DNA of 64,000 nt, taken from IMG/VR virus record IMGVR_UViG_3300044712_000998, positions 62,001 to 126,000 of that record; one strand, written 5' to 3'. Below the pieces are notes generated by a model. It saw only the letters and a list, made by a program, of their open reading frames with translations, searched no databases and was not told the DNA's origin. How positions within the stretch are numbered: position 1 is the stretch's first letter; each line of letters opens with the position of its first letter. A program made the translations under genes and the position numbers. The DNA is from a virus. This document shows, in pieces, positions 1-64,000 of this stretch.

Positions 1-280
1 CTTGCATAAAGGAGTTCTCCTCGGCGGTCAGGATGGCTCTGAGATCCGCTGTCGGGAAGCCGCCAGCGATCTTAGGCATCTGGATCCGGTCGAACCGGAT
101 CTCATACCTCGGCGGCTGAGCCGCCCAGGGATACCTGATGAAGATGGCATTGGCTACATGAGCCCAGTGCTTGCGACGCCAGAACGAACCGGGCCCATGG
201 AGAGCCCGGTTCCTGGCATGCCTGTACTTACCGTACAGCCTGGCGTGAAGGCCGTACTCGATACCTGCGGTAGTCTTCAT
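1..280 (-). CDS. Hypothetical protein, partial (C-terminus outside window)
   Basis: The start is an ATG at 280 preceded by AAAGGAGG with 4-base spacing; the frame stays open to the window edge, giving 93 visible residues beginning MKTTAGIEYGLHARLYGKYR. It is rich in Arg, Tyr and Trp. The ATG overlaps the TGA of the gene before it, so it belongs to the same operon. I do not recognise a family. Confidence 0.7.
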   Translation of the reverse strand, partial: MKTTAGIEYGLHARLYGKYRHARNRALHGPGSFWRRKHWAHVANAIFIRYPWAAQPPRYEIRFDRIQMPKIAGGFPTADLRAILTAEENSFMQ

Positions 281-522
281 GGGCCTCCTTTAGCTCGGGC
301 TTCAACTTCAGCGATGATGAGCATCGCCACGGAGTACCTCTCCAGGAGCTCCCCGTACGTCAGGGGCTCTCCTGTGGCTGGATCCCTACAACAGAACTCA
401 TTGGGGCTATGGTCGCCACCGTGTGGGCGCGGCGCCATAGCCTTGATGAGTTCCCGTTGAAACGCTATCGCTGGATCAGTTCCCGGTGGCCACGGGAGTG
501 CAGGCATCGGCTTGTCTGGCAC
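277..522 (-). CDS. Hypothetical protein, 81 aa
   Basis: A GTG at 522 lies four bases after GAGGAGG and is preferred over the longer frame and over the ATG at 507. The product ends in a helical stretch (GELLERYSVAMLIIAEVEAR) followed by a short basic tail. It overlaps its upstream neighbour by 47 bases. No recognised family. Confidence 0.55.
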   Translation of the reverse strand: MPDKPMPALPWPPGTDPAIAFQRELIKAMAPRPHGGDHSPNEFCCRDPATGEPLTYGELLERYSVAMLIIAEVEARAKGGP

Positions 523-754
523 GCGGCCTCCTCGGGGGACGGAAGGTGACCCGCTTGATGAGCCGCTGCTTGAGATGCTCCAGGGCTCCGATGATCGCTT
601 CAGCCGGAGTCGCAGCGCTGCAGTGCCTCCCACCACGGTAGTTATCGGCCTTGTGCTTGGGATACGTTACCGTGCATCGCCATTCCTCACGGCCAGGCAG
701 CTTGCGGACCCGAACCGTGATCCGGTCGCGCCAGTGGCTTACAGCCGCTGACAT
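476..754 (-). CDS. Hypothetical basic protein, 92 aa
   Basis: ATG at 754, 15 bases inside the end of the upstream gene. The protein is Arg/Lys rich, with an N-terminal segment that looks like a beta hairpin (RITVRVRKLPGREEWRCTVT) and a helical middle. The Shine-Dalgarno site is weak. No recognised family. Confidence 0.5.
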   Translation of the reverse strand: MSAAVSHWRDRITVRVRKLPGREEWRCTVTYPKHKADNYRGGRHCSAATPAEAIIGALEHLKQRLIKRVTFRPPRRPRARQADACTPVATGN

Positions 755-930
755 GCTGGGAGCTCGTTGTACTGCCGCCTGAGCTCTTCGTAACGCTGTT
801 TGAGCTCGTCGTGCACCTTGTCGGCACGGTCCAAGGCCTCGAAGGCTTCCTTGGCGTGGACGTGCTCGCAGTCCTTCCCGCGAGGCCAGATCTTCAACAT
901 GGCCTCGCGGGCCTCTTGTATCGCGTTCAT
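739..930 (-). CDS. Hypothetical helical protein, 63 aa
   Basis: The ATG at 930 follows GGAAGGAGG by seven bases and overlaps the upstream TGA (ATGA). The product is almost wholly helical and highly charged (DELKQRYEELRRQYNELP), so a short coiled coil is likely. Function unknown. Confidence 0.65.
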   Translation of the reverse strand: MNAIQEAREAMLKIWPRGKDCEHVHAKEAFEALDRADKVHDELKQRYEELRRQYNELPACQRL

Positions 931-1127
931 GCGTCGTCCTCCTTCCTGTGCTCCAGCTTGAACCGAACCGGTACGGCCGCGATGATATCCTTGACGATGA
1001 TGATGTGGCCGCACCTCGGACAGATCACGGTAACGGTTCCCTGGATGACGACGCCACAGGCGACGTCGACACCGATGTCCTCGGTGTACTTGCAGGTCTG
1101 GCAGTCGAACTTCAGGAGGACGTTCAT
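927..1127 (-). CDS. Zinc-ribbon-like small protein, 66 aa
   Basis: The ATG at 1127 begins MNVLLKFDCQTCKYTE. A CxxC pair near residues 9-12 and a second pair (CPRCGH) in the middle are spaced as in a zinc ribbon. The C-terminal third is beta-rich then basic/acidic. It could bind nucleic acid or a protein partner; no family assigned. Confidence 0.65.
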   Translation of the reverse strand: MNVLLKFDCQTCKYTEDIGVDVACGVVIQGTVTVICPRCGHIIIVKDIIAAVPVRFKLEHRKEDDA

Positions 1128-1128
1128 G

Positions 1129-1611
1129 TTACCTGGCCGATCTGGTCTCCGGCAGGATACTGGTGATCTTGACGGAGCAACCGAAGTAGGCCTCCATGAG
1201 GCTCTGTGCCGCCCCGTTCTGGCACCCGAAGTTGTTCTTCCTGAAGAACTCGACGACCTCGGCAAAACGAGCCGGGAGCTTGCGCCTCCGGCAGTACTCC
1301 TTCGTAGTCGGACGAGCGTTGTGCTTCTTGATCTTGTCGAACAGGAGCCTGACAAGCCTGGTCAACGCCGCGTAGTCCCGGTTGTGCGACCCCGGCCAGC
1401 CCGATGAGTCATCCGTGTAGTACCCATAAGCTTCCTGTGCAATCGCACCACGGCCGAGCTTCAGCATATCGAATATCTTGCAGTTCGGTCCGTACGGGTT
1501 CTCGAGGTGCTCGGTACAGACTCGGTACTGGACCTCCTGTCCGTCCACGATGAACTTGACCAGGTCACCATGCTTCAGCGTACGCCTCGGAGCGGCGCAG
1601 TACGTGGCCAT
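1129..1611 (-). CDS. Hypothetical protein, 160 aa
   Basis: The ATG at 1611 overlaps the upstream stop as TAATG, and is preferred over an upstream extension that would run into the previous gene. The product contains an SH3-like beta start (LKHGDLVKFIVDGQEVQYRV) and a basic helical centre. No recognised domain. Confidence 0.65.
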   Translation of the reverse strand: MATYCAAPRRTLKHGDLVKFIVDGQEVQYRVCTEHLENPYGPNCKIFDMLKLGRGAIAQEAYGYYTDDSSGWPGSHNRDYAALTRLVRLLFDKIKKHNARPTTKEYCRRRKLPARFAEVVEFFRKNNFGCQNGAAQSLMEAYFGCSVKITSILPETRSAR

Positions 1612-2231
1612 TAGTCGGACTCCGTCAACGCGGAGCCGAACGGGTTCCTGGCGTTCCACTCGTTGTCGGTTTCCTGGATTCGATCCCGGACGTTCTCGAT
1701 GACCGACTTGATCTCGGCAACCGTGGCGGGGCGCCAGGCGCCCTCCGTATCGCCGAGGCTGTTGCCTGGGTTGAACTCGCCATCGGAGTCAACCCGGTAG
1801 CCCTGATCATCGGAGTTACCCGACATGAAGACAACCTCGTTGAGATCGTAGTCGTGATCGTTGTTACACTCCAGGGGGACCACGGCGACGCCGAGGGCCC
1901 AGCGACCAGCCTTCGAGAAGAACCCTGGGATCGGAGCGGCTCTGGCCTCCGAGCTGCCGCCGTCCTTGTCGATCATGTCGACGATCTCAGGCTTCCCGAG
2001 AGCAGCCGACATCAGCTTGGCAACCAGGTCCCGGCGGTCCTCGTCGAAGTCGTTGATAGCGGCGACGACCTTCTGGATATCCGGGCCGCCGGTGCTGGCG
2101 CCCTTCTTGGGCTTCTTGGCCGCGGCAGCCTTGCTGATCTTGTCGAGATGCCGAGCCGCGATCTCCGCCTTTCTGATCGCGAGCGTCTCGATTGCGAGCA
2201 ACTGGGCCACGGTGGGATAAAAGCTTTTCAT
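1611..2231 (-). CDS. Hypothetical protein, 206 aa
   Basis: ATG at 2231 with AGAAGGAAC upstream. The N-terminal 60 residues are helical and Lys/Ala rich; the rest is acidic. It sits directly downstream of the AAA+ ATPase gene and may be co-translated with it. No family recognised. Confidence 0.65.
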   Translation of the reverse strand: MKSFYPTVAQLLAIETLAIRKAEIAARHLDKISKAAAAKKPKKGASTGGPDIQKVVAAINDFDEDRRDLVAKLMSAALGKPEIVDMIDKDGGSSEARAAPIPGFFSKAGRWALGVAVVPLECNNDHDYDLNEVVFMSGNSDDQGYRVDSDGEFNPGNSLGDTEGAWRPATVAEIKSVIENVRDRIQETDNEWNARNPFGSALTESD

Positions 2232-2249
2232 GTGTTCCTTCTGTAGTTA

Positions 2250-3422
2250 TCAGAACTGTTGCCGGTACTTGCTGAAACCGCTGTACCGCTGACGGAGCAC
2301 TGCAACACCACTGGTGTTACGGAGAACGATGCCACCGAGTTCGTCGAACTCGGGCACATCGGGGGCCTCGAACATGACATGCGTATGGCAGGACTTGCCA
2401 GCCGCGTTCCGGTACCTGACCCCGAACATGACGTGACCTTCATCGGTGGACTCGCTGCCGTGGAGGAGATCATCGAGCTCACCGGTCCATTCGCCGGTAC
2501 CCTCGATGTGTTCCCCGTCGCCATCCTTTCCGACGTAAGTGATCTTGTAGATCGTACGGGCACGCCGGTTGATGTTCATGATGGCAAGGAGATCCGCGAC
2601 GGATCCGCCGAACATGTTGTGCTCCTCGACAGCTGCCATCAGGATGTCGAAGTTGCACTCCGGAACTGCCGCCAGCGCCTTGACGAGCTCCTTCATCACC
2701 GACTTGTCCTTGAGGCGCTCGTTGAGGTAGTCCTGGACGACGTCCTCGCTGACCCCCTTGTAGTCGATGAAGTAGCGCATCCGCCCGGGGCGATTCCGCA
2801 TCGCCTCGGACACCTTCCAGTCCGAGTTCGTCGTGACGACGTAGAGATGCTTGGCCACGACGGAGCCAGCGAACATCGTCAGGAGGCCGTCCTTGTGGCC
2901 GTCCTCGCTGTAGACCTTCTCGAACTCATCGAAGACCACGACGGCCTGGCCGAGATGCTCGATGAGCGCGTTGAACCCGGGACCCGTGTAGGGCGTCTGG
3001 ACGAGCACCGTGGGGAGCCCGAGCTCGCGGCCCATCTTGGACAGCACGGAAGCCAGCATGGTCTTCCCGGAACCCTTCTCCCCGTTGAGCCAGACACCCG
3101 TCGAGGTGCCCTGTTCGGCACGGCTCCTGTAGGACCTCATGATCCGCTCGGCATGGTTGATGCCGTAGATCCGAGTCGGGACAGGCAGATCGGCGAGGAG
3201 CTCCAGGTAGAACCCGCGCATCGGGGCGGCCTGGACGACGTACGTCGCGGGCTCCAGCTTGGTGCCCACGGCCGGAGCGTAGATGTCGAACTGGGAACCG
3301 CTGCGGACCCAGATCCCAACGTAACGAGGATCCGCGGAAGCCTTGGCCTCCTTGGTCTCGGCATCGTCATCCTTGGAACTGGGCTCCTCTTCGAGCAAAA
3401 AAGCAGCTTTGGACTTGGTCAT
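2250..3422 (-). CDS. AAA+ ATPase
   Basis: 390 aa, ATG at 3422 after CAGGAGGTCAG. The central domain has a Walker A motif (GEKGSGKT, about residue 114) and a Walker B (VVVFDEFEKVY, about 168), followed by a TTNSD sensor-like segment and conserved arginines (RNRPGRMRY). This architecture is that of AAA+ loaders, remodelers or phage DnaC-like ATPases. The N-terminal 100 and C-terminal 100 residues are unassigned. It is far from the helicase and primase genes here, so a loader role is only a possibility. Confidence 0.8.
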   Translation of the reverse strand: MTKSKAAFLLEEEPSSKDDDAETKEAKASADPRYVGIWVRSGSQFDIYAPAVGTKLEPATYVVQAAPMRGFYLELLADLPVPTRIYGINHAERIMRSYRSRAEQGTSTGVWLNGEKGSGKTMLASVLSKMGRELGLPTVLVQTPYTGPGFNALIEHLGQAVVVFDEFEKVYSEDGHKDGLLTMFAGSVVAKHLYVVTTNSDWKVSEAMRNRPGRMRYFIDYKGVSEDVVQDYLNERLKDKSVMKELVKALAAVPECNFDILMAAVEEHNMFGGSVADLLAIMNINRRARTIYKITYVGKDGDGEHIEGTGEWTGELDDLLHGSESTDEGHVMFGVRYRNAAGKSCHTHVMFEAPDVPEFDELGGIVLRNTSGVAVLRQRYSGFSKYRQQF

Positions 3423-4144
3423 CTGACCTCCTGTGCATTCGGTTCTGTGGCCGCCTCAACGGCGATGGGGAGCCACTTGGTCATACGGGCTTTGTGGTAC
3501 GCGTCTCCGCGCTCCTTGATCAACTTGAGCAGATCTGGAATCCCACCTGAGATCCCAGCTCGTTCCATAGCAGCCACAACTCGGGTTTCGAGTTCAGCAT
3601 CGATGGCCTCGCGTAACTTGGCTGACGCCGCGGAATAACCCACGGCATCAACTGGACCGAGCTCGGTCCCGAGCTCCGGCGGGACACCGCGATTCAGATC
3701 GTATAGCCCGGGGAACAACTGGGCGTACCGATACGCCTTCCCGGGCTCCCAACCGGTCTCGATGAAGAGCTCCGGGTTCAGCCCGTATCTCTCAGCTGGC
3801 TCGCAGAGATGCGTACTGCAGACCCTGGGGCGCTGCTCGTACTTCGAGCACTTCCCATCCTTGAACGCCAGGCACGTGAACCACATCTGCCTGAGCTCGA
3901 CACCATCGGACGCCCTACCAGCGATCTCCGTGAATCCACCAGGCGGCTTGATCGGAACGAAATGCTGCTTGATGAAGTCCCGTTCGACGTCGGGCACATT
4001 GCAAACCCTGGCATTGCGATCCCAGTCCGGGGTACCATCCGGGGTCAGGCCAACCAAGATCTGAAAACGGACACAGCAGATCCCCCGGCAGCTCTGGCAC
4101 ACCGGGTGATTGCTGATGTCATCCGCTCGGACCTCCGGGGTCAC
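3419..4144 (-). CDS. YkgJ-type cysteine-cluster protein
   Basis: 241 aa; the GTG at 4144 overlaps the upstream TGA. The N-terminal half carries the spaced cysteines of the YkgJ/UPF0153 family: CQSCRGICC near residue 16, then TCLAFKDGKCSKYEQRPRVC. In that family the cysteines are thought to hold zinc or an Fe-S cluster; the exact role is not established. The C-terminal half is helical and unassigned. Confidence 0.65.
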   Translation of the reverse strand: MTPEVRADDISNHPVCQSCRGICCVRFQILVGLTPDGTPDWDRNARVCNVPDVERDFIKQHFVPIKPPGGFTEIAGRASDGVELRQMWFTCLAFKDGKCSKYEQRPRVCSTHLCEPAERYGLNPELFIETGWEPGKAYRYAQLFPGLYDLNRGVPPELGTELGPVDAVGYSAASAKLREAIDAELETRVVAAMERAGISGGIPDLLKLIKERGDAYHKARMTKWLPIAVEAATEPNAQEVR

Positions 4145-4407
4145 TTGACGTCGAGACGCGACGTGATCTCGGACCAGGTGAACTTGCCGGAGCGCAGGAT
4201 GTTGCCGTCGGTGTCGTAGGTCACCAGCACCGGGCCGGTCTCCTGGAACGAGATCGTCATGGTGACGTCGCGCGCGTTGAGGGCGACGTCGTCGATGCAG
4301 GTGCCAGCGATCCGGATCTTGTTGCGATCCCCGGTGACGTCACCGAAGCCCTTGTCGACGCGGATCTTGGTGGTCAGTGGCTTCCGCTTCGTGGTTTTCG
4401 TGGCCAT
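4141..4407 (-). CDS. Hypothetical beta-rich protein, 88 aa
   Basis: ATG at 4407 preceded by AAAGGAGGCCGACTA; the ATG overlaps the stop of the small upstream gene (TAATG). It starts MATKTTKRKPLTTK and then alternates short beta strands. No recognised family. Confidence 0.65.
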   Translation of the reverse strand: MATKTTKRKPLTTKIRVDKGFGDVTGDRNKIRIAGTCIDDVALNARDVTMTISFQETGPVLVTYDTDGNILRSGKFTWSEITSRLDVK

Positions 4408-4553
4408 TAGTCGGCCTCCTTTATGCGTTTGGCTGCGCGCCTCTCGGCGCGATGCGTCTGTGTCTTGGAGTACCGGCCGGGGTCTCTGGGCCCCGGCCGC
4501 TTCCCCCAGTACTCGTACCCGGGGCCCTTGGCGCCCTTCTTGGTCCGACTCAT
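4407..4553 (-). CDS. Small basic protein, 48 aa
   Basis: The gene runs from the ATG at 4553 (overlapping the upstream TGA) to the TAA that overlaps the next ATG, so it is tightly coupled on both sides. It begins MSRTKKGAKGPGYEYWGKRP and is strongly basic and Gly-rich, with an Arg-rich helix at the C-terminus. Nucleic-acid binding is plausible but not shown. Confidence 0.65.
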   Translation of the reverse strand: MSRTKKGAKGPGYEYWGKRPGPRDPGRYSKTQTHRAERRAAKRIKEAD

Positions 4554-4762
4554 TTATCGAATTGCCCGTGGCCCAGGATGACGGCGACCACGTTGGCCTG
4601 CCAGAGAGCATCGTTGCGGCTCAGGAGCCATTCCTTGAGCGACGCCTTGGTGAGCGTGGCGATATCGAAGGTCCCGTATTTGCCGTCGGGGTCCTTGGCT
4701 CGCACATAGATCTTGGTGAGATCGTCGTACTTGAGACGATCAGCGTCGACGACGAGTTCCAC
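4550..4762 (-). CDS. Hypothetical protein, 70 aa
   Basis: The GTG at 4762 follows AGGAG by five bases, and longer forms would overlap the Lar-like gene more deeply. The product begins VELVVDADRLKYDDLTKIYV. Small alpha/beta protein without a recognised family. Confidence 0.6.
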   Translation of the reverse strand: MELVVDADRLKYDDLTKIYVRAKDPDGKYGTFDIATLTKASLKEWLLSRNDALWQANVVAVILGHGQFDK

Positions 4763-4943
4763 GGGGTCTCCTGTTCCAGGCCTTGATGGCCGCAGCTGGA
4801 GTACTTCTATCGATCTGGAGCTTGCAACGGCCACAGCGGACGCCGCCACCGATCACCCTAGCGGGTACTGAGTTGCTCATGTCCGTGAGCACGTACACCG
4901 TCTTGCAGGCACAGCACGGACACGGCTTCAGAACGCGGCTCAT
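4740..4943 (-). CDS. Lar-like restriction alleviation protein
   Basis: 67 aa from the ATG at 4943. The pattern LKPCPCC near the start, a central CGRC pair and a terminal AIKAWNRR matches the Lar family of small zinc-binding phage and prophage proteins. The family is named after Rac prophage Lar, which reduces type I restriction; many members have no tested function. The Cys pairs probably bind zinc. Confidence 0.65.
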   Translation of the reverse strand: MSRVLKPCPCCACKTVYVLTDMSNSVPARVIGGGVRCGRCKLQIDRSTPAAAIKAWNRRPRGTRRRR

Positions 4944-5161
4944 TTCATGCCCCCGCAACCGATACGCTTACCGGTCTTATCGCTGAGTTCCATGAAACCG
5001 CCGCTGTTACCTTCACCATCGGACTGGATCAGGATGTAGGAGCCATCATCGAGCATGAGACCAGGCCACCGGTCACCATCACACATGGCGACGTCGACGC
5101 AGCCGACGATGGTGCGCCCCTTGACACCCGTTTCGAACTTGGGCTGAAAGAACGTCGTCAT
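4940..5161 (-). CDS. Hypothetical protein, 73 aa
   Basis: ATG at 5161 after AAGGAGGAAGATCCCGG; the stop overlaps the Lar-like start (ATGA). Beta-rich with a Gly-rich end (GGFMELSDKTGKRIGCGGMK). No recognised family. Confidence 0.65.
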   Translation of the reverse strand: MTTFFQPKFETGVKGRTIVGCVDVAMCDGDRWPGLMLDDGSYILIQSDGEGNSGGFMELSDKTGKRIGCGGMK

Positions 5162-5520
5162 CCGGGATCTTCCTCCTTCTTCACGGGTTTCGGGCCCGGG
5201 TTGCAGTCGTGTAATGCCATGACGAGCTCCTGCCACAACTTGGTCCGCTCGGGGTGCTCAGGCTGAGGCATCCCCATCTGGGCAAGGAGATAGTAGCAGG
5301 TCACGGAATCCACGTAGAGCTTGGTGATCGCGTAGAATCTCCGGTAGATCCTGCGCATATCAGTGACCCTCCGGATCCAGATCCTGTTGCACTCCGCACG
5401 GATCGCGTTGCGCTCCATCTGAGCCTTTTCGCGGAGCTCGTTGGCCACCCTGAGCTTGATCTCCAACTCGATGATCTTCTCTTCGAGCTGAATGATGATC
5501 GCCTGTTGTGGATCCGGCAT
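5158..5520 (-). CDS. Coiled-coil protein, 120 aa
   Basis: ATG at 5520 after AGGAG with five-base spacing. Residues 8-55 form a clear heptad-like helix (IIIQLEEKIIELEIKLRVAN). The remainder is helical and ends in a charged tail. Function unknown. Confidence 0.65.
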   Translation of the reverse strand: MPDPQQAIIIQLEEKIIELEIKLRVANELREKAQMERNAIRAECNRIWIRRVTDMRRIYRRFYAITKLYVDSVTCYYLLAQMGMPQPEHPERTKLWQELVMALHDCNPGPKPVKKEEDPG

Positions 5521-5903
5521 CAGTTCTCCTGCGCCTTCGCTTTGGCTACGGCTTCCTTGGCCCACAGGATAACCTGCCCGAGCCTCCGCTTGAAGGACTC
5601 CCGGCACTCCGGGATCAGGTCACCGAGCAGATCGGTTTCGTTGGATTCCTCGTGGGTCACGATGACCGCTGGACCAACGAGAGGCGCGTAGTCGCACAGC
5701 CGTTCGGCGAACTCGTTCACCGGCATGTTGGTGTGGAGCCCGACCTCGTTGACGTACACGGTGTACCCGCACCGGTGGCTTTCCCGGAGCGGCACAGCCG
5801 TGAAGGCATCATCGCGGCCAGGCGGATTCACGGCCGCGTGGATCGAGGTGTAGTCGGTGTACGTCACGTTCTCGATCCGGCCGTCCGGATAGATGATGAT
5901 CAC
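5520..5903 (-). CDS. Hypothetical protein, 127 aa
   Basis: GTG at 5903, overlapping the upstream TGA. Alpha/beta protein with a helical Lys-rich C-terminus (WAKEAVAKAKAQEN). No recognised family. Confidence 0.6.
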   Translation of the reverse strand: MIIIYPDGRIENVTYTDYTSIHAAVNPPGRDDAFTAVPLRESHRCGYTVYVNEVGLHTNMPVNEFAERLCDYAPLVGPAVIVTHEESNETDLLGDLIPECRESFKRRLGQVILWAKEAVAKAKAQEN

Positions 5904-6661
5904 TTCTTCGCGGGGTCCGTGGCCCCCTCACCGAAGTCATCGGTGGCCGTCGGTGGAGCCCGCTCGATGCCGTAGACCTTGACCTCGCGGCCCGTGAGAA
6001 CCCGGATGACGTGCCCACAGCTGTGCTTCAGGTTGAAGCCGGTGGTCCCGTAGTTCTCGCAGTTCAGCTCGGCGACCTCGGGGAGCACGTAGACCTCGTT
6101 GCAGTGCGGACACCTGATCTCGTCCTCTGACGGCGCCTTGGCCGGCGGCAGATCGATCGTCTCGGGACGTTCGTCCCGCGGCTTGACCCGCTTGGCCTCG
6201 ACACCGAACGCCAACAGCACAGGGAACACCCGGAACGCCGCTCTGATGTCGGGCTCCATGGACTCCAACACCGCGTTGGCTTCCTGCCAGGTGTTCCAGG
6301 TCAGGTAGTCGCCATCGCCTGGTTCCACGATGCCGTAACGCCTGACGCGTTCACCAACGGCGTGAGAGATCCCTCCGATAACCTTGCATGGCTTGTTGAA
6401 CAGCCCGTTACGATCGGTTTGCGCGATACAGTACCCCGTCGCGAAATCGGCGGTCTCCAGATCCACGGGATCCTGATCGTAGTCCAGGATCCCCTTGATC
6501 GGATCCACGGCTTCCGCGGTATCCATGAGGATGCTGATGAACTCCCAGGCCAACTTGGGGTTCGCGGTTACGAACGCGGCGAGTTCGTCCTGGCTCCCCA
6601 TGGCGTTGTTACGGAGCTCCTTGACGGCGACCACAGCCTGGATGAGGAGATCACGAACCAT
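5900..6661 (-). CDS. Hypothetical protein with C-terminal zinc motif, 253 aa
   Basis: ATG at 6661. The first 150 residues are helical. Near residue 185 a CPHC pair and further on a C...C/H set (LNCENYG, KHSCGH) suggest a zinc ribbon. No family assigned; a nucleic-acid or protein binding role would fit the ribbon. Confidence 0.6.
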   Translation of the reverse strand: MVRDLLIQAVVAVKELRNNAMGSQDELAAFVTANPKLAWEFISILMDTAEAVDPIKGILDYDQDPVDLETADFATGYCIAQTDRNGLFNKPCKVIGGISHAVGERVRRYGIVEPGDGDYLTWNTWQEANAVLESMEPDIRAAFRVFPVLLAFGVEAKRVKPRDERPETIDLPPAKAPSEDEIRCPHCNEVYVLPEVAELNCENYGTTGFNLKHSCGHVIRVLTGREVKVYGIERAPPTATDDFGEGATDPAKK

Positions 6662-6857
6662 GCCGGACTCCAGGCAGGGCGTGGTACTGGGCCAGGTAGG
6701 GCTCCAGCTGTTTCATGAGATCAGGAAATGGGGCAAAGATGGTCCTCATGGACCCCCACTGCAGTCCGGCCGCAGCCTTCTGCTTATCGGCGATGAGCTT
6801 CTTGAGATCTTCGAGATGGTGGTCGAAGAGCTCTTGGACACCTGGTGTCAGGTTCAT
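6651..6857 (-). CDS. Hypothetical protein, 68 aa
   Basis: ATG at 6857 with AAGGAGAACCCTGC upstream. Mostly helical, Lys/Leu rich, with a Pro-containing C-terminus. It overlaps the next gene by 11 bases. No recognised family. Confidence 0.6.
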   Translation of the reverse strand: MNLTPGVQELFDHHLEDLKKLIADKQKAAAGLQWGSMRTIFAPFPDLMKQLEPYLAQYHALPGVRHGS

Positions 6858-7030
6858 GCAGGGTTCTCCTTGGCTTCGGCGCGACGTCTCCGGATCTCTT
6901 CCGCGACGTCAGCTAGTGTGACCTCCTTGAGCGGTTTTGTCATAGCCCATAGGGCTTCCTGAACTTCTGACTCCGTGGCCCCATCGAGCCCGATGAGCTG
7001 CTCGATGACGTGCGTGATCGGATGGCTCAC
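6854..7030 (-). CDS. Hypothetical helical protein, 58 aa
   Basis: GTG at 7030, overlapping the upstream TGA as GTGA. Helical with an Arg-rich segment (EEIRRRRAEAKENPA) at the end. The ribosome binding site is weak, so coupling to the upstream gene is likely. Confidence 0.55.
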   Translation of the reverse strand: MSHPITHVIEQLIGLDGATESEVQEALWAMTKPLKEVTLADVAEEIRRRRAEAKENPA

Positions 7031-7383
7031 TGCAACGGCTCGATCCCGTTGACCCCGTGTCGGTGCGGAAACGGGACTTCGGCGCAGTGGCACCCGGTGT
7101 CCGCGTAACCAACCATGAACATAGCGGTCTTGGCCACAGCGATCTTGTTACGCATCTCGCGGATCCGTTTGTGGGTCACCACGATGTCATCCAGAAACTT
7201 GGCTCCCATGCTGATGCAGTTCAGCATGGCGTCGATATCAGCGAGGAGCTCGTCGACGTCGTGTAGCGACGGAGCCTGAGCAATCAGGAACGGCGACACC
7301 GTCAGCGCTGGCTTCGGGCACTCGTGGGGCACCGAACCTTCCTGGTACGGTGCCCCACACTTCTGGCAGTACTTATCGATCAC
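7027..7383 (-). CDS. Small protein with N-terminal zinc knuckle, 118 aa
   Basis: GTG at 7383 overlapping the upstream stop. The N-terminus has CQKCG followed by HEC, a possible zinc knuckle; the C-terminus has CHC and several His. The middle is a long helix. No family assigned. Confidence 0.6.
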   Translation of the reverse strand: MIDKYCQKCGAPYQEGSVPHECPKPALTVSPFLIAQAPSLHDVDELLADIDAMLNCISMGAKFLDDIVVTHKRIREMRNKIAVAKTAMFMVGYADTGCHCAEVPFPHRHGVNGIEPLQ

Positions 7384-7547
7384 TTCTCGGGTTTCTTCTT
7401 CTCGTAGTCATCGATCCCGCGGAGCGCTGACTCCAGCTTGATGATGGCGTGGGAGACATCCGCGGTGCGGTTCTCCACCATCTTGAGGCTATCGAGGCCG
7501 AGCTCCAGCTTGCGCCGGGCATCGGCAACGAGTTCTTGGTCCGTCAT
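7380..7547 (-). CDS. Small helical protein, 55 aa
   Basis: ATG at 7547, overlapping the upstream TGA, with GGAGAAACC before it. Begins MTDQELVADARRKLELGLDS and ends in a Lys-rich tail. A single long helix is predicted by eye. Function unknown. Confidence 0.65.
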   Translation of the reverse strand: MTDQELVADARRKLELGLDSLKMVENRTADVSHAIIKLESALRGIDDYEKKKPEK

Positions 7548-7777
7548 GGTTTCTCCGGCTTGTCGGTGAGTCCGAGTTTGAGATCTTCGCGAAACTTACT
7601 GAACATCTTGTTGATCTCGTTGTGTCTCCGGAGCTCCTGGCAGGTCTCGCAGATATGCCGCTGGATCCCCATGAACTCGCCGTCCGGGTACATGGCGCGT
7701 CCCGACCCGAACATGAGTTGGGAGTGATCCTGTTCGTAGTGACAGGTATCGCAGATCGTGACGCACTTCTGGGTCAT
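7544..7777 (-). CDS. Zinc-finger-like small protein, 77 aa
   Basis: ATG at 7777 following AGGTGG by four bases. Two CxxC pairs (CDTCHYE near residue 9 and CETCQE near residue 49) flank a hydrophobic core, as in small zinc ribbons. The C-terminus is Lys-rich. Confidence 0.65.
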   Translation of the reverse strand: MTQKCVTICDTCHYEQDHSQLMFGSGRAMYPDGEFMGIQRHICETCQELRRHNEINKMFSKFREDLKLGLTDKPEKP

Positions 7778-8397
7778 CAGGCCACCTGCATTTTCTGGTT
7801 TGATTCCAGGACATCCTTGGGGACCAACCCCTCGGCTTCGAGCTGCTCCCAGGACCGCTCGGCTCCGACTTTCTCGTAGCCGAAGATCGGAGGCTGGAAC
7901 GAGCAGTACCCCTGGATCTCGCGGTTCAGGAACCAGCCACCGTACCCGAAATGGTGGTCGGCCCATTCGTCACCGCTGAACCCGCGCCACTCCACGAAGC
8001 ACCGGAGCCGGCGCATCATGGTGACGACATAGTACGCGGCTCCATCACCAACACCGATGTCGAAGAAGGCTCCGACGTCCAACTTGGTCAGCTTGCGGTG
8101 GGTCTCATAGGCCTGGGTGTGCCAGTAGTCCCGCCATGCCGTCTCGATGTCGAAGCAGAGATCCAGACTGTAGACCCCCTTGATCTTGTCCGGATTCGGG
8201 TGCCTGGTCTCCTTGATCGGGATCCCGTAGCGCCGCCCCGTGATGATGTCCTTGATCAGATAGTTGCCCTGCTCGAAGAGCCGGTCGACCTTGGGATCGT
8301 AGGTATCGATGGTGCCGACACGCTGGCACATCTGAACCGGGGAACGGAAATAGACGATGTGCGGGAGCTCCGCACGACTCAGCCGGGTAAGGGGCAT
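7777..8397 (-). CDS. Hypothetical protein, 206 aa
   Basis: ATG at 8397 with TAGGAGAACC upstream. Rich in Tyr, Trp and Phe, which suggests a compact globular fold. Transcribed after the 3D-domain gene with only 7 bases between them. No recognised family. Confidence 0.65.
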   Translation of the reverse strand: MPLTRLSRAELPHIVYFRSPVQMCQRVGTIDTYDPKVDRLFEQGNYLIKDIITGRRYGIPIKETRHPNPDKIKGVYSLDLCFDIETAWRDYWHTQAYETHRKLTKLDVGAFFDIGVGDGAAYYVVTMMRRLRCFVEWRGFSGDEWADHHFGYGGWFLNREIQGYCSFQPPIFGYEKVGAERSWEQLEAEGLVPKDVLESNQKMQVA

Positions 8398-8404
8398 GGT
8401 TCTC

Positions 8405-8983
8405 CTACTTGGCGTAGAGACGATCCCACTCCGCCGCGGCTCGCTGCCAGGCCCTGTAGTCGTCGGCGTCGATGACCTCGACGTCGATCCACCGGTTCCC
8501 CCAGCGCTGCGCGGTGTAGTAGGTCCTGAACTTGACGTCGATGTGGGGAACCCCTGACCGGGCGCTACGCCGGATCACGGAGCCACCTGCCGAATCGACC
8601 GACCAGAACTTGTCCGGGTAGGACTTATCCAGGTACCCGGAAACCCTCATAAGGGTCCCCTTAGGGAACTGCTTGGTGTACGCCGCGATCCCGTAGATGC
8701 CACCCTCATAGCCGTGCCGGGCGTAGTACTCGGCGTCCTGGGGGTCCTGCGGGGAACACGCCGTGACCCGCATCCGGATGACCCGCGAGGGGCACTCCGG
8801 GCGCGCTGGAACCACGATCTCCTCCGGGACGTCCGGCGGGTAGGGTACGACCATTTCGGGCCGTACGGGCACGGGATCGTACGAGGCCGCCTCGGCATAC
8901 CTCGCAGGGGTCAGCAGGGTGACCACAAGACCAGCTCCGGCGAGCGAGAACAACGTGGTGATCTTCTGGCGGAGCTCAGTCAT
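8405..8983 (-). CDS. Secreted 3D-domain protein (MltA-like fold)
   Basis: 192 aa, ATG at 8983 with a GGAGG site. Residues 8-32 form a hydrophobic signal or anchor segment. From about residue 73 the sequence follows the 3D (three-Asp) double-psi barrel seen in MltA, Rpf/Sps and YorM-type cell wall enzymes: TACSP, then G..A.T..FPKGTLMRVSG, WSVDSAGG, and a final HIDVKF...WGNR...V.V. It probably acts on peptidoglycan, for lysis or for entry. The stop codon is TAG. Confidence 0.75.
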   Translation of the reverse strand: MTELRQKITTLFSLAGAGLVVTLLTPARYAEAASYDPVPVRPEMVVPYPPDVPEEIVVPARPECPSRVIRMRVTACSPQDPQDAEYYARHGYEGGIYGIAAYTKQFPKGTLMRVSGYLDKSYPDKFWSVDSAGGSVIRRSARSGVPHIDVKFRTYYTAQRWGNRWIDVEVIDADDYRAWQRAAAEWDRLYAK

Positions 8984-9028
8984 CGGGCCTCCATAGCGGG
9001 GTGACGTTCTAACTGCAATAGATTGGAC

Positions 9029-9352
9029 TCAAGTGATCTGGCTACCTGGTCTAAATGGACCTGCTCGTTTCACCTCGGCCTCGGTGAGCGCGGTCACCAC
9101 CATGAGCTTGGTGGGATCGTCCTGATCCGGTCTGACACAGATCACGACGTCCCGTGCCGGTCCATGGCTGCCGTGCCTGTACTCATGCCCGACCACAACG
9201 GACTCCCCGTACAGTGGACCCTGGAACGCTATCGCTGTGAGCACCGAGTTCAGGTATCGATCCGAGCGTCCCCGCAAAGCGGGGAACCGCTCCCGAGCAC
9301 GCAACCTGGCGTGCTCAGTCACGATGACCCGCTTGGCAGGAACTTCGGTCAC
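9029..9352 (-). CDS. Hypothetical protein, 107 aa
   Basis: GTG at 9352, overlapping the upstream TGA. Begins with a basic segment (EHARLRARERFPALRG) followed by beta strands; the pattern is loosely like small RelE-fold or DUF4258-type proteins, but I cannot assign it. It is the last gene before a 45-base gap. Confidence 0.55.
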   Translation of the reverse strand: MTEVPAKRVIVTEHARLRARERFPALRGRSDRYLNSVLTAIAFQGPLYGESVVVGHEYRHGSHGPARDVVICVRPDQDDPTKLMVVTALTEAEVKRAGPFRPGSQIT

Positions 9353-9930
9353 GTCGGCAACTCGACGGAGCTCACGAAGGCGGCGATCCCCATGCCGTAC
9401 ATCCCCATGAAGCTGGCACCGTCCAGTCGCCAGATATCGGGGGCCTCGTTGACGACGAGCTCGTCGTCTTCGGCGTGACGCCGACGCCTGGCCAGCAGCT
9501 TGCGGATCTCCTCGGGGATCTCGTCATCCTCCTCGGCCGACTTCGTCGCCGCGGCTTCCTCGGGTGTCGGGAACCGCCACTGAACCGCGTACGTCGAACC
9601 AGGCCTGTTGCCGCGGACCTTGTCGATGCCGTGACCACCGCGCAGCACGGCAACATCGCACACCGATCCCATGACGCCAGGGAGGACATCGCAGGGCTGC
9701 ATGGCCATGACCAGGGAACCGTTCCGGGTCCGGTACAGACTGTTGGTCTGCATGGTCCCCTCGAACAGCCCTTTCCCGATGAGCTCGCCCTTGAAGTCGT
9801 TCAGGCGGCTGGCCAGCTTTTCCTGTTGGTCTCCCAACGAGCGGAACTGGGTGGACAGGGCCTCCTTCTGCTTCTCGATCTCGCCGATACGGCGCGTAAT
9901 GTCCGCGGCTTCGCGGATCACATCGTTCAT
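9349..9930 (-). CDS. Hypothetical coiled-coil protein, 193 aa
   Basis: ATG at 9930 after CAGGAGGTATC. The first 55 residues form a coiled coil (IGEIEKQKEALSTQFRSLGD). The C-terminal part is Glu/Arg rich then hydrophobic. Function unknown. Confidence 0.65.
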   Translation of the reverse strand: MNDVIREAADITRRIGEIEKQKEALSTQFRSLGDQQEKLASRLNDFKGELIGKGLFEGTMQTNSLYRTRNGSLVMAMQPCDVLPGVMGSVCDVAVLRGGHGIDKVRGNRPGSTYAVQWRFPTPEEAAATKSAEEDDEIPEEIRKLLARRRRHAEDDELVVNEAPDIWRLDGASFMGMYGMGIAAFVSSVELPT

Positions 9931-10172
9931 GATACCTCCTGTGGTTGGGCTGGTAGGATTACCTTCGCTATCGCATCGATCGTCGGGACCCCGCACTTCC
10001 TGCAAGGTCTCCATGGGATCCTGGCAAGATCGGTTCCGCTGAGCCGCTGCAACCGGGGGTCGTCCTTACGGACGACCCCACAGAAACAGCGGATCGCGTT
10101 AGGTTGCCAGTAGTGCACTAAGGCGTGGTCGCCACGCCTTAGTGCACCGAGCCATCTGGTTTCCTCAGTCAT
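9927..10172 (-). CDS. Small protein with Cys motifs; coding hairpin near start, 81 aa
   Basis: ATG at 10172. Cys pairs (CFC and CRKC) suggest metal binding. Codons 9-20 contain a perfect 16-base inverted repeat (10113-10128 with 10132-10147) that would fold the mRNA just downstream of the start. No family assigned. Confidence 0.6.
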   Translation of the reverse strand: MTEETRWLGALRRGDHALVHYWQPNAIRCFCGVVRKDDPRLQRLSGTDLARIPWRPCRKCGVPTIDAIAKVILPAQPQEVS

Positions 10173-10692
10173 CCTTCTTCATGACGTGGCGGACGAAGGA
10201 CTCGTAGAGGAGCTCGTCATCGATCTCGAACGGCCAGCCGTCGACAGCCGGGTCGGCGGCCATGTCCGTCAGGGCCCCGTTGCAGAACGCCTGGAGACCG
10301 TGGTCGACCACGACGCCTTTGATCCAGTCCAGGATGACGCCCTCGTCGACCCAGAGCCAGCCCTCCTGGACCACCGGCTTGGCGTTCTTCTCGGGGTCAT
10401 CCTTGTTCGCGACGTAGGCCTTCGCGAACACGATGGCGGCGTTCAGGAACGCGGTCTCGATCTCGTCGGTGCGCTCGTCGTTCGGGCTCCAGGCGATCAG
10501 GGTGCCGGGGGCGCGCCAGTCGCCCTTGGTGATGTCGTAGATCAGCAGATCGGACGAGCAGTCACGACCGCCGCCCTCCAGGGTCTCCTTCAGGATGTCC
10601 TCCTCGTTCGAGGCGAGGCGACGGAGGAGCTTCGAGGTGACCTGGAACGTGGACGTCGCGGTCACGGTGTGGATGGGGGTATCTTCGGGCAT
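10165..10692 (-). CDS. Hypothetical acidic protein, 175 aa
   Basis: ATG at 10692 with AAGAGAAAGAC upstream. The protein is acidic, with a hydrophobic core segment and a C-terminal DDELLYESFVRHVMKKDD. Upstream lies the end of the three-paralogue cluster. No recognised family. Confidence 0.65.
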   Translation of the reverse strand: MPEDTPIHTVTATSTFQVTSKLLRRLASNEEDILKETLEGGGRDCSSDLLIYDITKGDWRAPGTLIAWSPNDERTDEIETAFLNAAIVFAKAYVANKDDPEKNAKPVVQEGWLWVDEGVILDWIKGVVVDHGLQAFCNGALTDMAADPAVDGWPFEIDDELLYESFVRHVMKKDD

Positions 10693-10706
10693 GGTGTCTT
10701 TCTCTT

Positions 10707-11498
10707 CTAAGGATTCGTACGGACGAACGGACGGAGCTGTGGAGCAAGCAAGCGAGCTTCCACCTTACCTGCGTTTGGAACCCAGAACTGCGGATCGGAA
10801 CCGACGACGTAGTCGTATTCCCGGTTACCTCTGTGCCGGCCCTGGTGGTAGGACCGGCTGGCATCGATGGCGAGCCATGCCAAGGCTTCGTAGACCCCAC
10901 CAGGGAACTGTCGCGCCCAGGTTACGAGATCCCGTGGCGCCCCGATGGTCATGCTGCGTCGGTTCTGACACCGAGGCGGTACGAACTCGAAACTGAGCTT
11001 GCACATCAACCCGAACGTACACGGCTCCCCGAAGTCGAGACGACTGAAGAGCTCCGGGCTATGCTGGATCGTGTAATCGAAAGGTGTAGTGAGGTGAACG
11101 TGCAACTTCCTGAACGAACAAACCTTCCTGCACAGCCGGTGCATAGCTGGCATAACCTGCGCCCGAATGTGCTCCTCAAGCTTATTGGATATGAACTCAC
11201 CGATGGTGGCAGGCCCGACGTTACGCTGCTCGATGTACGCTGGATCCATGAGCTCGGCGAACGTCACACGAGCCGGGAAGTGAGACCAGAAGTACCGGTA
11301 CTGGTTCTCTGTCCTGGTATGCATGAACGCGGCTGCGGTGTCGTGGATCAACTTGGCGAAGTCGCGGAACTTGACGACAGCATCCGCCGTTGGCGGCGGG
11401 ATCTCTTTACCGAGCGTGAACCGTCTCCACGCATTGATGAACTCCCCGGGCTCCTTGTAGTCGTGAGCAACCGGAGCCTTCACTTGGATGTCTGGCAT
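10707..11498 (-). CDS. Paralogue family member 3, 263 aa
   Basis: ATG at 11498 after AAGGAGACCAG. It shares an N-terminal signature with the next two genes: here EPGEFINAWRRFTLGKEIP. Downstream it contains Cys-rich and Arg-rich patches. The three tandem genes look like duplications of a phage-specific protein of unknown role. The stop is TAG. Confidence 0.65.
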   Translation of the reverse strand: MPDIQVKAPVAHDYKEPGEFINAWRRFTLGKEIPPPTADAVVKFRDFAKLIHDTAAAFMHTRTENQYRYFWSHFPARVTFAELMDPAYIEQRNVGPATIGEFISNKLEEHIRAQVMPAMHRLCRKVCSFRKLHVHLTTPFDYTIQHSPELFSRLDFGEPCTFGLMCKLSFEFVPPRCQNRRSMTIGAPRDLVTWARQFPGGVYEALAWLAIDASRSYHQGRHRGNREYDYVVGSDPQFWVPNAGKVEARLLAPQLRPFVRTNP

Positions 11499-11507
11499 CT
11501 GGTCTCC

Positions 11508-12284
11508 TTATGCCTCGAACTTCTTCCCGAACTCGGTACCGAAGTACCTCGTCCAGATGTCCTCGCTGTACACGTGATCGAGTAAACTGACTGCCCACGT
11601 CGTTGCCAGAGAGGCGCTATCGGGGGTCTCATCCATGATCGGAACATCGCAGAAGTTGTGATCCGGCCAGTGCATCGTGTGACCAGGGTTGACGTCTACC
11701 ATATGCGTCGAATTACGCGTCCCGACCCAGCCGTTTCGGCTGTTGATGTCGTCATTATCTTCCTCGTAGTCGTCACCGATGATCTCCTCGATGTCCAACT
11801 GATCACAGGAGTAATGCACGTACAACGGCGGCAGAACCGCGGCGACCTTCCTGAACGGAGCCCCTGGTCTTGCCAAGGTAACCAGTCTGACCTCGTTCTG
11901 AGCCAAGGCTACCCTGGTCACCACGATCGGGTCCTTCCCGTCTTTACGGAAGTCAGTGAAGTCGGCTAACCTCGCGATCTCTTTATTCATGATCTCGGCT
12001 GAGGCCGTGGCTTGTAAGAACTCATCAACGATCACCAGTGCCCGAATGCTCTCGTCGGTCGAGAGGGTGTGATCGGCGTCGTCAGTGATCCGTAACTCTG
12101 GACACAGAGCCCAGACCCTCACCATGACCTCATCCCACGCCTGGAGATGCTGGACCCGGCTGCAACCCGGACGCTCCGGTATCTCGACCGGAAGGCCACG
12201 CGAGAACCGGGCCCAGTTCCTCACGAACTGAGCCGGATCCGTGTAGTGACTCGGGCTTGGCGGTTTAGAAGAGAGAGTTGCCAA
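11508..12284 (-). CDS. Paralogue family member 2, 258 aa
   Basis: A TTG at 12284 sits seven bases after AAAGGA and needs only a 20-base overlap with the upstream gene; an ATG at 12311 is the alternative. The signature DPAQFVRNWARFSRGLPVEI near the start is nearly identical to that of member 1. The middle is acidic (DDYEEDNDD). Function unknown. Confidence 0.65.
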   Translation of the reverse strand: MATLSSKPPSPSHYTDPAQFVRNWARFSRGLPVEIPERPGCSRVQHLQAWDEVMVRVWALCPELRITDDADHTLSTDESIRALVIVDEFLQATASAEIMNKEIARLADFTDFRKDGKDPIVVTRVALAQNEVRLVTLARPGAPFRKVAAVLPPLYVHYSCDQLDIEEIIGDDYEEDNDDINSRNGWVGTRNSTHMVDVNPGHTMHWPDHNFCDVPIMDETPDSASLATTWAVSLLDHVYSEDIWTRYFGTEFGKKFEA

Positions 12285-13137
12285 GCTGGTATCCTTTCTC
12301 AACGATGTCATTCATGAGCGGACCCTTGAACAGGGTGCGCCAGTTGGCGGACGACATCCGACGGGTCAGCCAGGCCGTGAAACCATGCGCCAACGGGAGC
12401 ATGCCACGCGGGCCAAGCGCCCTAGCGCTGGCGTTCGGGAACCTCGACATCTTCCAGGCCGTTCTGAACATGTGCCACAACGGCGAGTCAAGCAGAAGCT
12501 TGTAGCGCCCGGGCTCCGTATCAGGGACGCAGTTCCCAATGGCGAACGGCGCCCAGAGCTCGGCATCATAACCACCGCCGGGTTTGACCCCGTTCAGCAG
12601 TTTGATGTCGACGATGAACCGCGGTATGGCTGGTACCGGACCGAGCAACCGGTGACCGTCGATCTGGTATTCACGGCTGATGCCGCCAAGCGAGTGGAAG
12701 CAGTGCTCGAGATGCGGTACCGAGACATGGATTCCCTCGACGATGAACTTGGCCGGGTCGCCTTCGAGGAAGAAATCCTCGAGAAGCGACTTATTGATCT
12801 GGGCTGGACCGATGTTTTCGATGATGTAGCGGTCCAACGCATCGACGTACTCACCCAACCTGGCCTGATCGATCCGCAAGGCGTTCGCGTTCGAATCGAA
12901 ATCACGGGTCAGATATGTCCGACGAGCAGCCGCATCGGTTAGCCCAGCCGGAAAGACGTGGCCCTCGAAACTCAGGAACTTGCTGCAGATATCTCTGGCC
13001 TGAACAAGTGAAGCATCGAACGTCGGGAACTCGTTGGCCACCGGCATCTCGACCGGGAGCCCTCTGGTGAACCTGGCCCAGTTACGAATGAACTTCTCAG
13101 GCCCGGCATAATAAGCCGGGCACGGCTGCAGTGCCAT
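12265..13137 (-). CDS. Paralogue family member 1, 290 aa
   Basis: ATG at 13137 after TAGGAGGCCAAGC. The signature GPEKFIRNWARFTRGLPVEM near residue 15 defines the family. The remainder diverges from its two neighbours. A structural or host-takeover role is equally possible. Confidence 0.7.
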   Translation of the reverse strand: MALQPCPAYYAGPEKFIRNWARFTRGLPVEMPVANEFPTFDASLVQARDICSKFLSFEGHVFPAGLTDAAARRTYLTRDFDSNANALRIDQARLGEYVDALDRYIIENIGPAQINKSLLEDFFLEGDPAKFIVEGIHVSVPHLEHCFHSLGGISREYQIDGHRLLGPVPAIPRFIVDIKLLNGVKPGGGYDAELWAPFAIGNCVPDTEPGRYKLLLDSPLWHMFRTAWKMSRFPNASARALGPRGMLPLAHGFTAWLTRRMSSANWRTLFKGPLMNDIVEKGYQLGNSLF

Positions 13138-13147
13138 GCTTGGCCTC

Positions 13148-13510
13148 CTACTGCTGTAAATTGATATGAGACTGGCCTTCAGATTCGCCGACAACGGCGT
13201 CCCTGAAGTCTTCCGCGATCTGCGCTAGGACAGCGCCTGGAGCCCGTAACAGCAGAACCCCGAGCAAGAGCTCCATGGAGTTCTCACCTCGCTGGACTAG
13301 GACATCAGCATCACGGCTGATGGTGTCCAGGAGCTCGTCGACATCGCGGCTATCGAGCTGGTCCCCCTGTCGTGGCGAGACCGTAACGGTGACGTCCTGA
13401 ACGCTAAAGGTCCCACCGGTATCCCCGAGCTCGCGGTACATCGCGAGCAGCTTGGAAGCCCGGGTGCCGACCTCACCTTGCAACTCCTGGATCCGATCTG
13501 TGTAAGGCAT
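13148..13510 (-). CDS. Hypothetical protein, 120 aa
   Basis: ATG at 13510 with AGAAAGGAACG upstream. A beta segment (TFSVQDVTVTVSPRQGD) is flanked by helices. The stop is TAG. It is the first gene after a hairpin at 13531-13552. No recognised family. Confidence 0.65.
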   Translation of the reverse strand: MPYTDRIQELQGEVGTRASKLLAMYRELGDTGGTFSVQDVTVTVSPRQGDQLDSRDVDELLDTISRDADVLVQRGENSMELLLGVLLLRAPGAVLAQIAEDFRDAVVGESEGQSHINLQQ

Positions 13511-13530
13511 CGTTCCTTTCTAGACGGAGA

Positions 13531-13552
13531 AGCCGCACCTCGTGGTGCGGCT
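13531..13552 (-). terminator. Hairpin, possible terminator
   Basis: An 8-bp perfect stem (AGCCGCAC with GTGCGGCT) and 6-base loop lie just upstream of the ribosome binding site of the 13510 gene. The downstream tract is only TCTCC, so termination may be weak; it could also act as a processing or attenuation site. Confidence 0.45.
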
Positions 13553-13590
13553 CTCGTGCCTCTCTACAGGATTACCTGCGGGCTACAGGT

Positions 13591-13656
13591 TTAGGGACCG
13601 GTCCGGGCCGTCCACTATGCCGAGACCCCGGAACCGAACGTCCTGCAGTGCGCCAT
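13591..13656 (-). other. Micro-ORF with strong RBS and internal TAG
   Basis: ATG at 13656 is six bases after GAGGAGG. The frame reads MAHCRTFGSGVSA, then TAG (13615-13617), then seven more codons to TAA. Because the phage encodes a CUA tRNA, the TAG could be read through. Equally it could be chance in a 190-base gap that otherwise holds no gene. Confidence 0.2.
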
Positions 13657-13703
13657 GACGAACCTCCTCGGCGCCTGCATTGTACGTGGCCAGAACCGTG
13701 ACG

Positions 13704-13967
13704 CTACCGCCACTCCAGCGGCCCGAACCCGTGGTCATCACCGACGAGCAGCACGGACCCATACACGGGCGCCTTGAACAACTCGGTAGCCCGCTGATTC
13801 AACGGACCGTCCTGATCAGTCGATATCAGCACGGTGCTGTACGGTGTCTTGTGCTCGTAGTCCACGTACGGTACCCCGCCGACAAGCTTGATGAGCTCAT
13901 CCATACTCGCCTCTGGCGACAGCGCGACGTCGGTGATGTTTCCGTCCGCAGTGATGAGCACGGCCAT
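13704..13967 (-). CDS. DUF3846-like protein, 87 aa
   Basis: ATG at 13967 after CAGGAGGCTGAC. The order of elements, a hydrophobic strand with DG, a helix then LVGGVPYVDYE, then LISTDQDGPLNQRATEL and GSVLLVGDD, matches DUF3846 proteins found in many phages and plasmids. Function of that family is unknown. The stop is TAG, with an open frame of 43 codons behind it. Confidence 0.55.
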   Translation of the reverse strand: MAVLITADGNITDVALSPEASMDELIKLVGGVPYVDYEHKTPYSTVLISTDQDGPLNQRATELFKAPVYGSVLLVGDDHGFGPLEWR

Positions 13968-13968
13968 G

Positions 13969-14448
13969 TCAGCCTCCTGGCTTGGGTTTATCGTCGAACT
14001 TGGGCATGTCTTTGTCATCGGTCGAGAACCGCTCCGGCTCACGTCCTGTGAAATGAGCGACGTCGTCCCATGACGTCACCAGACGAACTGCACGCACCGG
14101 ATAGGCGGCGCCGTTGAAGTAGAGCAAGGCCTCCAGCGAGGACTCCTTGGCGGCGCGACGCTTGAACGCCTTGAACTGCTCGTCGGCCTGGTCCATCGCG
14201 GACGCCATGATGGCCTCGATGCGTTCCTCGTATTCGCGACGCTCGATGCTGTTCTCACGCCCGGTCACAGTACCCAGCACGATCTCGGCGCGATGCTTGG
14301 CGAGCGCGGCGTCCTTGGTGAACTCGAGACGCTTGGTCTCGGCCTCCAGCCAGCTCTTGTGCTTGGCGACATCGAAGCTGATCGCAGTGGTGAGCTGCGG
14401 GAACGCGAGGCGTTGCCCGTCGCGCACGTCAATGGCGAGGATCCACAT
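13969..14448 (-). CDS. Hypothetical helical protein, 159 aa
   Basis: ATG at 14448 overlapping the upstream stop. Mainly helical and charged in the middle (EEYEERIEAI-like stretches), ending in a Lys/Asp/Pro tail. No recognised family. Confidence 0.65.
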   Translation of the reverse strand: MWILAIDVRDGQRLAFPQLTTAISFDVAKHKSWLEAETKRLEFTKDAALAKHRAEIVLGTVTGRENSIERREYEERIEAIMASAMDQADEQFKAFKRRAAKESSLEALLYFNGAAYPVRAVRLVTSWDDVAHFTGREPERFSTDDKDMPKFDDKPKPGG

Positions 14449-14669
14449 CAGCCACCGCCGCAGTGCTTGCGGTGCAGATCTAGCACCTTGTTCTGCTGAG
14501 CCGCCGACAGCGTGCGCCCCTGTTCGATCTGCTTGGCAACGCTGTCAACGAAATCGATCTCCCAATCGGAGAGCTTGGAATCCTCCCCGGAGAGCTCGCA
14601 GAGATCGTTCATTCTACCGATGATATCTTCTGGATCGTGTTGTGGGGCGCGCCCCGGAATAACTGCCAC
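14448..14669 (-). CDS. Hypothetical protein, 73 aa
   Basis: The GTG at 14669 is four bases after GAGGAGG, so the much longer upstream frame is rejected. The C-terminal half is helical (DSVAKQIEQGRTLSAAQQNK) and ends HRKHCGGG. It resembles small phage proteins with one helical bundle; no family assigned. Confidence 0.6.
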   Translation of the reverse strand: MAVIPGRAPQHDPEDIIGRMNDLCELSGEDSKLSDWEIDFVDSVAKQIEQGRTLSAAQQNKVLDLHRKHCGGG

Positions 14670-14712
14670 GTGGCCTCCTCGGCTGTTCAGCCTAACGCAG
14701 TTCGTATGGGGT

Positions 14713-14760
14713 TTCAAGTCGGGCCCGGAAGACTCGGAATGGACTCCGGGCCCGCTTGAA
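14713..14760 (-). terminator. Strong inverted repeat after exonuclease gene
   Basis: A 16-bp stem with one bulged base (TTCAAG then CGGGCCCGGA, matched by TCCGGGCCCG then CTTGAA) lies between the TAA of the exonuclease gene and the next ribosome binding site. There is no U-tract, so it may terminate only partly or protect RNA ends. Confidence 0.55.
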
Positions 14761-14766
14761 CTCTGA

Positions 14767-15471
14767 TTATATCGCGACGATCGTTCCGTCGCCCTGCTTG
14801 AGCAACCAGCTCCAGATGTGATGAGTGGCCCGGATGTCACCCAGAGCGGTATGGAGATCTCCGGTGTTTCCGGTGTACCCGGAAACCTTGCAGATCGCTC
14901 CGACGCTGGACCCCTTCTGTTGGCCGCCCAGGAACCTGGCCTTGTAGGTCCGCTGCGTGCACAGCCACGGCTTCGGGAGGACATCCGTGAGCTCAGGCAT
15001 CCAGGTTGCCACGAAGTCTCGATCGAACGTGGCGTTATGCGCGATCGTGGCCTGCAGCGGGGCCCACTTCTCGAGCTGCTTGCGGAGCTCGGCTGAGGCG
15101 TCCTTGTAGGACATCTGACCCCAGGCCCGCGCCGGTGCGAGGTCCCAGCCAGGTGTGGTCTCACTGGCACCTACGAAGCCGTTGACCTCAGCGGCAACAG
15201 CCGTGATCAGGAGGTCTGGTTTGGTCTCCGTCGGGGTCTGCAGGGTCCCCGTGGTCAGGTTGAGCCACTTCTCGATGACCTTGGAGTTCTTCCCCTTGAG
15301 CTGATCCTCGGGGATCGGGATCTCGAGCCAGGTGTCCTCAGGCGGCTTGATCTTGATGCTGCAGACCTCAAGCACTTCGCCAGGCTTCCCGAAGAGGAGC
15401 CCCACGGACAGCAGGGGGTTCCGAGCCGGCGAGAACCCGCCGGTCTCGGTGTCCAAGATAACTACGGTCAT
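14767..15471 (-). CDS. DnaQ-like 3'-5' exonuclease
   Basis: 234 aa, ATG at 15471 with CGAGGCAACC upstream. The three DEDD exonuclease motifs are visible: Exo I LDTETGG at residues 6-12, Exo II AHNATFDRDF near 144, and Exo III HTALGDIRATHH near 208, the DEDDh arrangement. It would remove nucleotides from 3' ends of DNA, for proofreading, repair or host DNA breakdown. The polymerase at 28.9 kb has its own exonuclease domain, so this is a separate activity. Confidence 0.85.
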   Translation of the reverse strand: MTVVILDTETGGFSPARNPLLSVGLLFGKPGEVLEVCSIKIKPPEDTWLEIPIPEDQLKGKNSKVIEKWLNLTTGTLQTPTETKPDLLITAVAAEVNGFVGASETTPGWDLAPARAWGQMSYKDASAELRKQLEKWAPLQATIAHNATFDRDFVATWMPELTDVLPKPWLCTQRTYKARFLGGQQKGSSVGAICKVSGYTGNTGDLHTALGDIRATHHIWSWLLKQGDGTIVAI

Positions 15472-15779
15472 GGTTGCCTCGTTGGTTCGATCAGCGTTTC
15501 GCCGATATCGTTGTCGTATTTACCGAGCCCAAGGATGAGCTCTTCGTACGGGATGTCGTACCGAGGACCGCCCTCAGTGATGTACTGCATGTAGAGCACG
15601 CGGTGTTCCCGGATCCGGGCCGCGATGGCTTCGTCGAGCTCCAGGATTTCGTCCTCGGCCTCGGCGAGATGCCCGATGGCGTACCAGGCGTGCACCGGGT
15701 ATCCCTTCCTGGCCTCCATGGCGAGCACGCAGGCCTGAGCGAGATGTTTCCTGGCGCATGACGCGCAGGCTTTCCTCAT
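15468..15779 (-). CDS. Hypothetical protein, 103 aa
   Basis: ATG at 15779, overlapping the stop of the HNH gene. N-terminal CASCARKHLAQAC suggests a metal or disulfide site; the middle is helical with paired His and Glu. No recognised family. Confidence 0.6.
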   Translation of the reverse strand: MRKACASCARKHLAQACVLAMEARKGYPVHAWYAIGHLAEAEDEILELDEAIAARIREHRVLYMQYITEGGPRYDIPYEELILGLGKYDNDIGETLIEPTRQP

Positions 15780-16567
15780 AAATCGTTTGTCCTATTGAAG
15801 TTATAGACTTTGGTTACCCAGGCTAAGAACTCTTTCGCTGACATCCTGCGTTTCGCCTTGTTACACTGTTCACAGCAGGCGCCTACGTTATCGGGTGTGT
15901 AGCCGCGACTGTTATCCCGCCTGTCGATCCCATTGAACAACTCGACATGCGCTCGCGCTTTAATCGGCTTACTCGGCGGCTCACCACAGTAGGTGCATGG
16001 ACGCTTTATCAGGGCTTCGAACTGCTCGACAGACAGTTCCCAGGCCAGTCCACGCCCCAATGCAGCTCGAACGTATGTATTCAAGTACCGTCTAACCGGA
16101 ATTAAGCTGCCGCGCTGTTTAAGCTGCTCCATCCTGAGACAACCACAGCTACGCGTAGCACCACACTTCATAGAGGTAGCTGTGACTACATGACTCCGGC
16201 CGCAATCGCAGACACACCTCCACCAGGCCGCCCGATTTTTACCGGTCACATGCGCCGGGCGTTCAACCTGGCCTACCACGGTCAGTCTGCCAAAGCGTAA
16301 CCCGGTAAGATCGATAGTCCGCATCGCTGAAAGCTGCTTAGCTACCTTGTCCCGGATACAGCCACACGTAATGGGCCGTCGGGCTGCCCTGACTGCGCCA
16401 AGCATGGTTGAAGACCTTGTAAACTCACGCCCACATATGCACCGTAATCGCCAGTAAGCGTGTGCGTCCCCAGGCTGTTTCGAAGCCAGACCAATAACGG
16501 TTGCCCCACCAATGCAAAGTCCCGTGCGATCTTTTATGTGCCCCACGCTTGTACATATTATGCACAA
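15776..16567 (-). CDS. HNH homing-type endonuclease
   Basis: About 263 aa. Two copies of a DLTG..FGRLTVIG...W.C.CxCG...SCGC zinc-binding module (about residues 12-70 and 85-143) precede an HNH nuclease domain with CTYCGEPPS, NGIDRRDNSRGYTPDN and CCEQCNKAKR. This is the make-up of free-standing phage homing endonucleases, which cut DNA at specific sites and spread their own gene. No good ribosome binding site is seen: the frame opens with TTG at 16567 and a GTG at 16546 is possible, so the start is uncertain. Confidence 0.8.
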   Translation of the reverse strand: MCIICTSVGHIKDRTGLCIGGATVIGLASKQPGDAHAYWRLRCICGREFTRSSTMLGAVRAARRPITCGCIRDKVAKQLSAMRTIDLTGLRFGRLTVVGQVERPAHVTGKNRAAWWRCVCDCGRSHVVTATSMKCGATRSCGCLRMEQLKQRGSLIPVRRYLNTYVRAALGRGLAWELSVEQFEALIKRPCTYCGEPPSKPIKARAHVELFNGIDRRDNSRGYTPDNVGACCEQCNKAKRRMSAKEFLAWVTKVYNFNRTNDL

Positions 16568-16585
16568 GTTGACCGCAGCAAGAAC

Positions 16586-16966
16586 TTAATGCGCGTGGAC
16601 CCCGAAGGCGCCACGGGTGATCTCCCGCAGTGTCTCCGTGATGTGGCGTGGTCCAGCCCTTCTCGCAGGCGCCCTGGGCTCCAAGAGCACAGGTATCACA
16701 GCCTGGGCCCCGCAGACCGCTCGGTACCACTGCAGAGCCTCCAGCGGCGAGAAACGCGCCGCGAAGAGGTACCTCCGGATCCGCATCACGGTGAGCCCGT
16801 GTCGATCGGCGAGAACATCGACCAGGTTGCCGTACTTGGTCCGCGGCGGGAACTTGACGCCGTTCTCCAGGTACAGGAAACGCCCGGTACGTAGGAGGTC
16901 CTCGGCGTCATGCCGGATCCGCTCCTGCACTGGGATCGACTCGATCAAGGCTCCACCGCGTCGCAT
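16586..16966 (-). CDS. Hypothetical basic protein, 126 aa
   Basis: ATG at 16966, within the end of the upstream gene. Arg-rich (about one residue in six), with a helix-turn-helix-like middle (LVDVLADRHGLTVMRIRRYL). DNA binding is plausible. It precedes the HNH gene by 18 bases. Confidence 0.6.
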   Translation of the reverse strand: MRRGGALIESIPVQERIRHDAEDLLRTGRFLYLENGVKFPPRTKYGNLVDVLADRHGLTVMRIRRYLFAARFSPLEALQWYRAVCGAQAVIPVLLEPRAPARRAGPRHITETLREITRGAFGVHAH

Positions 16967-17391
16967 GAGACCGACGATGACGAACTAACGACCGGGCCGC
17001 TAGCCGGGCTGGTCTCGGTAGCCGCCGGCTTCTCCTTGGCCTCCTCTTCCTTAGCGTCCTTGGCGACGTCGTCGAGCTCGGCGAAATCGAAGTTGGCCAT
17101 GACGTTGCGCAACGTGATGGCGCCGTCGGTTATGAGCTGGATGAACTCCCCGATCTGATCGGGAGTCAGTCCACGAACGGAGAGCAGCGGCGTCGGAGTC
17201 ACCTTGTTGTACGTCGTCGTGGCTTCCTGGGCACGCTTCAACTCGGCCAGCGTGTAGGCGTCCATGTTGACGAGGACCCCCTGCTTATCCGTCGCGATGA
17301 CATCGACGATGAGCTCGAAGGTTGAGCCGGTCAGAATCGTTGTTCTGGCAGCTTCGACCAGCCGGGAGGCGATTTTGGGTTGTTCGACCAT
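16945..17391 (-). CDS. Hypothetical protein, 148 aa
   Basis: ATG at 17391 after CAAGGAACCC, directly after a terminator, so transcription may start nearby or read through. Residues 15-60 are beta-rich, the centre helical, and the tail acidic then Ser-rich. No recognised family. Confidence 0.65.
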   Translation of the reverse strand: MVEQPKIASRLVEAARTTILTGSTFELIVDVIATDKQGVLVNMDAYTLAELKRAQEATTTYNKVTPTPLLSVRGLTPDQIGEFIQLITDGAITLRNVMANFDFAELDDVAKDAKEEEAKEKPAATETSPASGPVVSSSSSVSCDAVEP

Positions 17392-17400
17392 GGGTTCCTT

Positions 17401-17433
17401 GAAAAGAAAAAGCCGCTGGTGGTACCAGCGGCT
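17401..17433 (-). terminator. Rho-independent terminator
   Basis: A 9-bp perfect stem (AGCCGCTGG with CCAGCGGCT, loop TACCA) is followed on the minus strand by TTTTCTTTTC. This is the clearest intrinsic terminator of the window and ends the transcript carrying the 17457-18668 gene. Confidence 0.85.
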
Positions 17434-17456
17434 CGGTGAGAGATGAATCAGGCGAT

Positions 17457-18668
17457 CTACTTGGCGTCTAACTTGGTCCGCTCCTGCTGCAGCCAGATCA
17501 TCAGTTCCTTGGCTGCCTGGAGCACAGAACACTCCGGGTTCTGCGTCTTCAACTGGATCAGGAGATCGCGAGCTTCGGGAATCGCCTGCGCGGCTTCGTC
17601 GAGACGTCGGTTCATGGCGTCCCCGTCGACCGTGGCACCCTCAAGCGGGAGCTGCTGCGCGATGCCACTCAACAGGGTGTCCAACAGCTTGGCGCGCTCC
17701 TCCTTGGGGGTCCCGACGCAGAGCACGGTAGCCTGGATCTGTCGATGCATCTTGTCGTTGTCCAACAGCATCCTGAGGTACTCCAGGATGGTGATGGCGA
17801 GCTGGGTGACTTCGAGCGCCTCGAAGTTCAGGCCGTACTCGGGGTTCTTGTCGACCCAGGCTTCGCAGTGCTTGTCCAACCGGACAACCTGGATCCGGAC
17901 CAGCTTGATGGTGTCGCGAAGATCAGCCTCGGCATTCTTCTTAGCCTCAGCCGACGCCTTGTTGTACTTGGCGAGCTCTTCCTCCATGTTGGCGATGGCG
18001 CCAGCAATCTTGGGGATCTCGGCCTCGGTGAGGTGATCCGGCAGCTTGGGACCCTCGGCGAGCTCCTCGACCTCCTGCTTGGTGACCGTGAACGGAGGCG
18101 CCCACGGCAGCAGAACCGCCATGGCCCAGTCCCGGGTCCACAGCGTCTTGGACCCATCGGTCCCGATGTAGTGCATGCCGTCGTCGAAGCCGATGGCCTG
18201 GTAGAGCTCGCGACCCACCTTGGCGAAGGCGACGCGGAGGTCGCCGTCGATGTGGAACGCGGTGTTCTCCCAGAGGAAGTTCCCGGAGCTCCGGCTCAGC
18301 AGGGCCGCTGCGACGGCCTGGTGACCGAAGACCGCGGCGAAGATGTACCGCATCAGGTTGAGCTGGTCCTCGTCCCCGAGCGCCGAGAAGGCCTCGTTCA
18401 GCTTGGCCCATTTATCATCGGCACCCTTGGACTGCTTCGTGACGACCTTCTCGAAGACATTGCAGGCCGTATTGGCCAGGGCGTCATCGGCGAGCTCGGC
18501 GGGGTTCCTGGTGACCCGGTCCATCTGGATCAGCCAGTTCAGCAGCTGGGTGTGAGCCGCGGCTGCGGCCTGACCGGCGGAACCACCGAGCTTTTCGAGC
18601 TGCGCGAAAGCCTTATCCGAGTTGGACTTCAGCTTCTGCGCGTAGCGTTCGTTGATGTCGTCAGCCAT
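17457..18668 (-). CDS. Hypothetical protein, 403 aa
   Basis: ATG at 18668 with AGGGGACCTAC upstream. Almost wholly helical; a coiled-coil-like centre (EEELAKYNKASAEAKKNAEA) and many Ala/Leu. It is followed by a strong terminator. A scaffold or structural role is possible but nothing identifies it. The stop is TAG. Confidence 0.65.
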   Translation of the reverse strand: MADDINERYAQKLKSNSDKAFAQLEKLGGSAGQAAAAAHTQLLNWLIQMDRVTRNPAELADDALANTACNVFEKVVTKQSKGADDKWAKLNEAFSALGDEDQLNLMRYIFAAVFGHQAVAAALLSRSSGNFLWENTAFHIDGDLRVAFAKVGRELYQAIGFDDGMHYIGTDGSKTLWTRDWAMAVLLPWAPPFTVTKQEVEELAEGPKLPDHLTEAEIPKIAGAIANMEEELAKYNKASAEAKKNAEADLRDTIKLVRIQVVRLDKHCEAWVDKNPEYGLNFEALEVTQLAITILEYLRMLLDNDKMHRQIQATVLCVGTPKEERAKLLDTLLSGIAQQLPLEGATVDGDAMNRRLDEAAQAIPEARDLLIQLKTQNPECSVLQAAKELMIWLQQERTKLDAK

Positions 18669-18720
18669 GTAGGTCCCCTGGTCCGGAGGTTAGCGGTGGT
18701 GCCTGATATCGCAAGAGCCT

Positions 18721-19101
18721 CTACGAACGCGAAACATCCTGGATGTAGTGTGCGCTTTTCACGTTCACCCGGCCAGGCCTGATCATGTCGATGTCCTGCA
18801 TCCTGATCTCCAGCGTGGCCCGATCCGGGGCACTGATCGATGCCGGGGCACCCTGGTACTCCAGTACCCGCGGATTCGCGGCGTCAGAGAACGTGATCGC
18901 GTAGACCACGTCGGACTGATCGACACAGAACCACCGGTACTTGTGCTCCCCGAACATCGACCTGAGGAGATCATGCAGCGGCGCCTCGGGATCGAAGGAT
19001 TCCGTGAACGCGTTGCCGACGGTGACCGCCAGTGCAGCGCTCAGGTTCGCCTTGAGCCCGAGAACACGATGCGTCTTGTTCGATGTCACGATGACGTGCA
19101 C
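18721..19101 (-). CDS. Hypothetical protein, 126 aa
   Basis: GTG at 19101 overlapping the TAG of the RuvA-like gene. Alpha/beta protein beginning MHVIVTSNKTHRVLGLKANL. It follows the RuvAB genes in the same transcript, so a link to recombination is possible only by context. The stop is TAG. Confidence 0.6.
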   Translation of the reverse strand: MHVIVTSNKTHRVLGLKANLSAALAVTVGNAFTESFDPEAPLHDLLRSMFGEHKYRWFCVDQSDVVYAITFSDAANPRVLEYQGAPASISAPDRATLEIRMQDIDMIRPGRVNVKSAHYIQDVSRS

Positions 19102-19721
19102 TACTTCTTCTCCAGACCGCGAACCAGATTGAGGGTCTGTCCAACCAGTTTTTCAATCGTGATATCGGGAACCGCCTTGATGGTCTCCGCTATCAGATTG
19201 TCGACCTCGCGGCTCTCGATGCCGAGCTCGGCCAGAGCCGCCTGTGCCCGTACCGCCATGGTGGCCGACAGCGGTGGCACGTCGCCGCCATCGAAACGAT
19301 CGATGAGATCGCCGACCTTGTTGTTCAGGATCAGGCTGGCGAGCGTCTTCAGGCCGATCCCGGATCCACGAAGCAGCTCCCTGAGGACATCAGTCTTCTG
19401 GGCCCGGAACGCCGTAGCGATGTTGGGGCCTCCGCAAACCCGGACGATCCGGGCAGCGCTCCGCGGTCCGATACCATCAGTCTCCGCCACAGCTTCCGCC
19501 AGAAGCCGTTCATCGAGGCTGTCGAACCCAAACAGGACCTGGTAGTCCTCACGGAACACCTGCCAGGTGTGCATGAACACGCTCGGATCACCGACTTCCT
19601 GCTTCGGCTTGGTCACCGTGACGATCTCGAAACTGACCCCAGCGGGGATCTCTATGATGACGCGGACGTCCTGACCTATGCGATAGACGTTCGTCAGCCT
19701 CCCTGAGACAGATACGATCAT
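19101..19721 (-). CDS. ruvA: RuvA-like Holliday junction DNA-binding protein
   Basis: 206 aa, close to the ~200 of bacterial RuvA. The N-terminus is an OB-fold-like beta domain starting MIVSVSGRL. Residues 66-86 (FREDYQVLFGFDSLDERLLAE) match the conserved RuvA linker V.REDA..LYGF....ER, and are followed by the first helix-hairpin-helix (GIGPRSA, 93-99) and a second (GSGIGLKTLASLI). The C-terminus is the helical domain that would contact RuvB. RuvA tetramers bind four-way junctions. The RuvB-like gene overlaps it upstream by four bases, supporting a functional pair. Confidence 0.85.
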   Translation of the reverse strand: MIVSVSGRLTNVYRIGQDVRVIIEIPAGVSFEIVTVTKPKQEVGDPSVFMHTWQVFREDYQVLFGFDSLDERLLAEAVAETDGIGPRSAARIVRVCGGPNIATAFRAQKTDVLRELLRGSGIGLKTLASLILNNKVGDLIDRFDGGDVPPLSATMAVRAQAALAELGIESREVDNLIAETIKAVPDITIEKLVGQTLNLVRGLEKK

Positions 19722-20680
19722 GAAGCCTTCCTTTCGGCTGCAGCCAGGGCATCTATCCCGGCTTGTGTGATTGCGCGCCCAGCTGCGGCGCGCTCTATGT
19801 ACCCCTGTCTGAGCAACCAGGGCTCGTAGACCTCCTCGACAGTCGCGGTGGTTTCATCCAACGTGGCTGCCAGGGCCTTGAGCCCGATGTACCGCCTAGC
19901 TCGGTCCAGGACCTTGAGGTACTTGATCTCCTTGGCATCGAAGCTGCCGCGGAACCCGAGCCTGGTCAGCGTAAACGCCACGATGTCTGGGCTCAGCAGC
20001 GGTGTAGCTGCGACTGCCCGGTTACCGTCATCACGCCCGTAGGCGGAATCGATGCAGGCCTCGATCAGATTGACGGCACGCCTGGCGACGCCATGTGCAG
20101 CCCCCAGGAGCAACTGGATGGCCTCGTCGGGAATCAGGAACTTGGACTCGGAGACATGCCACTTGATGATCGCCGCCATGGCGTCGTCATCGTAGGGCTG
20201 CAGCGTGAAGCTGAGCCCGAAGCGACTCCGCAGGGGCCCATCGAGGGCACCCTCTCGGGTCGTCGCCCCGATGACGGTGAACTCGGGCAACCCGATCTCG
20301 ATGACATCGCGGTCCTCCTCGATCCTGACGTACAGCTTGCGGTCCTCCATCACGGTGAGGAGGTGTTCCCGGGCTGCTGGGATCAAGGCGTGGATCTCGT
20401 CGAGAAACAGGATGCTGCGAGCCTTCATCGTGCTGAGCACCGTGGTGAGCTCCTGCGGCTTCTCGATCGAGGAGCAGTTCACTGCTCTGACATCGGTACC
20501 GAGCTCAGCCGGCAGCACGGACAACGCCAACGTGGTCTTCCCGAGCCCAGCTGGACCCGTGAACAACGCGTGGGACAGAGCCCGCTCCTGCCGAAGAGCC
20601 GATCGGACCGCGATCTTCAGGTTGAAGACGGCGTCGCGTTGACCGTTGAACTCATCGAACCTCGTCGGTCGGGCGGGCAT
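19718..20680 (-). CDS. ruvB: RuvB-like Holliday junction branch migration ATPase
   Basis: 320 aa from the ATG at 20680 (CTGGAGATCCGAG upstream); bacterial RuvB is ~335-350. It has the family opening RPTRFDEFNGQ (residues 4-14), Walker A GPAGLGKT (42-49), Walker B LFLDEIHAL (91-99), the sensor and arginine-finger segment GATTREGALDGPLRSRFG (138-155) and the C-terminal winged helix ending RQGYIERAAAGRAIT. It would drive branch migration with RuvA. Complete RuvA and RuvB genes side by side are unusual in a phage. Confidence 0.9.
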   Translation of the reverse strand: MPARPTRFDEFNGQRDAVFNLKIAVRSALRQERALSHALFTGPAGLGKTTLALSVLPAELGTDVRAVNCSSIEKPQELTTVLSTMKARSILFLDEIHALIPAAREHLLTVMEDRKLYVRIEEDRDVIEIGLPEFTVIGATTREGALDGPLRSRFGLSFTLQPYDDDAMAAIIKWHVSESKFLIPDEAIQLLLGAAHGVARRAVNLIEACIDSAYGRDDGNRAVAATPLLSPDIVAFTLTRLGFRGSFDAKEIKYLKVLDRARRYIGLKALAATLDETTATVEEVYEPWLLRQGYIERAAAGRAITQAGIDALAAAERKAS

Positions 20681-21224
20681 CTCGGATCTCCAGGAGGGTG
20701 AGGATAGTGCGACTGCTGTCATCGCGTCGCTGATCGTACTCGCACAGGAAGTGCGCCGGGGAGTCATCGACGATGATCCCGAACTCGGTGAGGACATCGA
20801 TCAGCGGCTTGGCGCCACCAACCAGGTTGGCGAAGTCGAGCTCGCGATTCCTGCCAGAGTAGACTCGCTCAAGTTTCCAACGAGACCACGGTGCCCGGAG
20901 CCCGAACAACCTCGGCAACCGAAGCCTGACCTGGGCTATCCAGGCCTTCTTATCGGCGTGATGCACGGACCAATGGCTGTACGTAGTCTTGTTCTGCGAC
21001 GACACCAGCTTGGTAAACGTGGCCACGAACGGGAGCTCCAAGGGATCAGGCCGGCGCTGCGGGACCTCCGGAAACGGGCGGACGCGCGTCTCAGAGACGC
21101 GCGTCGCGGCGCAGCACTTCTTCACGGCGGCGATCAGGGCTCTGATGTCCTCGGCTCGGACTTCAGTTCCACAGACCGGGCACCGTGCCGTTAGCCCTTC
21201 AGGATCTCCGTGGTCCGTTCCCAT
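20652..21224 (-). CDS. RusA-like Holliday junction resolvase with Cys-rich N-terminus
   Basis: 190 aa. The C-terminal 120 residues resemble RusA: a beta segment with HHADKKAWIAQV, then RELDFANLVGGAKPLIDVL and FGIIVDDSPAH, where family members use acidic residues to bind metal and cut junctions. The first 45 residues add CPVCG and a CC pair, a probable zinc knuckle not found in short RusA. The only standard start is the ATG at 21224, 34 bases inside the upstream gene. The gene overlaps ruvB, giving a RusA-RuvB-RuvA operon. Confidence 0.75.
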   Translation of the reverse strand: MGTDHGDPEGLTARCPVCGTEVRAEDIRALIAAVKKCCAATRVSETRVRPFPEVPQRRPDPLELPFVATFTKLVSSQNKTTYSHWSVHHADKKAWIAQVRLRLPRLFGLRAPWSRWKLERVYSGRNRELDFANLVGGAKPLIDVLTEFGIIVDDSPAHFLCEYDQRRDDSSRTILTLLEIRDARPTDEVR

Positions 21225-21604
21225 ACCGCCGTCATGGAGTAGATCGTCGAGACGAACGCGGGACCGAGCTCGGGAACCGTGCGCAACGTAGCGAGCTCCA
21301 ACGCGATGACGGCACCATCAGCACCGGGGAGCACCAAGTAGGCCCCGTTGATGATGGCCACGGCATCCTGCTGGAGCTGGGAGTCACTACGCGTCTTGAG
21401 ATGCGTCATGACCCGCATGATGACCGGCCAACCCAGACCACCCAGGGACATCAGGATCGCTGTCGTCGCGATCACGAGGTCCCTGATCTTGGGGGTCCCG
21501 GGGACCTCCGCGATGTTCTCCAGGACGCCTCTGAAGTTGGCTTCCTGGTCGGCGAGGTTGACCCCCATCAGGTAGGTCAGAACGATGTCGTTCTTGTCGG
21601 CCAT
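21191..21604 (-). CDS. Hypothetical protein, 137 aa
   Basis: ATG at 21604. Helical, with a hydrophobic stretch (LVIATTAILMSLGGLGWPVI) that could be a membrane segment or a buried helix. Transcribed just before the RusA-RuvBA genes. No recognised family. Confidence 0.6.
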   Translation of the reverse strand: MADKNDIVLTYLMGVNLADQEANFRGVLENIAEVPGTPKIRDLVIATTAILMSLGGLGWPVIMRVMTHLKTRSDSQLQQDAVAIINGAYLVLPGADGAVIALELATLRTVPELGPAFVSTIYSMTAVWERTTEILKG

Positions 21605-21605
21605 G

Positions 21606-21920
21606 TCAGATCGGGCGGGTCAGCCGGAAGTCCTGCTCGTAAGCGGTGACCCCCGAGGTGCGATCGTTGGCGACCTTGAAGACCGGCCTGGGGCCGCCGC
21701 GGATCTCGAGGCCGTAGCCTGCGGCGTTGTCCTTGCACCACCCGTTCATGAAGTCGTTCTTGAGCTGAATCGACCGGATGTAGTGGAGGACCTGGCTCTC
21801 GTTGCCGGGCTTGCCGCCCTCGCCGGCCTGAACCGGGATCCGCAGCGTGGCCGTGAAGGTTCCCTCGCGGCCCGCCGTCGGGGCGTGCACTTCGAACGCG
21901 TACTGGGTGACGTCGGTCAT
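21606..21920 (-). CDS. Hypothetical protein, 104 aa
   Basis: ATG at 21920 after CGGAAGGACAAC. Beta-rich (YAFEVHAPTAGREGTFTATL) with a Gly-rich loop. No recognised family. Confidence 0.65.
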   Translation of the reverse strand: MTDVTQYAFEVHAPTAGREGTFTATLRIPVQAGEGGKPGNESQVLHYIRSIQLKNDFMNGWCKDNAAGYGLEIRGGPRPVFKVANDRTSGVTAYEQDFRLTRPI

Positions 21921-21941
21921 GTTGTCCTTCCGTAGTGGTTA

Positions 21942-21962
21942 GGCTCTGAATATGCAAGAGCC
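21942..21962 (-). terminator. Small hairpin between genes
   Basis: A 6-bp stem (GGCTCT with AGAGCC, 9-base loop) lies between two genes. A related sequence, GGCTCTTGC followed by ATAT and CTAACC, occurs near 18686-18718 upstream of another gene start. No U-tract is present. Confidence 0.3.
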
Positions 21963-21973
21963 ATATACAGATG

Positions 21974-22615
21974 TCAACCGTTATCGTCGATCGACATCAG
22001 CTTGGTTCCCGCCGGAAGTCGCCAGAGCTGCTGCTCCAGGGAGTCCAGGACAACGATCTCGCGCGTGATCAGGCGCCCGGCATCATCAGCCAGGGTGACC
22101 CGCTTCTTGACCAGTGGCGACGTGATGTGCGTGATGATCTCGAGGAGCTCATCGTTCCGGGCTGCCCGGTAGTCCTGGATGTGCTCGATGAGATCCTTGC
22201 CGTAGGTCAGCTTGAACTCCGGGAACGTGAACAGGCCCCGAGGGGTCGTCACGAACCGGATGTTGGCGTTGGTCACGATGACGTTGTGAGCCCACCACGC
22301 ATTGATCTGGGCCTCGTAGACCGGTTCGAAGTCCTCGAGATGCCAGACGTTGTCGGAGTTCACCAGGGCCGCCCAGCGCACCGCGTTACGGCAGTACGTC
22401 TTCCAGAGATCGCCACCGATGGCGTGGCAGGCCAGTCGAAGCTTGTCCTTGCTCGCCGGAGTCATGGCCCTGGCGACGTCGGCAATGAAGTCCTCGTCAC
22501 CGGGCTGAGCTGCGAACAGCGCTTGGACCAGTTCAGCTGAGATCTGCTCGGGCAGCTCGTACAACGGAGCCCCGTGGAGTTCGAGCTTACCATCTCGCAT
22601 TGCAATCGTTCCCAT
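21974..22615 (-). CDS. Hypothetical protein, 213 aa
   Basis: ATG at 22615, one base beyond the upstream TAA. Contains Trp/His-rich segments (AWWAHNVIVTNANIRFV) and a charged C-terminal half. No recognised family. Confidence 0.65.
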   Translation of the reverse strand: MGTIAMRDGKLELHGAPLYELPEQISAELVQALFAAQPGDEDFIADVARAMTPASKDKLRLACHAIGGDLWKTYCRNAVRWAALVNSDNVWHLEDFEPVYEAQINAWWAHNVIVTNANIRFVTTPRGLFTFPEFKLTYGKDLIEHIQDYRAARNDELLEIITHITSPLVKKRVTLADDAGRLITREIVVLDSLEQQLWRLPAGTKLMSIDDNG

Positions 22616-22616
22616 A

Positions 22617-23096
22617 TTAGTCCTCGCTGTTAGTGGTTTCCTCGGGGTCCTGGACCCCCTCGGGCTCATAGGATGACCCGCGTGAGGTAAAGTTTCCAGC
22701 CGCTTCCCGCTTCTTCGGGGTCTGGCCGTACGTGAGCAAGAATCTGGTTTCTTCGAGCCAATGTATCCTGGAGTTCGAAAGCCGATTCAGGAGCTCCAGG
22801 GTCTGCTGGTAGACGTAACTGAGGCGAGCGATCTCGGCAGACAACCACGCCGAACTGGCATCATCTGGAACGACGCGTTGGCAGTGCTCCAACTCGAACC
22901 GCGCCGCTACGATGACGACGTGGCGCCCGGTCCGGATCCGGCTCAGCACCTTGGCGGCCCGGAACCCATGATCCCGGACGCGTTCAAGCTCGGCGCGTAA
23001 CTCGGACTCCGCGCGGTCGACGTACTCGATCGTAGAACCGTCCGCGTTGGTCCAACGGATCGGGAACTTCTTGGGGACACGCCGCAGCCTTCCCAT
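22617..23096 (-). CDS. Hypothetical protein, 159 aa
   Basis: ATG at 23096. Basic N-terminus (MGRLRRVPKKFPIRW), helical centre with several Arg, and a disordered Glu/Thr-rich tail. No recognised family. Confidence 0.65.
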   Translation of the reverse strand: MGRLRRVPKKFPIRWTNADGSTIEYVDRAESELRAELERVRDHGFRAAKVLSRIRTGRHVVIVAARFELEHCQRVVPDDASSAWLSAEIARLSYVYQQTLELLNRLSNSRIHWLEETRFLLTYGQTPKKREAAGNFTSRGSSYEPEGVQDPEETTNSED

Positions 23097-23098
23097 GG

Positions 23099-23416
23099 TT
23101 ACCCGCCGATCTTCAGTTTATGTTCGATGCGCTGCTTCCCGACGGAAAGCTCGACTAGCGAGGCCTGCTCGAACACGACGCGCTTCCCATGGATCAAGGC
23201 GATGATGTCCTCAGCTCTGATCAGATTGGAGAGCGCTTCGACACCATCGGGGTCGTCGTCGTACTCGAAGACCCGCGGAGACGACCCACGGGTCGATGTG
23301 AACGCGAAGTACTTATCGGGCTCGGATTCCTGCAGGGGTCCGCATCCACCTCCGTACGTCATCGCAGCTACGGGGCCCCGGTACCTGCGATCGAGACGTA
23401 ACACAGCCTGTTTCAT
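23099..23416 (-). CDS. Hypothetical protein, 105 aa
   Basis: ATG at 23416 overlapping the upstream TGA. Beta-rich with two acidic patches (EYDDDPDG). No recognised family. Confidence 0.6.
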   Translation of the reverse strand: MKQAVLRLDRRYRGPVAAMTYGGGCGPLQESEPDKYFAFTSTRGSSPRVFEYDDDPDGVEALSNLIRAEDIIALIHGKRVVFEQASLVELSVGKQRIEHKLKIGG

Positions 23417-24048
23417 GCGGGGTCCCGCTGACGCCTGATCCCAAGCACCACGGGCTGCAGAGTCAACCCGGCCTGCTGCCGGACGACTACCTCTCGACGC
23501 GTCGACAAACAAGTCGGCAGCAGCGTGACCACGTTGACTCCGACTTTAGCTGTGGAACTCACGAACGGATCAGCGATGCGGAGTGTCCGCGCGGACAAAA
23601 TCCAATCGACCTGTTTCCGGGGGTCCGTGAACCGGAAGGTTTCGATGTACTCGCAAAACGGCGAGAGCAGGGCTGGATCGATACCCTGAATCGTGTGAAA
23701 CCATGGGTTCGTTCTGACATCGACACCGTCGAACAGTACCACGGGATCCGAGGTTCGATGCGTGGTAACCGCTACGGCCTGTCCGAGCCCGTGGCTGAAC
23801 AACTCGAACAGGGAGCGATCCATCCCCATCATGCAGTACGCCAGACCTGGGAAAAACCAGGCCCGGTCAGCGGTTAGCTGAGCCGGGCTTGGCGCAACCT
23901 CTTCACGGTGGATCGGTTTGAGGTCATCCAGTTTCTCGTGACCACGCGGGACATTCGATGGCCGAGCCAAGATGGCTTCAGCCTTGGCGGCCTCAACTGG
24001 GTTCAGGATCGCCGGTGGGCGTTCCATCCACGAGTGGTCTTCCGACAT
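23413..24048 (-). CDS. Hypothetical protein, 211 aa
   Basis: ATG at 24048 follows GGGAG by seven bases and lies 56 bases inside the upstream gene. No motif recognised; the centre has hydrophobic strands ending VVLFDGVDV. Confidence 0.6.
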   Translation of the reverse strand: MSEDHSWMERPPAILNPVEAAKAEAILARPSNVPRGHEKLDDLKPIHREEVAPSPAQLTADRAWFFPGLAYCMMGMDRSLFELFSHGLGQAVAVTTHRTSDPVVLFDGVDVRTNPWFHTIQGIDPALLSPFCEYIETFRFTDPRKQVDWILSARTLRIADPFVSSTAKVGVNVVTLLPTCLSTRREVVVRQQAGLTLQPVVLGIRRQRDPA

Positions 24049-24835
24049 CGACACGCTCCCGGTTCGGAGCAGCGATACAGCTCGCCGCGGTCCGATGACA
24101 GCTCGAACAGTAGTGGTCGTACCCAAAAGGGCAAGAGTACTGTTCTATGTTGTCCTCGGAAACCTTTTCCAGATCTAGCTCGAAGCGTTTTCTCAGGCGA
24201 AGTATGGCAACATTGTGCGTCTTGGTCTGCTTGTCGACCTGCCAGTCCTCGAAGTCGAGCTCATCGGTGGCGCCCGTCTTGGGGACCTTGAGGTACCCCC
24301 AGAACCGGAACCCGAGGAGGTCCTTGGGTTCGTGATCGTACTGGATCCGCCTGTTGTACCCGATCCGGTACGCCAAGAAGGCAAGCCAGTCCTCCGGGAA
24401 CTTCTTCCGGAGCCGGTGCCCAGCCGGGCTTCCAGCGAGACAATGCAGGGTCAGCAACTGGCCGCGCTTGTCCTCACGCCACGGAGCCGGCGTGGCCCCG
24501 TAGATCTCCATGGGAACCCATTCATCCCGGATCGGGTTCTCATAGGGCTGCAGGGCTCCCAGCTTGAGTTCAAAGCTGCGGGCTACGAGTTGCCAGGCCA
24601 ACACAGCGGCCCACCGCAGGTCGACAGGACGACCGCAGTACTGCACCAAGGTCTGGAAGATGTGCCCCGTTGGGACATCGCGTTCATCGATGATGTAGTG
24701 CAACGAAAGCGCGAGCCGTTGACACCTCGCGTAATCCCAGGGCTCCGGCGTGCCCTGCATGATGGCGCCGAGGACCGCTTTGACGCGGGCCTCGATGACC
24801 CCCAGCTTGATCTTCGGGATCGCCGGAACGGTCAT
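23993..24835 (-). CDS. Hypothetical protein with C-terminal Cys cluster, 280 aa
   Basis: ATG at 24835, overlapping the upstream stop as TGATG. Helical, Trp/Arg-rich body. Near residue 240 it has CPFGYDHYCSSCHRTAASC, a five-Cys cluster that could hold zinc or iron-sulfur. No family assigned. Confidence 0.65.
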   Translation of the reverse strand: MTVPAIPKIKLGVIEARVKAVLGAIMQGTPEPWDYARCQRLALSLHYIIDERDVPTGHIFQTLVQYCGRPVDLRWAAVLAWQLVARSFELKLGALQPYENPIRDEWVPMEIYGATPAPWREDKRGQLLTLHCLAGSPAGHRLRKKFPEDWLAFLAYRIGYNRRIQYDHEPKDLLGFRFWGYLKVPKTGATDELDFEDWQVDKQTKTHNVAILRLRKRFELDLEKVSEDNIEQYSCPFGYDHYCSSCHRTAASCIAAPNRERVDVGRPLVDGTPTGDPEPS

Positions 24836-25791
24836 CACCGCTTCCGGGTACGCCGAGCTGCCTGTGGAGCCACGGCAGCGGTCGCATCGAGCTCGCCCTC
24901 GATCGCCTTGAGCAGTTCCTCCAACGGCTCCTTCAGGGACTTCGCCGCCGCCTTCAGGTTGCTGAGGTGCTCGTTGTACTTGGCCAGGGCGACATCGGAG
25001 TCGAAGCCGATCTGAGCGGCTTCGCGGACCACGATGAAGGCATCAGGGAGCCCAGCGTTGGCCTTGGTGAGCGCCTTCTCGACCGTCGAGATCACCTTGA
25101 GAGGCGACCCCACGGTGCGCTCCCGCTGAGCCACGGCACCCACGGTTCCCGCCTTGGGATCCGCAGCGGGATCCGCCGGAGCATCGGCGGGCTCCTGTGG
25201 CGGAGAACCGGCGACACCGTCTTCGAGGAGGTCCTCGTCCGCGCCGGCGGCGACGGCGACCCGCGGTCCCGGAGCTGCTGGCGCGGCATCCTTGGTGTCC
25301 TTGAACTCCGCCGCAGCGGCGGCTGAGGCCGCTGCGATGCGGCGCTGGTTCACGGCGCCGATCAGGGTGTCGAGATCCCGCGTCGAGATCACGAGGCCAT
25401 CCTTGATCATGCCCTGCTCGACCTCCTCACGGACCTCCTTGGCCAGCGTGAAGATCCGCTTGGCGTGGGACACCGTGAAGCCGACCTGGCTCAGCGCTTC
25501 GAGCTGCTTGAAATCCGGGTAGGCATCGCTGAGGTTCTTGGCCCAGTACAGGAACCGACCGGGATCCCTGACGTCGCCGAGGGAGCCGCGCTCCTGGAGA
25601 TCAGCGGCGAGCTTTTCGATCGTGGCGTCACCATAACGCTTGCTGTCCAGCCCGGCGACGAACTCCGAGACGAGCTCACCGATGGTGTGGTAACGGCGCA
25701 GGTTGCCGGCTTCCGCGGTGCGGTACTGCAACGCGATCTTCTCGACCAAGGCGTCGTAGCGCCTCTGATCGGCTGTGACTTCATTGGGCAT
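24835..25791 (-). CDS. DUF1016-N-like protein, 318 aa
   Basis: The N-terminal 100 residues (AEAGNLRRYHTIGELVSEF, RYGDATIEKLAADLQ, then GRFLYWAKNLSDAYPDF) follow the pattern of the winged-helix N-terminal domain of DUF1016/YhcG proteins. The nuclease half of DUF1016 is absent. A Pro/Ala-rich acidic linker (170-215) separates a helical C-terminal domain with a basic end. DNA binding is the likely role. Confidence 0.5.
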   Translation of the reverse strand: MPNEVTADQRRYDALVEKIALQYRTAEAGNLRRYHTIGELVSEFVAGLDSKRYGDATIEKLAADLQERGSLGDVRDPGRFLYWAKNLSDAYPDFKQLEALSQVGFTVSHAKRIFTLAKEVREEVEQGMIKDGLVISTRDLDTLIGAVNQRRIAAASAAAAAEFKDTKDAAPAAPGPRVAVAAGADEDLLEDGVAGSPPQEPADAPADPAADPKAGTVGAVAQRERTVGSPLKVISTVEKALTKANAGLPDAFIVVREAAQIGFDSDVALAKYNEHLSNLKAAAKSLKEPLEELLKAIEGELDATAAVAPQAARRTRKR

Positions 25792-26284
25792 CGAGATCTC
25801 CTGTGATGCAAGGTCCGTAGCGTTCCGCGAAGAACGCTGAGAACGGGGTGATGTTGAGCTTCAGGGTCCGATAGGCGACATGGATGTGGCCCCGGTCAGG
25901 GAGCGCCACGTTGGTGCACACCTTACGGCCCTTGAAGTGGGCGGTATCGTAGATCAGAAAAGCTGGTGCTGCGGAACCCGGGTCAACCCCAGGCTGCACG
26001 TTGTTGATCCAGAACTGGACCAGCTCGCTCTTCGACGGGGTCTCGATGAGTTCCACCATGGAGACCCGCCGGAAGAACTTCATATACAGCCTGGAGTTCA
26101 TGACCCCGAGGTCATTGAACCAGTCGACATTGAACGGCTCCTCGTAACGCCACTTCCGGACCTGTGCCGGAGTGGCGCCGAGCTGCTGCAACAACATCTT
26201 GAGGGTGGACTCCTCGAAGCGCTCCTCTTTGTCCTCGTCGGACTCCTTGCCGAAGAGGTCGACGAGATCACCAGGCTCCGTCAT
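25781..26284 (-). CDS. Hypothetical protein, 167 aa
   Basis: ATG at 26284, overlapping the stop of the RecA-like gene (ATGA). Acidic N-terminus (KESDEDKEERFEEST), then an alpha/beta domain. Its place immediately downstream of the recombinase suggests a role in DNA metabolism, but no domain is recognised. Confidence 0.6.
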   Translation of the reverse strand: MTEPGDLVDLFGKESDEDKEERFEESTLKMLLQQLGATPAQVRKWRYEEPFNVDWFNDLGVMNSRLYMKFFRRVSMVELIETPSKSELVQFWINNVQPGVDPGSAAPAFLIYDTAHFKGRKVCTNVALPDRGHIHVAYRTLKLNITPFSAFFAERYGPCITGDLDAQ

Positions 26285-27567
26285 TTCTTCGACTTCTTCT
26301 CGACAAGGTCGCCAGCTTCGAAGTCGATCTCGGTATCCTGGACAGACGGGTACGCCGTGATGCCGAGGAAGTCGGCGATGCGCGCCCTGACCTCGGGGTT
26401 GTTCTCGATGGCCTTGCCGAACTCGTGGTAGCTGACCCCTTCGAGCCCGAGCTCCTTGCAGTTCACGACGTCCTTCTTCTCCTCCGAGAACTTCAGAGCA
26501 GCCTTCAGCTTCTCCTTGTCACCCTCGAAGAGCTTCGGCTTAAAGTTCTCGTCGTACTGCATCCGGCACAGCGTGACACCCAGGGCGCCGTACCAGTCGA
26601 ACCACATGACCTGACGATTCTGGCCGGTCTCGGGATCCTTGGTGTACTGCCAGAGCAGATCCACTGGGATCGCTCGCTTCCCGGGCCCCACGCAGGTCCG
26701 TGCCGTGCTGATCCAGATCGTGTGGCCCTCAACGGTGCCCTCGTAGGGCGCCGAGGGATGTGCGGCACGCCGGATCGGCGTCTGGACGCAGCTGACCCGA
26801 AGATGCAGGCTGCAGGCGAACTGTGAGGCCTTGGCCCCCTTCTCCTTGAAGATCGCGTTACCGTAGTTGTCGGTCTCCATGGCCTGCTTCATGTGCTGGA
26901 CCCAGGACACCGTCACCGTGGTCCCCAGCAGGTTCAGCGCTTCGAGGTACTGAGTGACCTGGTTCGCGGCAACCGGGTACCCGCGCTCCTCGGCGTGGCC
27001 CTCCTTACGGATGTTGGCATCGGCACCTTCCGTGCTGCGCCCAGTCAGGGAGTCCACGGTGACCAGGACAGGCATCCGCTTGCCGGGCGGACGCGGGTTC
27101 ACCTTGGTGCGGTTGTGCACGATGGCAGCCGTCGTGAGATCCTGCCATTCCGCGATGGAGGCACAGTTCTTCACGACGCGGGCCCGCTTCTTGGCGATGC
27201 CATTCCACCATGTCAGGGCGTCGATGGTGGTGTTCTTCTCACCCTTATTGAGCTTGTGCTCGGAGTCCCAGTGCAGATGGACCCCGCTGGCATTGATGAA
27301 CCAGTTCCCGATCTCGGTCACCAGTGTCGACTTGAACGACTTCTCCTCGCCGGAGACGCCGATGTAGCGCTGACATGGGATCACTCCGCAGCTCCCGTTG
27401 AGCCACGCGAAGATCAGGTACGGGATCGGGACGCCCCACAACGAGTTCGCCTCGTCACCCTGAAGCCACGCCGTCTCCGACGTAGACTTCTGATTCAGGG
27501 TGCCGACGAGGTCGGCGATGAGATCGTGCGGTTCAGCCGCGGTAGCGGACTTCTTCTCTTTGGCCAT
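26281..27567 (-). CDS. RecA/UvsX-like recombinase
   Basis: 428 aa, ATG at 27567 after CAGGAGGGCCAC. It has a Walker A variant GVSGEEKSFKSTL (70-82), a hydrophobic Walker B (VLVTVDSLTG) followed by a glutamine/asparagine-bearing segment, and a C-terminal lobe ending in Lys. The arrangement fits RecA-fold strand-exchange proteins such as phage UvsX; a RecA-fold ATPase of another type is possible. It begins the replication block, between a putative ssDNA-binding protein gene and small genes. Confidence 0.75.
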   Translation of the reverse strand: MAKEKKSATAAEPHDLIADLVGTLNQKSTSETAWLQGDEANSLWGVPIPYLIFAWLNGSCGVIPCQRYIGVSGEEKSFKSTLVTEIGNWFINASGVHLHWDSEHKLNKGEKNTTIDALTWWNGIAKKRARVVKNCASIAEWQDLTTAAIVHNRTKVNPRPPGKRMPVLVTVDSLTGRSTEGADANIRKEGHAEERGYPVAANQVTQYLEALNLLGTTVTVSWVQHMKQAMETDNYGNAIFKEKGAKASQFACSLHLRVSCVQTPIRRAAHPSAPYEGTVEGHTIWISTARTCVGPGKRAIPVDLLWQYTKDPETGQNRQVMWFDWYGALGVTLCRMQYDENFKPKLFEGDKEKLKAALKFSEEKKDVVNCKELGLEGVSYHEFGKAIENNPEVRARIADFLGITAYPSVQDTEIDFEAGDLVEKKSKK

Positions 27568-27600
27568 GTGGCCCTCCTGGATCGAATAGGTGAAATGCGG

Positions 27601-27621
27601 GTGCGCGGGGTTACCGCGCAC
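27601..27621. terminator. GC-rich hairpin between recombinase and next gene
   Basis: GTGCGCGG pairs with CCGCGCAC around a short loop in the 73-base gap. On the plus strand it is followed by CGTCGCTTTTCTTT, on the minus by CGCATTTCACC, so it looks more like an intrinsic terminator on the plus strand than on the coding strand. Confidence 0.4.
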
Positions 27622-27640
27622 CGTCGCTTTTCTTTACCTA

Positions 27641-28780
27641 TCAGACGTCGCCACCGAGCACGCTCTCGTAGTGCGCAGCCAGGGCCGCGGGATCCGTGGG
27701 CAGCTTGGTGCCGTTGCCAGCCTTGTTGGCGTCCGAGGGCGCCTTCTCGGTCGCCGGAACCTGGATCTCCTCGGGGCCCTCGCCTTCGTCGTCGATGGTC
27801 TGCGGGGGACCGTCGATGTCGATCTGGAGCTCCTTGACGGCGCCCTTCGGCGTGGTCGACGCCGGGGTGGTGACCGTCGTGGTCCTTCCCGAGGACTCCT
27901 TGGCTGCCGTCGTGGTGACTTTGGTCTCCGCGACGAACTCCTCACCGAGGACGCGGGCGACCTCGCGCTTCGAGAACGCCTGCTCGACGATGTCGCGCCC
28001 GAACGCGGCCAGGAGCGCCTTGAGATGATCGTCGTACTTGTGGAACCGCAGGGCCTTCTCCCAGGGCACCCAGAGCTTCTGGCAGGTCTTCACGTTCAGC
28101 GGGATCCGCTCGCCCAGCGTGGCGTTGAAGAACTTCATGTCGGAGCCGCGCTGCTTCTCGGGCTCCAGGATGATCTGGCAGCCGGTCTCCGGGGAGAACA
28201 CGTCGATGCCCTTGGAGTGGGCCTCCTTGAAGAGCTCGTTGAGCGCCTCGGCCGCCGTGGACGTCAGGAAGAGGACCTGGCGACTCGCCGGCTTCTCGAG
28301 CTCTTTGTCATTGAGCCTGAAGACGACGCACTGGATCATCGTCATCGTGCTGACCTGTCGCAGCGGGGCCTTCATGCCGCCCGCGAAGAGCTCCTCGATG
28401 CGATCCTTCATCGGATCGCCCTTCTCGAAGTCCTTGCGGTTCAGCTTGCCCTTGAGCCTGATGTAGAGCCCTGGGAAGGGCATCTCGGCCTCGGCGGCAT
28501 CGGGCCGATCGCTCGGCTTGGCGAGACCGCTGAACCGGCTGTCGAGCCCGGAGTTGATGACGACCTGTTCGATGCGGATCGCGGAGTAGTCCGGGCCCGC
28601 CGGGGTGTCGCCGAGGATCATGGGACGGATGGTGCCGTCCGCGGAGACCTCCGGGATCGGCCGGAAGATCGTGATGCCCTTCTCCGTCGAAGGCCTCACG
28701 GCCTGCAGGAGGTTGGGGTCCAGTACGGACTGGTGGAAGTTCTTCTTCTCGTGTTTACCGACAGCGCCGAGTACGGCCAT
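27641..28780 (-). CDS. Possible ssDNA-binding protein, 379 aa
   Basis: ATG at 28780 with AGAAAGGGAACCAC upstream. The N-terminal 260 residues are a mixed alpha/beta domain; the rest is a Thr/Ser/Lys-rich linker and an acidic stretch (DDEGEGPEE), like the tail of phage and bacterial SSBs. It lies between the RecA-like gene and the DNA polymerase. The SSB call rests on position and tail only; there is no recognised OB motif. Confidence 0.45.
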   Translation of the reverse strand: MAVLGAVGKHEKKNFHQSVLDPNLLQAVRPSTEKGITIFRPIPEVSADGTIRPMILGDTPAGPDYSAIRIEQVVINSGLDSRFSGLAKPSDRPDAAEAEMPFPGLYIRLKGKLNRKDFEKGDPMKDRIEELFAGGMKAPLRQVSTMTMIQCVVFRLNDKELEKPASRQVLFLTSTAAEALNELFKEAHSKGIDVFSPETGCQIILEPEKQRGSDMKFFNATLGERIPLNVKTCQKLWVPWEKALRFHKYDDHLKALLAAFGRDIVEQAFSKREVARVLGEEFVAETKVTTTAAKESSGRTTTVTTPASTTPKGAVKELQIDIDGPPQTIDDEGEGPEEIQVPATEKAPSDANKAGNGTKLPTDPAALAAHYESVLGGDV

Positions 28781-28858
28781 GTGGTTCCCTTTCTAAGGGT
28801 TGGGTTGCGACTTGGGAGCAGAGCGAGCGTACGGAATATCGTGTCACGTCCAGTGGGT

Positions 28859-31800
28859 TCATGCAGCGGCCCGGAGCTTCTCGACTAGCTTCTTGAGGGC
28901 GCCAGGCTTACGCGGGTTGGCGCCCTTGTCTCCCCAACTGTGCGGGAGAACTTCGATGTCGATACCGAGACTGTGTGTGGTCCCCGGGATCGGGTTGTCC
29001 TTCGACATGCAGAGATCGAGCAGGTTGATGGCCTTGGCGACGTGCTCCAACTTGACCTCACAGATGAACGCGTCGTGGACCGGCAACAGGATCCGCATGT
29101 CCAGCGTGCCGGGCGGCAGCGTCTTCAGAATCCGCCTCATCTTGTAGCCAGCTCTGGCGAGCAGATCGGCGACGCAGCCCTGAATCGGGCTGTTCTTGGC
29201 CTCACGACGGATCGCGGCCTTCTCGAAGTCACCCATCTGGTTGGCGCCCTGGAAGTACCGCCGACGACCGAACGCGTTGGCGATGTACTCGTTCCTGATG
29301 GCGTCCTCGCTGTTGTCGACCAGCCAACGCCACGCCACTGGAAAGCCCTTGGCGAGGCTATCGATGATACGCTGGGTGTCCTGTACGGTCACCGGCGTCT
29401 TGACGACCTTGTTGATCTCGCGCATCAGGGCAGCGGCACCGCGCCCATACATGACCCCGAAGTTCACCGATTTCGCAGCGACACGCAGGGCTCCATGCCT
29501 GTGCTTGATGAGTTCACACCAGTTGTCGTAGGCGGTGCGGTCACCGGCGTTGAGCGTCGCGATGCAGCCAGGCAGCTCGGCTGCCTCGGGAAGATTGAAC
29601 GCCGTAGCGGCGACCTCGGAGTGCAGGTCTCGCCCGGTATCGACAACCTGGATCAGCTTGGCGTCGCCTGAGCAGTACGCCCAGACGAAGAGTTCCGCGG
29701 TCTTGAAGTCAGCTTCGATGAGGACATAGCCTGGCCTCGCGATGAAGCACTTCGCGAACTTGGGAACCGCGATGCGATCCTTCAACTCGATGCGATCGGC
29801 GCCGGAGTACGGCTCCTTGCCCTTCTTCCAGGCACCGGAGTCATCCTTTTCGCCATCGAAAGTGCGCTTCTCGTACTGCTCGACGGTGATGCCGAACTGG
29901 TAGTCGACCAGAGCTGCGAACGCAGCGGCTTCCTGCTTCTTCGGCTTGGTCTGCAGGTTCGCCTTGTACGAGGAGTACCGTCCGGTCTCGGTGAGCTGGT
30001 TGAGATGCGTCCGGACCCTACCGTCACGCCAGATGTTGCAGTGGAACCCGTCGCCGTCCTCGGGAACCCCGAACTCGTTGAGCTCCTGCGGCCTCAGGTA
30101 ACTGTTCAAGAACTTGCCGACCACAGAGAGATGCTTGAGGAGCCTGAGCTCCTGCATCCCGGGATTCTGATGGTACAGGAGATCCAGGATGGCTGCCTTG
30201 GTCGACGGGGCATGCAGGTCGGTCTCGCCGGCCTCCTCGATGAGCTCCCACGGCTTCGGGTACTTCTCCGTATTGTACAGCGGCTTGAGGTGGAGCCCGC
30301 GGACCCCCTTGGGCAGGAGATGCTCGGTGCCGTCGTCCCACTTGTGGAGCTTCTTACCGCGGTACGGGTAGTCACTGAACAGCAGCGCCACCATCTGGTC
30401 CGACGATCCCGGATTGAAGTCCGGCCAGTTGATCATGCCGCGCAGCCGGCTCAGGAGCTCGTTGTAGACGGGCTCGTAGGCATCGTGCATCTCGGCACGC
30501 ACGGCTTCGTCGACGAGGAGCCCTTCCCGCTCGACATCGAGCAAGTGCAGACTGGTCGGGGCGACGTGGCTCCAGTACAGCTCCAGCAGCCCGGGGTGAT
30601 CCTCGAAGTCGGCGAGCACCTTGGGGACCACCTGCCAGGTCGCATCGGCGTCCTGGAGAGCGTACGGCGTAATGATCGGCAGCGGGATATCACGGTACCC
30701 ATGCTTGAGCCGCTTCTGGCGCTGGTTCGCGCTGAGCCATTCCTCGAGCTCCATCCAGAAAGCCCCGAACTCCGGGAGATACTTCCTGACGACGTGATCA
30801 AGACCTTGGTCCTCATCCCCGTAACGGAGATGGTGCAGCAGCATGGTGTCGTAGCTGTCCTCGATACGCTCATCGATCGGGTACCCGTTACGGGCGAACT
30901 GCTCGACGTCGACGCGGAGATGGTGTGCAGCCAGCTTCCACTTCTTGTCCAACAGCAACGCCTGGACCGTGGACCAGATCGTATGGAGGTCCTCGGGGCT
31001 GTGCATGGGAAGCCCGCAGTCAGGCTCCGGCACGATGAACTTCGTCCTGACCTTCCTGGTCCCGTCCTTCTTCGCCTTTCCGAATGGCTCCGTGACCCAG
31101 AACGAGTCCCGCTGGTGCTGCTTCCGGAGCTGGATGAACGCCGCCTTCCCTGGCCCCCAGGCCAGCTGAATCGAGAGCGTGTAGTTGTACTCCTCCCTGG
31201 CGACGTCATTGCCGAACTCGGTATCGAAGGCGATGTAGGGTGGCGCCGCGGCACGGATCTCATCGCACAGCGCGACGACTTCGGCAGCCGTCTTGCAGAT
31301 CCGGTAATCCGTGATGCGCCGCTTCACAGAGTGAACACGGTTCGCGATCTCCATGGCCCGACGCATCTCAGCCCTGAACACCTCGATGTTGGCGTACCCA
31401 CCGAGGAAGGCGAGGTGGCTCACCGTCGGGATCACTGGGATCTCGCGGCCATTTACGTTGTAGGTCAACACGTTGCCGCGCACGGTGTCCAGCTTGGCGT
31501 CCTTGCCGTACAGCGCCTTCACGGCGTCGGCACCACAGGCGATGATGACGTCCGGGTTGACGTGCTGGATGTCGGCCTGGAGGAACGGCAGCCCAGCCCT
31601 TTTGTGCTTCGGGGCGTACTGCCTGACGGTGCGGGGAAGCCCGAACCTGGTCACGTAGGTTGCCACGCAGGCCGTCAGCGGAATCCCGACACTCCTGAGC
31701 TCGTCGCGCATCAAGCCGCCGCCATCGGACAACGGGTGCAGAGCCCGTTTCCGCTGGATGTCGAGCTGATTCGGGGCGCCCAGGATGATGAGGTACTGCG

Positions 31801-32047
31801 CGGGGCGCCAGCCGAGCCTTTGACGCTCCTGCACGCGCCGGTCCTCCGGCAACATGGCCTCCTTGGCTTCGTCACCAAGCCAGCAGGCCGGCATGTGCCA
31901 GGAGGCCCCGGCATCGATCTCGGGAAGCACGAGACCGCCACAGCAGACCTGCTCGATGAACTGGCCGTCGTCGAGCTCCGGATAGTTGTCGTTCCGGTAC
32001 TCGACGTGCTCAGGGGCCAGAGCTGCGTTGTCTACCTGCTTAGGCAT
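28859..32047 (-). CDS. DNA polymerase A with N-terminal UDG-like domain
   Basis: 1062 aa. Residues about 75-245 look like a uracil-DNA glycosylase superfamily domain (YLIILGAP, then HPLSDGGGLMRDEL, DVIIACGADAVKAL, PVIPTVSHLAFLGG). Next is a DEDD 3'-5' exonuclease (IAFDTEFGND, AHHLRVDVEQFA, YDTMLLHHLRYGDEDQGLDH). The family A polymerase follows: TETGRYSS, VLIEADFKTAELFV, RVAAKSVNFGVMYGRGAAAL and the palm LLPVHDAFICEV. This layout is known from SPO1-like phages. It is the replicative polymerase. The glycosylase may act on uracil in DNA or be a structural remnant. Confidence 0.9.
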   Translation of the reverse strand: MPKQVDNAALAPEHVEYRNDNYPELDDGQFIEQVCCGGLVLPEIDAGASWHMPACWLGDEAKEAMLPEDRRVQERQRLGWRPAQYLIILGAPNQLDIQRKRALHPLSDGGGLMRDELRSVGIPLTACVATYVTRFGLPRTVRQYAPKHKRAGLPFLQADIQHVNPDVIIACGADAVKALYGKDAKLDTVRGNVLTYNVNGREIPVIPTVSHLAFLGGYANIEVFRAEMRRAMEIANRVHSVKRRITDYRICKTAAEVVALCDEIRAAAPPYIAFDTEFGNDVAREEYNYTLSIQLAWGPGKAAFIQLRKQHQRDSFWVTEPFGKAKKDGTRKVRTKFIVPEPDCGLPMHSPEDLHTIWSTVQALLLDKKWKLAAHHLRVDVEQFARNGYPIDERIEDSYDTMLLHHLRYGDEDQGLDHVVRKYLPEFGAFWMELEEWLSANQRQKRLKHGYRDIPLPIITPYALQDADATWQVVPKVLADFEDHPGLLELYWSHVAPTSLHLLDVEREGLLVDEAVRAEMHDAYEPVYNELLSRLRGMINWPDFNPGSSDQMVALLFSDYPYRGKKLHKWDDGTEHLLPKGVRGLHLKPLYNTEKYPKPWELIEEAGETDLHAPSTKAAILDLLYHQNPGMQELRLLKHLSVVGKFLNSYLRPQELNEFGVPEDGDGFHCNIWRDGRVRTHLNQLTETGRYSSYKANLQTKPKKQEAAAFAALVDYQFGITVEQYEKRTFDGEKDDSGAWKKGKEPYSGADRIELKDRIAVPKFAKCFIARPGYVLIEADFKTAELFVWAYCSGDAKLIQVVDTGRDLHSEVAATAFNLPEAAELPGCIATLNAGDRTAYDNWCELIKHRHGALRVAAKSVNFGVMYGRGAAALMREINKVVKTPVTVQDTQRIIDSLAKGFPVAWRWLVDNSEDAIRNEYIANAFGRRRYFQGANQMGDFEKAAIRREAKNSPIQGCVADLLARAGYKMRRILKTLPPGTLDMRILLPVHDAFICEVKLEHVAKAINLLDLCMSKDNPIPGTTHSLGIDIEVLPHSWGDKGANPRKPGALKKLVEKLRAAA

Positions 32048-33134
32048 GATCTGCCGCGTCGATGAGCTTGTGCATCACCGCGAATCCAAGATCCGCGGCG
32101 TCAGGCACCTTGGTCTTAGTTCCGTTGTTATTCACGGTGGCAGCCTCCAGGACTTCTTTGGGCCACGCAATCATGCGGACCCGTGGGACGTGCTTGACGA
32201 GTAAATCGCGGAGCTCGTAGGCGAAGATACGCCCACGACCACCCTTACGATTATCAGGAACGAAGGTGTCAGGATCCGTAGCTATGATCGCTGACTTCCA
32301 CCGCTTCCCGAACTCCTCGGCACGTATCGTGTTGAGCTCCTTACCGAATATCGCGACGCCACGGGGACCCGAACAGATCGCGTTGGTGATCCCCTCTGAG
32401 ATCACCGGGGTCTCATGCGGTGCAACGCGATCACCGTTGTAAAACGTCTTCAGGAACCCGGGCGGCAGAAGCCATCTGGGCTCCACGGTTGCGTCGATGG
32501 CGCGACCCTGCCAACCAACCAGGGCGCCATCGTTGTAGATCGGGAACACGACTCGACCACGCACCAATGGGTACAAGTCATCCAGCATCTCAGCGAACGC
32601 GGCGCCGTACTGGGTTCCGAGGTACTGAGCGATGACATCAGACCCGGCCTTACCGAAGGCGGGGTAGTTCTTGCACAGGAACTGGAGCGCTGGGTGGTCC
32701 TTGCGGAGCTCGTGCAGCGGGACCAAGCCTTTCGGCAGCCTGATCGCGACGCGCTTCCTGGGGCCAGCGGAACCGCGCTTCTTGGCCTTGTCGACTTCCT
32801 CCTGCAGGAGCCCGAGCTCAGCAGCATGGAGATCCTGCAGGAGATCGTTATAGAACTCTGGTGCGGTGACCTTGCAGTCCTCGTTGTAGCAGTGCGCCAG
32901 CTCTGATCTCCGTCGCCCCGAGAGCGGCGGCTTGGTGAGCCAGAGATAACTGATCGAGAGCCGGTAGCGGTCATCGCCGCAGAGCGGGCAGCACACCATG
33001 TAGTGTTCGCCTCGCTCCTTGACGACAGGCCTCCGACCGGGGGCGCGATCTTCGACGCGCTTGATGCCCTCGCTCGTCACCCTGACGTCCCCGAAGTTCT
33101 TCGCGAGAACCGCGAACAGCTGGGGATTCAGCAT
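32040..33134 (-). CDS. DNA primase (DnaG-like)
   Basis: 364 aa, overlapping the polymerase start by eight bases. The N-terminal zinc finger uses CCPLCGDDRYRLSI and CYNEDC (residues ~48-90). A TOPRIM domain follows with PVISEGITNAIC near 245 and IIATDPDTFVPDN. Primases make RNA primers for lagging-strand synthesis; the helicase gene is immediately upstream. Confidence 0.88.
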   Translation of the reverse strand: MLNPQLFAVLAKNFGDVRVTSEGIKRVEDRAPGRRPVVKERGEHYMVCCPLCGDDRYRLSISYLWLTKPPLSGRRRSELAHCYNEDCKVTAPEFYNDLLQDLHAAELGLLQEEVDKAKKRGSAGPRKRVAIRLPKGLVPLHELRKDHPALQFLCKNYPAFGKAGSDVIAQYLGTQYGAAFAEMLDDLYPLVRGRVVFPIYNDGALVGWQGRAIDATVEPRWLLPPGFLKTFYNGDRVAPHETPVISEGITNAICSGPRGVAIFGKELNTIRAEEFGKRWKSAIIATDPDTFVPDNRKGGRGRIFAYELRDLLVKHVPRVRMIAWPKEVLEAATVNNNGTKTKVPDAADLGFAVMHKLIDAADHA

Positions 33135-34642
33135 TATTCTACTTTATCCTCGACTTTCTTACGGGTTTCACTGGGAACTTTGGTGGAGTTATCCTTGCTA
33201 TCCTTGCCGACGAACCGCTTGCCGCGGACGTCGAACTTGTCGGTGATGTCGTAAAACGTGGCGAGTTCGCCACGGAGATGCACCACGGAGCGGTCACCTC
33301 TGGCATCGTCACGGCTCTTGGCCACCGTGAACGTGGAGTACTTGAACCTGGTATCCTGGGGCCCAACGACGAAGCAGTACTTCGCGGGCTCCGTGAAACC
33401 CTTGCAGTCCGCGGCGCAGTACTGGTCATGCAACTGGAAGGGCCCCTTCGAAGCGATGGTCGGAGCCATCTGCTGGCTCACCGCAACAATGATGTCGCGG
33501 CGATAAGCGATGTTGCTGAGCGTGTAGCTCAACGTCTTGAGCTCCTGCTCCTTGGTGCGTCCGGAAAGCGACGCGATCTTGTCCGCGATGATGCCAGCCC
33601 AATCCACGTAGACATACTTCGGCATCATGCCGCGCGACTTCAGGTTCTCGATTTCACCTTCGATGACCTCCAGCGGGTTGGCGTCGACGTTCTTCTGAAC
33701 CAGGTCGAGGACGTGGAAGTACTTGTTCAGACGGTTCAGCTTCTGTGCCACCAACTGGCGGTCCATGTTGAGCCCGCTGATCGCGTGCTCCAGCTTTTCA
33801 GCGAACTTCCGGACCGGGGCGTCACGGATCAGGGTGTAGTCGATGCCCAGAGCGCAGCCGATCAGCTTGCTGCGCACGGACAGCGAGAACCCTTCCTCGG
33901 CGAGCACCAAGAGGACGTGCTGCTCGGACAACGACTGGCAGACACCCAGCTGGATCCCCAGCGTGGTCTTACCGCAGGACTGCGGAGCCAGGATGGCCAT
34001 CAGGGAGCCCACCACGGGTCCCATGCCACCACCGAACCGGCTATCGAACCACGGAATATGGGTACTTACCCGGGCCCCGTTATCATCCAGCTCGGCCCCA
34101 ACGATCCCATTAAAAGAAAGGCCGCCATTCATGGCGGCCTGCTTGGTTTCGATATCGGCGAGCTTCTGCCTGAACTGGGCGATCCCACCGGTCTCCTGGA
34201 ACTCAGCGATCTCGGCTCCAATGGCTTCCGAGAACACGCAGGTGTCTGCGACCTGCTGGATCAGCTTGCGGGCCAACGGCTCGCTCTTCTCGGTCACCTG
34301 TCCGCAGAGGACCAGGAACTGCTGGACCTCGTCGACGACGAGCTTCCGTTTTTCAGGGTCCCGGAAATACCGGTCCACATGGATCCTGACCTCAGCCAGG
34401 ATCACGGCTCCATCGGGGACCACCTTATGCTCGGTGTAGTACCGCTTGATGGTGTCGAACAGCAGGGACTGCGTGACGGTCCCTCCGATCCGCTTGTCTA
34501 TGAAGTGATGTCCTTCGAGGTGCTGGACAGCGAGATGCAGGAGCGTCGGGCTCCGCATCAACTGCCCCAGCAGGATGTCGTAGTGCTCCTTCCTGTACGT
34601 CTGTTTCGGAATGGCCTTGGTCTCGTCATCGTCATTTCGCAT
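33134..34642 (-). CDS. DnaB-like replicative helicase
   Basis: 502 aa from the ATG at 34642. The N-terminal helical domain starts near residue 15. The RecA-like motor domain has MAILAPQSCGKTTLGI (Walker A), VLLVLAEEG, and KYVYVDWAGIIADKI (Walker B), followed by the family's QQMAPTIASKG-type segment. It unwinds DNA at the fork with the primase encoded next to it. The primase ATG overlaps its TAA. Confidence 0.85.
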   Translation of the reverse strand: MRNDDDETKAIPKQTYRKEHYDILLGQLMRSPTLLHLAVQHLEGHHFIDKRIGGTVTQSLLFDTIKRYYTEHKVVPDGAVILAEVRIHVDRYFRDPEKRKLVVDEVQQFLVLCGQVTEKSEPLARKLIQQVADTCVFSEAIGAEIAEFQETGGIAQFRQKLADIETKQAAMNGGLSFNGIVGAELDDNGARVSTHIPWFDSRFGGGMGPVVGSLMAILAPQSCGKTTLGIQLGVCQSLSEQHVLLVLAEEGFSLSVRSKLIGCALGIDYTLIRDAPVRKFAEKLEHAISGLNMDRQLVAQKLNRLNKYFHVLDLVQKNVDANPLEVIEGEIENLKSRGMMPKYVYVDWAGIIADKIASLSGRTKEQELKTLSYTLSNIAYRRDIIVAVSQQMAPTIASKGPFQLHDQYCAADCKGFTEPAKYCFVVGPQDTRFKYSTFTVAKSRDDARGDRSVVHLRGELATFYDITDKFDVRGKRFVGKDSKDNSTKVPSETRKKVEDKVE

Positions 34643-35225
34643 CGAGGAACTCCAACATCCCTTTGAAAATCTCCTTAGCGAGAGGGACACCTTCCAGCTC
34701 ACGGAGGGCGGCAGTTCTGTTGGCCTCGACGATGTCGTCGAGGTCGTACTTGGCTGCCATGACCGCTCGGAAGAGCGGTGTGAACTGGATCGTGTCGTCT
34801 GCTAGGACGAGGTGAGGACCATCAAGTCTACTGCGCTCCGCGAAGATGTGCAACTGGCTCAGGTAGTGCCTCGCGGAACGAACCCCCGATCTGTTGTGGT
34901 CCGTCAGGGTTCGTTCGAACTTTTCTGAAGCGATGGCTGACGGCCAGAACGTGCCGAGCATCGCCATGCCTTCGAGCTGCGTCTTCACGAAGGCTTCAGC
35001 TGTCATGCCGCGACGCTTACAGAGCTCAGCGGCACGGTAAAACACGGGGTAATGCGTCTTCGAGACCCGCGCGATACCAGGAACGTAGATCGGCCGCATG
35101 GCCTCGTATTGCCGTAAAATACGGAACGCGAGCTCAGCGGTCTCGCGGTCTGCGACGTGATGGGAACCGTCGGCGTCCACGACATCCAACCGATAGAACG
35201 GGTTTACCTGTTCTCGATCGACCAC
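34632..35225 (-). CDS. Hypothetical protein, 197 aa
   Basis: GTG at 35225, overlapping the upstream TAA by 22 bases; overlaps the helicase start at the other end. Helical C-terminus and a Cys/Arg-containing middle. Its location just upstream of the helicase would suit a loader, but it lacks an ATPase motif. Confidence 0.6.
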   Translation of the reverse strand: MVDREQVNPFYRLDVVDADGSHHVADRETAELAFRILRQYEAMRPIYVPGIARVSKTHYPVFYRAAELCKRRGMTAEAFVKTQLEGMAMLGTFWPSAIASEKFERTLTDHNRSGVRSARHYLSQLHIFAERSRLDGPHLVLADDTIQFTPLFRAVMAAKYDLDDIVEANRTAALRELEGVPLAKEIFKGMLEFLDAK

Positions 35226-36694
35226 TTGTTCTTCCGGTACACGGTGACGCGCTGCTTGGACCTGGACTCCAGGTTGGAGCTGAACGTGTCATAGAAATCC
35301 AAGAGGAGCCCGTGGCTCTTCTCGGTCTCCCTACCGAGTCGGGAGAGTCGACCGGGCACCTGGCCTGAGTCGATGGGACTCGCGGTCCCATCAGCTCGGA
35401 CCAAGCAGGCCAGATCGCGGAAGTCGACGCCCTGTCGCCAGACCTTGGTGCAGATCACCCGCTTGAGCCGGTTCGCCTCGAACTCGGTCCGGTAGTGATC
35501 CCGCATGGCCTGCGTACAGATCGCCTGCGTGGGCAGCATGGCGCCACGCTTCAGCATCTGCTTGACGCGATCCGGGGTGGGTTCCCCGCTGACCACGGCG
35601 TAGTCCGGGAGCAACTGCCCCATGGCGTAGGCGTGCTCGGTCTTGTCGACGACCACGAGGATCTGGGCGTCAGGCCCGAGTTCCTTTTCGACCGCGCGGA
35701 CACTTTTCGCGATGAGTCCGTTTCGAGCCATGTTGAGCCAGAGCCCGAGCCTGTCGGCCTTGGCCTTGTTCTTGTCGGCCACCGCGGCGACATCGGGTCC
35801 GACCTCGGACCGGAACATGCGGACCTTGATGGGTACGATGTTGCCGGCGTCGACGCCTTCCTGGTACGAGATGTCCACCAGCACAGGTCCAAACACGGCC
35901 TCACCGAGCGCATCGGCCCGATCACTGCGACCCTTCGGCGTCGCCGTGAACCCGAATAACCGGGCCCGATAAAATCGGTTCAGCAGCTTGATGAAGTGGT
36001 CCGTCATCAGGGCGTGGCACTCATCGGCCAGGATGATGCTGGCGTCCTTGGGGCAGTGGTGCAGGGAGTGGCTCACGGCGACCGTGAGCCGCTTCGGGTT
36101 CATTTTCCCGGCACCGACAAGCCCCACGGTTTGCGGACCGAGCTGCATGACGAGATCTTTGTAGATGTCCTTGGCGACGTCCTGATAGGGCACCGTCAGG
36201 ATGATCTCCGACTTCGGGTACACCTTGGCGAGCTGCTTCGCGATGTAGGTCTTCCCGAATGCCGTCGGGCACACGATGCGACCCCGCTTGTGCGCCAACA
36301 GCCTGGCGAACACCGCGGCCTGCTTGGGCCTCCAGACGACATCCGCGATCTTGGTCAGATCGGGCGCCGGGAGTCCGTCCGAGACGAGGTCCCGGACCTC
36401 GACTTCGAGCCCCTGCCTCCGCAGCATGGCTTCGAGTCGAGGTCCGTACCCCGCGTAGGTGCAGAAGAACTTGCTGTCATCCTTACCGTCGGCGTACCAG
36501 AACAGGGGCACCGGCACCGGCTTCCTGGTGCGAACCGGGTAGGTGCGCTCCTCGCCGGTCATGGCGTCCCGTTCTGTTTTCCATTCCACGACATTTTCCA
36601 TGCGGATCACCGTACAGGTGTCGTGGAACAGCTCGCCGTACACGGCTGGTGACAGCCTCAGAGCACGGCCCAGGTACGCCAACTCAACGGTCAT
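35204..36694 (-). CDS. Superfamily II DNA/RNA helicase (UvsW-like)
   Basis: 496 aa. The ATG at 36694 overlaps the E1-like TGA (ATGA). Motifs: Q-like VVWRPKQAAVFARLL, Walker A CPTAFGKT, Walker B LADECHALM, motif III GFTATPKGRSDRA, and a C-terminal helicase half with LKRVICTKVWRQGVDF and PGRLSRLGRE. The arrangement is like phage UvsW and other annealing/branch-migrating helicases. It follows the ubiquitin-like cassette in the same transcript. Confidence 0.85.
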   Translation of the reverse strand: MTVELAYLGRALRLSPAVYGELFHDTCTVIRMENVVEWKTERDAMTGEERTYPVRTRKPVPVPLFWYADGKDDSKFFCTYAGYGPRLEAMLRRQGLEVEVRDLVSDGLPAPDLTKIADVVWRPKQAAVFARLLAHKRGRIVCPTAFGKTYIAKQLAKVYPKSEIILTVPYQDVAKDIYKDLVMQLGPQTVGLVGAGKMNPKRLTVAVSHSLHHCPKDASIILADECHALMTDHFIKLLNRFYRARLFGFTATPKGRSDRADALGEAVFGPVLVDISYQEGVDAGNIVPIKVRMFRSEVGPDVAAVADKNKAKADRLGLWLNMARNGLIAKSVRAVEKELGPDAQILVVVDKTEHAYAMGQLLPDYAVVSGEPTPDRVKQMLKRGAMLPTQAICTQAMRDHYRTEFEANRLKRVICTKVWRQGVDFRDLACLVRADGTASPIDSGQVPGRLSRLGRETEKSHGLLLDFYDTFSSNLESRSKQRVTVYRKNKWSIENR

Positions 36695-37371
36695 TTCGAG
36701 GACATCTCCATGGCGACGAGGTTCATCAGGATGTCCTTCATCAGCGGGATCTTCCGCATCCAGAGGGAGTACTGCTGGACCGCGAGACCTGCCGCCAGGT
36801 TGGCGTGATGCAGGGTCATCTTGGTCGTGCAGCCACCGTCGAAGCGGTCCTTGGCGTCGAAGATCGTGGAACTGTAGTAGTCCCACCCGATCTCATCGCA
36901 AGCGATGAGAACGCGGATCGTGTCAGCAGCGACCCGGGTGTCGACGATCAGCTTGACCTTGTGCTTGTAGGCCTCGAAGAGCAGCTTCCTGGTGTGGATG
37001 GAATCCACACAGAGGAACATGACATCGGCCTCGACGCCATCGTAGGGAACCTGGGTCGGGACCGCGTTGATCGTGGCCTTGCGCCCCGTCGCCAGCAGGG
37101 CGTCGTTCAACGCCACAGCCTTGGACTTCCCGAGATCGCTCTCCGCCCAGCCCTGCGGGTACAGGTTGGCCTCCTCGACGTCGTCGTGATCGTAGAACGT
37201 GACATCCCGCTGTCCGCACAGGACGAGCTGGCGGACGAGCTGGCCACCCACGGCGCCGACGCCAGCGACGACGACGCGGTGGGTGAACAGACCCTCGGTG
37301 GGCAGGATGCCGGCCTGCCGGCTGAACCGGACAGGCACGGCGGGGGCAGCGGCGGTTGCGGCTTCGGTCAT
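36691..37371 (-). CDS. E1/ThiF-like Ubl-activating enzyme (cassette A)
   Basis: 226 aa. An adenylating Rossmann fold: GVGAVG at 47-52, the DHDDVEEANL segment (71-80) with the conserved Asn, and GKSKA (91-95), where the Lys contacts ATP. C191 in DGGCTTK is the candidate active-site cysteine that would form a thioester with the Ubl. Members of this superfamily activate ubiquitin, ThiS, MoaD and bacterial Ubls. Start and stop overlap the JAB gene (TAATG) and the helicase gene, so all are translated together. Confidence 0.8.
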   Translation of the reverse strand: MTEAATAAAPAVPVRFSRQAGILPTEGLFTHRVVVAGVGAVGGQLVRQLVLCGQRDVTFYDHDDVEEANLYPQGWAESDLGKSKAVALNDALLATGRKATINAVPTQVPYDGVEADVMFLCVDSIHTRKLLFEAYKHKVKLIVDTRVAADTIRVLIACDEIGWDYYSSTIFDAKDRFDGGCTTKMTLHHANLAAGLAVQQYSLWMRKIPLMKDILMNLVAMEMSSK

Positions 37372-39422
37372 TATTCCTCGCGTTTCAGTGCTGTGTTGGC
37401 TTCATCGACCGTGGGCTGCACCTGGGCGAGCTCACGCGTCTTCTCCTGATCGGGATCCTGGAGCACGATGTTCAGATCGGCCGCCGCCTTGTGGCAGTCA
37501 TAGCCGTGACGCCGGAACGCGTTGAGGACCTTCACGCAGACATCACCCCAGCCGCCGGTCTTGGCGCCCTTGAGCAGGTTCGCGAACCCGTTCTCGACCT
37601 TGGTGACGTCGAACATGTTTTCGTTGATCCGGTTCCCTTCGGTGACCGCCATGGCGAACTCGAAGGTCTCCAGCAAGCACTGGTCCTCGTCGGACAGCTG
37701 GTCCCGTTCCGCCTGCTTGTTCTCAACGGCGACTTCCTGGCTGTACTGCCAGAGATCGTATTCCAACCTGGCCGCGCTGAGATGCCCGGACCTGACGTCC
37801 GAGAGCATCTCGATCTCGGCGGTCGTCAGCCAGATCACCGTGGTGCCATCCATGAGGACCCACGGGTACAGGCTATCCACCGGATTCCCGGCGGTGTCCG
37901 TGTACGTGACGAGATCCGACATCAGCGGGTTCCTGAACTCGGCGACCCGCTTCAGGACGGCCTCGGCGACCTTGAGGTCGTCTTCGACATCGAACCGGAC
38001 CTTGTCGCCGACGTACTCACCGAACCGCAGCAGCCCCTTGGGGTGCCCGGTGTAGCTGACCTTGCTGTCCTTGTCGGTGTAGCTCACGATGACGTCACCA
38101 TTGACGTCCTCACCGGTGATCTTGATGTCGTTTTCCTCGAGGTTCTGCCGGATCGCGTGCGTGAGATCCTTGGCCTTGACGTTGTTGGCCAGGATGTTCT
38201 GCGCGTAGGAGTCCAGGTAGTACAGGAGGTCGTGGTACCTGAACTCGAACAGCGTCAGCTTGGCCCTGCCGGCCTGCATGATCGCTGACACCTTGGGGAA
38301 CCACCCCTTGGGCGCCTGGAGAACGCGGAAACCAACGGGGTCGTCCCGATTGGCTTCATGGTCGAACCGTTTCTCCTCGGGGGTCTTCGGCAACGGCGCC
38401 CCAGCGGGTGGCGGAGGCGCGTAGCCGTATTCCCTCATGAACCAGTCATCCCCCTCGTAGTACCCGTCGTACCCTCGTCCGTCGTATCCGCCGCGGTACC
38501 CCGTGCCTTGGGCTTGCGTCCCCGGCGTTGCCGCCGGCGCGTAACTTTTCGGCCTCCTGACGGCATCGACCCCCTGCGCCCACAGCGGGTTGCGCGCGCC
38601 ATAGTCGTAGGCCATGAAGTAGGATTCCTGGACGTTCGCCCGGATCGTGGTCGCCCAGGCCTCGTGATCCGCCGCCGGGAACGGGAGCTCCCAGCGCACC
38701 AGAGCATCCAGCTTGTGCACCGTGCACAGACCGTTCTGGTGCCGCTCCTCCAGCCTGGCGTAGAACTCGCCACCCTTGGCCAGGATGAACATGACGGCCC
38801 AGTCACAGGCCCCCCAGGTCCGCGCGAACGTGGCCTCGTCGACCCCGCTCGGGTACGGACTCGTACCCGGGTGCGTGTGGATCCAGATGCGCTGGCACTG
38901 CACCGGCTGGAACTTGTACTCACCATCCGGATCGCAGAGCTCGAACATCAGATCGGCGTACGCGGTGTCATCGAACCGGACATAAGCCGCATTGACGACC
39001 TGCTTCGGGATCGCGATATCGACGATCAAGAGAGGGTCCTCGAGATCCGAGATCGCCATGCCGCCGATCTCGGTGCTCACCGAGGCGCACATGAACTTCA
39101 GCTTGGCCCACGCGTAGGGGCTGAACTGCAGCTTGGTCGTGGCGAGCGGCTCCAGCAACGGAGCCTTCACCACGATCGGCCGGAGCTTTTCCTCCTGCTT
39201 GTACTTGTCGGGGGCCACCGTCGGCGGGATCGTGGTCCCCGTCCTGAGATCGATCTTGGAACCCGCCTTATGCGTCGGCGTCGGGGTCACCGTCGCCCCC
39301 GTCATCGGGGTCGTGGACGTCGTCGTTGACGACTGCGGCGAGGTCAACACCGACGGTGTCGTTTCCGGGGGCACGATCTGCGTCCCGGACGTCACGACCG
39401 GTTCGCTTGTGGATTTCGGCAT
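37371..39422 (-). CDS. JAB/JAMM isopeptidase with long C-terminal extension (cassette A)
   Basis: 683 aa. The first 75 residues are Thr/Pro/Ser-rich and probably disordered. The JAMM metalloprotease is complete: E118 (STEIGGMAI), H182-T-H184, S192 and D195 (WIHTHPGTSPYPSGVDEA), which bind zinc and water to cleave Ubl or isopeptide bonds. Residues ~330-683 form an unassigned, mostly alpha/beta region that begins after a Tyr/Gly-rich linker. The start at 39422 has GAGGAAG upstream but lies 155 bases inside the E2 gene. Confidence 0.8.
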   Translation of the reverse strand: MPKSTSEPVVTSGTQIVPPETTPSVLTSPQSSTTTSTTPMTGATVTPTPTHKAGSKIDLRTGTTIPPTVAPDKYKQEEKLRPIVVKAPLLEPLATTKLQFSPYAWAKLKFMCASVSTEIGGMAISDLEDPLLIVDIAIPKQVVNAAYVRFDDTAYADLMFELCDPDGEYKFQPVQCQRIWIHTHPGTSPYPSGVDEATFARTWGACDWAVMFILAKGGEFYARLEERHQNGLCTVHKLDALVRWELPFPAADHEAWATTIRANVQESYFMAYDYGARNPLWAQGVDAVRRPKSYAPAATPGTQAQGTGYRGGYDGRGYDGYYEGDDWFMREYGYAPPPPAGAPLPKTPEEKRFDHEANRDDPVGFRVLQAPKGWFPKVSAIMQAGRAKLTLFEFRYHDLLYYLDSYAQNILANNVKAKDLTHAIRQNLEENDIKITGEDVNGDVIVSYTDKDSKVSYTGHPKGLLRFGEYVGDKVRFDVEDDLKVAEAVLKRVAEFRNPLMSDLVTYTDTAGNPVDSLYPWVLMDGTTVIWLTTAEIEMLSDVRSGHLSAARLEYDLWQYSQEVAVENKQAERDQLSDEDQCLLETFEFAMAVTEGNRINENMFDVTKVENGFANLLKGAKTGGWGDVCVKVLNAFRRHGYDCHKAAADLNIVLQDPDQEKTRELAQVQPTVDEANTALKREE

Positions 39423-41310
39423 TGTAGAAAGCTTCCTCTTCGGTGGATGCGGTCAGTACCAGCAGGGGCTGCCTGCTGACACCATCGATGAGCTGGTTAA
39501 CGGCAGCGCAGTATTCCTTCAGGAACAGCTGCATGATCGGCGGCATGTTGAGCTGTCCGAGCTCGACGAGGCGGAGCCGCTTCACGATCTCGACCGCTTC
39601 GGCAAGCGGGGTCTCGTTCGCCAGGAACGACATCGGAGTCACGTACTCCTTGGTGACGTCATCCAGCAACATGGCCCAGAAGTTCTGGATCCAGCCCTCG
39701 AGGTACGCGACGTCCCTGAGGAAAGCCTGAGAGAACTGGAGACCACCGGGATCGCAGACCGGACAGCACTTGGCGATCCTGAAGAAGTCATCGCGGACCT
39801 CCTCCTTGGGAGCCCAGGCTCCGCACGCACACATCACCGCTTCCCGGATCTTCGGGGTCGGCCTGTTATTCCTGAACTGAGGAGCCAGTGTAGAGAGCAG
39901 GTTGCCGTTCGCCTGGAACCGGAACATCTTTTCACCGGCGTCACCGACTGCATCCGTCGGAGTCAGACAGCTCGTGCAGAAGGTCCAGCCGTTTCGCACC
40001 GGAACCTGAGCATTGACGGCCTGATCGCGTGGGAACTTGGTACGGCAGCTGTGACAGAGGTACTCACCAGCTGCAGCAGCCTCGGCCTCCTGCTTGAAGC
40101 CGTCCACGCACTTCACGCAGCACAGGTTCCCGTTGAAGATGCGCCGCGTCGGACCGGTCGGACCGGCGGATCCGCAGAGCGGGCACCGGTACATGTCGCG
40201 CGGATGGTAGTAGTGACCCTCGTACTCCACCGCACAGGTCTTGTGCAGCGTCATCCGGCCATCGTTGATAACGACGCGGTCCTCGCCAGGCTTGATTCGC
40301 CCGTTGCACGCCGAACACCGGACCTTGGTCGGACTCCAGTGCCTGAGATCGTTGAAATCGCCCTCGTGGTTATACGAGCTCAGGAGCTGGAAGAACACGA
40401 AGAACGTGTCGGATATCTGCCCGTTCCTCAACGAGACGTTGCCGGGACCGGCGGCGGTTCCACCGCACACCTGACCCCCCTGCTGGACGTGCGGATGCCA
40501 CATGGTTCCGCCGCGGCGCGTGTTGGGTTCACGACCAGCCGCAACAGACAACCGCACCGAATAGGTCATATCGGCTTCTGCGAGATCGCGGAGACCAGCG
40601 GCTTTCGAATCAAGTGGGAACTCGAGCTGCCACGGCGGGAACTCGACGGGATCCCCGTCCTGATCGTTGATCGTGATGCTTCGCGTAACAGCCACGAGGC
40701 GTGGCATGCCATCCCAACGGTTCCCCTTACTGGTCCCCTTCGCGAACTCCTGATCACCAGGCAGTACGACTCGGAGATCCAGGAAATCTGGACTGGTATA
40801 GACCGCGCAGAGCTCCCTGAAGAAATGGTCTCCGTTCAGCTTGACCCCGGCCCGTGTTGCCGGGTTCTGGAACTCGGCCAAATTGTTGTCGACGTTGCCG
40901 GAGAACAGCGCCTCGATGTCGGCATCGACCTGCCCGGCCATTTCATGGATTCTCGGGATCCCGATACCAGTGTGTTTGATTCGCTCATACAGATTGGTGT
41001 CTGTCCGGATTTCCCGCAGCGCCTCTGCGGCTCCGACACGACGATACCGCATGATCTCGGTCATCTTCTCGAATATCTGCACGACGTTCTCTCGAACCCG
41101 GTTTGAAACCGACTCCATGGTACGAGCCTTATCGATCATCTCATCTCGCAGCTTGGTCACCATATCGACCGTGGTTATCGCATACATCTTTTCCAGCATG
41201 TCGGCTGCGGTACGAAACTTGGCGATCCGCTCAGGCGTGAGCTCCTTCTTCGGTTCTTTACCGGCCACCGGAGGATCGGCCGGAAGAGCGTCGAGATTGA
41301 CTGTTGGCAT
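39268..41310 (-). CDS. E2-like domain fused to zinc fingers (cassette A)
   Basis: 680 aa, ATG at 41310 after GAAAGGACAT. After a helical N-terminus, residues ~165-320 resemble a ubiquitin-conjugating fold: strands, then WHPHVQQGGQVCGG with H272 and the candidate catalytic C282 placed as in the HPN...C motif of E2s, then a helix (FFVFFQLLSSYN). C-terminal to it are several Cys/His sites: CSAC...HKTC (332-359), CPLC...CCVKC (376-401), CHSC...CTSC (419-448) and CAC...CCPVC. Treble-clef/RING-type fingers in this position would make it a joined E2-E3. The E2 call is by motif reading only. Confidence 0.65.
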   Translation of the reverse strand: MPTVNLDALPADPPVAGKEPKKELTPERIAKFRTAADMLEKMYAITTVDMVTKLRDEMIDKARTMESVSNRVRENVVQIFEKMTEIMRYRRVGAAEALREIRTDTNLYERIKHTGIGIPRIHEMAGQVDADIEALFSGNVDNNLAEFQNPATRAGVKLNGDHFFRELCAVYTSPDFLDLRVVLPGDQEFAKGTSKGNRWDGMPRLVAVTRSITINDQDGDPVEFPPWQLEFPLDSKAAGLRDLAEADMTYSVRLSVAAGREPNTRRGGTMWHPHVQQGGQVCGGTAAGPGNVSLRNGQISDTFFVFFQLLSSYNHEGDFNDLRHWSPTKVRCSACNGRIKPGEDRVVINDGRMTLHKTCAVEYEGHYYHPRDMYRCPLCGSAGPTGPTRRIFNGNLCCVKCVDGFKQEAEAAAAGEYLCHSCRTKFPRDQAVNAQVPVRNGWTFCTSCLTPTDAVGDAGEKMFRFQANGNLLSTLAPQFRNNRPTPKIREAVMCACGAWAPKEEVRDDFFRIAKCCPVCDPGGLQFSQAFLRDVAYLEGWIQNFWAMLLDDVTKEYVTPMSFLANETPLAEAVEIVKRLRLVELGQLNMPPIMQLFLKEYCAAVNQLIDGVSRQPLLVLTASTEEEAFYNAEIHKRTGRDVRDADRAPGNDTVGVDLAAVVNDDVHDPDDGGDGDPDADA

Positions 41311-41331
41311 ATGTCCTTTCAGGAAATGGGT

Positions 41332-41361
41332 GGCCCCACCGGAGTTGCCTCCGATGGGGCC
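41332..41361 (-). terminator. Hairpin between Ubl and E2-zinc genes
   Basis: GGCCCCA plus CGGAG pairs with CTCCG plus TGGGGCC around a TTGC loop, in the gap after the Ubl stop and before the ribosome binding site of the E2 gene. With no U-tract it could set the relative dose of Ubl and enzymes rather than fully stop transcription. Confidence 0.5.
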
Positions 41362-41382
41362 GAGCTGTTCAGACCGGTGGGA

Positions 41383-41688
41383 TCAGAACCAGAACCGACG
41401 GCCGTGGGCGCCCTCGATGTTCTTGGGGGTGACGGAGACCTTGTCGCCGTCCTTCAGGGGAGCGGTGGGCGCCGCGGGCTGGCCGTTCACGCGGATCTCC
41501 GCGTTGCGGGTGTCGCCGACGGCGTCCTGGACCTTGGCGCCGGCCGGGAGGTCCTTGTAGCCGACCATGCCGCTGCCGTCATTCTTCATGACGAGCACGC
41601 GGACGACGCCGTCGTTGGCCTTGACGGTGACCTGGTTGCCGGGCGGGACGGTGATGTCGGCGAGGGGGCCGGTGGGTTCGGTGGGCAT
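41383..41688 (-). CDS. Ubiquitin-like beta-grasp protein (cassette A)
   Basis: 101 aa, ATG at 41688 following GGAGGAGTAGAAC. The segment from residue ~18 runs as MoaD/ThiS-like proteins: strand, helix (AGAKVQDAVGD), then EIRVNGQPAAPTAPLKDGDK and VSVTPK. The C-terminus reads EGAHGRRFWF: one glycine followed by five residues rather than a terminal GG. Cutting after AHG by a JAB peptidase could expose a glycine for activation. It lies between SbcC and the E2-zinc gene. Confidence 0.72.
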   Translation of the reverse strand: MPTEPTGPLADITVPPGNQVTVKANDGVVRVLVMKNDGSGMVGYKDLPAGAKVQDAVGDTRNAEIRVNGQPAAPTAPLKDGDKVSVTPKNIEGAHGRRFWF

Positions 41689-41691
41689 GTT

Positions 41692-44091
41692 CTACTCCTC
41701 CGCATGTGCGGGGGTTGATGTGATGACGATGGAACGATCGAAGAAACCCTTGAGCGATTCCTCGTGAGTAACGAGGATGATCTGTTTGCCGGTCGAGCCG
41801 GCGAGATCCTTGAGCTTCAGCAGGAGCTGCTGGAGATGAACCACGTTGTCCTTGTCCAGGTAGTTGCTGGGCTCATCGAGGATGAGCAGGCCTACCTGGC
41901 GTGCGAAGGTGTCCGCCATGGTGAACCGGAACGACGTCGCACCTACGATCTTCTGACCACCCGACAATCTGCCGGCACTCAGCACCATGCCGTCATTGAA
42001 CTCGGCCACGAAGGCGAGGTCATCATCGAGCGACATAACAAACGGAGCTTCCCAGAGGCGGAGATAGTACGCCATCCGCCGATTCAGGACGGCTGCGTAC
42101 TCCCGCATCAGCATCGATGGCAACCCGTTGACGTGCAGGGCTTCCCTGGTGCGCTTCACGAGTCCGACCCAAGCAGCATCCTTGGCTTCGGCTTCCATCT
42201 GACGCTTCAGACGTGCAACGGCTTCCGCGTACTGCTGTTCGCGGACCTCGAGCATGGAGACGTCGTCTGACGCCGCCCTGAACTCGGCACTACGAGTCGC
42301 CAGAGCCGCGCAATCCTGCTTGGCCTTGGCAACCTCTTCTTCCGACGGGAGCTCAGCTAACCGGCCCAGCTGCTCCAGCGCAGCTCGGGCACCATCGTAC
42401 TCCTGCTTGGCCTTCCCTACGCTCTGGACATGGTGTCCAAGGCTGTTGCGAAGCTCGGCACAACGGAGCTTCGCGGTCTGGTGATCGTCGACGCACTTCT
42501 GCAGAGCCGAAGTGTCCACATCGTCCAGGGGACCATCCTTCACGGAACCGAGCTGGCCGCGGAACATGTCCGCCCGGCTCGTCAGGTTCTTCCATGCGGA
42601 CAGCTGTGCCTGCAACCTCGTCAGGTGAGCCCTGGCCTCCGATTCCTCGGAAGTCAGTCTCTCAACGACCTTCTTCAACGCCGACTTAGCGGCATCCTCG
42701 ATGGCCATGACAGCCGTCGTGGTCTGCCGCCTGGCTTCTATGGCGGCCTGAACGGCGACCTCGTGGGCTCCACGCCGCGCCGTCCGTGACGCCACCAGTT
42801 TGACAGTGAGCTGCTCGATCTCGACCTTCGCTGCGGCCACATCGAAGTTGGCAACGGGCTGATGACATGTCGGACAGGTCCCCGACTCGAACGTCTTCAG
42901 ATCGGCTTCCTTCCGCTTGATGGTCTCAAGCAGGGCGTAGTCCTCCTTGGTATCGACCGTCGGGTCGATCTTCCGGAGCTCCCTGTAGGCCTCCTCGGCC
43001 TTGGCCTGGGCTTCTAAAGCCTCCTTCTCGCCGGGCATCTCCGGTCTGGCCATGGTTCCATTGAGCTGTGCGGTTCTGGTCCGCAGCGCCGTAGCGATGG
43101 TGCCATGCTTGGACTCCGCCTTGGCGACGTCCTCCTCGGAAGGAGCCTCGCCAATCTTGACGAGTCCAGCCTGGGCCTCCTCGAGCTGCTTCTTGAGCTC
43201 TTTGACACGATCAGCGTTGTGTCGGTGAGCTTCCGCCGTGATGATCTGCTTCCTCGCTGTTTCAGCAAGCGGAGCCAGAGCTTCGACGGTCTCCTCGACC
43301 AACTTGAGATCTGCGGCGACGCGTTCCCTGGCCTCCTCGGCCTCCTTGAGATCGGTCCCGGTCGACTTTACGCGAGCCGTGGCCTGTTTGATGGCGCCGT
43401 TGTTGGCCTGGGCAGCGAGGACTCCGTTAAGGAAGGCCTCGGACACCCTGAGCTTTTCGACGTCACCGCGGAGCTTCTCGAGTTCGTCCACCTTGGACTG
43501 CAACGCCACCTTGGATGCCTTGCGGGCACCCTCAGCGGAATCGAGCTGCTCCTTCAAACCGATGGTCACGTTGTATCGACCGAGCTCGGCCCCCAACGCC
43601 TTCTCGGCATCGGCGGCACGCTGGAGCCCGACGATCTGCTGGATCTCCTTGAGCCGCTTCGTCGTCGTCGAGAACAGGATGCTCTCGATGGCGCCTTGCG
43701 GCACGAAGACGTTCTCCAGCAACGACTGGATCGTGGTGCCCAGGAGCCCTTCGATGAACGCATCGATTTCGGCGAGCTTGTCGATGACGGTCCCGTCGGG
43801 CTTCTGGAGCATCTGGGCGTTCTTCTTGCCGAAGTCCCGCCTGATCGTGTACGCGGAGTCGCCGTGTTCGAATTGCACGACGACGCGACCCTGGGTCTCG
43901 CCGAACGTGACGTTGTCCGTCTTGCCGCCATCACCGATACTGGTACCGGTGATGGCGAATCGGATCGCGTCCAGAACGGATGACTTCCCGGACCCGTTGG
44001 TCCCGACGATCCCATTGATCCCGGGTCCGAAGACCAGGTCGAGATCCCTATGGATGGTGAAGTTCTTGATCTGGACGCGCTTGATGAGCAC
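41692..44091 (-). CDS. SbcC/Rad50-like ATPase (gp46-like)
   Basis: 799 aa from a GTG at 44091 (GGGAGACGCC upstream). Walker A GTNGSGKS (30-37), long coiled-coil arms, a zinc hook CPTCHQP near residue 390, then the ABC signature RLSGGQKIVGATSF and Walker B GLLILDEPSNYLD. With SbcD it would form a DNA end-processing nuclease used in recombination or host DNA breakdown. Phage homologues are about 550-800 aa. It sits between the two ubiquitin-like cassettes. The stop is TAG. Confidence 0.88.
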   Translation of the reverse strand: MLIKRVQIKNFTIHRDLDLVFGPGINGIVGTNGSGKSSVLDAIRFAITGTSIGDGGKTDNVTFGETQGRVVVQFEHGDSAYTIRRDFGKKNAQMLQKPDGTVIDKLAEIDAFIEGLLGTTIQSLLENVFVPQGAIESILFSTTTKRLKEIQQIVGLQRAADAEKALGAELGRYNVTIGLKEQLDSAEGARKASKVALQSKVDELEKLRGDVEKLRVSEAFLNGVLAAQANNGAIKQATARVKSTGTDLKEAEEARERVAADLKLVEETVEALAPLAETARKQIITAEAHRHNADRVKELKKQLEEAQAGLVKIGEAPSEEDVAKAESKHGTIATALRTRTAQLNGTMARPEMPGEKEALEAQAKAEEAYRELRKIDPTVDTKEDYALLETIKRKEADLKTFESGTCPTCHQPVANFDVAAAKVEIEQLTVKLVASRTARRGAHEVAVQAAIEARRQTTTAVMAIEDAAKSALKKVVERLTSEESEARAHLTRLQAQLSAWKNLTSRADMFRGQLGSVKDGPLDDVDTSALQKCVDDHQTAKLRCAELRNSLGHHVQSVGKAKQEYDGARAALEQLGRLAELPSEEEVAKAKQDCAALATRSAEFRAASDDVSMLEVREQQYAEAVARLKRQMEAEAKDAAWVGLVKRTREALHVNGLPSMLMREYAAVLNRRMAYYLRLWEAPFVMSLDDDLAFVAEFNDGMVLSAGRLSGGQKIVGATSFRFTMADTFARQVGLLILDEPSNYLDKDNVVHLQQLLLKLKDLAGSTGKQIILVTHEESLKGFFDRSIVITSTPAHAEE

Positions 44092-44105
44092 GGCGTCTCC
44101 CTGGG

Positions 44106-44312
44106 CTAGTTGCCCTTGACCTTACGCACCAGCAGGATGGTCTGGCCGTCCCGCACCACGGTGTCCGTGGTGGTGTCCTGGCCGTCGAGACGGATCTCGA
44201 AGCCGTTGGCATCGAGACCGGCCTGCTGGAGGACGGCGCCGACGGTGGTGCCCTCGGGCACGTTGAAGTCGTCGATCTTGCCGGGCATACGGCCTGCGCG
44301 AACGTTGGGCAT
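44106..44312 (-). CDS. Ubiquitin-like protein (cassette B)
   Basis: 68 aa, ATG at 44312 with AAAGCGAG upstream. Strand-helix-strand order typical of beta-grasp Ubls: DFNVPEGTTVGAVLQQAGL, then EIRLDGQDT, then VVRDGQTILLVRKVKGN. It ends KGN, so a penultimate glycine would become C-terminal after loss of one residue. It is transcribed after the cassette B E1 gene. The stop is TAG. Confidence 0.72.
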   Translation of the reverse strand: MPNVRAGRMPGKIDDFNVPEGTTVGAVLQQAGLDANGFEIRLDGQDTTTDTVVRDGQTILLVRKVKGN

Positions 44313-44372
44313 GTGGAAACTCGCTTTCTGAGATGAGAAGAGGTTGACTGAAACGATGGATCAGATGAACAA

Positions 44373-45080
44373 CTAGAACGCGCCAGCCTGCCTGGTCATC
44401 ACCATGGGCGGGTCGGCATAGAAGATCGCTTCAGCTTGGGGTCGCTCGTGTTTCTCGGCGTCCTTGGCGTTCGCGAACCAACGGATCATGGACCACACCG
44501 CGTGGGCATGGATCAGAGCAGCAGTGGGTCCCACCGAGGTACGGGCCCCGCACAGGGACTCCGCGGCCTCGTCATCGTCACAGAGCGTGGATTCCCAGAA
44601 CCTGATGTCACCAGGGATGCACGGTCTCACGATGTAGACCCGTCCCTCCGAGGCCCCCATGCGGGTCTCGATCATGATTTCGGTCATGGGATGGAACCGG
44701 ATGGCGCCCTCCCAGATCTCCTTGCGGGACTTCATGGTGTCCGTGAGCAGGAAGACCACGTTGCCGAGCTCGCTGCGCCCCGTGACGGCCTCGGGGTGCT
44801 TGGTGACCTCCAGACCGGTATCCGCGAGGATCCGGTCTGCGAGGGCATCCACTTTGAGCTTGCCGACATCGTTGATACCGAAGAGCTGATTGGCGCAGTT
44901 ATGCGCCTCGATCTTGTCGAAGTCGTGCAGATGGAGGTTGGTGACCCCCAGCTTGGCGATCTCCATGGCGATGCGGGAACCCGTGGCTCCGCAACCGATG
45001 ATGTCGACCCTGCGATCCCCGAAGGTATCCGGGTTGAAGACCGACATGTGTCGCAGCGGATCCGTCTTGTTCGCCGCCAT
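44373..45080 (-). CDS. E1/ThiF-like Ubl-activating enzyme (cassette B)
   Basis: 235 aa using the ATG at 45080, which follows GGTGG and forms TGATG with the JAB stop; the ATG at 45092 is less well placed. Motifs: GCGATG (39-44), DFDKIEAHNC (63-72), GKLKV (83-87) and LCGARTSVGPTA, where C187 is a likely catalytic cysteine. It differs clearly from the cassette A E1, so the two are not a recent duplication. The stop is TAG. Confidence 0.8.
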   Translation of the reverse strand: MAANKTDPLRHMSVFNPDTFGDRRVDIIGCGATGSRIAMEIAKLGVTNLHLHDFDKIEAHNCANQLFGINDVGKLKVDALADRILADTGLEVTKHPEAVTGRSELGNVVFLLTDTMKSRKEIWEGAIRFHPMTEIMIETRMGASEGRVYIVRPCIPGDIRFWESTLCDDDEAAESLCGARTSVGPTAALIHAHAVWSMIRWFANAKDAEKHERPQAEAIFYADPPMVMTRQAGAF

Positions 45081-45826
45081 CAGGTCCACCATTCCTTACG
45101 GCGGCCGGAGCCCCCGCGCGGGTGCCTGGTCGGCACGATGACCTCCTTGCTGCGGTCCCGGAAGTCGCCGTGCTTGTACGGCGGCTCACCGGCCAGCGGA
45201 ACACCCATGGGCACGTAGGCCCCGCGAACGGGCTCCGTGAACCCCTTGACGCGCTGATCGACGATGCCGCGCCAGAACTTGAAGCGCTCGTTCTCGACGT
45301 CCGGGATGACCTCCCAGGGGACGTCCTTGATCGGCTTCCACGACTTCCCGCACTGGAAGTAGACGGTGAACTCGGCGTCCCCCTTCTTGTTCAGGATGCC
45401 GCGGATCCAGGCGTCCTGGTCGCCAGCATACATCTTGCAGAACTGCTCCATCTGGGCGTCGTCCTGCCCGCTGGGGCTGACCCCCATGTCGACGTGGGAG
45501 TGGCACCACGTGCTGAGATGGTTGGCACGGAACCCGGGATCCTTGGCCTGGATGCCGGCCTTGCTGTCCTCGTCGATGAGCCGCATGGCGGCGTCGGCGA
45601 GGCCCTGCTCGTTGAGCTCGGTGGTGGCACCGTGGCAGTTCTGATCGGGGAGCACGACTTCGCTGAGCACGAAGTCACCGTCTTCGGTCTCGTGGGTCAC
45701 GACGAGCCAGCCGACCTCCATGCCGACGATCTGGACGAGGTGCCACATGTCCTCGAGACACTTCTGTTTGATCTTGATCGTGGGGACACCATGGAAGGTG
45801 GGTTTGAACACTCTGGGATTGAACAT
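45080..45826 (-). CDS. JAB/JAMM peptidase (cassette B)
   Basis: 248 aa, ATG at 45826 after AAGGAGCCC. Complete JAMM motif: E37 (GMEVGWLV), H109-S-H111, S119 and D122 (CHSHVDMGVSPSGQDDAQ). Such zinc peptidases free Ubls from targets or trim Ubl precursors. The C-terminal 110 residues are basic and unassigned. Overlaps the E1 gene by one base. Confidence 0.85.
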   Translation of the reverse strand: MFNPRVFKPTFHGVPTIKIKQKCLEDMWHLVQIVGMEVGWLVVTHETEDGDFVLSEVVLPDQNCHGATTELNEQGLADAAMRLIDEDSKAGIQAKDPGFRANHLSTWCHSHVDMGVSPSGQDDAQMEQFCKMYAGDQDAWIRGILNKKGDAEFTVYFQCGKSWKPIKDVPWEVIPDVENERFKFWRGIVDQRVKGFTEPVRGAYVPMGVPLAGEPPYKHGDFRDRSKEVIVPTRHPRGGSGRRKEWWT

Positions 45827-45833
45827 GGGCTCC

Positions 45834-47366
45834 TTAGCCTGGGGTTGCTACGGTTGCAGGGGTTGCGGGCACCGCTTCAGCGGCGACCTCCTTGATGATC
45901 TTGCCTTCCTGGAGGCGCTGGAGGACATCCGTGTGGGAGTACTCGATGCCGAGATCCTTGAGCACCTCGCCAGGCTTCTTCTTGGCGAGCTTGGCGTATT
46001 CCTCGAGCTGCTCCTTGGTGAGCGCGACGGGCCACTTCACGATGCCCTGGCCTGCGTTGTCATCGAGATTGACGGCCTCGATGAACGCGAAGCAGACCTG
46101 CGTCAGCGCGGACCACTGGTACCCGGCGACGAGCTGCGGGATGACCTCCCGCATGTTGCCGAGACACGGTCTCCCATCCGGGAACAGGTGGGGACCATTC
46201 ATCTGATCCTGGAACGAGTTCACCCGTCGGGTCTGGTTGAAGAACCGGACCTCGGAGGTCCTGTGATCCACGATCAGCTTGAAGACGCCGATGTCGTAGA
46301 CGGTGCCGTTGGGATGCTGGCAGTAGCAGTGCTTCGTGGTGATCGTGAGGTTGTCACCACGCCAGTTCACGTTGGCCACCTTGGGAACCTTGAGCAGACC
46401 GCGGAACTCCTTGCGGAGGCCGCCATCGACGTCCTTGATGTAGCTGTCGAAGTTGTCGAGCTCATGCCTGGCCTGGCGACCGCGCTGGATCGCCAGAACG
46501 AGGTTCTTCTCGTACTCCTGGGTTTCCCGCATGGCCTCGTCGAACTCGTGCTTCAGCTCGATCTTGCGCTTATCGACGCGCTTCCGGCACGCCGTGACGT
46601 ACCGCTTCTCGATGTTGTCGTAGTCCGGGGTGCCGCCGAAGTTGGTCTTGGCGAGCTCGATGTAGCTCTCGAAGAACTTCTCCAGGATGAAGAGATCGTT
46701 GGCGTTGCCGACCGTCAGGAGATCCGGGTAGATGTAGAGATGCTTGGGTCCCGCGGCACCGACCTCTTCACCTTCGGACGACGTGATCGGTTCTCCACCG
46801 ACCCAGGGAGCGAACAGAGCACGGTTCTGATTGCTGACGTCGCGGCCCCACATGGCTGGCGACGGGAACCATTCGCCGCCGTCGGTCGAGCTGTGGAAGA
46901 TCACCGCCACGGTGTTGTCATCCACCGGCGGTGGCTGGAGCCGGTTCCCACCAGGGCAGAACACCTTGACGTGCTTCCCGATCGCGGGAGTCAGGACCCG
47001 CTGGATGATCGCCTTGATGACGGCGCGATCGGGTGTCCCGATCCAGGACGCGAACGTGACCACCTTGATCAACTTGGGATCCACGGCCACCGTGGCCGGG
47101 GTCCCATCGGGGTTCGCCAGCGCGACGAACATGATGCCGTCGTAACCCGTGGGGGTCACCACGCTGGCGTCGTAGCCGTACTCGGCCAGTTTCTGGACTC
47201 CGGCCTTGGCGATGGCCCAGCACGGAATCGGTTCCTCGACGGGGTCCTCTTCGAAGCCGAGGGTCTCCTCGGCTATGATCCTGATCGTGAGCTCTTCGAG
47301 CCGCTCCTTGGAGACGGCATCTCGCAGGACGTAGTAAACCGTCCTGCCGGTGGTTTCGGCGGGCAT
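45834..47366 (-). CDS. E2-like Ubl-conjugating protein (cassette B)
   Basis: 510 aa, ATG at 47366 after GAAGAGGGAGCAC. Residues ~345-450 read like an E2 core: VFKLIVDHRTSEVRFFN, then NGPHLFPDGRPCLGN with H403 and candidate catalytic C411, a Trp (W428) and the helix ALTQVCFAFIEAVNLDDN, matching the order H...G.iC...W....vl..i in UBC folds. The 330 residues before it include an alpha/beta domain and a coiled coil (265-312) of unknown role. First gene of the cassette. Confidence 0.68.
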   Translation of the reverse strand: MPAETTGRTVYYVLRDAVSKERLEELTIRIIAEETLGFEEDPVEEPIPCWAIAKAGVQKLAEYGYDASVVTPTGYDGIMFVALANPDGTPATVAVDPKLIKVVTFASWIGTPDRAVIKAIIQRVLTPAIGKHVKVFCPGGNRLQPPPVDDNTVAVIFHSSTDGGEWFPSPAMWGRDVSNQNRALFAPWVGGEPITSSEGEEVGAAGPKHLYIYPDLLTVGNANDLFILEKFFESYIELAKTNFGGTPDYDNIEKRYVTACRKRVDKRKIELKHEFDEAMRETQEYEKNLVLAIQRGRQARHELDNFDSYIKDVDGGLRKEFRGLLKVPKVANVNWRGDNLTITTKHCYCQHPNGTVYDIGVFKLIVDHRTSEVRFFNQTRRVNSFQDQMNGPHLFPDGRPCLGNMREVIPQLVAGYQWSALTQVCFAFIEAVNLDDNAGQGIVKWPVALTKEQLEEYAKLAKKKPGEVLKDLGIEYSHTDVLQRLQEGKIIKEVAAEAVPATPATVATPG

Positions 47367-47392
47367 GTGCTCCCTCTTCAGATGTTTGTGGA

Positions 47393-48517
47393 CTAAGCCG
47401 CGAAGAACTTCTCGCGACGCTCCTTGATCATGTCGAACACGCTCTGCTTGGACTGCAGGAGATCCAAGGTGAACTGGAACGCATCGGGTTCACGTTCCGG
47501 ATCGATGATCTCTTTGAGGAGTTCCTCAGGTGTGATCAGCTGATCCTGCGGCCGGGCTTCCACGGGGAGATCCGCGAGGAGCTCCTGGTCCAGCGTGAGC
47601 TCCTCCGGCGTCTGGACGGCTTCCATGACGATAAACGCTGAGGCGTTGTACGTCCGTCGTAACTCGCCAAGCCGGGCCTTGCAGGCACCGACATGGAAGC
47701 AGTACGCGACCGGTGGCAGTTCTGGCACCGTCGCTGTTGCTTCCTTGAGCCAGGTTTCCACGGCATCGACGTCCTCCGCTTTGCTCAGGTTGAAGCGTTC
47801 CACGAGCCGGTACGGCAACGGCAGCCTGGACCACGTCAGATCACGGTTCACCAGGACGCAGCTCTTCGGGCCGCGCTGTCCGATGTCACGGAGATGCGTG
47901 GCACCGGTGTACAGGGCTCGACGCCCGGCCCCGAGATCGTGATCCCATTCCACATGGATGTCCCCCATGACCACCAACGGGATCGACTTCGGAACCCAGT
48001 CCAGATCACAGTTCCACTTCCCTTCCCACTTCAGGGCCTGCTTGACGGCCTGATGCAGGAACAAGACCTGGGTCTTACCGATCTCGGGGTCCTGGGTCAG
48101 CTTGGCCAGGGACTCCACGATGTCATCTTTGAGCGCGTAATCGAGACCACGGCAGTTGACCCCGCCGATGGTGACCTGGTGACCATCACCAATATACTGG
48201 ACCCATTCATGTACCGCGGAAGACCACGAAGGACTCCGTTTATCATGGTTCCCATCGATGGCGTACACATGGACCCGTTCATCGTAGAGCCGGTCCATCT
48301 GCTTCCGGAAGAACCGGATCATCTGGGGACCGGGCTCCACGGTGTCGAAGATGTCGCCAACGAGGACCAACGGGAGCATGTTCTCAATGGCGACATCGAT
48401 GAGCGCCGCGAAGGCGAGCTCGGCGTCCCCGGTGATGTTGACCTGGGGTCGCCAGATCAACGGGGTCAGATGAATGTCGCCAGCAGCTATGAACGCCGGG
48501 TCAGAGGTCGGCGGCAT
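47393..48517 (-). CDS. SbcD/Mre11-like nuclease (gp47-like)
   Basis: 374 aa. Metallophosphatase motifs in order: GDIH (13-16), LVGDIFD, GNHD (IDGNHDKRS), LHQAV and VVMGDIHVEWDH. These bind two metal ions to cut DNA ends together with SbcC. The ATG at 48517 lies inside the end of the upstream gene. Only the four genes of Ubl cassette B separate it from SbcC. The stop is TAG. Confidence 0.88.
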   Translation of the reverse strand: MPPTSDPAFIAAGDIHLTPLIWRPQVNITGDAELAFAALIDVAIENMLPLVLVGDIFDTVEPGPQMIRFFRKQMDRLYDERVHVYAIDGNHDKRSPSWSSAVHEWVQYIGDGHQVTIGGVNCRGLDYALKDDIVESLAKLTQDPEIGKTQVLFLHQAVKQALKWEGKWNCDLDWVPKSIPLVVMGDIHVEWDHDLGAGRRALYTGATHLRDIGQRGPKSCVLVNRDLTWSRLPLPYRLVERFNLSKAEDVDAVETWLKEATATVPELPPVAYCFHVGACKARLGELRRTYNASAFIVMEAVQTPEELTLDQELLADLPVEARPQDQLITPEELLKEIIDPEREPDAFQFTLDLLQSKQSVFDMIKERREKFFAA

Positions 48518-49019
48518 AGATGGCGAGACAGTTCCTGAGCTGGACGGCCTGCACGGCGAGCTCTTCGAGCTCCGCCATGTGCTCCGTCAACGTCAGCTTC
48601 GAGGGGCCGAGACGATCGACGACGAACGAGGACCTCAGACCCGCCAACCGGGGGACCACGCGGTCCGCCAGCCTGGCGAGGCCGTCGCACTGCGCCGCGA
48701 CGCTTTCCGGGGCCGTAGGCTCGAGTTCCTTGGCTGAAGCCTCGGAGAGCAGGGTGAGACCCGATCGGGTCACCTTGGGCATCCCTGAGGCTGCCAGGAC
48801 CCCATCCCGCGGATACGGGACCATCGGGGAGCCGCCCTGTCGCTGAACCGGGATGTCGCGGTTCCGGCTGACGAGCTCAGCGGCTACTCCGGAGTCCATA
48901 TGGGGCCGAGGAACACCGGCGCCCTTCACGAAGGCTTCGCGGGTCTCCTGATCGACGATCGGCGGGGTCGACGGTACCGGACTCTTGCGGACCCGGACAC
49001 GACCAATAGACTTTTTCAT
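48501..49019 (-). CDS. Hypothetical protein, 172 aa
   Basis: ATG at 49019 after TAGGAGATCAC. Basic, Pro-rich N-terminus, then a helical C-terminal half (LTEHMAELEELAVQAVQLRN). It is the first gene after the noncoding island at 49020-49249, so is probably close to a promoter. No family recognised. Confidence 0.65.
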   Translation of the reverse strand: MKKSIGRVRVRKSPVPSTPPIVDQETREAFVKGAGVPRPHMDSGVAAELVSRNRDIPVQRQGGSPMVPYPRDGVLAASGMPKVTRSGLTLLSEASAKELEPTAPESVAAQCDGLARLADRVVPRLAGLRSSFVVDRLGPSKLTLTEHMAELEELAVQAVQLRNCLAIYAADL

Positions 49020-49249
49020 GTGATCTCCTATACGGTGAATGTGGTGAATAGAGCTGGGGTTTCAAGTATCTCTATATCCCAGGTATCTGGGGTCTGAGAT
49101 ACATCCTCTCGGTTTACGACAGAGACTACGTAGGTATCTTTTCTCTGCTGTAACCCGAGAGGATGAGTTTATCTAGGTATAGTAGGTACCTCGATAACCG
49201 AAGAGAAAAAAGACCTAGGCGTAAGCCACTCTCGTGTAAACCGAGAGGA
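49020..49249 (-). promoter_or_regulatory. Noncoding island with repeated 14-bp motif
   Basis: This AT-richer 230-base stretch has no gene. It holds three copies of TAAaCCGAGAGGAT: inverted at 49103-49116, direct at 49151-49164 (TAACCC) and 49237-49250. The last two follow a CTCT(C/G)...GTGTAA context and could form CTCTCG/CGAGAG hairpins. Short AGGTATCT repeats are interspersed. A promoter, operator or RNA element for the SbcCD-Ubl transcript is likely. Confidence 0.5.
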
Positions 49250-50050
49250 TCATTTAGCCTTGGTTGTCTGTTTGGACTCATCCTTGTTCTGACTCTGTAT
49301 CCGGGTCCACGACTTCCCGGCTGGCTTGTAGTCGTAGAACCGCTCGATGTAGTCCCGGAACAAGGTGTGCCCGCGGTACTGCCAGGGGTGCCGAAGCTTG
49401 GCCCACCAGGTCGGCAGGAGTTGGTCCCTGGCGACGTAGTCCTTGTCGACGATCCCGATGGTTTCACTGTGCCCCGTTGTAGGGTCTAAACGGACATTCA
49501 CCTGCCCGGCGGTGTCCTGGGTATCCCGGACCTCGCGGTGTGACCAGAACAGGCCGAGGAGCTGGTAGGAGAGCTGGCCACCGAACTCGTCGTGCTTGGC
49601 GTCTTCGTCGTCCAGGAAGGCCACGCTGGCGTCCCAGTTCAGCGTGTAGGCCAGCAGCTTGTACCGGCTCCCGGCTCCCTTGAACCGGGTCACGCAGCGG
49701 GGATGCACATCGATGTCCCACTTCACGAACCAGGTCGACCGGAAGCACAGCCAGGGGACCTCAGGGATCTCAGCTAGGGCTTGGATCAGCTCGGTCTGGC
49801 GGCGATGCCAGCAGGTCGGGCATAGCGGGTGCCCGCAGTACTGGTGCCCCTTGAGGTCGTTGGCCCGAAGCCCGGGGGTCATGAACTTCATGCCGCGGCA
49901 CGGTTTCGGGGTCCATGAGTTAAACATGATCTGCAGCTTGGTCAGCAGACCATACATCCGTTGGTAATCGAAATTGGGGTCGTTCAGGGTGTGCGGAAAG
50001 AAGATACCCTGGTACCACCGGAACAGCCCGAACTCATCACGCAGTTCCAT
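49250..50050 (-). CDS. Hypothetical protein with zinc motif, 266 aa
   Basis: ATG at 50050 with AGAAAGGATAC upstream. Contains CGHPLCPTCWHRRQ near residue 72, a compact Cys/His cluster, and many Trp and Arg. The cluster resembles that of phage replication or late-gene regulators, but no family is assigned. Confidence 0.65.
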   Translation of the reverse strand: MELRDEFGLFRWYQGIFFPHTLNDPNFDYQRMYGLLTKLQIMFNSWTPKPCRGMKFMTPGLRANDLKGHQYCGHPLCPTCWHRRQTELIQALAEIPEVPWLCFRSTWFVKWDIDVHPRCVTRFKGAGSRYKLLAYTLNWDASVAFLDDEDAKHDEFGGQLSYQLLGLFWSHREVRDTQDTAGQVNVRLDPTTGHSETIGIVDKDYVARDQLLPTWWAKLRHPWQYRGHTLFRDYIERFYDYKPAGKSWTRIQSQNKDESKQTTKAK

Positions 50051-50068
50051 GTATCCTTTCTAAAGGCA

Positions 50069-50091
50069 GCCCGCGGGGGTCACCCGCGGGC
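50069..50091 (-). terminator. Strong GC hairpin
   Basis: A 9-bp perfect stem (GCCCGCGGG with CCCGCGGGC, loop TGACC) follows the small membrane gene and precedes the next ribosome binding site. It probably ends the short leftward transcript from 50362. Confidence 0.6.
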
Positions 50092-50146
50092 CTAGGTTGT
50101 TGGACCATCAGCAGCCTCTATGTCGTGAGCGCCGGGTCTAGTCCGG

Positions 50147-50362
50147 TCAGCGGTACCTGTGGTTCAGCCACGGGATAACGACGAAGAATATGAACGCGGA
50201 GACACCACCGATGATCAGCATGGGGACTACGAGCCCCAGGATGAACTTGATGATGCTACCGAGGACACCGATTACGAGGATCAGGAGGCCGAGATAGACC
50301 AGACCCTGAGCGGCGGAATCCAGGTTCGTTTCCTGGGTCCGTTTAGGAGCGCGACGGAGCAT
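50147..50362 (-). CDS. Small membrane protein, 71 aa
   Basis: ATG at 50362 after AAGG with nine-base spacing. Residues 17-68 contain two strongly hydrophobic helices (GLVYLGLLILVIGVLGSIIK and the following stretch) with a basic N-terminus and NHRYR end. Inner membrane location expected. It is transcribed away from the terminase. A holin-like role is possible but unproven. Confidence 0.7.
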   Translation of the reverse strand: MLRRAPKRTQETNLDSAAQGLVYLGLLILVIGVLGSIIKFILGLVVPMLIIGGVSAFIFFVVIPWLNHRYR

Positions 50363-50503
50363 GAAGAGTTACCTTCATCGGTCCAATGGTCCCCAGGACT
50401 GGGACCGACAGAACGTGTCCTGGGGCTCCACGGCAGGTACCGTGAAATTGTTCGCGCGGACACCATCCTTGCAAAACAGGGGTGGAGTCGCTACGAACTA
50501 GTG

Positions 50504-52270
50504 ATGCGTGAAGTCACCAAGGTGTCACCGGAGCAGCTCGCTGCTCTGGAAGGCGCCCTGATCAAGTTGAAGCGGGACCTCGTTGCGGGTCGCCAGGACT
50601 CCCTGGTCAAACTGCTCCCGCTGATCTTCAGGCTACGGTCGAAACCGTACAGCCTGGATTGGTCTCACTTCATGTTTGAACCGTTCTTCAAGATCCGAGA
50701 AGTCAGTAGACGGCTTCTCCTGCTCTGTGGACGCCAGGTATCGAAGTCGACCTCCCAAGCTGCTGCCCAGATCTTGCGGGCCCGGATCCAGCCGAACTAC
50801 AACATCCTGACCGTGATGCCGTTGTACGAGCAGGTCAGGAAGTTCAGCCAGAACTACGTCAGACCGTTCATCGCGATGAGCCCCATCAAGGAGCACATCA
50901 TCGGTGAGCTCACCATGGACTCCGTGCTGCAGCGCAACATCGGGGACGGGAGCTCGTTGTACTACGGGTACAGCTCTGGCGATCCAACCCGCCTGCGTGG
51001 TACCCCAGCCGACGAACTGGACTGCGATGAGGTCCAGGACATGGATCACTCCGATCTCCCCATCGTGGAGCAAAGCTTGGCGGCGTCGCCGTTCAAGCTG
51101 GTCCGGCTCACGGGGACCCCGAAGACCTTCGATAACACTGCCCACCTGTTCTGGGAGGACAGCTCGCAGGCCCACTGGCATATCCCCTGCATCTGCGGTC
51201 ACCTGAACCGGTGCTGCACCGACGCCGATCTCCTCAAGATGGTCGGCGACGGGAAACGGAATGACGGCTCCCATCGAACCCTGATCTGCACGAAGTGTGG
51301 CCGCCAGGCCAACAGCCGAGCCGGGTTCTATGTCCACGACTACCCGGAACGGCAGCGAAGCTTCGCGGGGTACCATGTCCCCCAGGTCATCCTGCCGATG
51401 CACTACGAGTCCCCGAAGGACTGGGAAATCATCCTGGATGTCCGCCGGGACAAACCGCAATACATCTACTACAACGAGGTCCTCGGGGAGAGCTTCGACG
51501 TCGGTGCCAAGCTGCTCACCCAGGATCAACTCGTCGCCGCAGCAACGGTGAAGCCGTGTGAACCTGAGAACATGCCGGTGTCGGAGTACATCCAGGTCGC
51601 CCTGGGAATCGACTGGGGTGGTCGCGGTAAAGAGAAGGCTTCGGATACCGACGACTTCATCTCGAACACCGCGATGGCGCTGGCTGGGCTCCGTGGCGAC
51701 GGCTCCATCGACATCAAGTGGCTCCACAAGGTGCCCTACGAGATCGATCAGTCCCAGGAGACCGAGATGGCGGTCCGTGTCGGTGCGATGTCGAAGGCGA
51801 ACTGGATCGCCTTGGACTACGGCGGCCAAGGCAACGTCCAGGAAGGTCAGATCCGGGCCCACGGCTGGCCCGAGACCAGGATCGTCCCGTTCACCTACAA
51901 CGTCCTCGGGGTCACGAAGCCGATCGTGTTTTACAACCGGGCCCTCGTCGTTGGTGCCAGGTCGAGTTACACCCTGGACAAGCCGCGCTCCCTGTTGCTC
52001 CTGTTCGAGCTCATCAAACGCGGCATGGTTCGGCTCCCGGACTCCGAGCGGTACCTCAAGGATCACCTCAGGGATCTCCTCAACGTCTACGAGGAAGCCA
52101 TCGAGAACCCCAGGGGGTCCCCGACTCGACTCGTGAAGCGGATGTCGCGTCGCAGCGACGACATCCTGCACGCCATCAACTTCGCCTGCATGGCGCTGTT
52201 CCACTCCGCGCAGGCCTGGCCGGCGGTGACCAAGGCGTTCATCGCCGACGAGGTCCTGCCGCGGAAGTAG
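50504..52270 (+). CDS. terL: Terminase large subunit
   Basis: 588 aa from the ATG at 50504 (a GTG at 50501 is adjacent). The upstream open frame has no standard start and is antisense to the membrane gene. Walker A is LLCGRQVSKST (about 72-83), Walker B DELDCDEVQDMD; two Cys clusters (CICGHLNRCC, CTKCG) sit between motor and nuclease; the RNase H-like nuclease begins GIDWGGRGK and includes LDYGGQGN. It packages DNA into heads. It is the only clear plus-strand gene of the window, marking a switch of transcription direction. Confidence 0.9.
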   Translation: MREVTKVSPEQLAALEGALIKLKRDLVAGRQDSLVKLLPLIFRLRSKPYSLDWSHFMFEPFFKIREVSRRLLLLCGRQVSKSTSQAAAQILRARIQPNYNILTVMPLYEQVRKFSQNYVRPFIAMSPIKEHIIGELTMDSVLQRNIGDGSSLYYGYSSGDPTRLRGTPADELDCDEVQDMDHSDLPIVEQSLAASPFKLVRLTGTPKTFDNTAHLFWEDSSQAHWHIPCICGHLNRCCTDADLLKMVGDGKRNDGSHRTLICTKCGRQANSRAGFYVHDYPERQRSFAGYHVPQVILPMHYESPKDWEIILDVRRDKPQYIYYNEVLGESFDVGAKLLTQDQLVAAATVKPCEPENMPVSEYIQVALGIDWGGRGKEKASDTDDFISNTAMALAGLRGDGSIDIKWLHKVPYEIDQSQETEMAVRVGAMSKANWIALDYGGQGNVQEGQIRAHGWPETRIVPFTYNVLGVTKPIVFYNRALVVGARSSYTLDKPRSLLLLFELIKRGMVRLPDSERYLKDHLRDLLNVYEEAIENPRGSPTRLVKRMSRRSDDILHAINFACMALFHSAQAWPAVTKAFIADEVLPRK

Positions 52271-52278
52271 GGCTGCGT

Positions 52279-52905
52279 TCAGGTCTTTTTGACCGCAGGA
52301 GCCTCTTCAGTGTCGTCCACGGGTTTCTCGATGTCGAACCCGCTCTCGCTTTCAGCGACGGTTTCGAATCGTGCGAGTCTGAACTTGCCGAAGTGCTGTC
52401 GGAACGTCCCGAGCCCGATGATACCTCCTTTGATGAAACAGTCGCGCAAAGTCTGGTACGGGCAGTAGGGGTTCTCGGTGTACGTGATCGTACCGGCAAT
52501 ACTCCATGGGAGCTCGATCAGCGGGCGTGACTTCGGGTTCGGAACACCCTTGTTCAACCTGGCGACGTGCTTCACCACGCGAACCTTGTCGTTGAAATCG
52601 GCAAACGTGATGGGGCCCTTTTCGTCGCATATCGGGATCTCGAACGGCTCGATCGTGCAGAACGTCGTGATGCCTAATGCGACCTCTCTGCCATTTTTAC
52701 CAAGAAACAGTTTGCAAACTGATTTAGTATTTTCGGCCACCAGCATCGAAAACAGGTTGATCGTTGGGATCGTCAAATGGCGATGCTCGTCCAGGTACAT
52801 CTTCTCGTCGTCCGGGAGCTTGGTCTTGTTGTCCCCGGGGTACCGGTCGAACATCAAAGGGCGAGTGCCCACCAGGTGAAATTGGATCGTAAGGTTTTTT
52901 GACAT
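52279..52905 (-). CDS. Hypothetical protein with Gly-rich C-terminal loop, 208 aa
   Basis: ATG at 52905 after AGGAGAACTATC. Begins with a strand and FHLVGTRPLMFDRYPGDN. The C-terminal IKGGIIGLGTFRQHFGKF resembles the glycine-rich loop of RAMP (Cas7/Cas5-like) folds, but no Cas context exists here, so this is only a resemblance. It converges on the terminase gene. Confidence 0.6.
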   Translation of the reverse strand: MSKNLTIQFHLVGTRPLMFDRYPGDNKTKLPDDEKMYLDEHRHLTIPTINLFSMLVAENTKSVCKLFLGKNGREVALGITTFCTIEPFEIPICDEKGPITFADFNDKVRVVKHVARLNKGVPNPKSRPLIELPWSIAGTITYTENPYCPYQTLRDCFIKGGIIGLGTFRQHFGKFRLARFETVAESESGFDIEKPVDDTEEAPAVKKT

Positions 52906-53173
52906 GATAGTTCTCCTGGATCTCCTTGAGATCCTCAGGGGTCAGGTTGAACCATTCCCCGGTTTGTTTATGTGGTAACGCCTTTCGATGCCAGTAACGT
53001 CGATGCAACTCACGCTCCAGCACGTCAGGCTCATTGCTCTGTATCGTTAGTACCAAGGTTAACTGAATCGGGTTTCCGACTTGGCAACCCCATTGCCGTA
53101 CAATCGGACGATCACTCGTGTAACCAATTTTGAACGCGGTTCCGTCAGTCAGAACGTACACATAGCCGTTCAT
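52724..53173 (-). CDS. T5orf172/GIY-YIG-like protein
   Basis: ATG at 53173 after GAGAGGCTTA. Residues 1-90 match the T5orf172 type of GIY-YIG nuclease: GYVYVLTDGTAFKIGYTSDR, then NP.QLTLVL, ERELHRRYWHRK and GEWFNLTPED. The remaining ~60 residues overlap the next gene by 182 bases and look like an out-of-frame shadow (Pro/Arg/Asp-rich), so the functional product may end early or the reading frame may shift. Probable DNA-binding or nicking activity. Confidence 0.65.
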   Translation of the reverse strand: MNGYVYVLTDGTAFKIGYTSDRPIVRQWGCQVGNPIQLTLVLTIQSNEPDVLERELHRRYWHRKALPHKQTGEWFNLTPEDLKEIQENYHVKKPYDPISPGGHSPFDVRPVPRGQQDQAPGRREDVPGRASPFDDPNDQPVFDAGGRKY

Positions 53174-53234
53174 TAAGCCTCTCATTCTTATGCGTATTGG
53201 TCCGCCGACCGTTTCTTTTCGTAAAAAGAAACCC

Positions 53235-53314
53235 TCGCCAAGCCTTGCCATGCCAGGCCCTGCCACGCCTCGCCCCGCATCGCCCTGCCATGCCAGGCCT
53301 AGCCTTGCCATGCC
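53235..53314. repeat. GGCNN pentanucleotide array 1
   Basis: Sixteen consecutive 5-bp units in 80 bases. On the minus strand each starts GGC with two variable bases (GGCAT GGCAA GGCTA GGCCT and so on); one unit deviates. A period of five cannot be a codon repeat, so the feature is DNA or RNA level. Confidence 0.8.
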
Positions 53315-53363
53315 GCGGATGTGGTACGTATGAGTTCGTCAACCCCAGCGCTTCGTAAAGAGC

Positions 53364-53423
53364 TGGCCTTGCCCTGCCCTGCCATGCCGCGCCCCGCCAC
53401 GCCTCGCCCCGCCCCGCCCCGCC
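53364..53423. repeat. GGCNN pentanucleotide array 2
   Basis: Twelve 5-bp units in 60 bases (on the minus strand GGCGG, GGCGA, GGCGT, GGCAT, GGCAG, GGCAA), 50 bases from array 1. The 281-base gap between the genes at 53173 and 53455 is mostly made of these two arrays; I see no gene in it. Confidence 0.8.
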
Positions 53424-53454
53424 ACACCCCGTTCGGCGATATAGGAGTACCTAA

Positions 53455-53676
53455 TTACTTGAACTTATCGGCGAACTCCTCCTCGGTCTGACGCCGAAAA
53501 CCGCCCTTACCATCGGACACATTTCGGACAACAGCGAACCCGCTTTGTCGGATGTACTCCACGATTTTCTGTTCGTCGGTGTGCCCGAGCAGCTTGGCCA
53601 CGCGGGCTACTTTCGCGAGGTTTATCCCGTGTGTCGTAGCGATGTGGACAAGCTGTTTGTGGACATCAGCCGCCAT
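53455..53676 (-). CDS. Hypothetical protein, 73 aa
   Basis: ATG at 53676, overlapping the end of its upstream neighbour. Helical with a possible helix-turn-helix (INLAKVARVAKLLGHTDEQK). Its stop is 30 bases from the GGCNN arrays. Function unknown. Confidence 0.6.
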   Translation of the reverse strand: MAADVHKQLVHIATTHGINLAKVARVAKLLGHTDEQKIVEYIRQSGFAVVRNVSDGKGGFRRQTEEEFADKFK

Positions 53677-53890
53677 CTGCGGCCCCGATGTCTTCGCGGT
53701 TGATCTTGGCTTCGACGGTGAACGTCGCCACGCTCTGCAGCAGGTACAGCTTGGAGCCGCTCGGTGAGGTCGTCAGGCGCTTCTCGATGAACTCGACGGC
53801 CTCCTCCGCCGACTTGTGCCGGGTCATAGTGTATAAGCCCGAATCGGTTTTGACGAGATCGGACACATAGAACTGAGCTGGATCAGGCAT
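53666..53890 (-). CDS. Hypothetical protein, 74 aa
   Basis: ATG at 53890 after AAGGAGGCCAG. Small alpha/beta protein. No recognised family. Confidence 0.65.
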   Translation of the reverse strand: MPDPAQFYVSDLVKTDSGLYTMTRHKSAEEAVEFIEKRLTTSPSGSKLYLLQSVATFTVEAKINREDIGAADGG

Positions 53891-53899
53891 CTGGCCTCC

Positions 53900-54010
53900 T
53901 TAGTACGTGTAGTAACGCCAGATCCCGCTACGCATGTAACGGAACTGGCTGGTGCTGGAGAAACCGCCGTTGCGGTAGAACGCGGAGCGCGTGATCCGTC
54001 GTGGCGTCAT
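53900..54010 (-). CDS. Small basic protein, 36 aa
   Basis: ATG at 54010 follows AGGTGGCGT and overlaps the upstream TGA; the TAA precedes the AAGGAGG of the next gene. The product begins MTPRRITRSAFYRNGGFSST and is very rich in Arg, Tyr and Ser. Its tight fit between neighbours supports it as a real gene. Confidence 0.6.
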   Translation of the reverse strand: MTPRRITRSAFYRNGGFSSTSQFRYMRSGIWRYYTY

Positions 54011-54240
54011 ACGCCACCTAGGGAACGGTCACAGACCGCGCACCTCCGGATGTCCATCGGATACCCCGGTATGTCGACGATGAATCGCCGCTTCGTGTCG
54101 CAACAGCAGGCCCCCGTTGACTTGAAGGCAGCCACGGCGTCCAGGAAGTCCTGCTTGGGAACCTGGATCAGGTCGGAGGCCCAGACCATGTCAGGGCCTC
54201 CGCTGGTGACGACTTCAACCGTGGCGGTCTCCTCAGCCAC
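54007..54240 (-). CDS. Small protein with Cys motifs, 77 aa
   Basis: ATG at 54240. The C-terminal half carries GACCCDTKRRF and CAVCDRS, which could bind zinc. No recognised family. Confidence 0.6.
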   Translation of the reverse strand: MAEETATVEVVTSGGPDMVWASDLIQVPKQDFLDAVAAFKSTGACCCDTKRRFIVDIPGYPMDIRRCAVCDRSLGGV

Positions 54241-54703
54241 CGGGACGGCTATCCGGGTAGAACTTCGGGAGGAACTTCAGAACCGTGGCCCACTTGCCAC
54301 CGTAGACCAGGCAGAGCCGCCGCGCCATCGTCACGGACAGCGGGTGCGCCTTGAACGCGGCGAGCTTCTCCGGAGGGAAGCCACCGTTGGCAATCACGGG
54401 GTCCGGGTCACCGAGGAACTGGAGGAGATCCAGGCTGATGCCCTTGCGGTCCTCGGAGGTCGTCGAGATCGTCGTGGGCCGCTTAGTGATGGCCTCCGTA
54501 GCGGCGTCGATGTGATCCGCGGCCTTGTAGTCGGTGTGGGCCTGGGAGGCCTCGTAGGCCAGGACGCGGTCATCGATGATGACCCAGCCGAATGAACCGT
54601 CACCCCTGGGCACCTTGCGGGCCAAGCAGGGGATCTCTTGCCCGTCGGGCATAATCATCTTGGCGGTGCCGTAGCGACCGCTGAGGGTATCCGTTTCGTC
54701 CAT
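54233..54703 (-). CDS. Hypothetical protein, 156 aa
   Basis: ATG at 54703 after TAGGAGGACCCC, which overlaps the TAG stop of the gene before it. Alpha/beta N-terminus, helical C-terminus. No recognised family. Confidence 0.65.
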   Translation of the reverse strand: MDETDTLSGRYGTAKMIMPDGQEIPCLARKVPRGDGSFGWVIIDDRVLAYEASQAHTDYKAADHIDAATEAITKRPTTISTTSEDRKGISLDLLQFLGDPDPVIANGGFPPEKLAAFKAHPLSVTMARRLCLVYGGKWATVLKFLPKFYPDSRPGG

Positions 54704-54712
54704 GGGGTCCTC

Positions 54713-55417
54713 CTAGGAGTGGATCTCGGTACGGAGCAGCTTGATCTCCTTAACGATGGCCTGGTGCCAGAGCAGGTCCCACTTCAGCTCGGGGTACTGC
54801 TCGAACGGGTAGCCGCCTTCGGTTCCACCACCTAGCGATACCCCGGTGATGCCTGATGACATGAACGCTGCGATGAGGTCGTGGAGCTTCTCGATCTCCT
54901 CCTGAGCAGGCGCCTTCTTCTGCTTGATCATGTCCAGAACTCCGGTGTAAATCGGATTGGTCTTCCCGAAGTCTGGTGCGAACAACACAATGTTTTTGAG
55001 CCGCCTGAGCCACTCGCCACCGTCGTTCATGCGGAGCTCGACGAGCGACTCGTAGGCCCCGCTGTCCTTGAACTGAGCGTACTCCGCGAGCGCGTTCCTG
55101 TACTTCTCGCGCTCAGCTTCGATCTCCTCGGTGAGGCTTGGGACCTTGTTACCGAACATGCCGCGTTCCCAGATATCACCAGCCGCTTTCCACAGGTTCG
55201 GGAGAACGTGGAGATAACTGGTGACTTTGTCGTTATCGTTGTGGTCACTGACGTCGTCGACGTAGCCGTAGCTACCCATGAGCCCAGGTACCGGCATCGA
55301 CACCGGGTACCGGTACTCGGGGTGGTTCACGCTACGTTGCATCTTGATGACGAGGACGTCCGTGTTGCACGGGATCGGAACCCCGCTGATCGAGCAACGG
55401 ATCGAGAAATCGCCCAT
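54713..55417 (-). CDS. Hypothetical protein, 234 aa
   Basis: ATG at 55417 after AAAGGAATAACC, so the much longer upstream frame is rejected. N-terminal beta region, then a coiled-coil-like helix (EEIEAEREKYRNALAEYAQF). The TAG stop is part of the next ribosome binding site. No recognised family. Confidence 0.65.
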   Translation of the reverse strand: MGDFSIRCSISGVPIPCNTDVLVIKMQRSVNHPEYRYPVSMPVPGLMGSYGYVDDVSDHNDNDKVTSYLHVLPNLWKAAGDIWERGMFGNKVPSLTEEIEAEREKYRNALAEYAQFKDSGAYESLVELRMNDGGEWLRRLKNIVLFAPDFGKTNPIYTGVLDMIKQKKAPAQEEIEKLHDLIAAFMSSGITGVSLGGGTEGGYPFEQYPELKWDLLWHQAIVKEIKLLRTEIHS

Positions 55418-55419
55418 GG

Positions 55420-55629
55420 TTATTCCTTTATACCGAAGACGTGGTGCATCAGAAACGGGATCAAACACCTGAACTGACTGGCCACCAGGAATCCCCAGCA
55501 TCCAGACGCGATGTACGACCACGGCGGCCTGGCGTAGTGAGCGATGAGCACGGATCCGCCGAGAAGCACGACGAGAAGGATCGCGGCAGTGCTGAACGCT
55601 GCCAACATGATGCGAGTGGACTCCTTCAT
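55420..55629 (-). CDS. Small membrane protein, 69 aa
   Basis: ATG at 55629, overlapping the upstream TGA. Residues 7-30 (IMLAAFSTAAILLVVLLGGS) and 40-65 form two hydrophobic helices. Membrane location expected; role unknown. Confidence 0.65.
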   Translation of the reverse strand: MKESTRIMLAAFSTAAILLVVLLGGSVLIAHYARPPWSYIASGCWGFLVASQFRCLIPFLMHHVFGIKE

Positions 55630-56063
55630 CCGTCGACGACCCTGATATCGCTGTCGCTGGGGGTCCCCTTGCCAACAGAGATCCAGCCGATCCCGACCCA
55701 CTCCATGAAGTGGCCGTTGGGGAGCCAGACCCGCCTCGGCAGTTTCTTCGAGTTGCAGAACGCGAGCCGCTTGAGCTCCGAGAACGTGATCGTCTTGGGA
55801 TCCGGCTTCGGCTTCTGCACGTATCTGGCCTTGTTGTGCTTCGTGATATAGCGGACCCCCAGGCTGGAGTAGATCCCTGGGGTGCTGGGATCTTTGATCT
55901 CTTTGACTCGGGCTCGCACGGCGTCGTACGACTTGAAGGACTCATTACGCCTGAACGAGGTATCGATGCCGGTCTGCCAGTACGAGATCACCCAGGAGTT
56001 GATCCGGAACTTGAAGTCCTGGTTGATCATGAACGGCTTTTTGGTGTCCTTGAAATAGGTCAT
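55626..56063 (-). CDS. Hypothetical protein, 145 aa
   Basis: ATG at 56063, one base after the upstream TGA. Basic, Tyr/Trp-rich, with Lys clusters (KPKPDPKTITFSELKRLAF). No recognised family. Confidence 0.6.
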   Translation of the reverse strand: MTYFKDTKKPFMINQDFKFRINSWVISYWQTGIDTSFRRNESFKSYDAVRARVKEIKDPSTPGIYSSLGVRYITKHNKARYVQKPKPDPKTITFSELKRLAFCNSKKLPRRVWLPNGHFMEWVGIGWISVGKGTPSDSDIRVVDG

Positions 56064-56064
56064 A

Positions 56065-56496
56065 TCAGTACTCGCCTTCAGCGCTGTACTTGAACTCGTC
56101 ACCGCGGTCATCGCCGATGGGGTTCTCGAACCCATGCTTCAGCGCGGTGGCCTTGAGGAACGGGAGCCCGTACTGGGCGTACATGTCCTCGGGGCACTTC
56201 TCGAGCCCCTCTTCCAGGACCCAATTCCACATCGCGACGACCTCGACCATCAGGCTGGCCGAGATCCCACGCTTGTTGAGCGCCTTCTCGAAGGCGAACT
56301 CGAGATCGCGCTTCAGGCGCTCCAGAACGGCTTCGCGGGTCAGGGGAACCGCGGCGTGCTTCCCGACGTACTCGGGTTTCAGTTCGAGCTTGAGCTTGGG
56401 TAGATCGGCTTCTGGGATGAAGTCCATGAGCCTGTAAAGGTCACGGCCGTCGAGGGCCTCGGACTGGTACCCCATGATCTGTTCGAGTGTTTTCAT
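56065..56496 (-). CDS. Hypothetical protein, 143 aa
   Basis: ATG at 56496. Predominantly helical and acidic. No recognised family. Confidence 0.65.
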   Translation of the reverse strand: MKTLEQIMGYQSEALDGRDLYRLMDFIPEADLPKLKLELKPEYVGKHAAVPLTREAVLERLKRDLEFAFEKALNKRGISASLMVEVVAMWNWVLEEGLEKCPEDMYAQYGLPFLKATALKHGFENPIGDDRGDEFKYSAEGEY

Positions 56497-56498
56497 GG

Positions 56499-56924
56499 TT
56501 ACTCCGCTTTTATAGTTGCGAGATCGGTGATCTCGATAACGGTGTCATCGATGATCCAGCCGCGCGTCTTGACGACGTACTGCCTCTGTACCTTGGCGTG
56601 CGTGAACTCAGCTGGTTCCGAGTTGTTGGCCTCCAGCTTCTGGAGGGCAGCCGCTTCACTCCAGCCGATGCGCGTGGCCCGCTGTTTTTCAACGAGAACG
56701 GTCTTCATGTTACCGTCGACGTAGAACGTGAGCTCGTAGCGTTTCGTCGCCGTGGTCTCGTCGTCCTCGTAGTCCCGGCTGTAGGACACCGAGATGCCCT
56801 TACTGACCAGCGCCCCAACGAAAGACTTCGTCACGGCGAACTCAGCGACCACCCAGGCTATAAGGGCCGCTATGAGCAGGACCCCGCCGATTATCTTGAG
56901 CCTGTCGTGCTGCTCGTAGGTCAT
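56499..56924 (-). CDS. Membrane-anchored protein, 141 aa
   Basis: The ATG at 56924 follows GAAAGGAATT; a TTG at 56936 would put the Shine-Dalgarno inside the gene. Residues 12-30 (IIGGVLLIAALIAWVVAEFA) form one membrane helix, followed by a beta-rich domain. Likely anchored with the domain outside the cytoplasm. Confidence 0.65.
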   Translation of the reverse strand: MTYEQHDRLKIIGGVLLIAALIAWVVAEFAVTKSFVGALVSKGISVSYSRDYEDDETTATKRYELTFYVDGNMKTVLVEKQRATRIGWSEAAALQKLEANNSEPAEFTHAKVQRQYVVKTRGWIIDDTVIEITDLATIKAE

Positions 56925-56939
56925 AATTCCTTTCAATGC

Positions 56940-56971
56940 GACCCAGCCAGCTGTTTCCAGCTAGCTGGGTC
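56940..56971. terminator. Intrinsic terminator-like hairpin
   Basis: GACCCAGC pairs with GCTGGGTC and an inner AGCTG with CAGCT around a four-base loop. It follows the 56976-57260 gene. The plus-strand side ends TCTTGTTC, so it may stop transcripts in either direction weakly. Confidence 0.5.
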
Positions 56972-56975
56972 TTGT

Positions 56976-57260
56976 TCAGGCCACGTGGTGCGCGGCCTCC
57001 TTGCCGGTTCTCCGGTGAACGTGGTATTCCCGGAGCAGATCCGTGATCCGTTTGGCGCGCCAGTGGGCGTGCGCCATGATCGGGCCGACCTTGAAGACCT
57101 CGTGATGCGGCTGCCTCAGGGTCTCCTTGGCCAGGACTTGGTGACCGGCGAGCTCCTTGATCTGGTCGCGAAGCGCGATGCGCTTGGCGTGGAACGCGGC
57201 GCGCTCCTCTTCGGTGAACTGGCGGTAGAAGTCGACGGTGTCGGCGGTGTTGGTGGGCAT
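56976..57260 (-). CDS. Hypothetical helical protein, 94 aa
   Basis: ATG at 57260 after GGAGTCTGT. Helical and rich in His, Arg and Glu; ends GKEAAHHVA. No recognised family. Confidence 0.6.
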   Translation of the reverse strand: MPTNTADTVDFYRQFTEEERAAFHAKRIALRDQIKELAGHQVLAKETLRQPHHEVFKVGPIMAHAHWRAKRITDLLREYHVHRRTGKEAAHHVA

Positions 57261-57334
57261 ACAGACTCCATGTTGGGTGGTTGGGTTACGTCGGGCATCC
57301 AGGTGTCTCGGAGGGCCTCTAGCCAGGTATGGGG

Positions 57335-57658
57335 TCACTGGGACCCCCAGAGCTGGTAGTGCCTCAGGGCGCGACGCTGCGACGCCGTCAGTGGCGCCGT
57401 AGCAACGGAGGTCCTGGTGTCGCCGAGGTCGGGTTCCCGGAACACGACATAGGTGATCCCAACGAGATCGAGGTACTTGACGAGCTCATCGATCGCGGCT
57501 TCATCGGGAAGCGCGCAAACCACAACGCTGAGTTGATCAGGGAGATCTGTAAACCTGGCCCCAGCCGTGTGAGCGGCATGGACGGCCTGAACGAGTTGCT
57601 GGGGGACCGATAAGTCGGTTCTGACCCAAACGAAGAAGTGAGTTAGCTACTGGCGCAT
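57335..57658 (-). CDS. PTH2-like peptidyl-tRNA hydrolase with in-frame TAG at codon 4
   Basis: The ATG at 57658 follows AAAGGGAACC closely. The frame reads Met-Arg-Gln, a TAG at 57647-57649, then 103 sense codons to TGA at 57335. Past the TAG the protein starts LTHFFVWVRTDLSVPQQLVQ, then VVVCALPDEAAIDELV, and GITYVVFREPDLGDTRTSVA, which matches the layout of PTH2-like proteins. PTH2 enzymes release peptides from tRNAs stalled in translation. No ATG, GTG or TTG lies between the TAG and the GTG at 57523 in mid-domain. So a complete fold requires decoding the amber codon, and an amber suppressor tRNA gene lies 41 bases upstream. Confidence 0.75.
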
Positions 57659-57698
57659 GGTTCCCTTTCTATGGGTTCCTGTTGATTGAGCAAGGTAC

Positions 57699-57771
57699 TG
57701 CGTCCGGCGGGGATCGAACCCGCGACTGGCCGGTTTTAGAAACCGCTCCTCTGCCACTGAGGTACGGACGC
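57699..57771 (-). tRNA. Amber suppressor tRNA, anticodon CUA
   Basis: Folds as a tRNA on the minus strand: acceptor GCGTCCG/CGGACGC with discriminator A, D arm CCTC-AGTGGCA-GAGG, anticodon arm GCGGT-TTCTAAA-ACCGG with anticodon CTA at 57737-57739 and a G-G mismatch at 27-43, 6-base variable loop, T arm GCGGG-TTCGATC-CCCGC. CCA is not encoded. CUA reads the stop codon UAG. The amino acid it carries cannot be told from sequence alone. It lies 7 bases from the TAG of the gene upstream. Confidence 0.85.
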
Positions 57772-57777
57772 CTGGGG

Positions 57778-58095
57778 CTACCGGTTCGTCGTGGCCTGAG
57801 CTTCTCGCCGGAGCTGTTCGAACACACCATCGACCTCTGCGGCTGCGTCGGCATCGAGATACCGGATCTTGCGCGTTATGTGCCCCGGCATCTTTTCGAC
57901 GACGTCAGAATCCAGTCCTTCGACGCGCGTGACATCGGTCTCCACGTAGTCCTCGTCGATCGGATCAACATACGAGCTTATGTTGGCGTCCCAGAAGTAC
58001 CGCTTGATCCATTCCAGTTCGCGATCGTCTGGGATCTCCATGAGATATTTTTGCTCCCTGACTTCGCGCAGGACGACCTCGACGACACGGGTCAT
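57778..58095 (-). CDS. Hypothetical protein, 105 aa
   Basis: ATG at 58095 overlaps the stop of the helicase gene. Acidic alpha/beta protein (MTRVVEVVLREVREQKYLME). Its TAG stop lies seven bases before the tRNA, so the tRNA is probably processed from the same transcript. Confidence 0.6.
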   Translation of the reverse strand: MTRVVEVVLREVREQKYLMEIPDDRELEWIKRYFWDANISSYVDPIDEDYVETDVTRVEGLDSDVVEKMPGHITRKIRYLDADAAAEVDGVFEQLRREAQATTNR

Positions 58096-59438
58096 AGGAA
58101 TCCTCTGATCTCGGGGTCGCAGAAGATCGCTTCTGGGGCCCAGTTGCGGAGATAGAGCCCTTCGAGCGTCTTGGTTCGGCTCAGGGCAACATACGCGAGT
58201 CCGTGGCGGCTCTCCTTATCGGGGAACGCCAGTAAGGACTCCAGGTCGACTTGTGCGGCTTGCACCGTCATGCCCTGGCTCTTATGGATCGTGATCCCGT
58301 AACCGAGACGCAGCGGGAACCCGGTGATGACGTCCTGGACGCGGTCCAGGGCATCCTTCTTCTCCCGCTCCAGGGTCCTGACGAGGACCACGGGGCCCCG
58401 GTCCAGCTTGATCTGGAGAGCCTCGATCCGAAACGGAGTCTCGTTCTTCGCGAAGGCCTCCAGCGCGGACTGCAGGGATCTGCCGTCCTGGCAGGATCCC
58501 CCGATGAGGTCCCCGGTGTCACCGTTGACGTAAGACTTGAACTCGGGTTCGTTGTAGGTGCAGACGACGCGGCACCCCAGCGCGAAGGGTTCCCCGTGAG
58601 CGAAGTTCGTGGCTTCGATGGCGTCCAGCTTGTAGCCCTCGTCCCGCGGCTTATCGGCCTGCTTCTTGGGATCCCGGGCATCGTGGTATGTCGCGAAGAG
58701 CCGGAACGCCGTGGCGCCACCGAGGGCGACGAGCCTCCACAGGTTGGCCTGGTTGAAGGCGTCAGCTTTCGCGTTGGTCGCGAAGGCCCGGATGACGTGG
58801 CTGCCCTCCGGCGGCTTCAAACCGACACGCGACTTGAACAGGGCTTCCGTGGCTTCGGAGATATGCCCGAGCCTGACATCGTTCAGGGCCTCCAGGTAGG
58901 GGCCCTCGCTCTGCCGGTGGCACTCCGTCAACTTGATGAGGTCGTAGTCCGCCATCATCTTGGAGTTCGTGATCCAGTCATCCTTGACCGGACGGGCCTG
59001 GGCCCAGTCACCGACGAGAAGGAGCCGCTTTTTGTGGGCCACGGCGATCTCGTAGATCAGATTGGCCATCCTTTTCCCGATCATGGAGGCCTCGTCGATG
59101 ATGATGAGATCCGCGGCTTCCCTCATCACGTACGTCAGGAAGTCCTCGTTCCAGACCCGGTAGTTGTCCCGGTTGAAACAGAACAGGGAGTCCACGGTGC
59201 AGCCGTCGATGTGCATCGCGGCTTTGCCAGTCGTCGCGGCGATCGTGCAGGGCACCGTTTCGCGGAGATGGTTGATGATCGTGGATTTCCCACAACCAGC
59301 TGGACCCGTCAGGATGGAGACCCGACCCTGTGGAGCCAGGACGCGCTTCGCGGCTTCATCCTGACCTGGAGACAAGGTGACCCCGTCTCCCGGCTTCTGC
59401 GCCGGCGGCTTGGGGTCCGGTGCGAAGAGGTCTTTCAT
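58092..59438 (-). CDS. Dda/RecD2/Pif1-like 5'-3' helicase
   Basis: 448 aa. Superfamily 1B motifs: I GPAGCGKS (45-52), Ia TTGKAA, II LIIIDEASMIG (about 110), III LLLVGDWAQARPV, IV/V with the ECHRQSE segment, and VI near the end: GYGITIHKSQGMT and YVALSRTKTLEGL. Typical of phage Dda, which unwinds DNA and strips proteins during replication and recombination. Codon for the start overlaps the upstream TGA. Confidence 0.88.
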   Translation of the reverse strand: MKDLFAPDPKPPAQKPGDGVTLSPGQDEAAKRVLAPQGRVSILTGPAGCGKSTIINHLRETVPCTIAATTGKAAMHIDGCTVDSLFCFNRDNYRVWNEDFLTYVMREAADLIIIDEASMIGKRMANLIYEIAVAHKKRLLLVGDWAQARPVKDDWITNSKMMADYDLIKLTECHRQSEGPYLEALNDVRLGHISEATEALFKSRVGLKPPEGSHVIRAFATNAKADAFNQANLWRLVALGGATAFRLFATYHDARDPKKQADKPRDEGYKLDAIEATNFAHGEPFALGCRVVCTYNEPEFKSYVNGDTGDLIGGSCQDGRSLQSALEAFAKNETPFRIEALQIKLDRGPVVLVRTLEREKKDALDRVQDVITGFPLRLGYGITIHKSQGMTVQAAQVDLESLLAFPDKESRHGLAYVALSRTKTLEGLYLRNWAPEAIFCDPEIRGFL

Positions 59439-59683
59439 GAAGCCGTCACCCTGGGGAACTTTTTGTCAGCGAAGATGTCGCAGCAGTCCCACTCCCAGTC
59501 TTTGGTCGGGGTCTTCATGGCGTTCGCCAGGATCTCGGCGGCCTCACGCCACCACATCGAGCGGAGTTCCGGCGACGCGAACTCGTAACTCGACTTGATG
59601 TCGTCGAGCTCAGCGATCAACGACTTCTCAGACTTCGGGATCGTTTCGAGCAGCTTGTCGATCACGGCGGATAAATCACGCAT
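59435..59683 (-). CDS. Hypothetical protein, 82 aa
   Basis: ATG at 59683 after GAGAGGATACC. Helical with Trp/Cys near the C-terminus (DWEWDCCDIF). First gene after the 160-base noncoding gap with a long hairpin. Confidence 0.6.
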   Translation of the reverse strand: MRDLSAVIDKLLETIPKSEKSLIAELDDIKSSYEFASPELRSMWWREAAEILANAMKTPTKDWEWDCCDIFADKKFPRVTAS

Positions 59684-59740
59684 GGTATCCTCTCTGTGTG
59701 ATAGGTAAAAAATAAAGCATTACCGAGTAAAGCAACGCGA

Positions 59741-59805
59741 CCTCATAACTACCCGAACCAACGCCCTGCAGTGGTGTATGCAGGTGTGGTCGGGTAGTTA
59801 TGAGG
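59741..59805. terminator. Long 16-bp inverted repeat
   Basis: CCTCATAACTACCCGA (59741-59756) is exactly repeated in inverse at 59790-59805, with an inner CCTGCA/TGCAGG hairpin in the loop. On the plus strand it is followed by TTTTTAG, as in an intrinsic terminator; on the minus strand the T-rich run comes before it. It lies alone in the 160-base gap between two genes. Confidence 0.55.
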
Positions 59806-59843
59806 TTTTTAGTGCGGCCGATGCGCTCGGCTAAGCGGCAGTG

Positions 59844-60980
59844 TCAGTCCTGCTTGGGCTCCGCCGCGGCGGCCTCCTTCTTCTTGATGTCGTCGAGGTA
59901 GGCCGTGAGCAGCTGTTCGGCCTGCTCCAGGGTGACCTCGCCCTTGTCCAGCATGTCCCGGATGGCGTGGACGTCGTCGCCATCGGGGGCGACGTCTTCG
60001 AAGTGCTTCAGGGTGCCCAGGAACTGTTCCCTCTCCTGTTGGGCCTGAGCGGCGGCCTCGTCGATGACCGCCTTGCGGTCCATCATGGCCTTGTGCTCCT
60101 TCTTGATCGCCGTCACGGCATCATCCGCAGTCACGGCACCGCGGGTGGTCAGGTCACGCAGCGACCTGAGTTCGTGGCCCTCGGGGAGGTACTTCTCCAC
60201 CCAGACGAGGTTCTCCTCGAGCTGTTCGGTGGTGACCCCCACGACGACCTCCTCGGGTTCGGTCTGGTTGCCGGCCGCCACGATGGTCAGGGCGGTCGAC
60301 GTCGCCAGGGCGCGCTCGTGCTCGTTGACGGCCTCCACGGCCTTCTTGAGCTCGATGTAGGCGTCGCGCCAGATGCAGCCGTAGACCCACTTGTGGTAGG
60401 TCCCGAACTCGGGGATCTCCCCGATGTCCTCGGGCAGCGCCACGGTCTCGCCCGGGGTCCGCAGCGCCGAGCAGGCCTCCAGGACCTTCTGGGCCCAGCG
60501 CCCGTAGGTGATCAGGCTGCGGATCACGGCGTCAGCCTTGGCGATGGCCTCCATGGCCGCCTTCACGGGGGTCACCGTGTACGGCAAGCCGTCCTCGCCG
60601 CGGTACCACTTGTTGGGCAGCGCGGTCGCCGTGATCACGGCGATCTTCTGCTTGCCCTGCTGGTGTTCGCAGCCCAGGCCCTGCATGACCAGCTTGATGG
60701 TCGCGTTCGCCAGGATCTTGGCGACGACGCCGTGGGGCGCCAGGGTGGGGTCCCGGCGCTTCGCGTCGGCGTAGGCCTCGACCTGCTCCCTGAGGGCGGA
60801 GACGCCGAAGTACAGGACCGAACGGTCCAGTCGCTTCGCGACTTCCCCGGGGGTCATATCCGGAACGATTTTGTCGAAGAACAAGGTGTAGTCCCGTTCG
60901 ACGGGGCCCCCGCGGCCCTCCTGGTTGCCCTTGCGGGTCTCGTGGTGGCGGGGCGTGTTGTGGTGCTGGCTCTTGGCCAT
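59844..60980 (-). CDS. Hypothetical protein, 378 aa
   Basis: ATG at 60980 after AGCAGGAGTACCC, so the longer frame is rejected. His/Arg/Gly-rich N-terminus (residues 1-25), then a long helical body with Glu/Ala-rich coiled-coil segments and a Lys/Glu tail. GC-rich third positions are strong. No recognised family. Confidence 0.7.
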   Translation of the reverse strand: MAKSQHHNTPRHHETRKGNQEGRGGPVERDYTLFFDKIVPDMTPGEVAKRLDRSVLYFGVSALREQVEAYADAKRRDPTLAPHGVVAKILANATIKLVMQGLGCEHQQGKQKIAVITATALPNKWYRGEDGLPYTVTPVKAAMEAIAKADAVIRSLITYGRWAQKVLEACSALRTPGETVALPEDIGEIPEFGTYHKWVYGCIWRDAYIELKKAVEAVNEHERALATSTALTIVAAGNQTEPEEVVVGVTTEQLEENLVWVEKYLPEGHELRSLRDLTTRGAVTADDAVTAIKKEHKAMMDRKAVIDEAAAQAQQEREQFLGTLKHFEDVAPDGDDVHAIRDMLDKGEVTLEQAEQLLTAYLDDIKKKEAAAAEPKQD

Positions 60981-61029
60981 GGGTACTCCTGCTGGATATA
61001 TCCGTCCAGCTAGCGGGGATGGGTTCAAC

Positions 61030-61578
61030 CTAGACGCCTTCGACGACCTCATCTCGCCAGGTGGCGAGGGCTTCGAGATCGACGAGAGGAAACGAGCTGC
61101 GATCCTGTTCGGGAACCGCGGCGTAGAGCTTGGTGACTTTGTCGAGGAGATCCTCGACGTGATCATGGCCGAGCAGGATCCACCTGCGATCAAGCCGCAT
61201 TAGGGGTTCGATGAGCCCCAGTGCGGCGACCAGCCGGCGTATCGCGCCGTGCTCGGTCTCTTCGATCTTCTCCAACGACCCGACGCGCTCCAGGCGCTCC
61301 AGGGTCTCCCGGATCGTCCGGCACAGATAGCCGGAAATCATACCTGCAGATGACTTCAGAACGGACCACGCCGACACGGTCCGCTCCGGGCGGATCTCGA
61401 TGTCGCCCTGGATCGTGTTGCCCTCGATGGCTTCCACGGCATCCATGGCTGCCGGCAACGGGATCTTCCCAGGAACCAGGAGCAGCCGGAACTCGGTCTG
61501 CCGTTTCTCGGTGATGATCCCGCGATGCGAGTGCATCGCGTGGAACATCTCCGTGATCCGGTCCGCGTCGGGGATCAA
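61030..61578 (-). CDS. Hypothetical protein, 182 aa
   Basis: The TTG at 61578 overlaps the upstream TGA and follows CGGAG by six bases; an ATG at residue 11 is possible. Helical C-terminus with Leu-rich heptads. The stop is TAG. No recognised family. Confidence 0.6.
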   Translation of the reverse strand: MIPDADRITEMFHAMHSHRGIITEKRQTEFRLLLVPGKIPLPAAMDAVEAIEGNTIQGDIEIRPERTVSAWSVLKSSAGMISGYLCRTIRETLERLERVGSLEKIEETEHGAIRRLVAALGLIEPLMRLDRRWILLGHDHVEDLLDKVTKLYAAVPEQDRSSFPLVDLEALATWRDEVVEGV

Positions 61579-61784
61579 GCAGGACTCCGGACGAGCTCGG
61601 GTTCCGCAGCCTCGGCGACGACCACCTGGATGGTGGCACGCCTGTTATCGGCTTCGATCACAGCGATGGCGCCCTCGACCTGCTCGAGTTCAGCCTCGAG
61701 TAAGGTGACGTCGTCGGGCATCGCGCAGATCATCTGGCCGAGCTGATCCCGGCGCAGTTCAAGTTCGTTAAGTTTATGATGCAT
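61575..61784 (-). CDS. Coiled-coil small protein, 69 aa
   Basis: ATG at 61784 after GGAGAACAC. One long helix (LNELELRRDQLGQMICAMPD then EAELEQVEGAIAVIEADN). Function unknown. Confidence 0.65.
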   Translation of the reverse strand: MHHKLNELELRRDQLGQMICAMPDDVTLLEAELEQVEGAIAVIEADNRRATIQVVVAEAAEPELVRSPA

Positions 61785-61803
61785 GTGTTCTCCAGTGGTT
61801 CGG

Positions 61804-61834
61804 GGCCCACCAGGATGCCATGTCCTGGTGGGCC
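61804..61834 (-). terminator. 12-bp perfect hairpin
   Basis: GGCCCACCAGGA pairs with TCCTGGTGGGCC around a 7-base loop, between the stop of the 61845 gene and the next ribosome binding site. There is no U-tract. Confidence 0.6.
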
Positions 61835-61844
61835 AACAGTTGAT

Positions 61845-62759
61845 CTAGCGGTGCCGGCCTTCCGCTTCGAGCTGATCTTCGACCCAACGGTTCAGCTTCC
61901 GGAACACGGCCCTGGGGACGTGTTTCCAGCCGACCCCGAGCTCCGTGGAACCCCTGGGGGTCCAGATCCGGAGACACTTGCCGCCGTTGGTGTGGGTCAT
62001 GGAGCCCTTGAGGAACTCGACGACCTCATCGATGTCACGAATCGACGAGTTGTTGGTGATTACAGGGATTTTGGGTCCCTTCTTCACCACCGCTGCAGCG
62101 GCTTGGGCCACAACTGCCACCGGCCTGGCCTGAGGCACCGGCGGCAATGCCGGTGGATCGGGCTCCTGCGGCGTCACGATCTCCTCGGGGCCCTTGCTCT
62201 CGGGCTCCTTGTTCCCCAGCGTTCGCAGCGCGGCGACGTCCTTGAGGAACGAGGCCTCATCGGGGAACTTGTCGATGCCGAGGCACTGGATGCCGCGCAG
62301 GGCCTCCCAGAGCCCGCGGATCGGTGCCGCCACGAACGGCTTCTGGGTCGACGCCTTGACCCACAGCGAGGTCAGCCGGCGGTCCTGCATCTTGCAGGCC
62401 TTGTATGAGATCCCGAGAACCTCGGCGAGCCCGAGGTTGGAGAGGAGCTCTTCACCGTTGTCGCGGCGCCGCACCACCAGTTTGCGGTCCAGGGACTCGC
62501 TTACGATGTCGACGTCCACCGGTGGAATACCGGTCTTCTTCGGGGACTGCGACTTGGTGACCCGACGGGGCTTCGGCAGCCGGTCGACCTTCTGCGGCTG
62601 CACGGGGTGCGCCGGAGCCGGAACCGGTTGCTGGGCCGCCTCGGGGGCCCCGGCGATGATCTTGATCCCGGCATCCGAGAGGACCTTGAAGATCGTCCCC
62701 AGGGCCCCGACGTGGGCCGCGTTGAGGGGATCCACCGAGAACTGGTACCTGAACGTCAC
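61845..62759 (-). CDS. Hypothetical protein, 304 aa
   Basis: GTG at 62759 follows GGGAGGTCCAA and overlaps the upstream TGA. Pro/Ala/Lys-rich middle regions separate a globular N-terminus (TFRYQFSVDPLNAAHVGALG) from two further small domains. Linker-rich proteins like this often act as scaffolds; no family recognised. The stop is TAG. Confidence 0.65.
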   Translation of the reverse strand: MTFRYQFSVDPLNAAHVGALGTIFKVLSDAGIKIIAGAPEAAQQPVPAPAHPVQPQKVDRLPKPRRVTKSQSPKKTGIPPVDVDIVSESLDRKLVVRRRDNGEELLSNLGLAEVLGISYKACKMQDRRLTSLWVKASTQKPFVAAPIRGLWEALRGIQCLGIDKFPDEASFLKDVAALRTLGNKEPESKGPEEIVTPQEPDPPALPPVPQARPVAVVAQAAAAVVKKGPKIPVITNNSSIRDIDEVVEFLKGSMTHTNGGKCLRIWTPRGSTELGVGWKHVPRAVFRKLNRWVEDQLEAEGRHR

Positions 62760-62881
62760 TTGGACCTCCCGGCCTCGTGGGCCTGGTTGCTGAGTTGGCG
62801 GGACGCGATCGTGGCCCCCAGGGCGAGGCCGATGCCGAGCCCCAGGATGCCCGAGATCAGGGCGATGTGGAGGCACTTCAC
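62756..62881 (-). CDS. Small membrane peptide, 41 aa
   Basis: The GTG at 62881 is seven bases after GGAGG and overlaps the upstream TGA (GTGA); the stop overlaps the next GTG. The product is a single hydrophobic Gly/Leu-rich helix (ISGILGLGIGLALGATIASR) with a hydrophilic tail. Probable inner-membrane peptide. Confidence 0.6.
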   Translation of the reverse strand: MKCLHIALISGILGLGIGLALGATIASRQLSNQAHEAGRSK

Positions 62882-63396
62882 TTCTTGGCCTCCTTGCGCT
62901 GCTGATATCGCTGCCCCTCGCCGTTCACGACTTCGAAGACGCCGTCTTTATCGGGTGGGCTCATGTAGTCGATCTGACCTGTAGTCCAACGGACCACAGC
63001 CTTGCCACCTTCGACGGTCCATTTACCTGGCACTCGCTGCCATGGAGTCGTAGCAGATCCATCTGCTAGAAGTTCCAGCTTGATCTTGCCCTCATACTTA
63101 CCGACGAAGACCGACTTTCCGGCGCCGTCGCCGAGGAGATCATCTTTGGCTGGTGCGGGGAGCGGTTCCCCGGCTTGCGCTTTCTCGATGAGTGCGCGGA
63201 TCGCGAGGGCTTCATCGAGCTTGTTGGCCTTGGTCGCCTTGGCCTGCTCGGCCTCCAGCGACTTGACCAAGGCGGCGCGGGCCGAGGTCTCAGCGGTGTT
63301 GTAGGATCCCAAGGCGCGCTGGGCGCCGATGGGGAGCTCGGGCTCAGCGGCGCTGAGCAGGACCGAGGCGATAGCCAGTAACACGTGCAGCCACAT
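62878..63396 (-). CDS. Secreted protein with signal peptide, 172 aa
   Basis: ATG at 63396 after GAAAGGAGCCACT, so the longer frame is rejected. It begins MWLHVLLAIASVLLSAAEPE, a signal peptide with likely cleavage after Ala. A helical central region follows, then a beta-rich C-terminus with W.V.GGKAVVRW. Function unknown; export suggests an envelope role. Confidence 0.65.
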   Translation of the reverse strand: MWLHVLLAIASVLLSAAEPELPIGAQRALGSYNTAETSARAALVKSLEAEQAKATKANKLDEALAIRALIEKAQAGEPLPAPAKDDLLGDGAGKSVFVGKYEGKIKLELLADGSATTPWQRVPGKWTVEGGKAVVRWTTGQIDYMSPPDKDGVFEVVNGEGQRYQQRKEAKK

Positions 63397-63417
63397 AGTG
63401 GCTCCTTTCGTCTGTGA

Positions 63418-63452
63418 AAACGACGACGCCGTGGGATCACCACGGCGTCGTC
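63418..63452 (-). terminator. Rho-independent terminator
   Basis: A 13-bp perfect stem (GACGACGCCGTGG with CCACGGCGTCGTC, five-base loop) is followed on the minus strand by GTTTTC. It would end the transcript of the TROVE-type gene. Confidence 0.75.
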
Positions 63453-63473
63453 TGCTTTCCGTTGTTGATGAGA

Positions 63474-64000
63474 TCAGGAAACCGGGTCCGCCCCGGGATC
63501 CTCGGCGGCATCGGCCGCCTTCTTCGCCCAGGGGTCCCAGGCGTCGATCGCCTGGACCAGACCTGCGGGGCCCTGCTCCAGCATCGGGATCGTATCCCAG
63601 ATCCTGTCGCTGAACCCGCCGAGCTGGATGACCCGCTTGTTCTCCGGGGCCGCCAGGGTGGACCCGTCGCCATGCAGGTTCCACACGTAGAGGTGGTTCT
63701 TGGGGTTCCTGTTCAGCCAGTTCGTGGCCGCAGTCTCGTCCCCGTACCAGCTCTGCATGTCGGACATCACGAAGATGCGCCTGAACTGCGCCAGATCGAT
63801 GAGCCCGAAGATCGAGCTCATGTTGGTGCCGTGCCCGACGTCACCGATCTTGCCGAGGACCCCTGCGACGACGTCCACCACCGGGCGGGCCGCGGGGCCC
63901 GTGGTGATGTACTTCGAGGTGTCCGCGAAGATCGCCATGTCGCACTTCGGGTTCTGGCGGCGCACCGTGGCCCCCATGACCGCCGCTGCCTCGACGCAGC
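63474..64000 (-). CDS. TROVE/Ro60-like protein, partial (N-terminus outside window)
   Basis: About 175 residues of the C-terminus are visible; the frame is open to the window edge. The sequence follows the von Willebrand A half of Ro60/Rsr proteins: CDMAIFADTSKYI, DVGHGTNMSSIFGLI, RIFVMSDMQSW and QLGGFSDRIWDTI. The metal site's T (HGTN) and D (SDMQ) are present; DxSxS would lie outside the window. Ro60 proteins bind Y RNAs and misfolded RNA, and some phages carry them. The DNA end of the gene is not seen. Confidence 0.65.
   Translation of the reverse strand, partial: CVEAAAVMGATVRRQNPKCDMAIFADTSKYITTGPAARPVVDVVAGVLGKIGDVGHGTNMSSIFGLIDLAQFRRIFVMSDMQSWYGDETAATNWLNRNPKNHLYVWNLHGDGSTLAAPENKRVIQLGGFSDRIWDTIPMLEQGPAGLVQAIDAWDPWAKKAADAAEDPGADPVS

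Follow-up and report, generated by a model that had tools for sequence, protein, structure and literature searches.

We have identified in the DNA of a large phage two gene sets, each composed of a beta-grasp ubiquitin-like protein (Ubl), an E2, a JAMM (JAB) peptidase, and a ThiF-type E1, which are embedded among genes for DNA replication and recombination. We consider it probable, at roughly two in three, that this phage encodes two separate pathways of Ubl conjugation and deconjugation serving DNA replication/recombination, where the conjugation, the separateness of the pathways, and the targets are what we infer; the homology of all eight proteins and the conservation of the active sites and of the gene block are established by sequence comparison.

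Organization and conservation of the locus

The window, namely the whole stretch of 64,000 nucleotides analysed here, contains eight cassette ORFs, all of which are unbroken and lie on the minus strand at the positions given in an earlier note on this DNA. That note had read two cassettes with the orders E2, JAB, E1, Ubl (cassette B) and Ubl, E2-zinc, JAB, E1 (cassette A); the gene identities are borne out by profiles, invariant residues, and the recurrence of the block, and both orders stand and are the same in four further contigs. Cassette B is flanked by SbcD and SbcC, cassette A by SbcC and a helicase, giving the layout SbcD-[E2 JAB E1 Ubl]-SbcC-[Ubl E2-zinc JAB E1]-helicase with the following genes (window coordinates):

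47393..48517 (-), SbcD/Mre11-type nuclease, opening the conserved block (NCBIfam Mre11 2e-16 and sbcd 2e-8, both under the curated cut-off)
45834..47366 (-), cassette B E2, core with GPHLFPDGRPCLGN and predicted catalytic Cys401 (alignments, PDB profile matches to ubiquitin E2s, AF2)
45080..45826 (-), cassette B JAB/JAMM peptidase with E37, H109xH111, S119, and D122 (alignment, PDB profile)
44373..45092 (-), cassette B E1, ThiF-type with one adenylation domain and conserved Cys181 (Pfam ThiF 1.2e-17)
44106..44312 (-), cassette B Ubl, 68 aa, C-terminus LLVRKVKGN (Pfam ThiS 1.8e-4, slightly below cut-off; SAMP2/MoaD/ThiS profile matches)
41692..44091 (-), SbcC/Rad50-type ATPase, separating the two cassettes (Pfam AAA_23 1e-22)
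41383..41688 (-), cassette A Ubl, 101 aa, C-terminus TPKNIEGAHGRRFWF (Ubl profile)
39268..41310 (-), cassette A E2, containing HPHVQQGGQVCGG (Cys282) and, C-terminal to it, several treble-clef-like zinc modules (alignments, profiles)
37371..39422 (-), cassette A JAB/JAMM peptidase with a C-terminal extension of ~450 residues (alignment, PDB profile)
36691..37371 (-), cassette A E1, ThiF-type (Pfam ThiF 4.6e-19)
35204..36886 (-), SF2 DNA helicase, the gene after the cassette A E1 (long ORF, overlapping the end of that E1)

The start of the longest ORF of the cassette A JAB falls within the cassette A E2 gene. Downstream of the SF2 helicase come orf197, a DnaB helicase, a primase, and DNA polymerase A, in the same order as in L077.

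Four other, distinct viral contigs (five with the window) carry the ten-gene block in identical order, so that the arrangement is more than chance; all catalytic residues are retained there. The SbcD-type nuclease holds the identical position in L082, L083, L084, and L086, and the position of the SbcC/Rad50-type ATPase is kept in all five contigs. Phage contigs that carry a single related cassette number in the dozens, crAss001-type gut phages among them. The earlier note had supposed two cassettes in a single phage to be unusual, and this holds: among 49 other cassette-bearing phage records, which were searched whole, just one has two E1s and belongs to the same lineage. Genes of the relatives' cassettes are annotated as "hypothetical," "metalloprotease," or "thiamine biosynthesis." A tblastn search with each E2 against 50,697 phage records gave no match, and viral scans with the cassette B E2 and E1 as single proteins found nothing. 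Complete phage Ubl cassettes were not found described in the open-licence PMC literature, which leaves preprints outside and is weak evidence of absence.

The neighbours of the cassettes are replication/recombination genes of the same operon. In crAss001, FpV4, bajarodcaudo virus, and PhiXhv-12, furthermore, the cassette adjoins a primase, helicase, UDG, or topoisomerase. Among 99 ORFs flanking ~29 loci, the named PHROG families were mostly Holliday junction resolvases, exonucleases, DnaB helicases, primases, and polymerases, with one SbcC, in a tally without a random control; none of the 25 PHROG families listed for these ORFs was a head or tail family.

E1 and JAB enzymes

Both E1s contain the nucleotide-binding GxGxxG motif already noticed in the earlier reading, in the form of GCGATG (B) and GVGAVG (A), and both exceed the Pfam ThiF cut-off (E of about 1e-17 for B and 5e-19 for A). 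The adenylation residues G33, G35, D57, D59, K80, and D118 together with C181 (B numbering) are invariant in all seven phage E1s. The two E1s are proteins of 226 and 239 aa with a single ThiF domain each, and the E1 profile matched MccB/ThiF/UBA5 and also Cap2 and BubCD in the PDB.

The JAMM motif E-HxH-S-D read earlier in both JABs corresponds to E37, H109, H111, S119, and D122 (B numbering), which are invariant in six of six JABs. Matches of the cassette JABs to Pfam Prok-JAB stay under its cut-off, and the JAB profile matched RPN11/CSN5/AMSH in the PDB (best E 2e-7).

Ubl proteins and their C-termini

The best PDB match of the Ubl profile was SAMP2 (E 5e-7), and MoaD, RnfH, and ThiS were also hit; the Ubl of L098, a homologue of the cassette B Ubl, exceeds the Pfam ThiS cut-off. 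The C-termini read KG-N (B) and EG-AHGRRFWF (A), with one Gly ahead of a tail and neither ending in GG. The Ubl of L090 likewise ends in GN, and the cassette B Ubl of L083 and L086 ends in KSN, in which the Gly is absent. We considered read-through of the TAG codon of the window's cassette B Ubl by a suppressor-like tRNA, which would yield an L082-like tail, but the read-through sequence differs and the idea was rejected. In L077, L083, and L086, the cassette A Ubl consists of two to three Ubl units in tandem.

E2 proteins

Neither E2 has a match in Pfam. Alignment nonetheless confirmed the H...C motif proposed earlier for both: H393/C401 (B) and H272/C282 (A) are invariant. In the B-type E2s (n = 13), the sole invariant columns are P392, H393, C401, and G403, and the A-type E2s (n = 9) have invariant H272, P273, C282, and G284 plus seven Cys residues. 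The active site in both cassettes and their relatives reads HP(H/N)...C.G. When a profile trimmed to the E2 core was compared with the PDB, ubiquitin E2s made up nearly all of the best 60 matches with the Cys in register, the individual E-values being modest (0.009-0.1); whole-length E2 profiles gave coiled-coil or zinc matches only. The E2 domains of the two cassettes are homologous to each other.

The cassette B E2 is composed of an N-terminal region of ~240 residues, a long helix (249-325), and the E2 core (~330-446). Structure models, which the earlier note had proposed as a check on the E2 fold, gave weak support; the AF2 model of the B core has pLDDT ~80-90, but its top PDB fold match, UBE2S, is not significant (E 0.23), and the model of the cassette A E2 is of low confidence with fold matches only to LIM/FYVE/RING zinc folds. 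The "zinc" label of the latter protein holds; its CxxC/LHxxC/CxxC modules start at residue 332. The zinc part matches Prok-RING_1 with E 0.07, its C2-HC-C2 pattern not being a full RING, and TRIM5 RING was among the profile matches (5e-4) but was outscored by a designed zinc finger. No separate E3 is known for these cassettes.

Discussion

We regard the two cassettes as almost certainly bona fide Ubl-conjugation gene sets, and consider it probable that the pathways are catalytically working. In the mechanism we propose, the JAB would trim the short tail off the Ubl and later strip the tag from targets; the E1 would adenylate the Ubl C-terminus with ATP and hand it over via the conserved Cys; the dedicated E2 would accept the Ubl on its Cys and then transfer it to target proteins. 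The cassette A E2 carries its zinc modules as a fusion, and these probably stand in for a separate E3.

A recent tandem duplication of one cassette might be suspected from four identical activities at one locus and from the homologous E2 domains, but in the E1 trees A and B fall into different old clades with strong support, B clustering with bacterial chromosomal cassettes and A with other phage cassettes, and the cassettes also differ in gene order and protein architecture; we hence consider such a duplication practically inconceivable. As the two sets are of different clades and not copy-like, the pathways probably run in parallel without being interchangeable. It could be argued instead that a single cassette works and the other survives as a remnant, either decaying or regulatory, given the loss of the Gly in the cassette B Ubl of L083/L086 and the fastest divergence of the cassette A proteins (E2A is 18-24% identical to the window within the lineage). 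The catalytic residues of both cassettes are, however, invariant in five of five contigs with unbroken reading frames, and dN is far below dS in most of the cassette genes where it is measurable (0.09 vs 1.06 for E1B and 0.15 vs 1.15 for E1A between L083 and L086), many dS values being saturated; a remnant thus appears improbable.

Two further readings concern what the cassettes do. Enzymes for a sulfur carrier or cofactor (ThiS/ThiF-like thiolation) with no protein conjugation would fit E1s nearest to the ThiF/MccB type and Ubls nearest to ThiS/SAMP2, but would hardly account for a dedicated E2 with HP(H/N)...C.G in both cassettes and relatives; a terminal GG is absent, the genes next to the cassettes include none recognisable as a thiamine/molybdopterin gene, and we judge this reading very unlikely. 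A somewhat better though still unlikely proposal is that the cassettes are phage-adapted, Bil/CBASS-like weapons against the host or rivals, tagging defence sensors, polymerase, or competing phages, since bacterial relatives with the same enzymes (BilABCD, Cap2) serve antiphage defence (PMC11354881, PMC12355090, PMC10097602) and PADLOC E1-E2 models match both E1s, covering the E1 part only. Against it, the cassettes lie in a core replication operon and not in an accessory/moron region, are retained across divergent phages, and have no defence-specific partner (CD-NTase or MBL nuclease) adjacent to them in the window.

We therefore prefer two conjugation pathways devoted to phage DNA metabolism. 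Because the cassettes lie inside a replication/recombination operon, the likeliest clients would be the phage SbcCD/replisome proteins or DNA-bound host proteins; that clients act in DNA replication/repair is about an even bet, and SbcC itself is a rather doubtful candidate, gene neighbourhood being no proof of a target. The placement of the cassettes around break-repair genes, kept in at least four related contigs, suggests that bacterial viruses may tag proteins for DNA copying/repair. More tentatively, this lineage might control its own SbcCD/replisome by reversible tagging, with one pathway from a bacterial chromosome and one from phages, comparable to eukaryotic ubiquitin/SUMO at breaks and forks.

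Complete bacterial E1-E2-Ubl-JAB pathways have hitherto been described mainly as antiphage defence, but here a phage owns two in its replication core. If active, they would make ubiquitin-like tagging part of basic phage biology, offer small systems of two pathways in which to study how specificity between modifiers is maintained, and bear on prokaryotic or viral roots of ubiquitin control in DNA repair.

Comparison with known systems

BilABCD, with which the earlier note had compared the cassettes, is similar in having four genes (Ubl, E2, JAB, and E1) and a Ubl pre-processed by the JAB. The likeness is confined to function: the Bil E2 has a CEHH motif and its E1 is a two-domain pseudodimer of inactive and active adenylation domains (PMC11354881), whereas the phage E2s have HP(H/N)...C.G without CEHH and the E1s are single-domain proteins of 220-260 residues; assignment to Bil was thus rejected. 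CBASS Cap2/Cap3 and Bub share a ThiF-type E1 domain, but Cap2 joins E1 and E2 in one fusion protein (PMC12355090); the phage encodes them as separate genes with no CD-NTase adjacent in the window, and Cap2/3 was also rejected. PRTRC-like operons (type 6d, Iyer et al. 2006) combine Ubl, JAB, E1, and E2 within one operon, but PRTRC_ThiF scored 31-33 bits against a cut-off of 144.75 and the other PRTRC models gave no matches, so that this class was rejected; the type 6d E2 is without the classical His (PMC1779556), which the phage E2s have.

The ubiquitin operon of Candidatus Caldiarchaeum subterraneum (Ub, E1, E2, a small RING protein, and Rpn11/JAMM) is alike in its enzyme set and RING-like zinc, in a JAMM that removes the tail of the pro-Ubl, and in a canonical-type E2 (PMC5654768). 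It is archaeal, however, and has one set, a GG C-terminus, and a separate E3, whereas the phage has two sets, no GG, and zinc modules fused to the E2. As a precedent for clients in DNA repair, the archaeal E1/E2/RING/JAMM set conjugated ubiquitin to Rad50 in vitro, and Sulfolobus Rad50 is modified by Urm1 in vivo (PMC5654768).

Among phages, crAss001 gp79-gp76 and relatives encode Ubl, E2-like (HSH...C), JAB, and E1 proteins beside a primase, but as one cassette of a distant clade, whose Ubl has a long C-terminal tail. These crAss-like genes are annotated merely as hypothetical, metalloprotease, or ThiF. No Clp partner like that of the bacterial relatives was seen in the phage loci compared, the phage contig beyond the window being partly covered. 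Those relatives, the chromosomal cassettes of Obscuribacterales/Melainabacteria (L090-L095 and L097), have two E2 genes in most loci covering that region and a ClpA/B-like unfoldase after the E1, and with an E1 49-51% identical they are the nearest cellular kin of cassette B.

The phage and its replication operon

The window spans bases 62001-126000 of its parent IMG/VR virus contig, which is 191,518 bases long and comes from a tailed phage, with genes for DNA polymerase A, primase, a DnaB-type helicase, a baseplate wedge protein, and a protein with RNA polymerase Rpb1 domain 5. Judging from the match of this last protein (contig bases 180445-182331, i.e., L016:445-2331; 1.4e-13), the phage could carry its own multi-subunit RNA polymerase. 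Two four-gene cassettes for ubiquitin-like (Ubl) conjugation had been proposed at 36691-47366, and all eight genes were found intact there, within the following operon:

48517-47393, minus strand, SbcD, first gene of the operon
after SbcD, minus strand, E2-B, JAB-B and E1-B, in that order
44312-44106, minus strand, Ubl-B, after E1-B
44091-41692, minus strand, SbcC, between Ubl-B and Ubl-A
after SbcC, minus strand, Ubl-A, E2-A and JAB-A, in that order
37371-36691, minus strand, E1-A, after JAB-A
downstream of E1-A, minus strand, SF2 helicase, orf197, DnaB, primase and polymerase A, in that order

The longest JAB-A frame begins 155 bases within the E2-A gene (39268-39422), and similarly long overlaps are seen in the related loci L082 and L077. 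Also, an amber-suppressor-type tRNA, with anticodon CTA and a score of 58 bits against the Rfam tRNA model, is present at 57699-57771 (minus strand), and TAG stops occur in 4 of 22 genes checked, all within the SbcD-SbcC block (SbcD, E1-B, Ubl-B, and SbcC).

Identity of the cassette proteins

In profile searches of the whole contig, E1, JAB, E2 core, and Ubl each turned up exactly twice. The E1 assignments held in both cassettes, scoring above the Pfam ThiF cut-off, and all seven phage E1s aligned share the same nucleotide-binding residues and one Cys. Both JABs score below the Pfam cut-off; the JAMM residues (E, HxH, S, and D), as had been read by motif, do not vary among six aligned JABs, and the family profile matches RPN11, CSN5, BRCC36, and AMSH. 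In profile alignments, furthermore, the Ubls align with SAMP2 (5e-7), MoaD, RnfH, and ThiS, supporting their assignment.

E2-A and E2-B matched nothing in Pfam, PHROG, or NCBIfam. The sole invariant residues are P-H...C-x-G among B-type E2s (n = 13) and H-P...C-x-G plus zinc-type cysteines among A-type E2s (n = 9). When a 129-position profile built from 14 E2 cores was run against PDB sequences, the 60 best were almost only ubiquitin E2s (UBE2L3, UBE2N, UBE2A, and UBE2D), each at E 0.0085-0.11 and with HPN...C in register in the alignments printed, which supports the proposed E2 fold. Profile comparison links E2-A with E2-B at a probability of 98.3 (E 1.7e-14). In the AlphaFold2 check suggested by the earlier note, E2-B had a confident core with a non-significant best PDB match, UBE2S (E 0.23, probability 0.72). 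The E2-A model was poor and matched solely LIM/FYVE/RING zinc folds.

Conservation among phages

Scans of IMG/VR gave 60 loci with a related E1; JAB is close to E1 in nearly all of them, usually immediately upstream, and many also have an E2 of the HPH...C or HSH...C type. What looks to be the same gene set, adjoining primase or UDG, is found in crAss001 (gp79-gp76; L006 4160-8570) and Flavobacterium phage FpV4 (L005 4595-8606), where the genes are currently annotated as hypothetical, metalloprotease, or thiamine biosynthesis. The earlier note's view that two cassettes are unusual was upheld by a search of 49 whole records, 48 of which gave one E1 and one of which gave two. In the E1-B scan, a ten-gene block (SbcD-E2-JAB-E1-Ubl-SbcC-Ubl-E2-JAB-E1-helicase) recurs in L082 (179 kb contig), L083, L086, and L084/L077 (one 180 kb contig, of which L078/L085 is an apparent near-copy), and every record with this block has two E1s. 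Between the window and L082, identity is 65% for E1-B, 45% for E1-A, 43% for E2-B, and 24% for E2-A, with the catalytic residues of both cassettes all unchanged; between L083 and L086, most genes have a dN far lower than dS, with E2-A at saturation. Other arrangements include two Ubls, three tandem E2-zinc proteins, one JAB, and one E1 in a 138-kb phage contig (L002:3288-11921), and a single E1 followed directly by two B-type E2 genes in a 395-kb phage contig (L088).

Ubl C-termini

Neither Ubl-A nor Ubl-B has a GG terminus. The B-type Ubls end in KGN, bare or followed by 1-17 residues (window, L019-L023, L026, L027, L030, L068, L082, and L084); AKGNA and AVGNS are minor variants, and the bacterial L090 has VVGN. 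Ubl-B of L083 (10711-10917) and L086 (10726-10932) ends in KIKSN, with Ser at the Gly expected for the conjugating end and Asn kept. The mature terminus could be either Gly or Asn. An A-type Ubl ends in G(A/N/E), either bare or carrying a tail, or consists of Ubl units repeated in tandem with GA at the joins. JAB would process these C-termini, a role which fits phage PhiXhv-12, where the Ubl is already GG-terminated and the 227-kb record has no detectable JAB; L017, with a GG-ended Ubl alongside a JAB, is an exception.

Bacterial relatives and origin

E1-B clusters with E1s from chromosomal cassettes found in Obscuribacterales/Melainabacteria and Doudnabacteria, and one Kaiserbacteria E1 is nested within the phage group. 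In the sample used, for which bacterial genomes were scanned with the B side only, the E1-A clade (support 100/99) is made up entirely of phage sequences, and cassette A could have a bacterial relative. Because the A and B E1s fall in different clades, the cassettes represent an old pairing of two lineages rather than a duplication.

In all seven Melainabacteria/Obscuribacterales loci (L090-L095 and L097), a ClpA/B-like AAA+ unfoldase gene directly follows E1 (L094 against the ClpB model, 1.8e-246), which suggests that tags direct unfolding or proteolysis in bacteria. Two tandem E2 genes are present in most of the seven. Also, a Bdellovibrionales E2 (L099:2547-3803) reads PDGRSFSG, with no Cys at the catalytic position, beside an active-looking E2, and is possibly an inactive partner.

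Proposed function and comparison with known systems

Two complete reversible tagging pathways, one formed by each cassette, are the most economical reading of the observed parts and their conservation, from which we infer the chemistry. The cassettes lie in a setting of DNA replication and recombination: the cassette adjoins such genes in all annotated phage relatives, and in an uncontrolled tally of 99 flanking ORFs, most of the named PHROG families are those of resolvases, exonucleases, helicases, primases, and polymerases. Three of the 99 ORFs, which flank the viral loci of alignment A15, are reverse transcriptases. SbcC/Rad50 as the conjugation client is a specific, testable guess with support from an archaeal precedent, where an E1/E2/RING set ubiquitylates Rad50 coiled-coil lysines in vitro and Rad50 carries Urm1 modification in vivo (PMC5654768).

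Identity with known systems was ruled out in three cases: namely, Bil, which has a CEHH E2 and a two-domain E1 (PMC11354881), both absent from the phage cassettes; CBASS Cap2, whose fusion they lack; and PRTRC, for which scores were far under the cut-off. In their way of working, the cassettes may nonetheless be likened to the Caldiarchaeum and Bil systems. Specialists may already know of single phage cassettes; our literature check covered open-licence papers only. What sets the present cassettes apart among prokaryotic Ubl conjugation systems is that they are phage-borne, doubled, and fixed within a replication operon.
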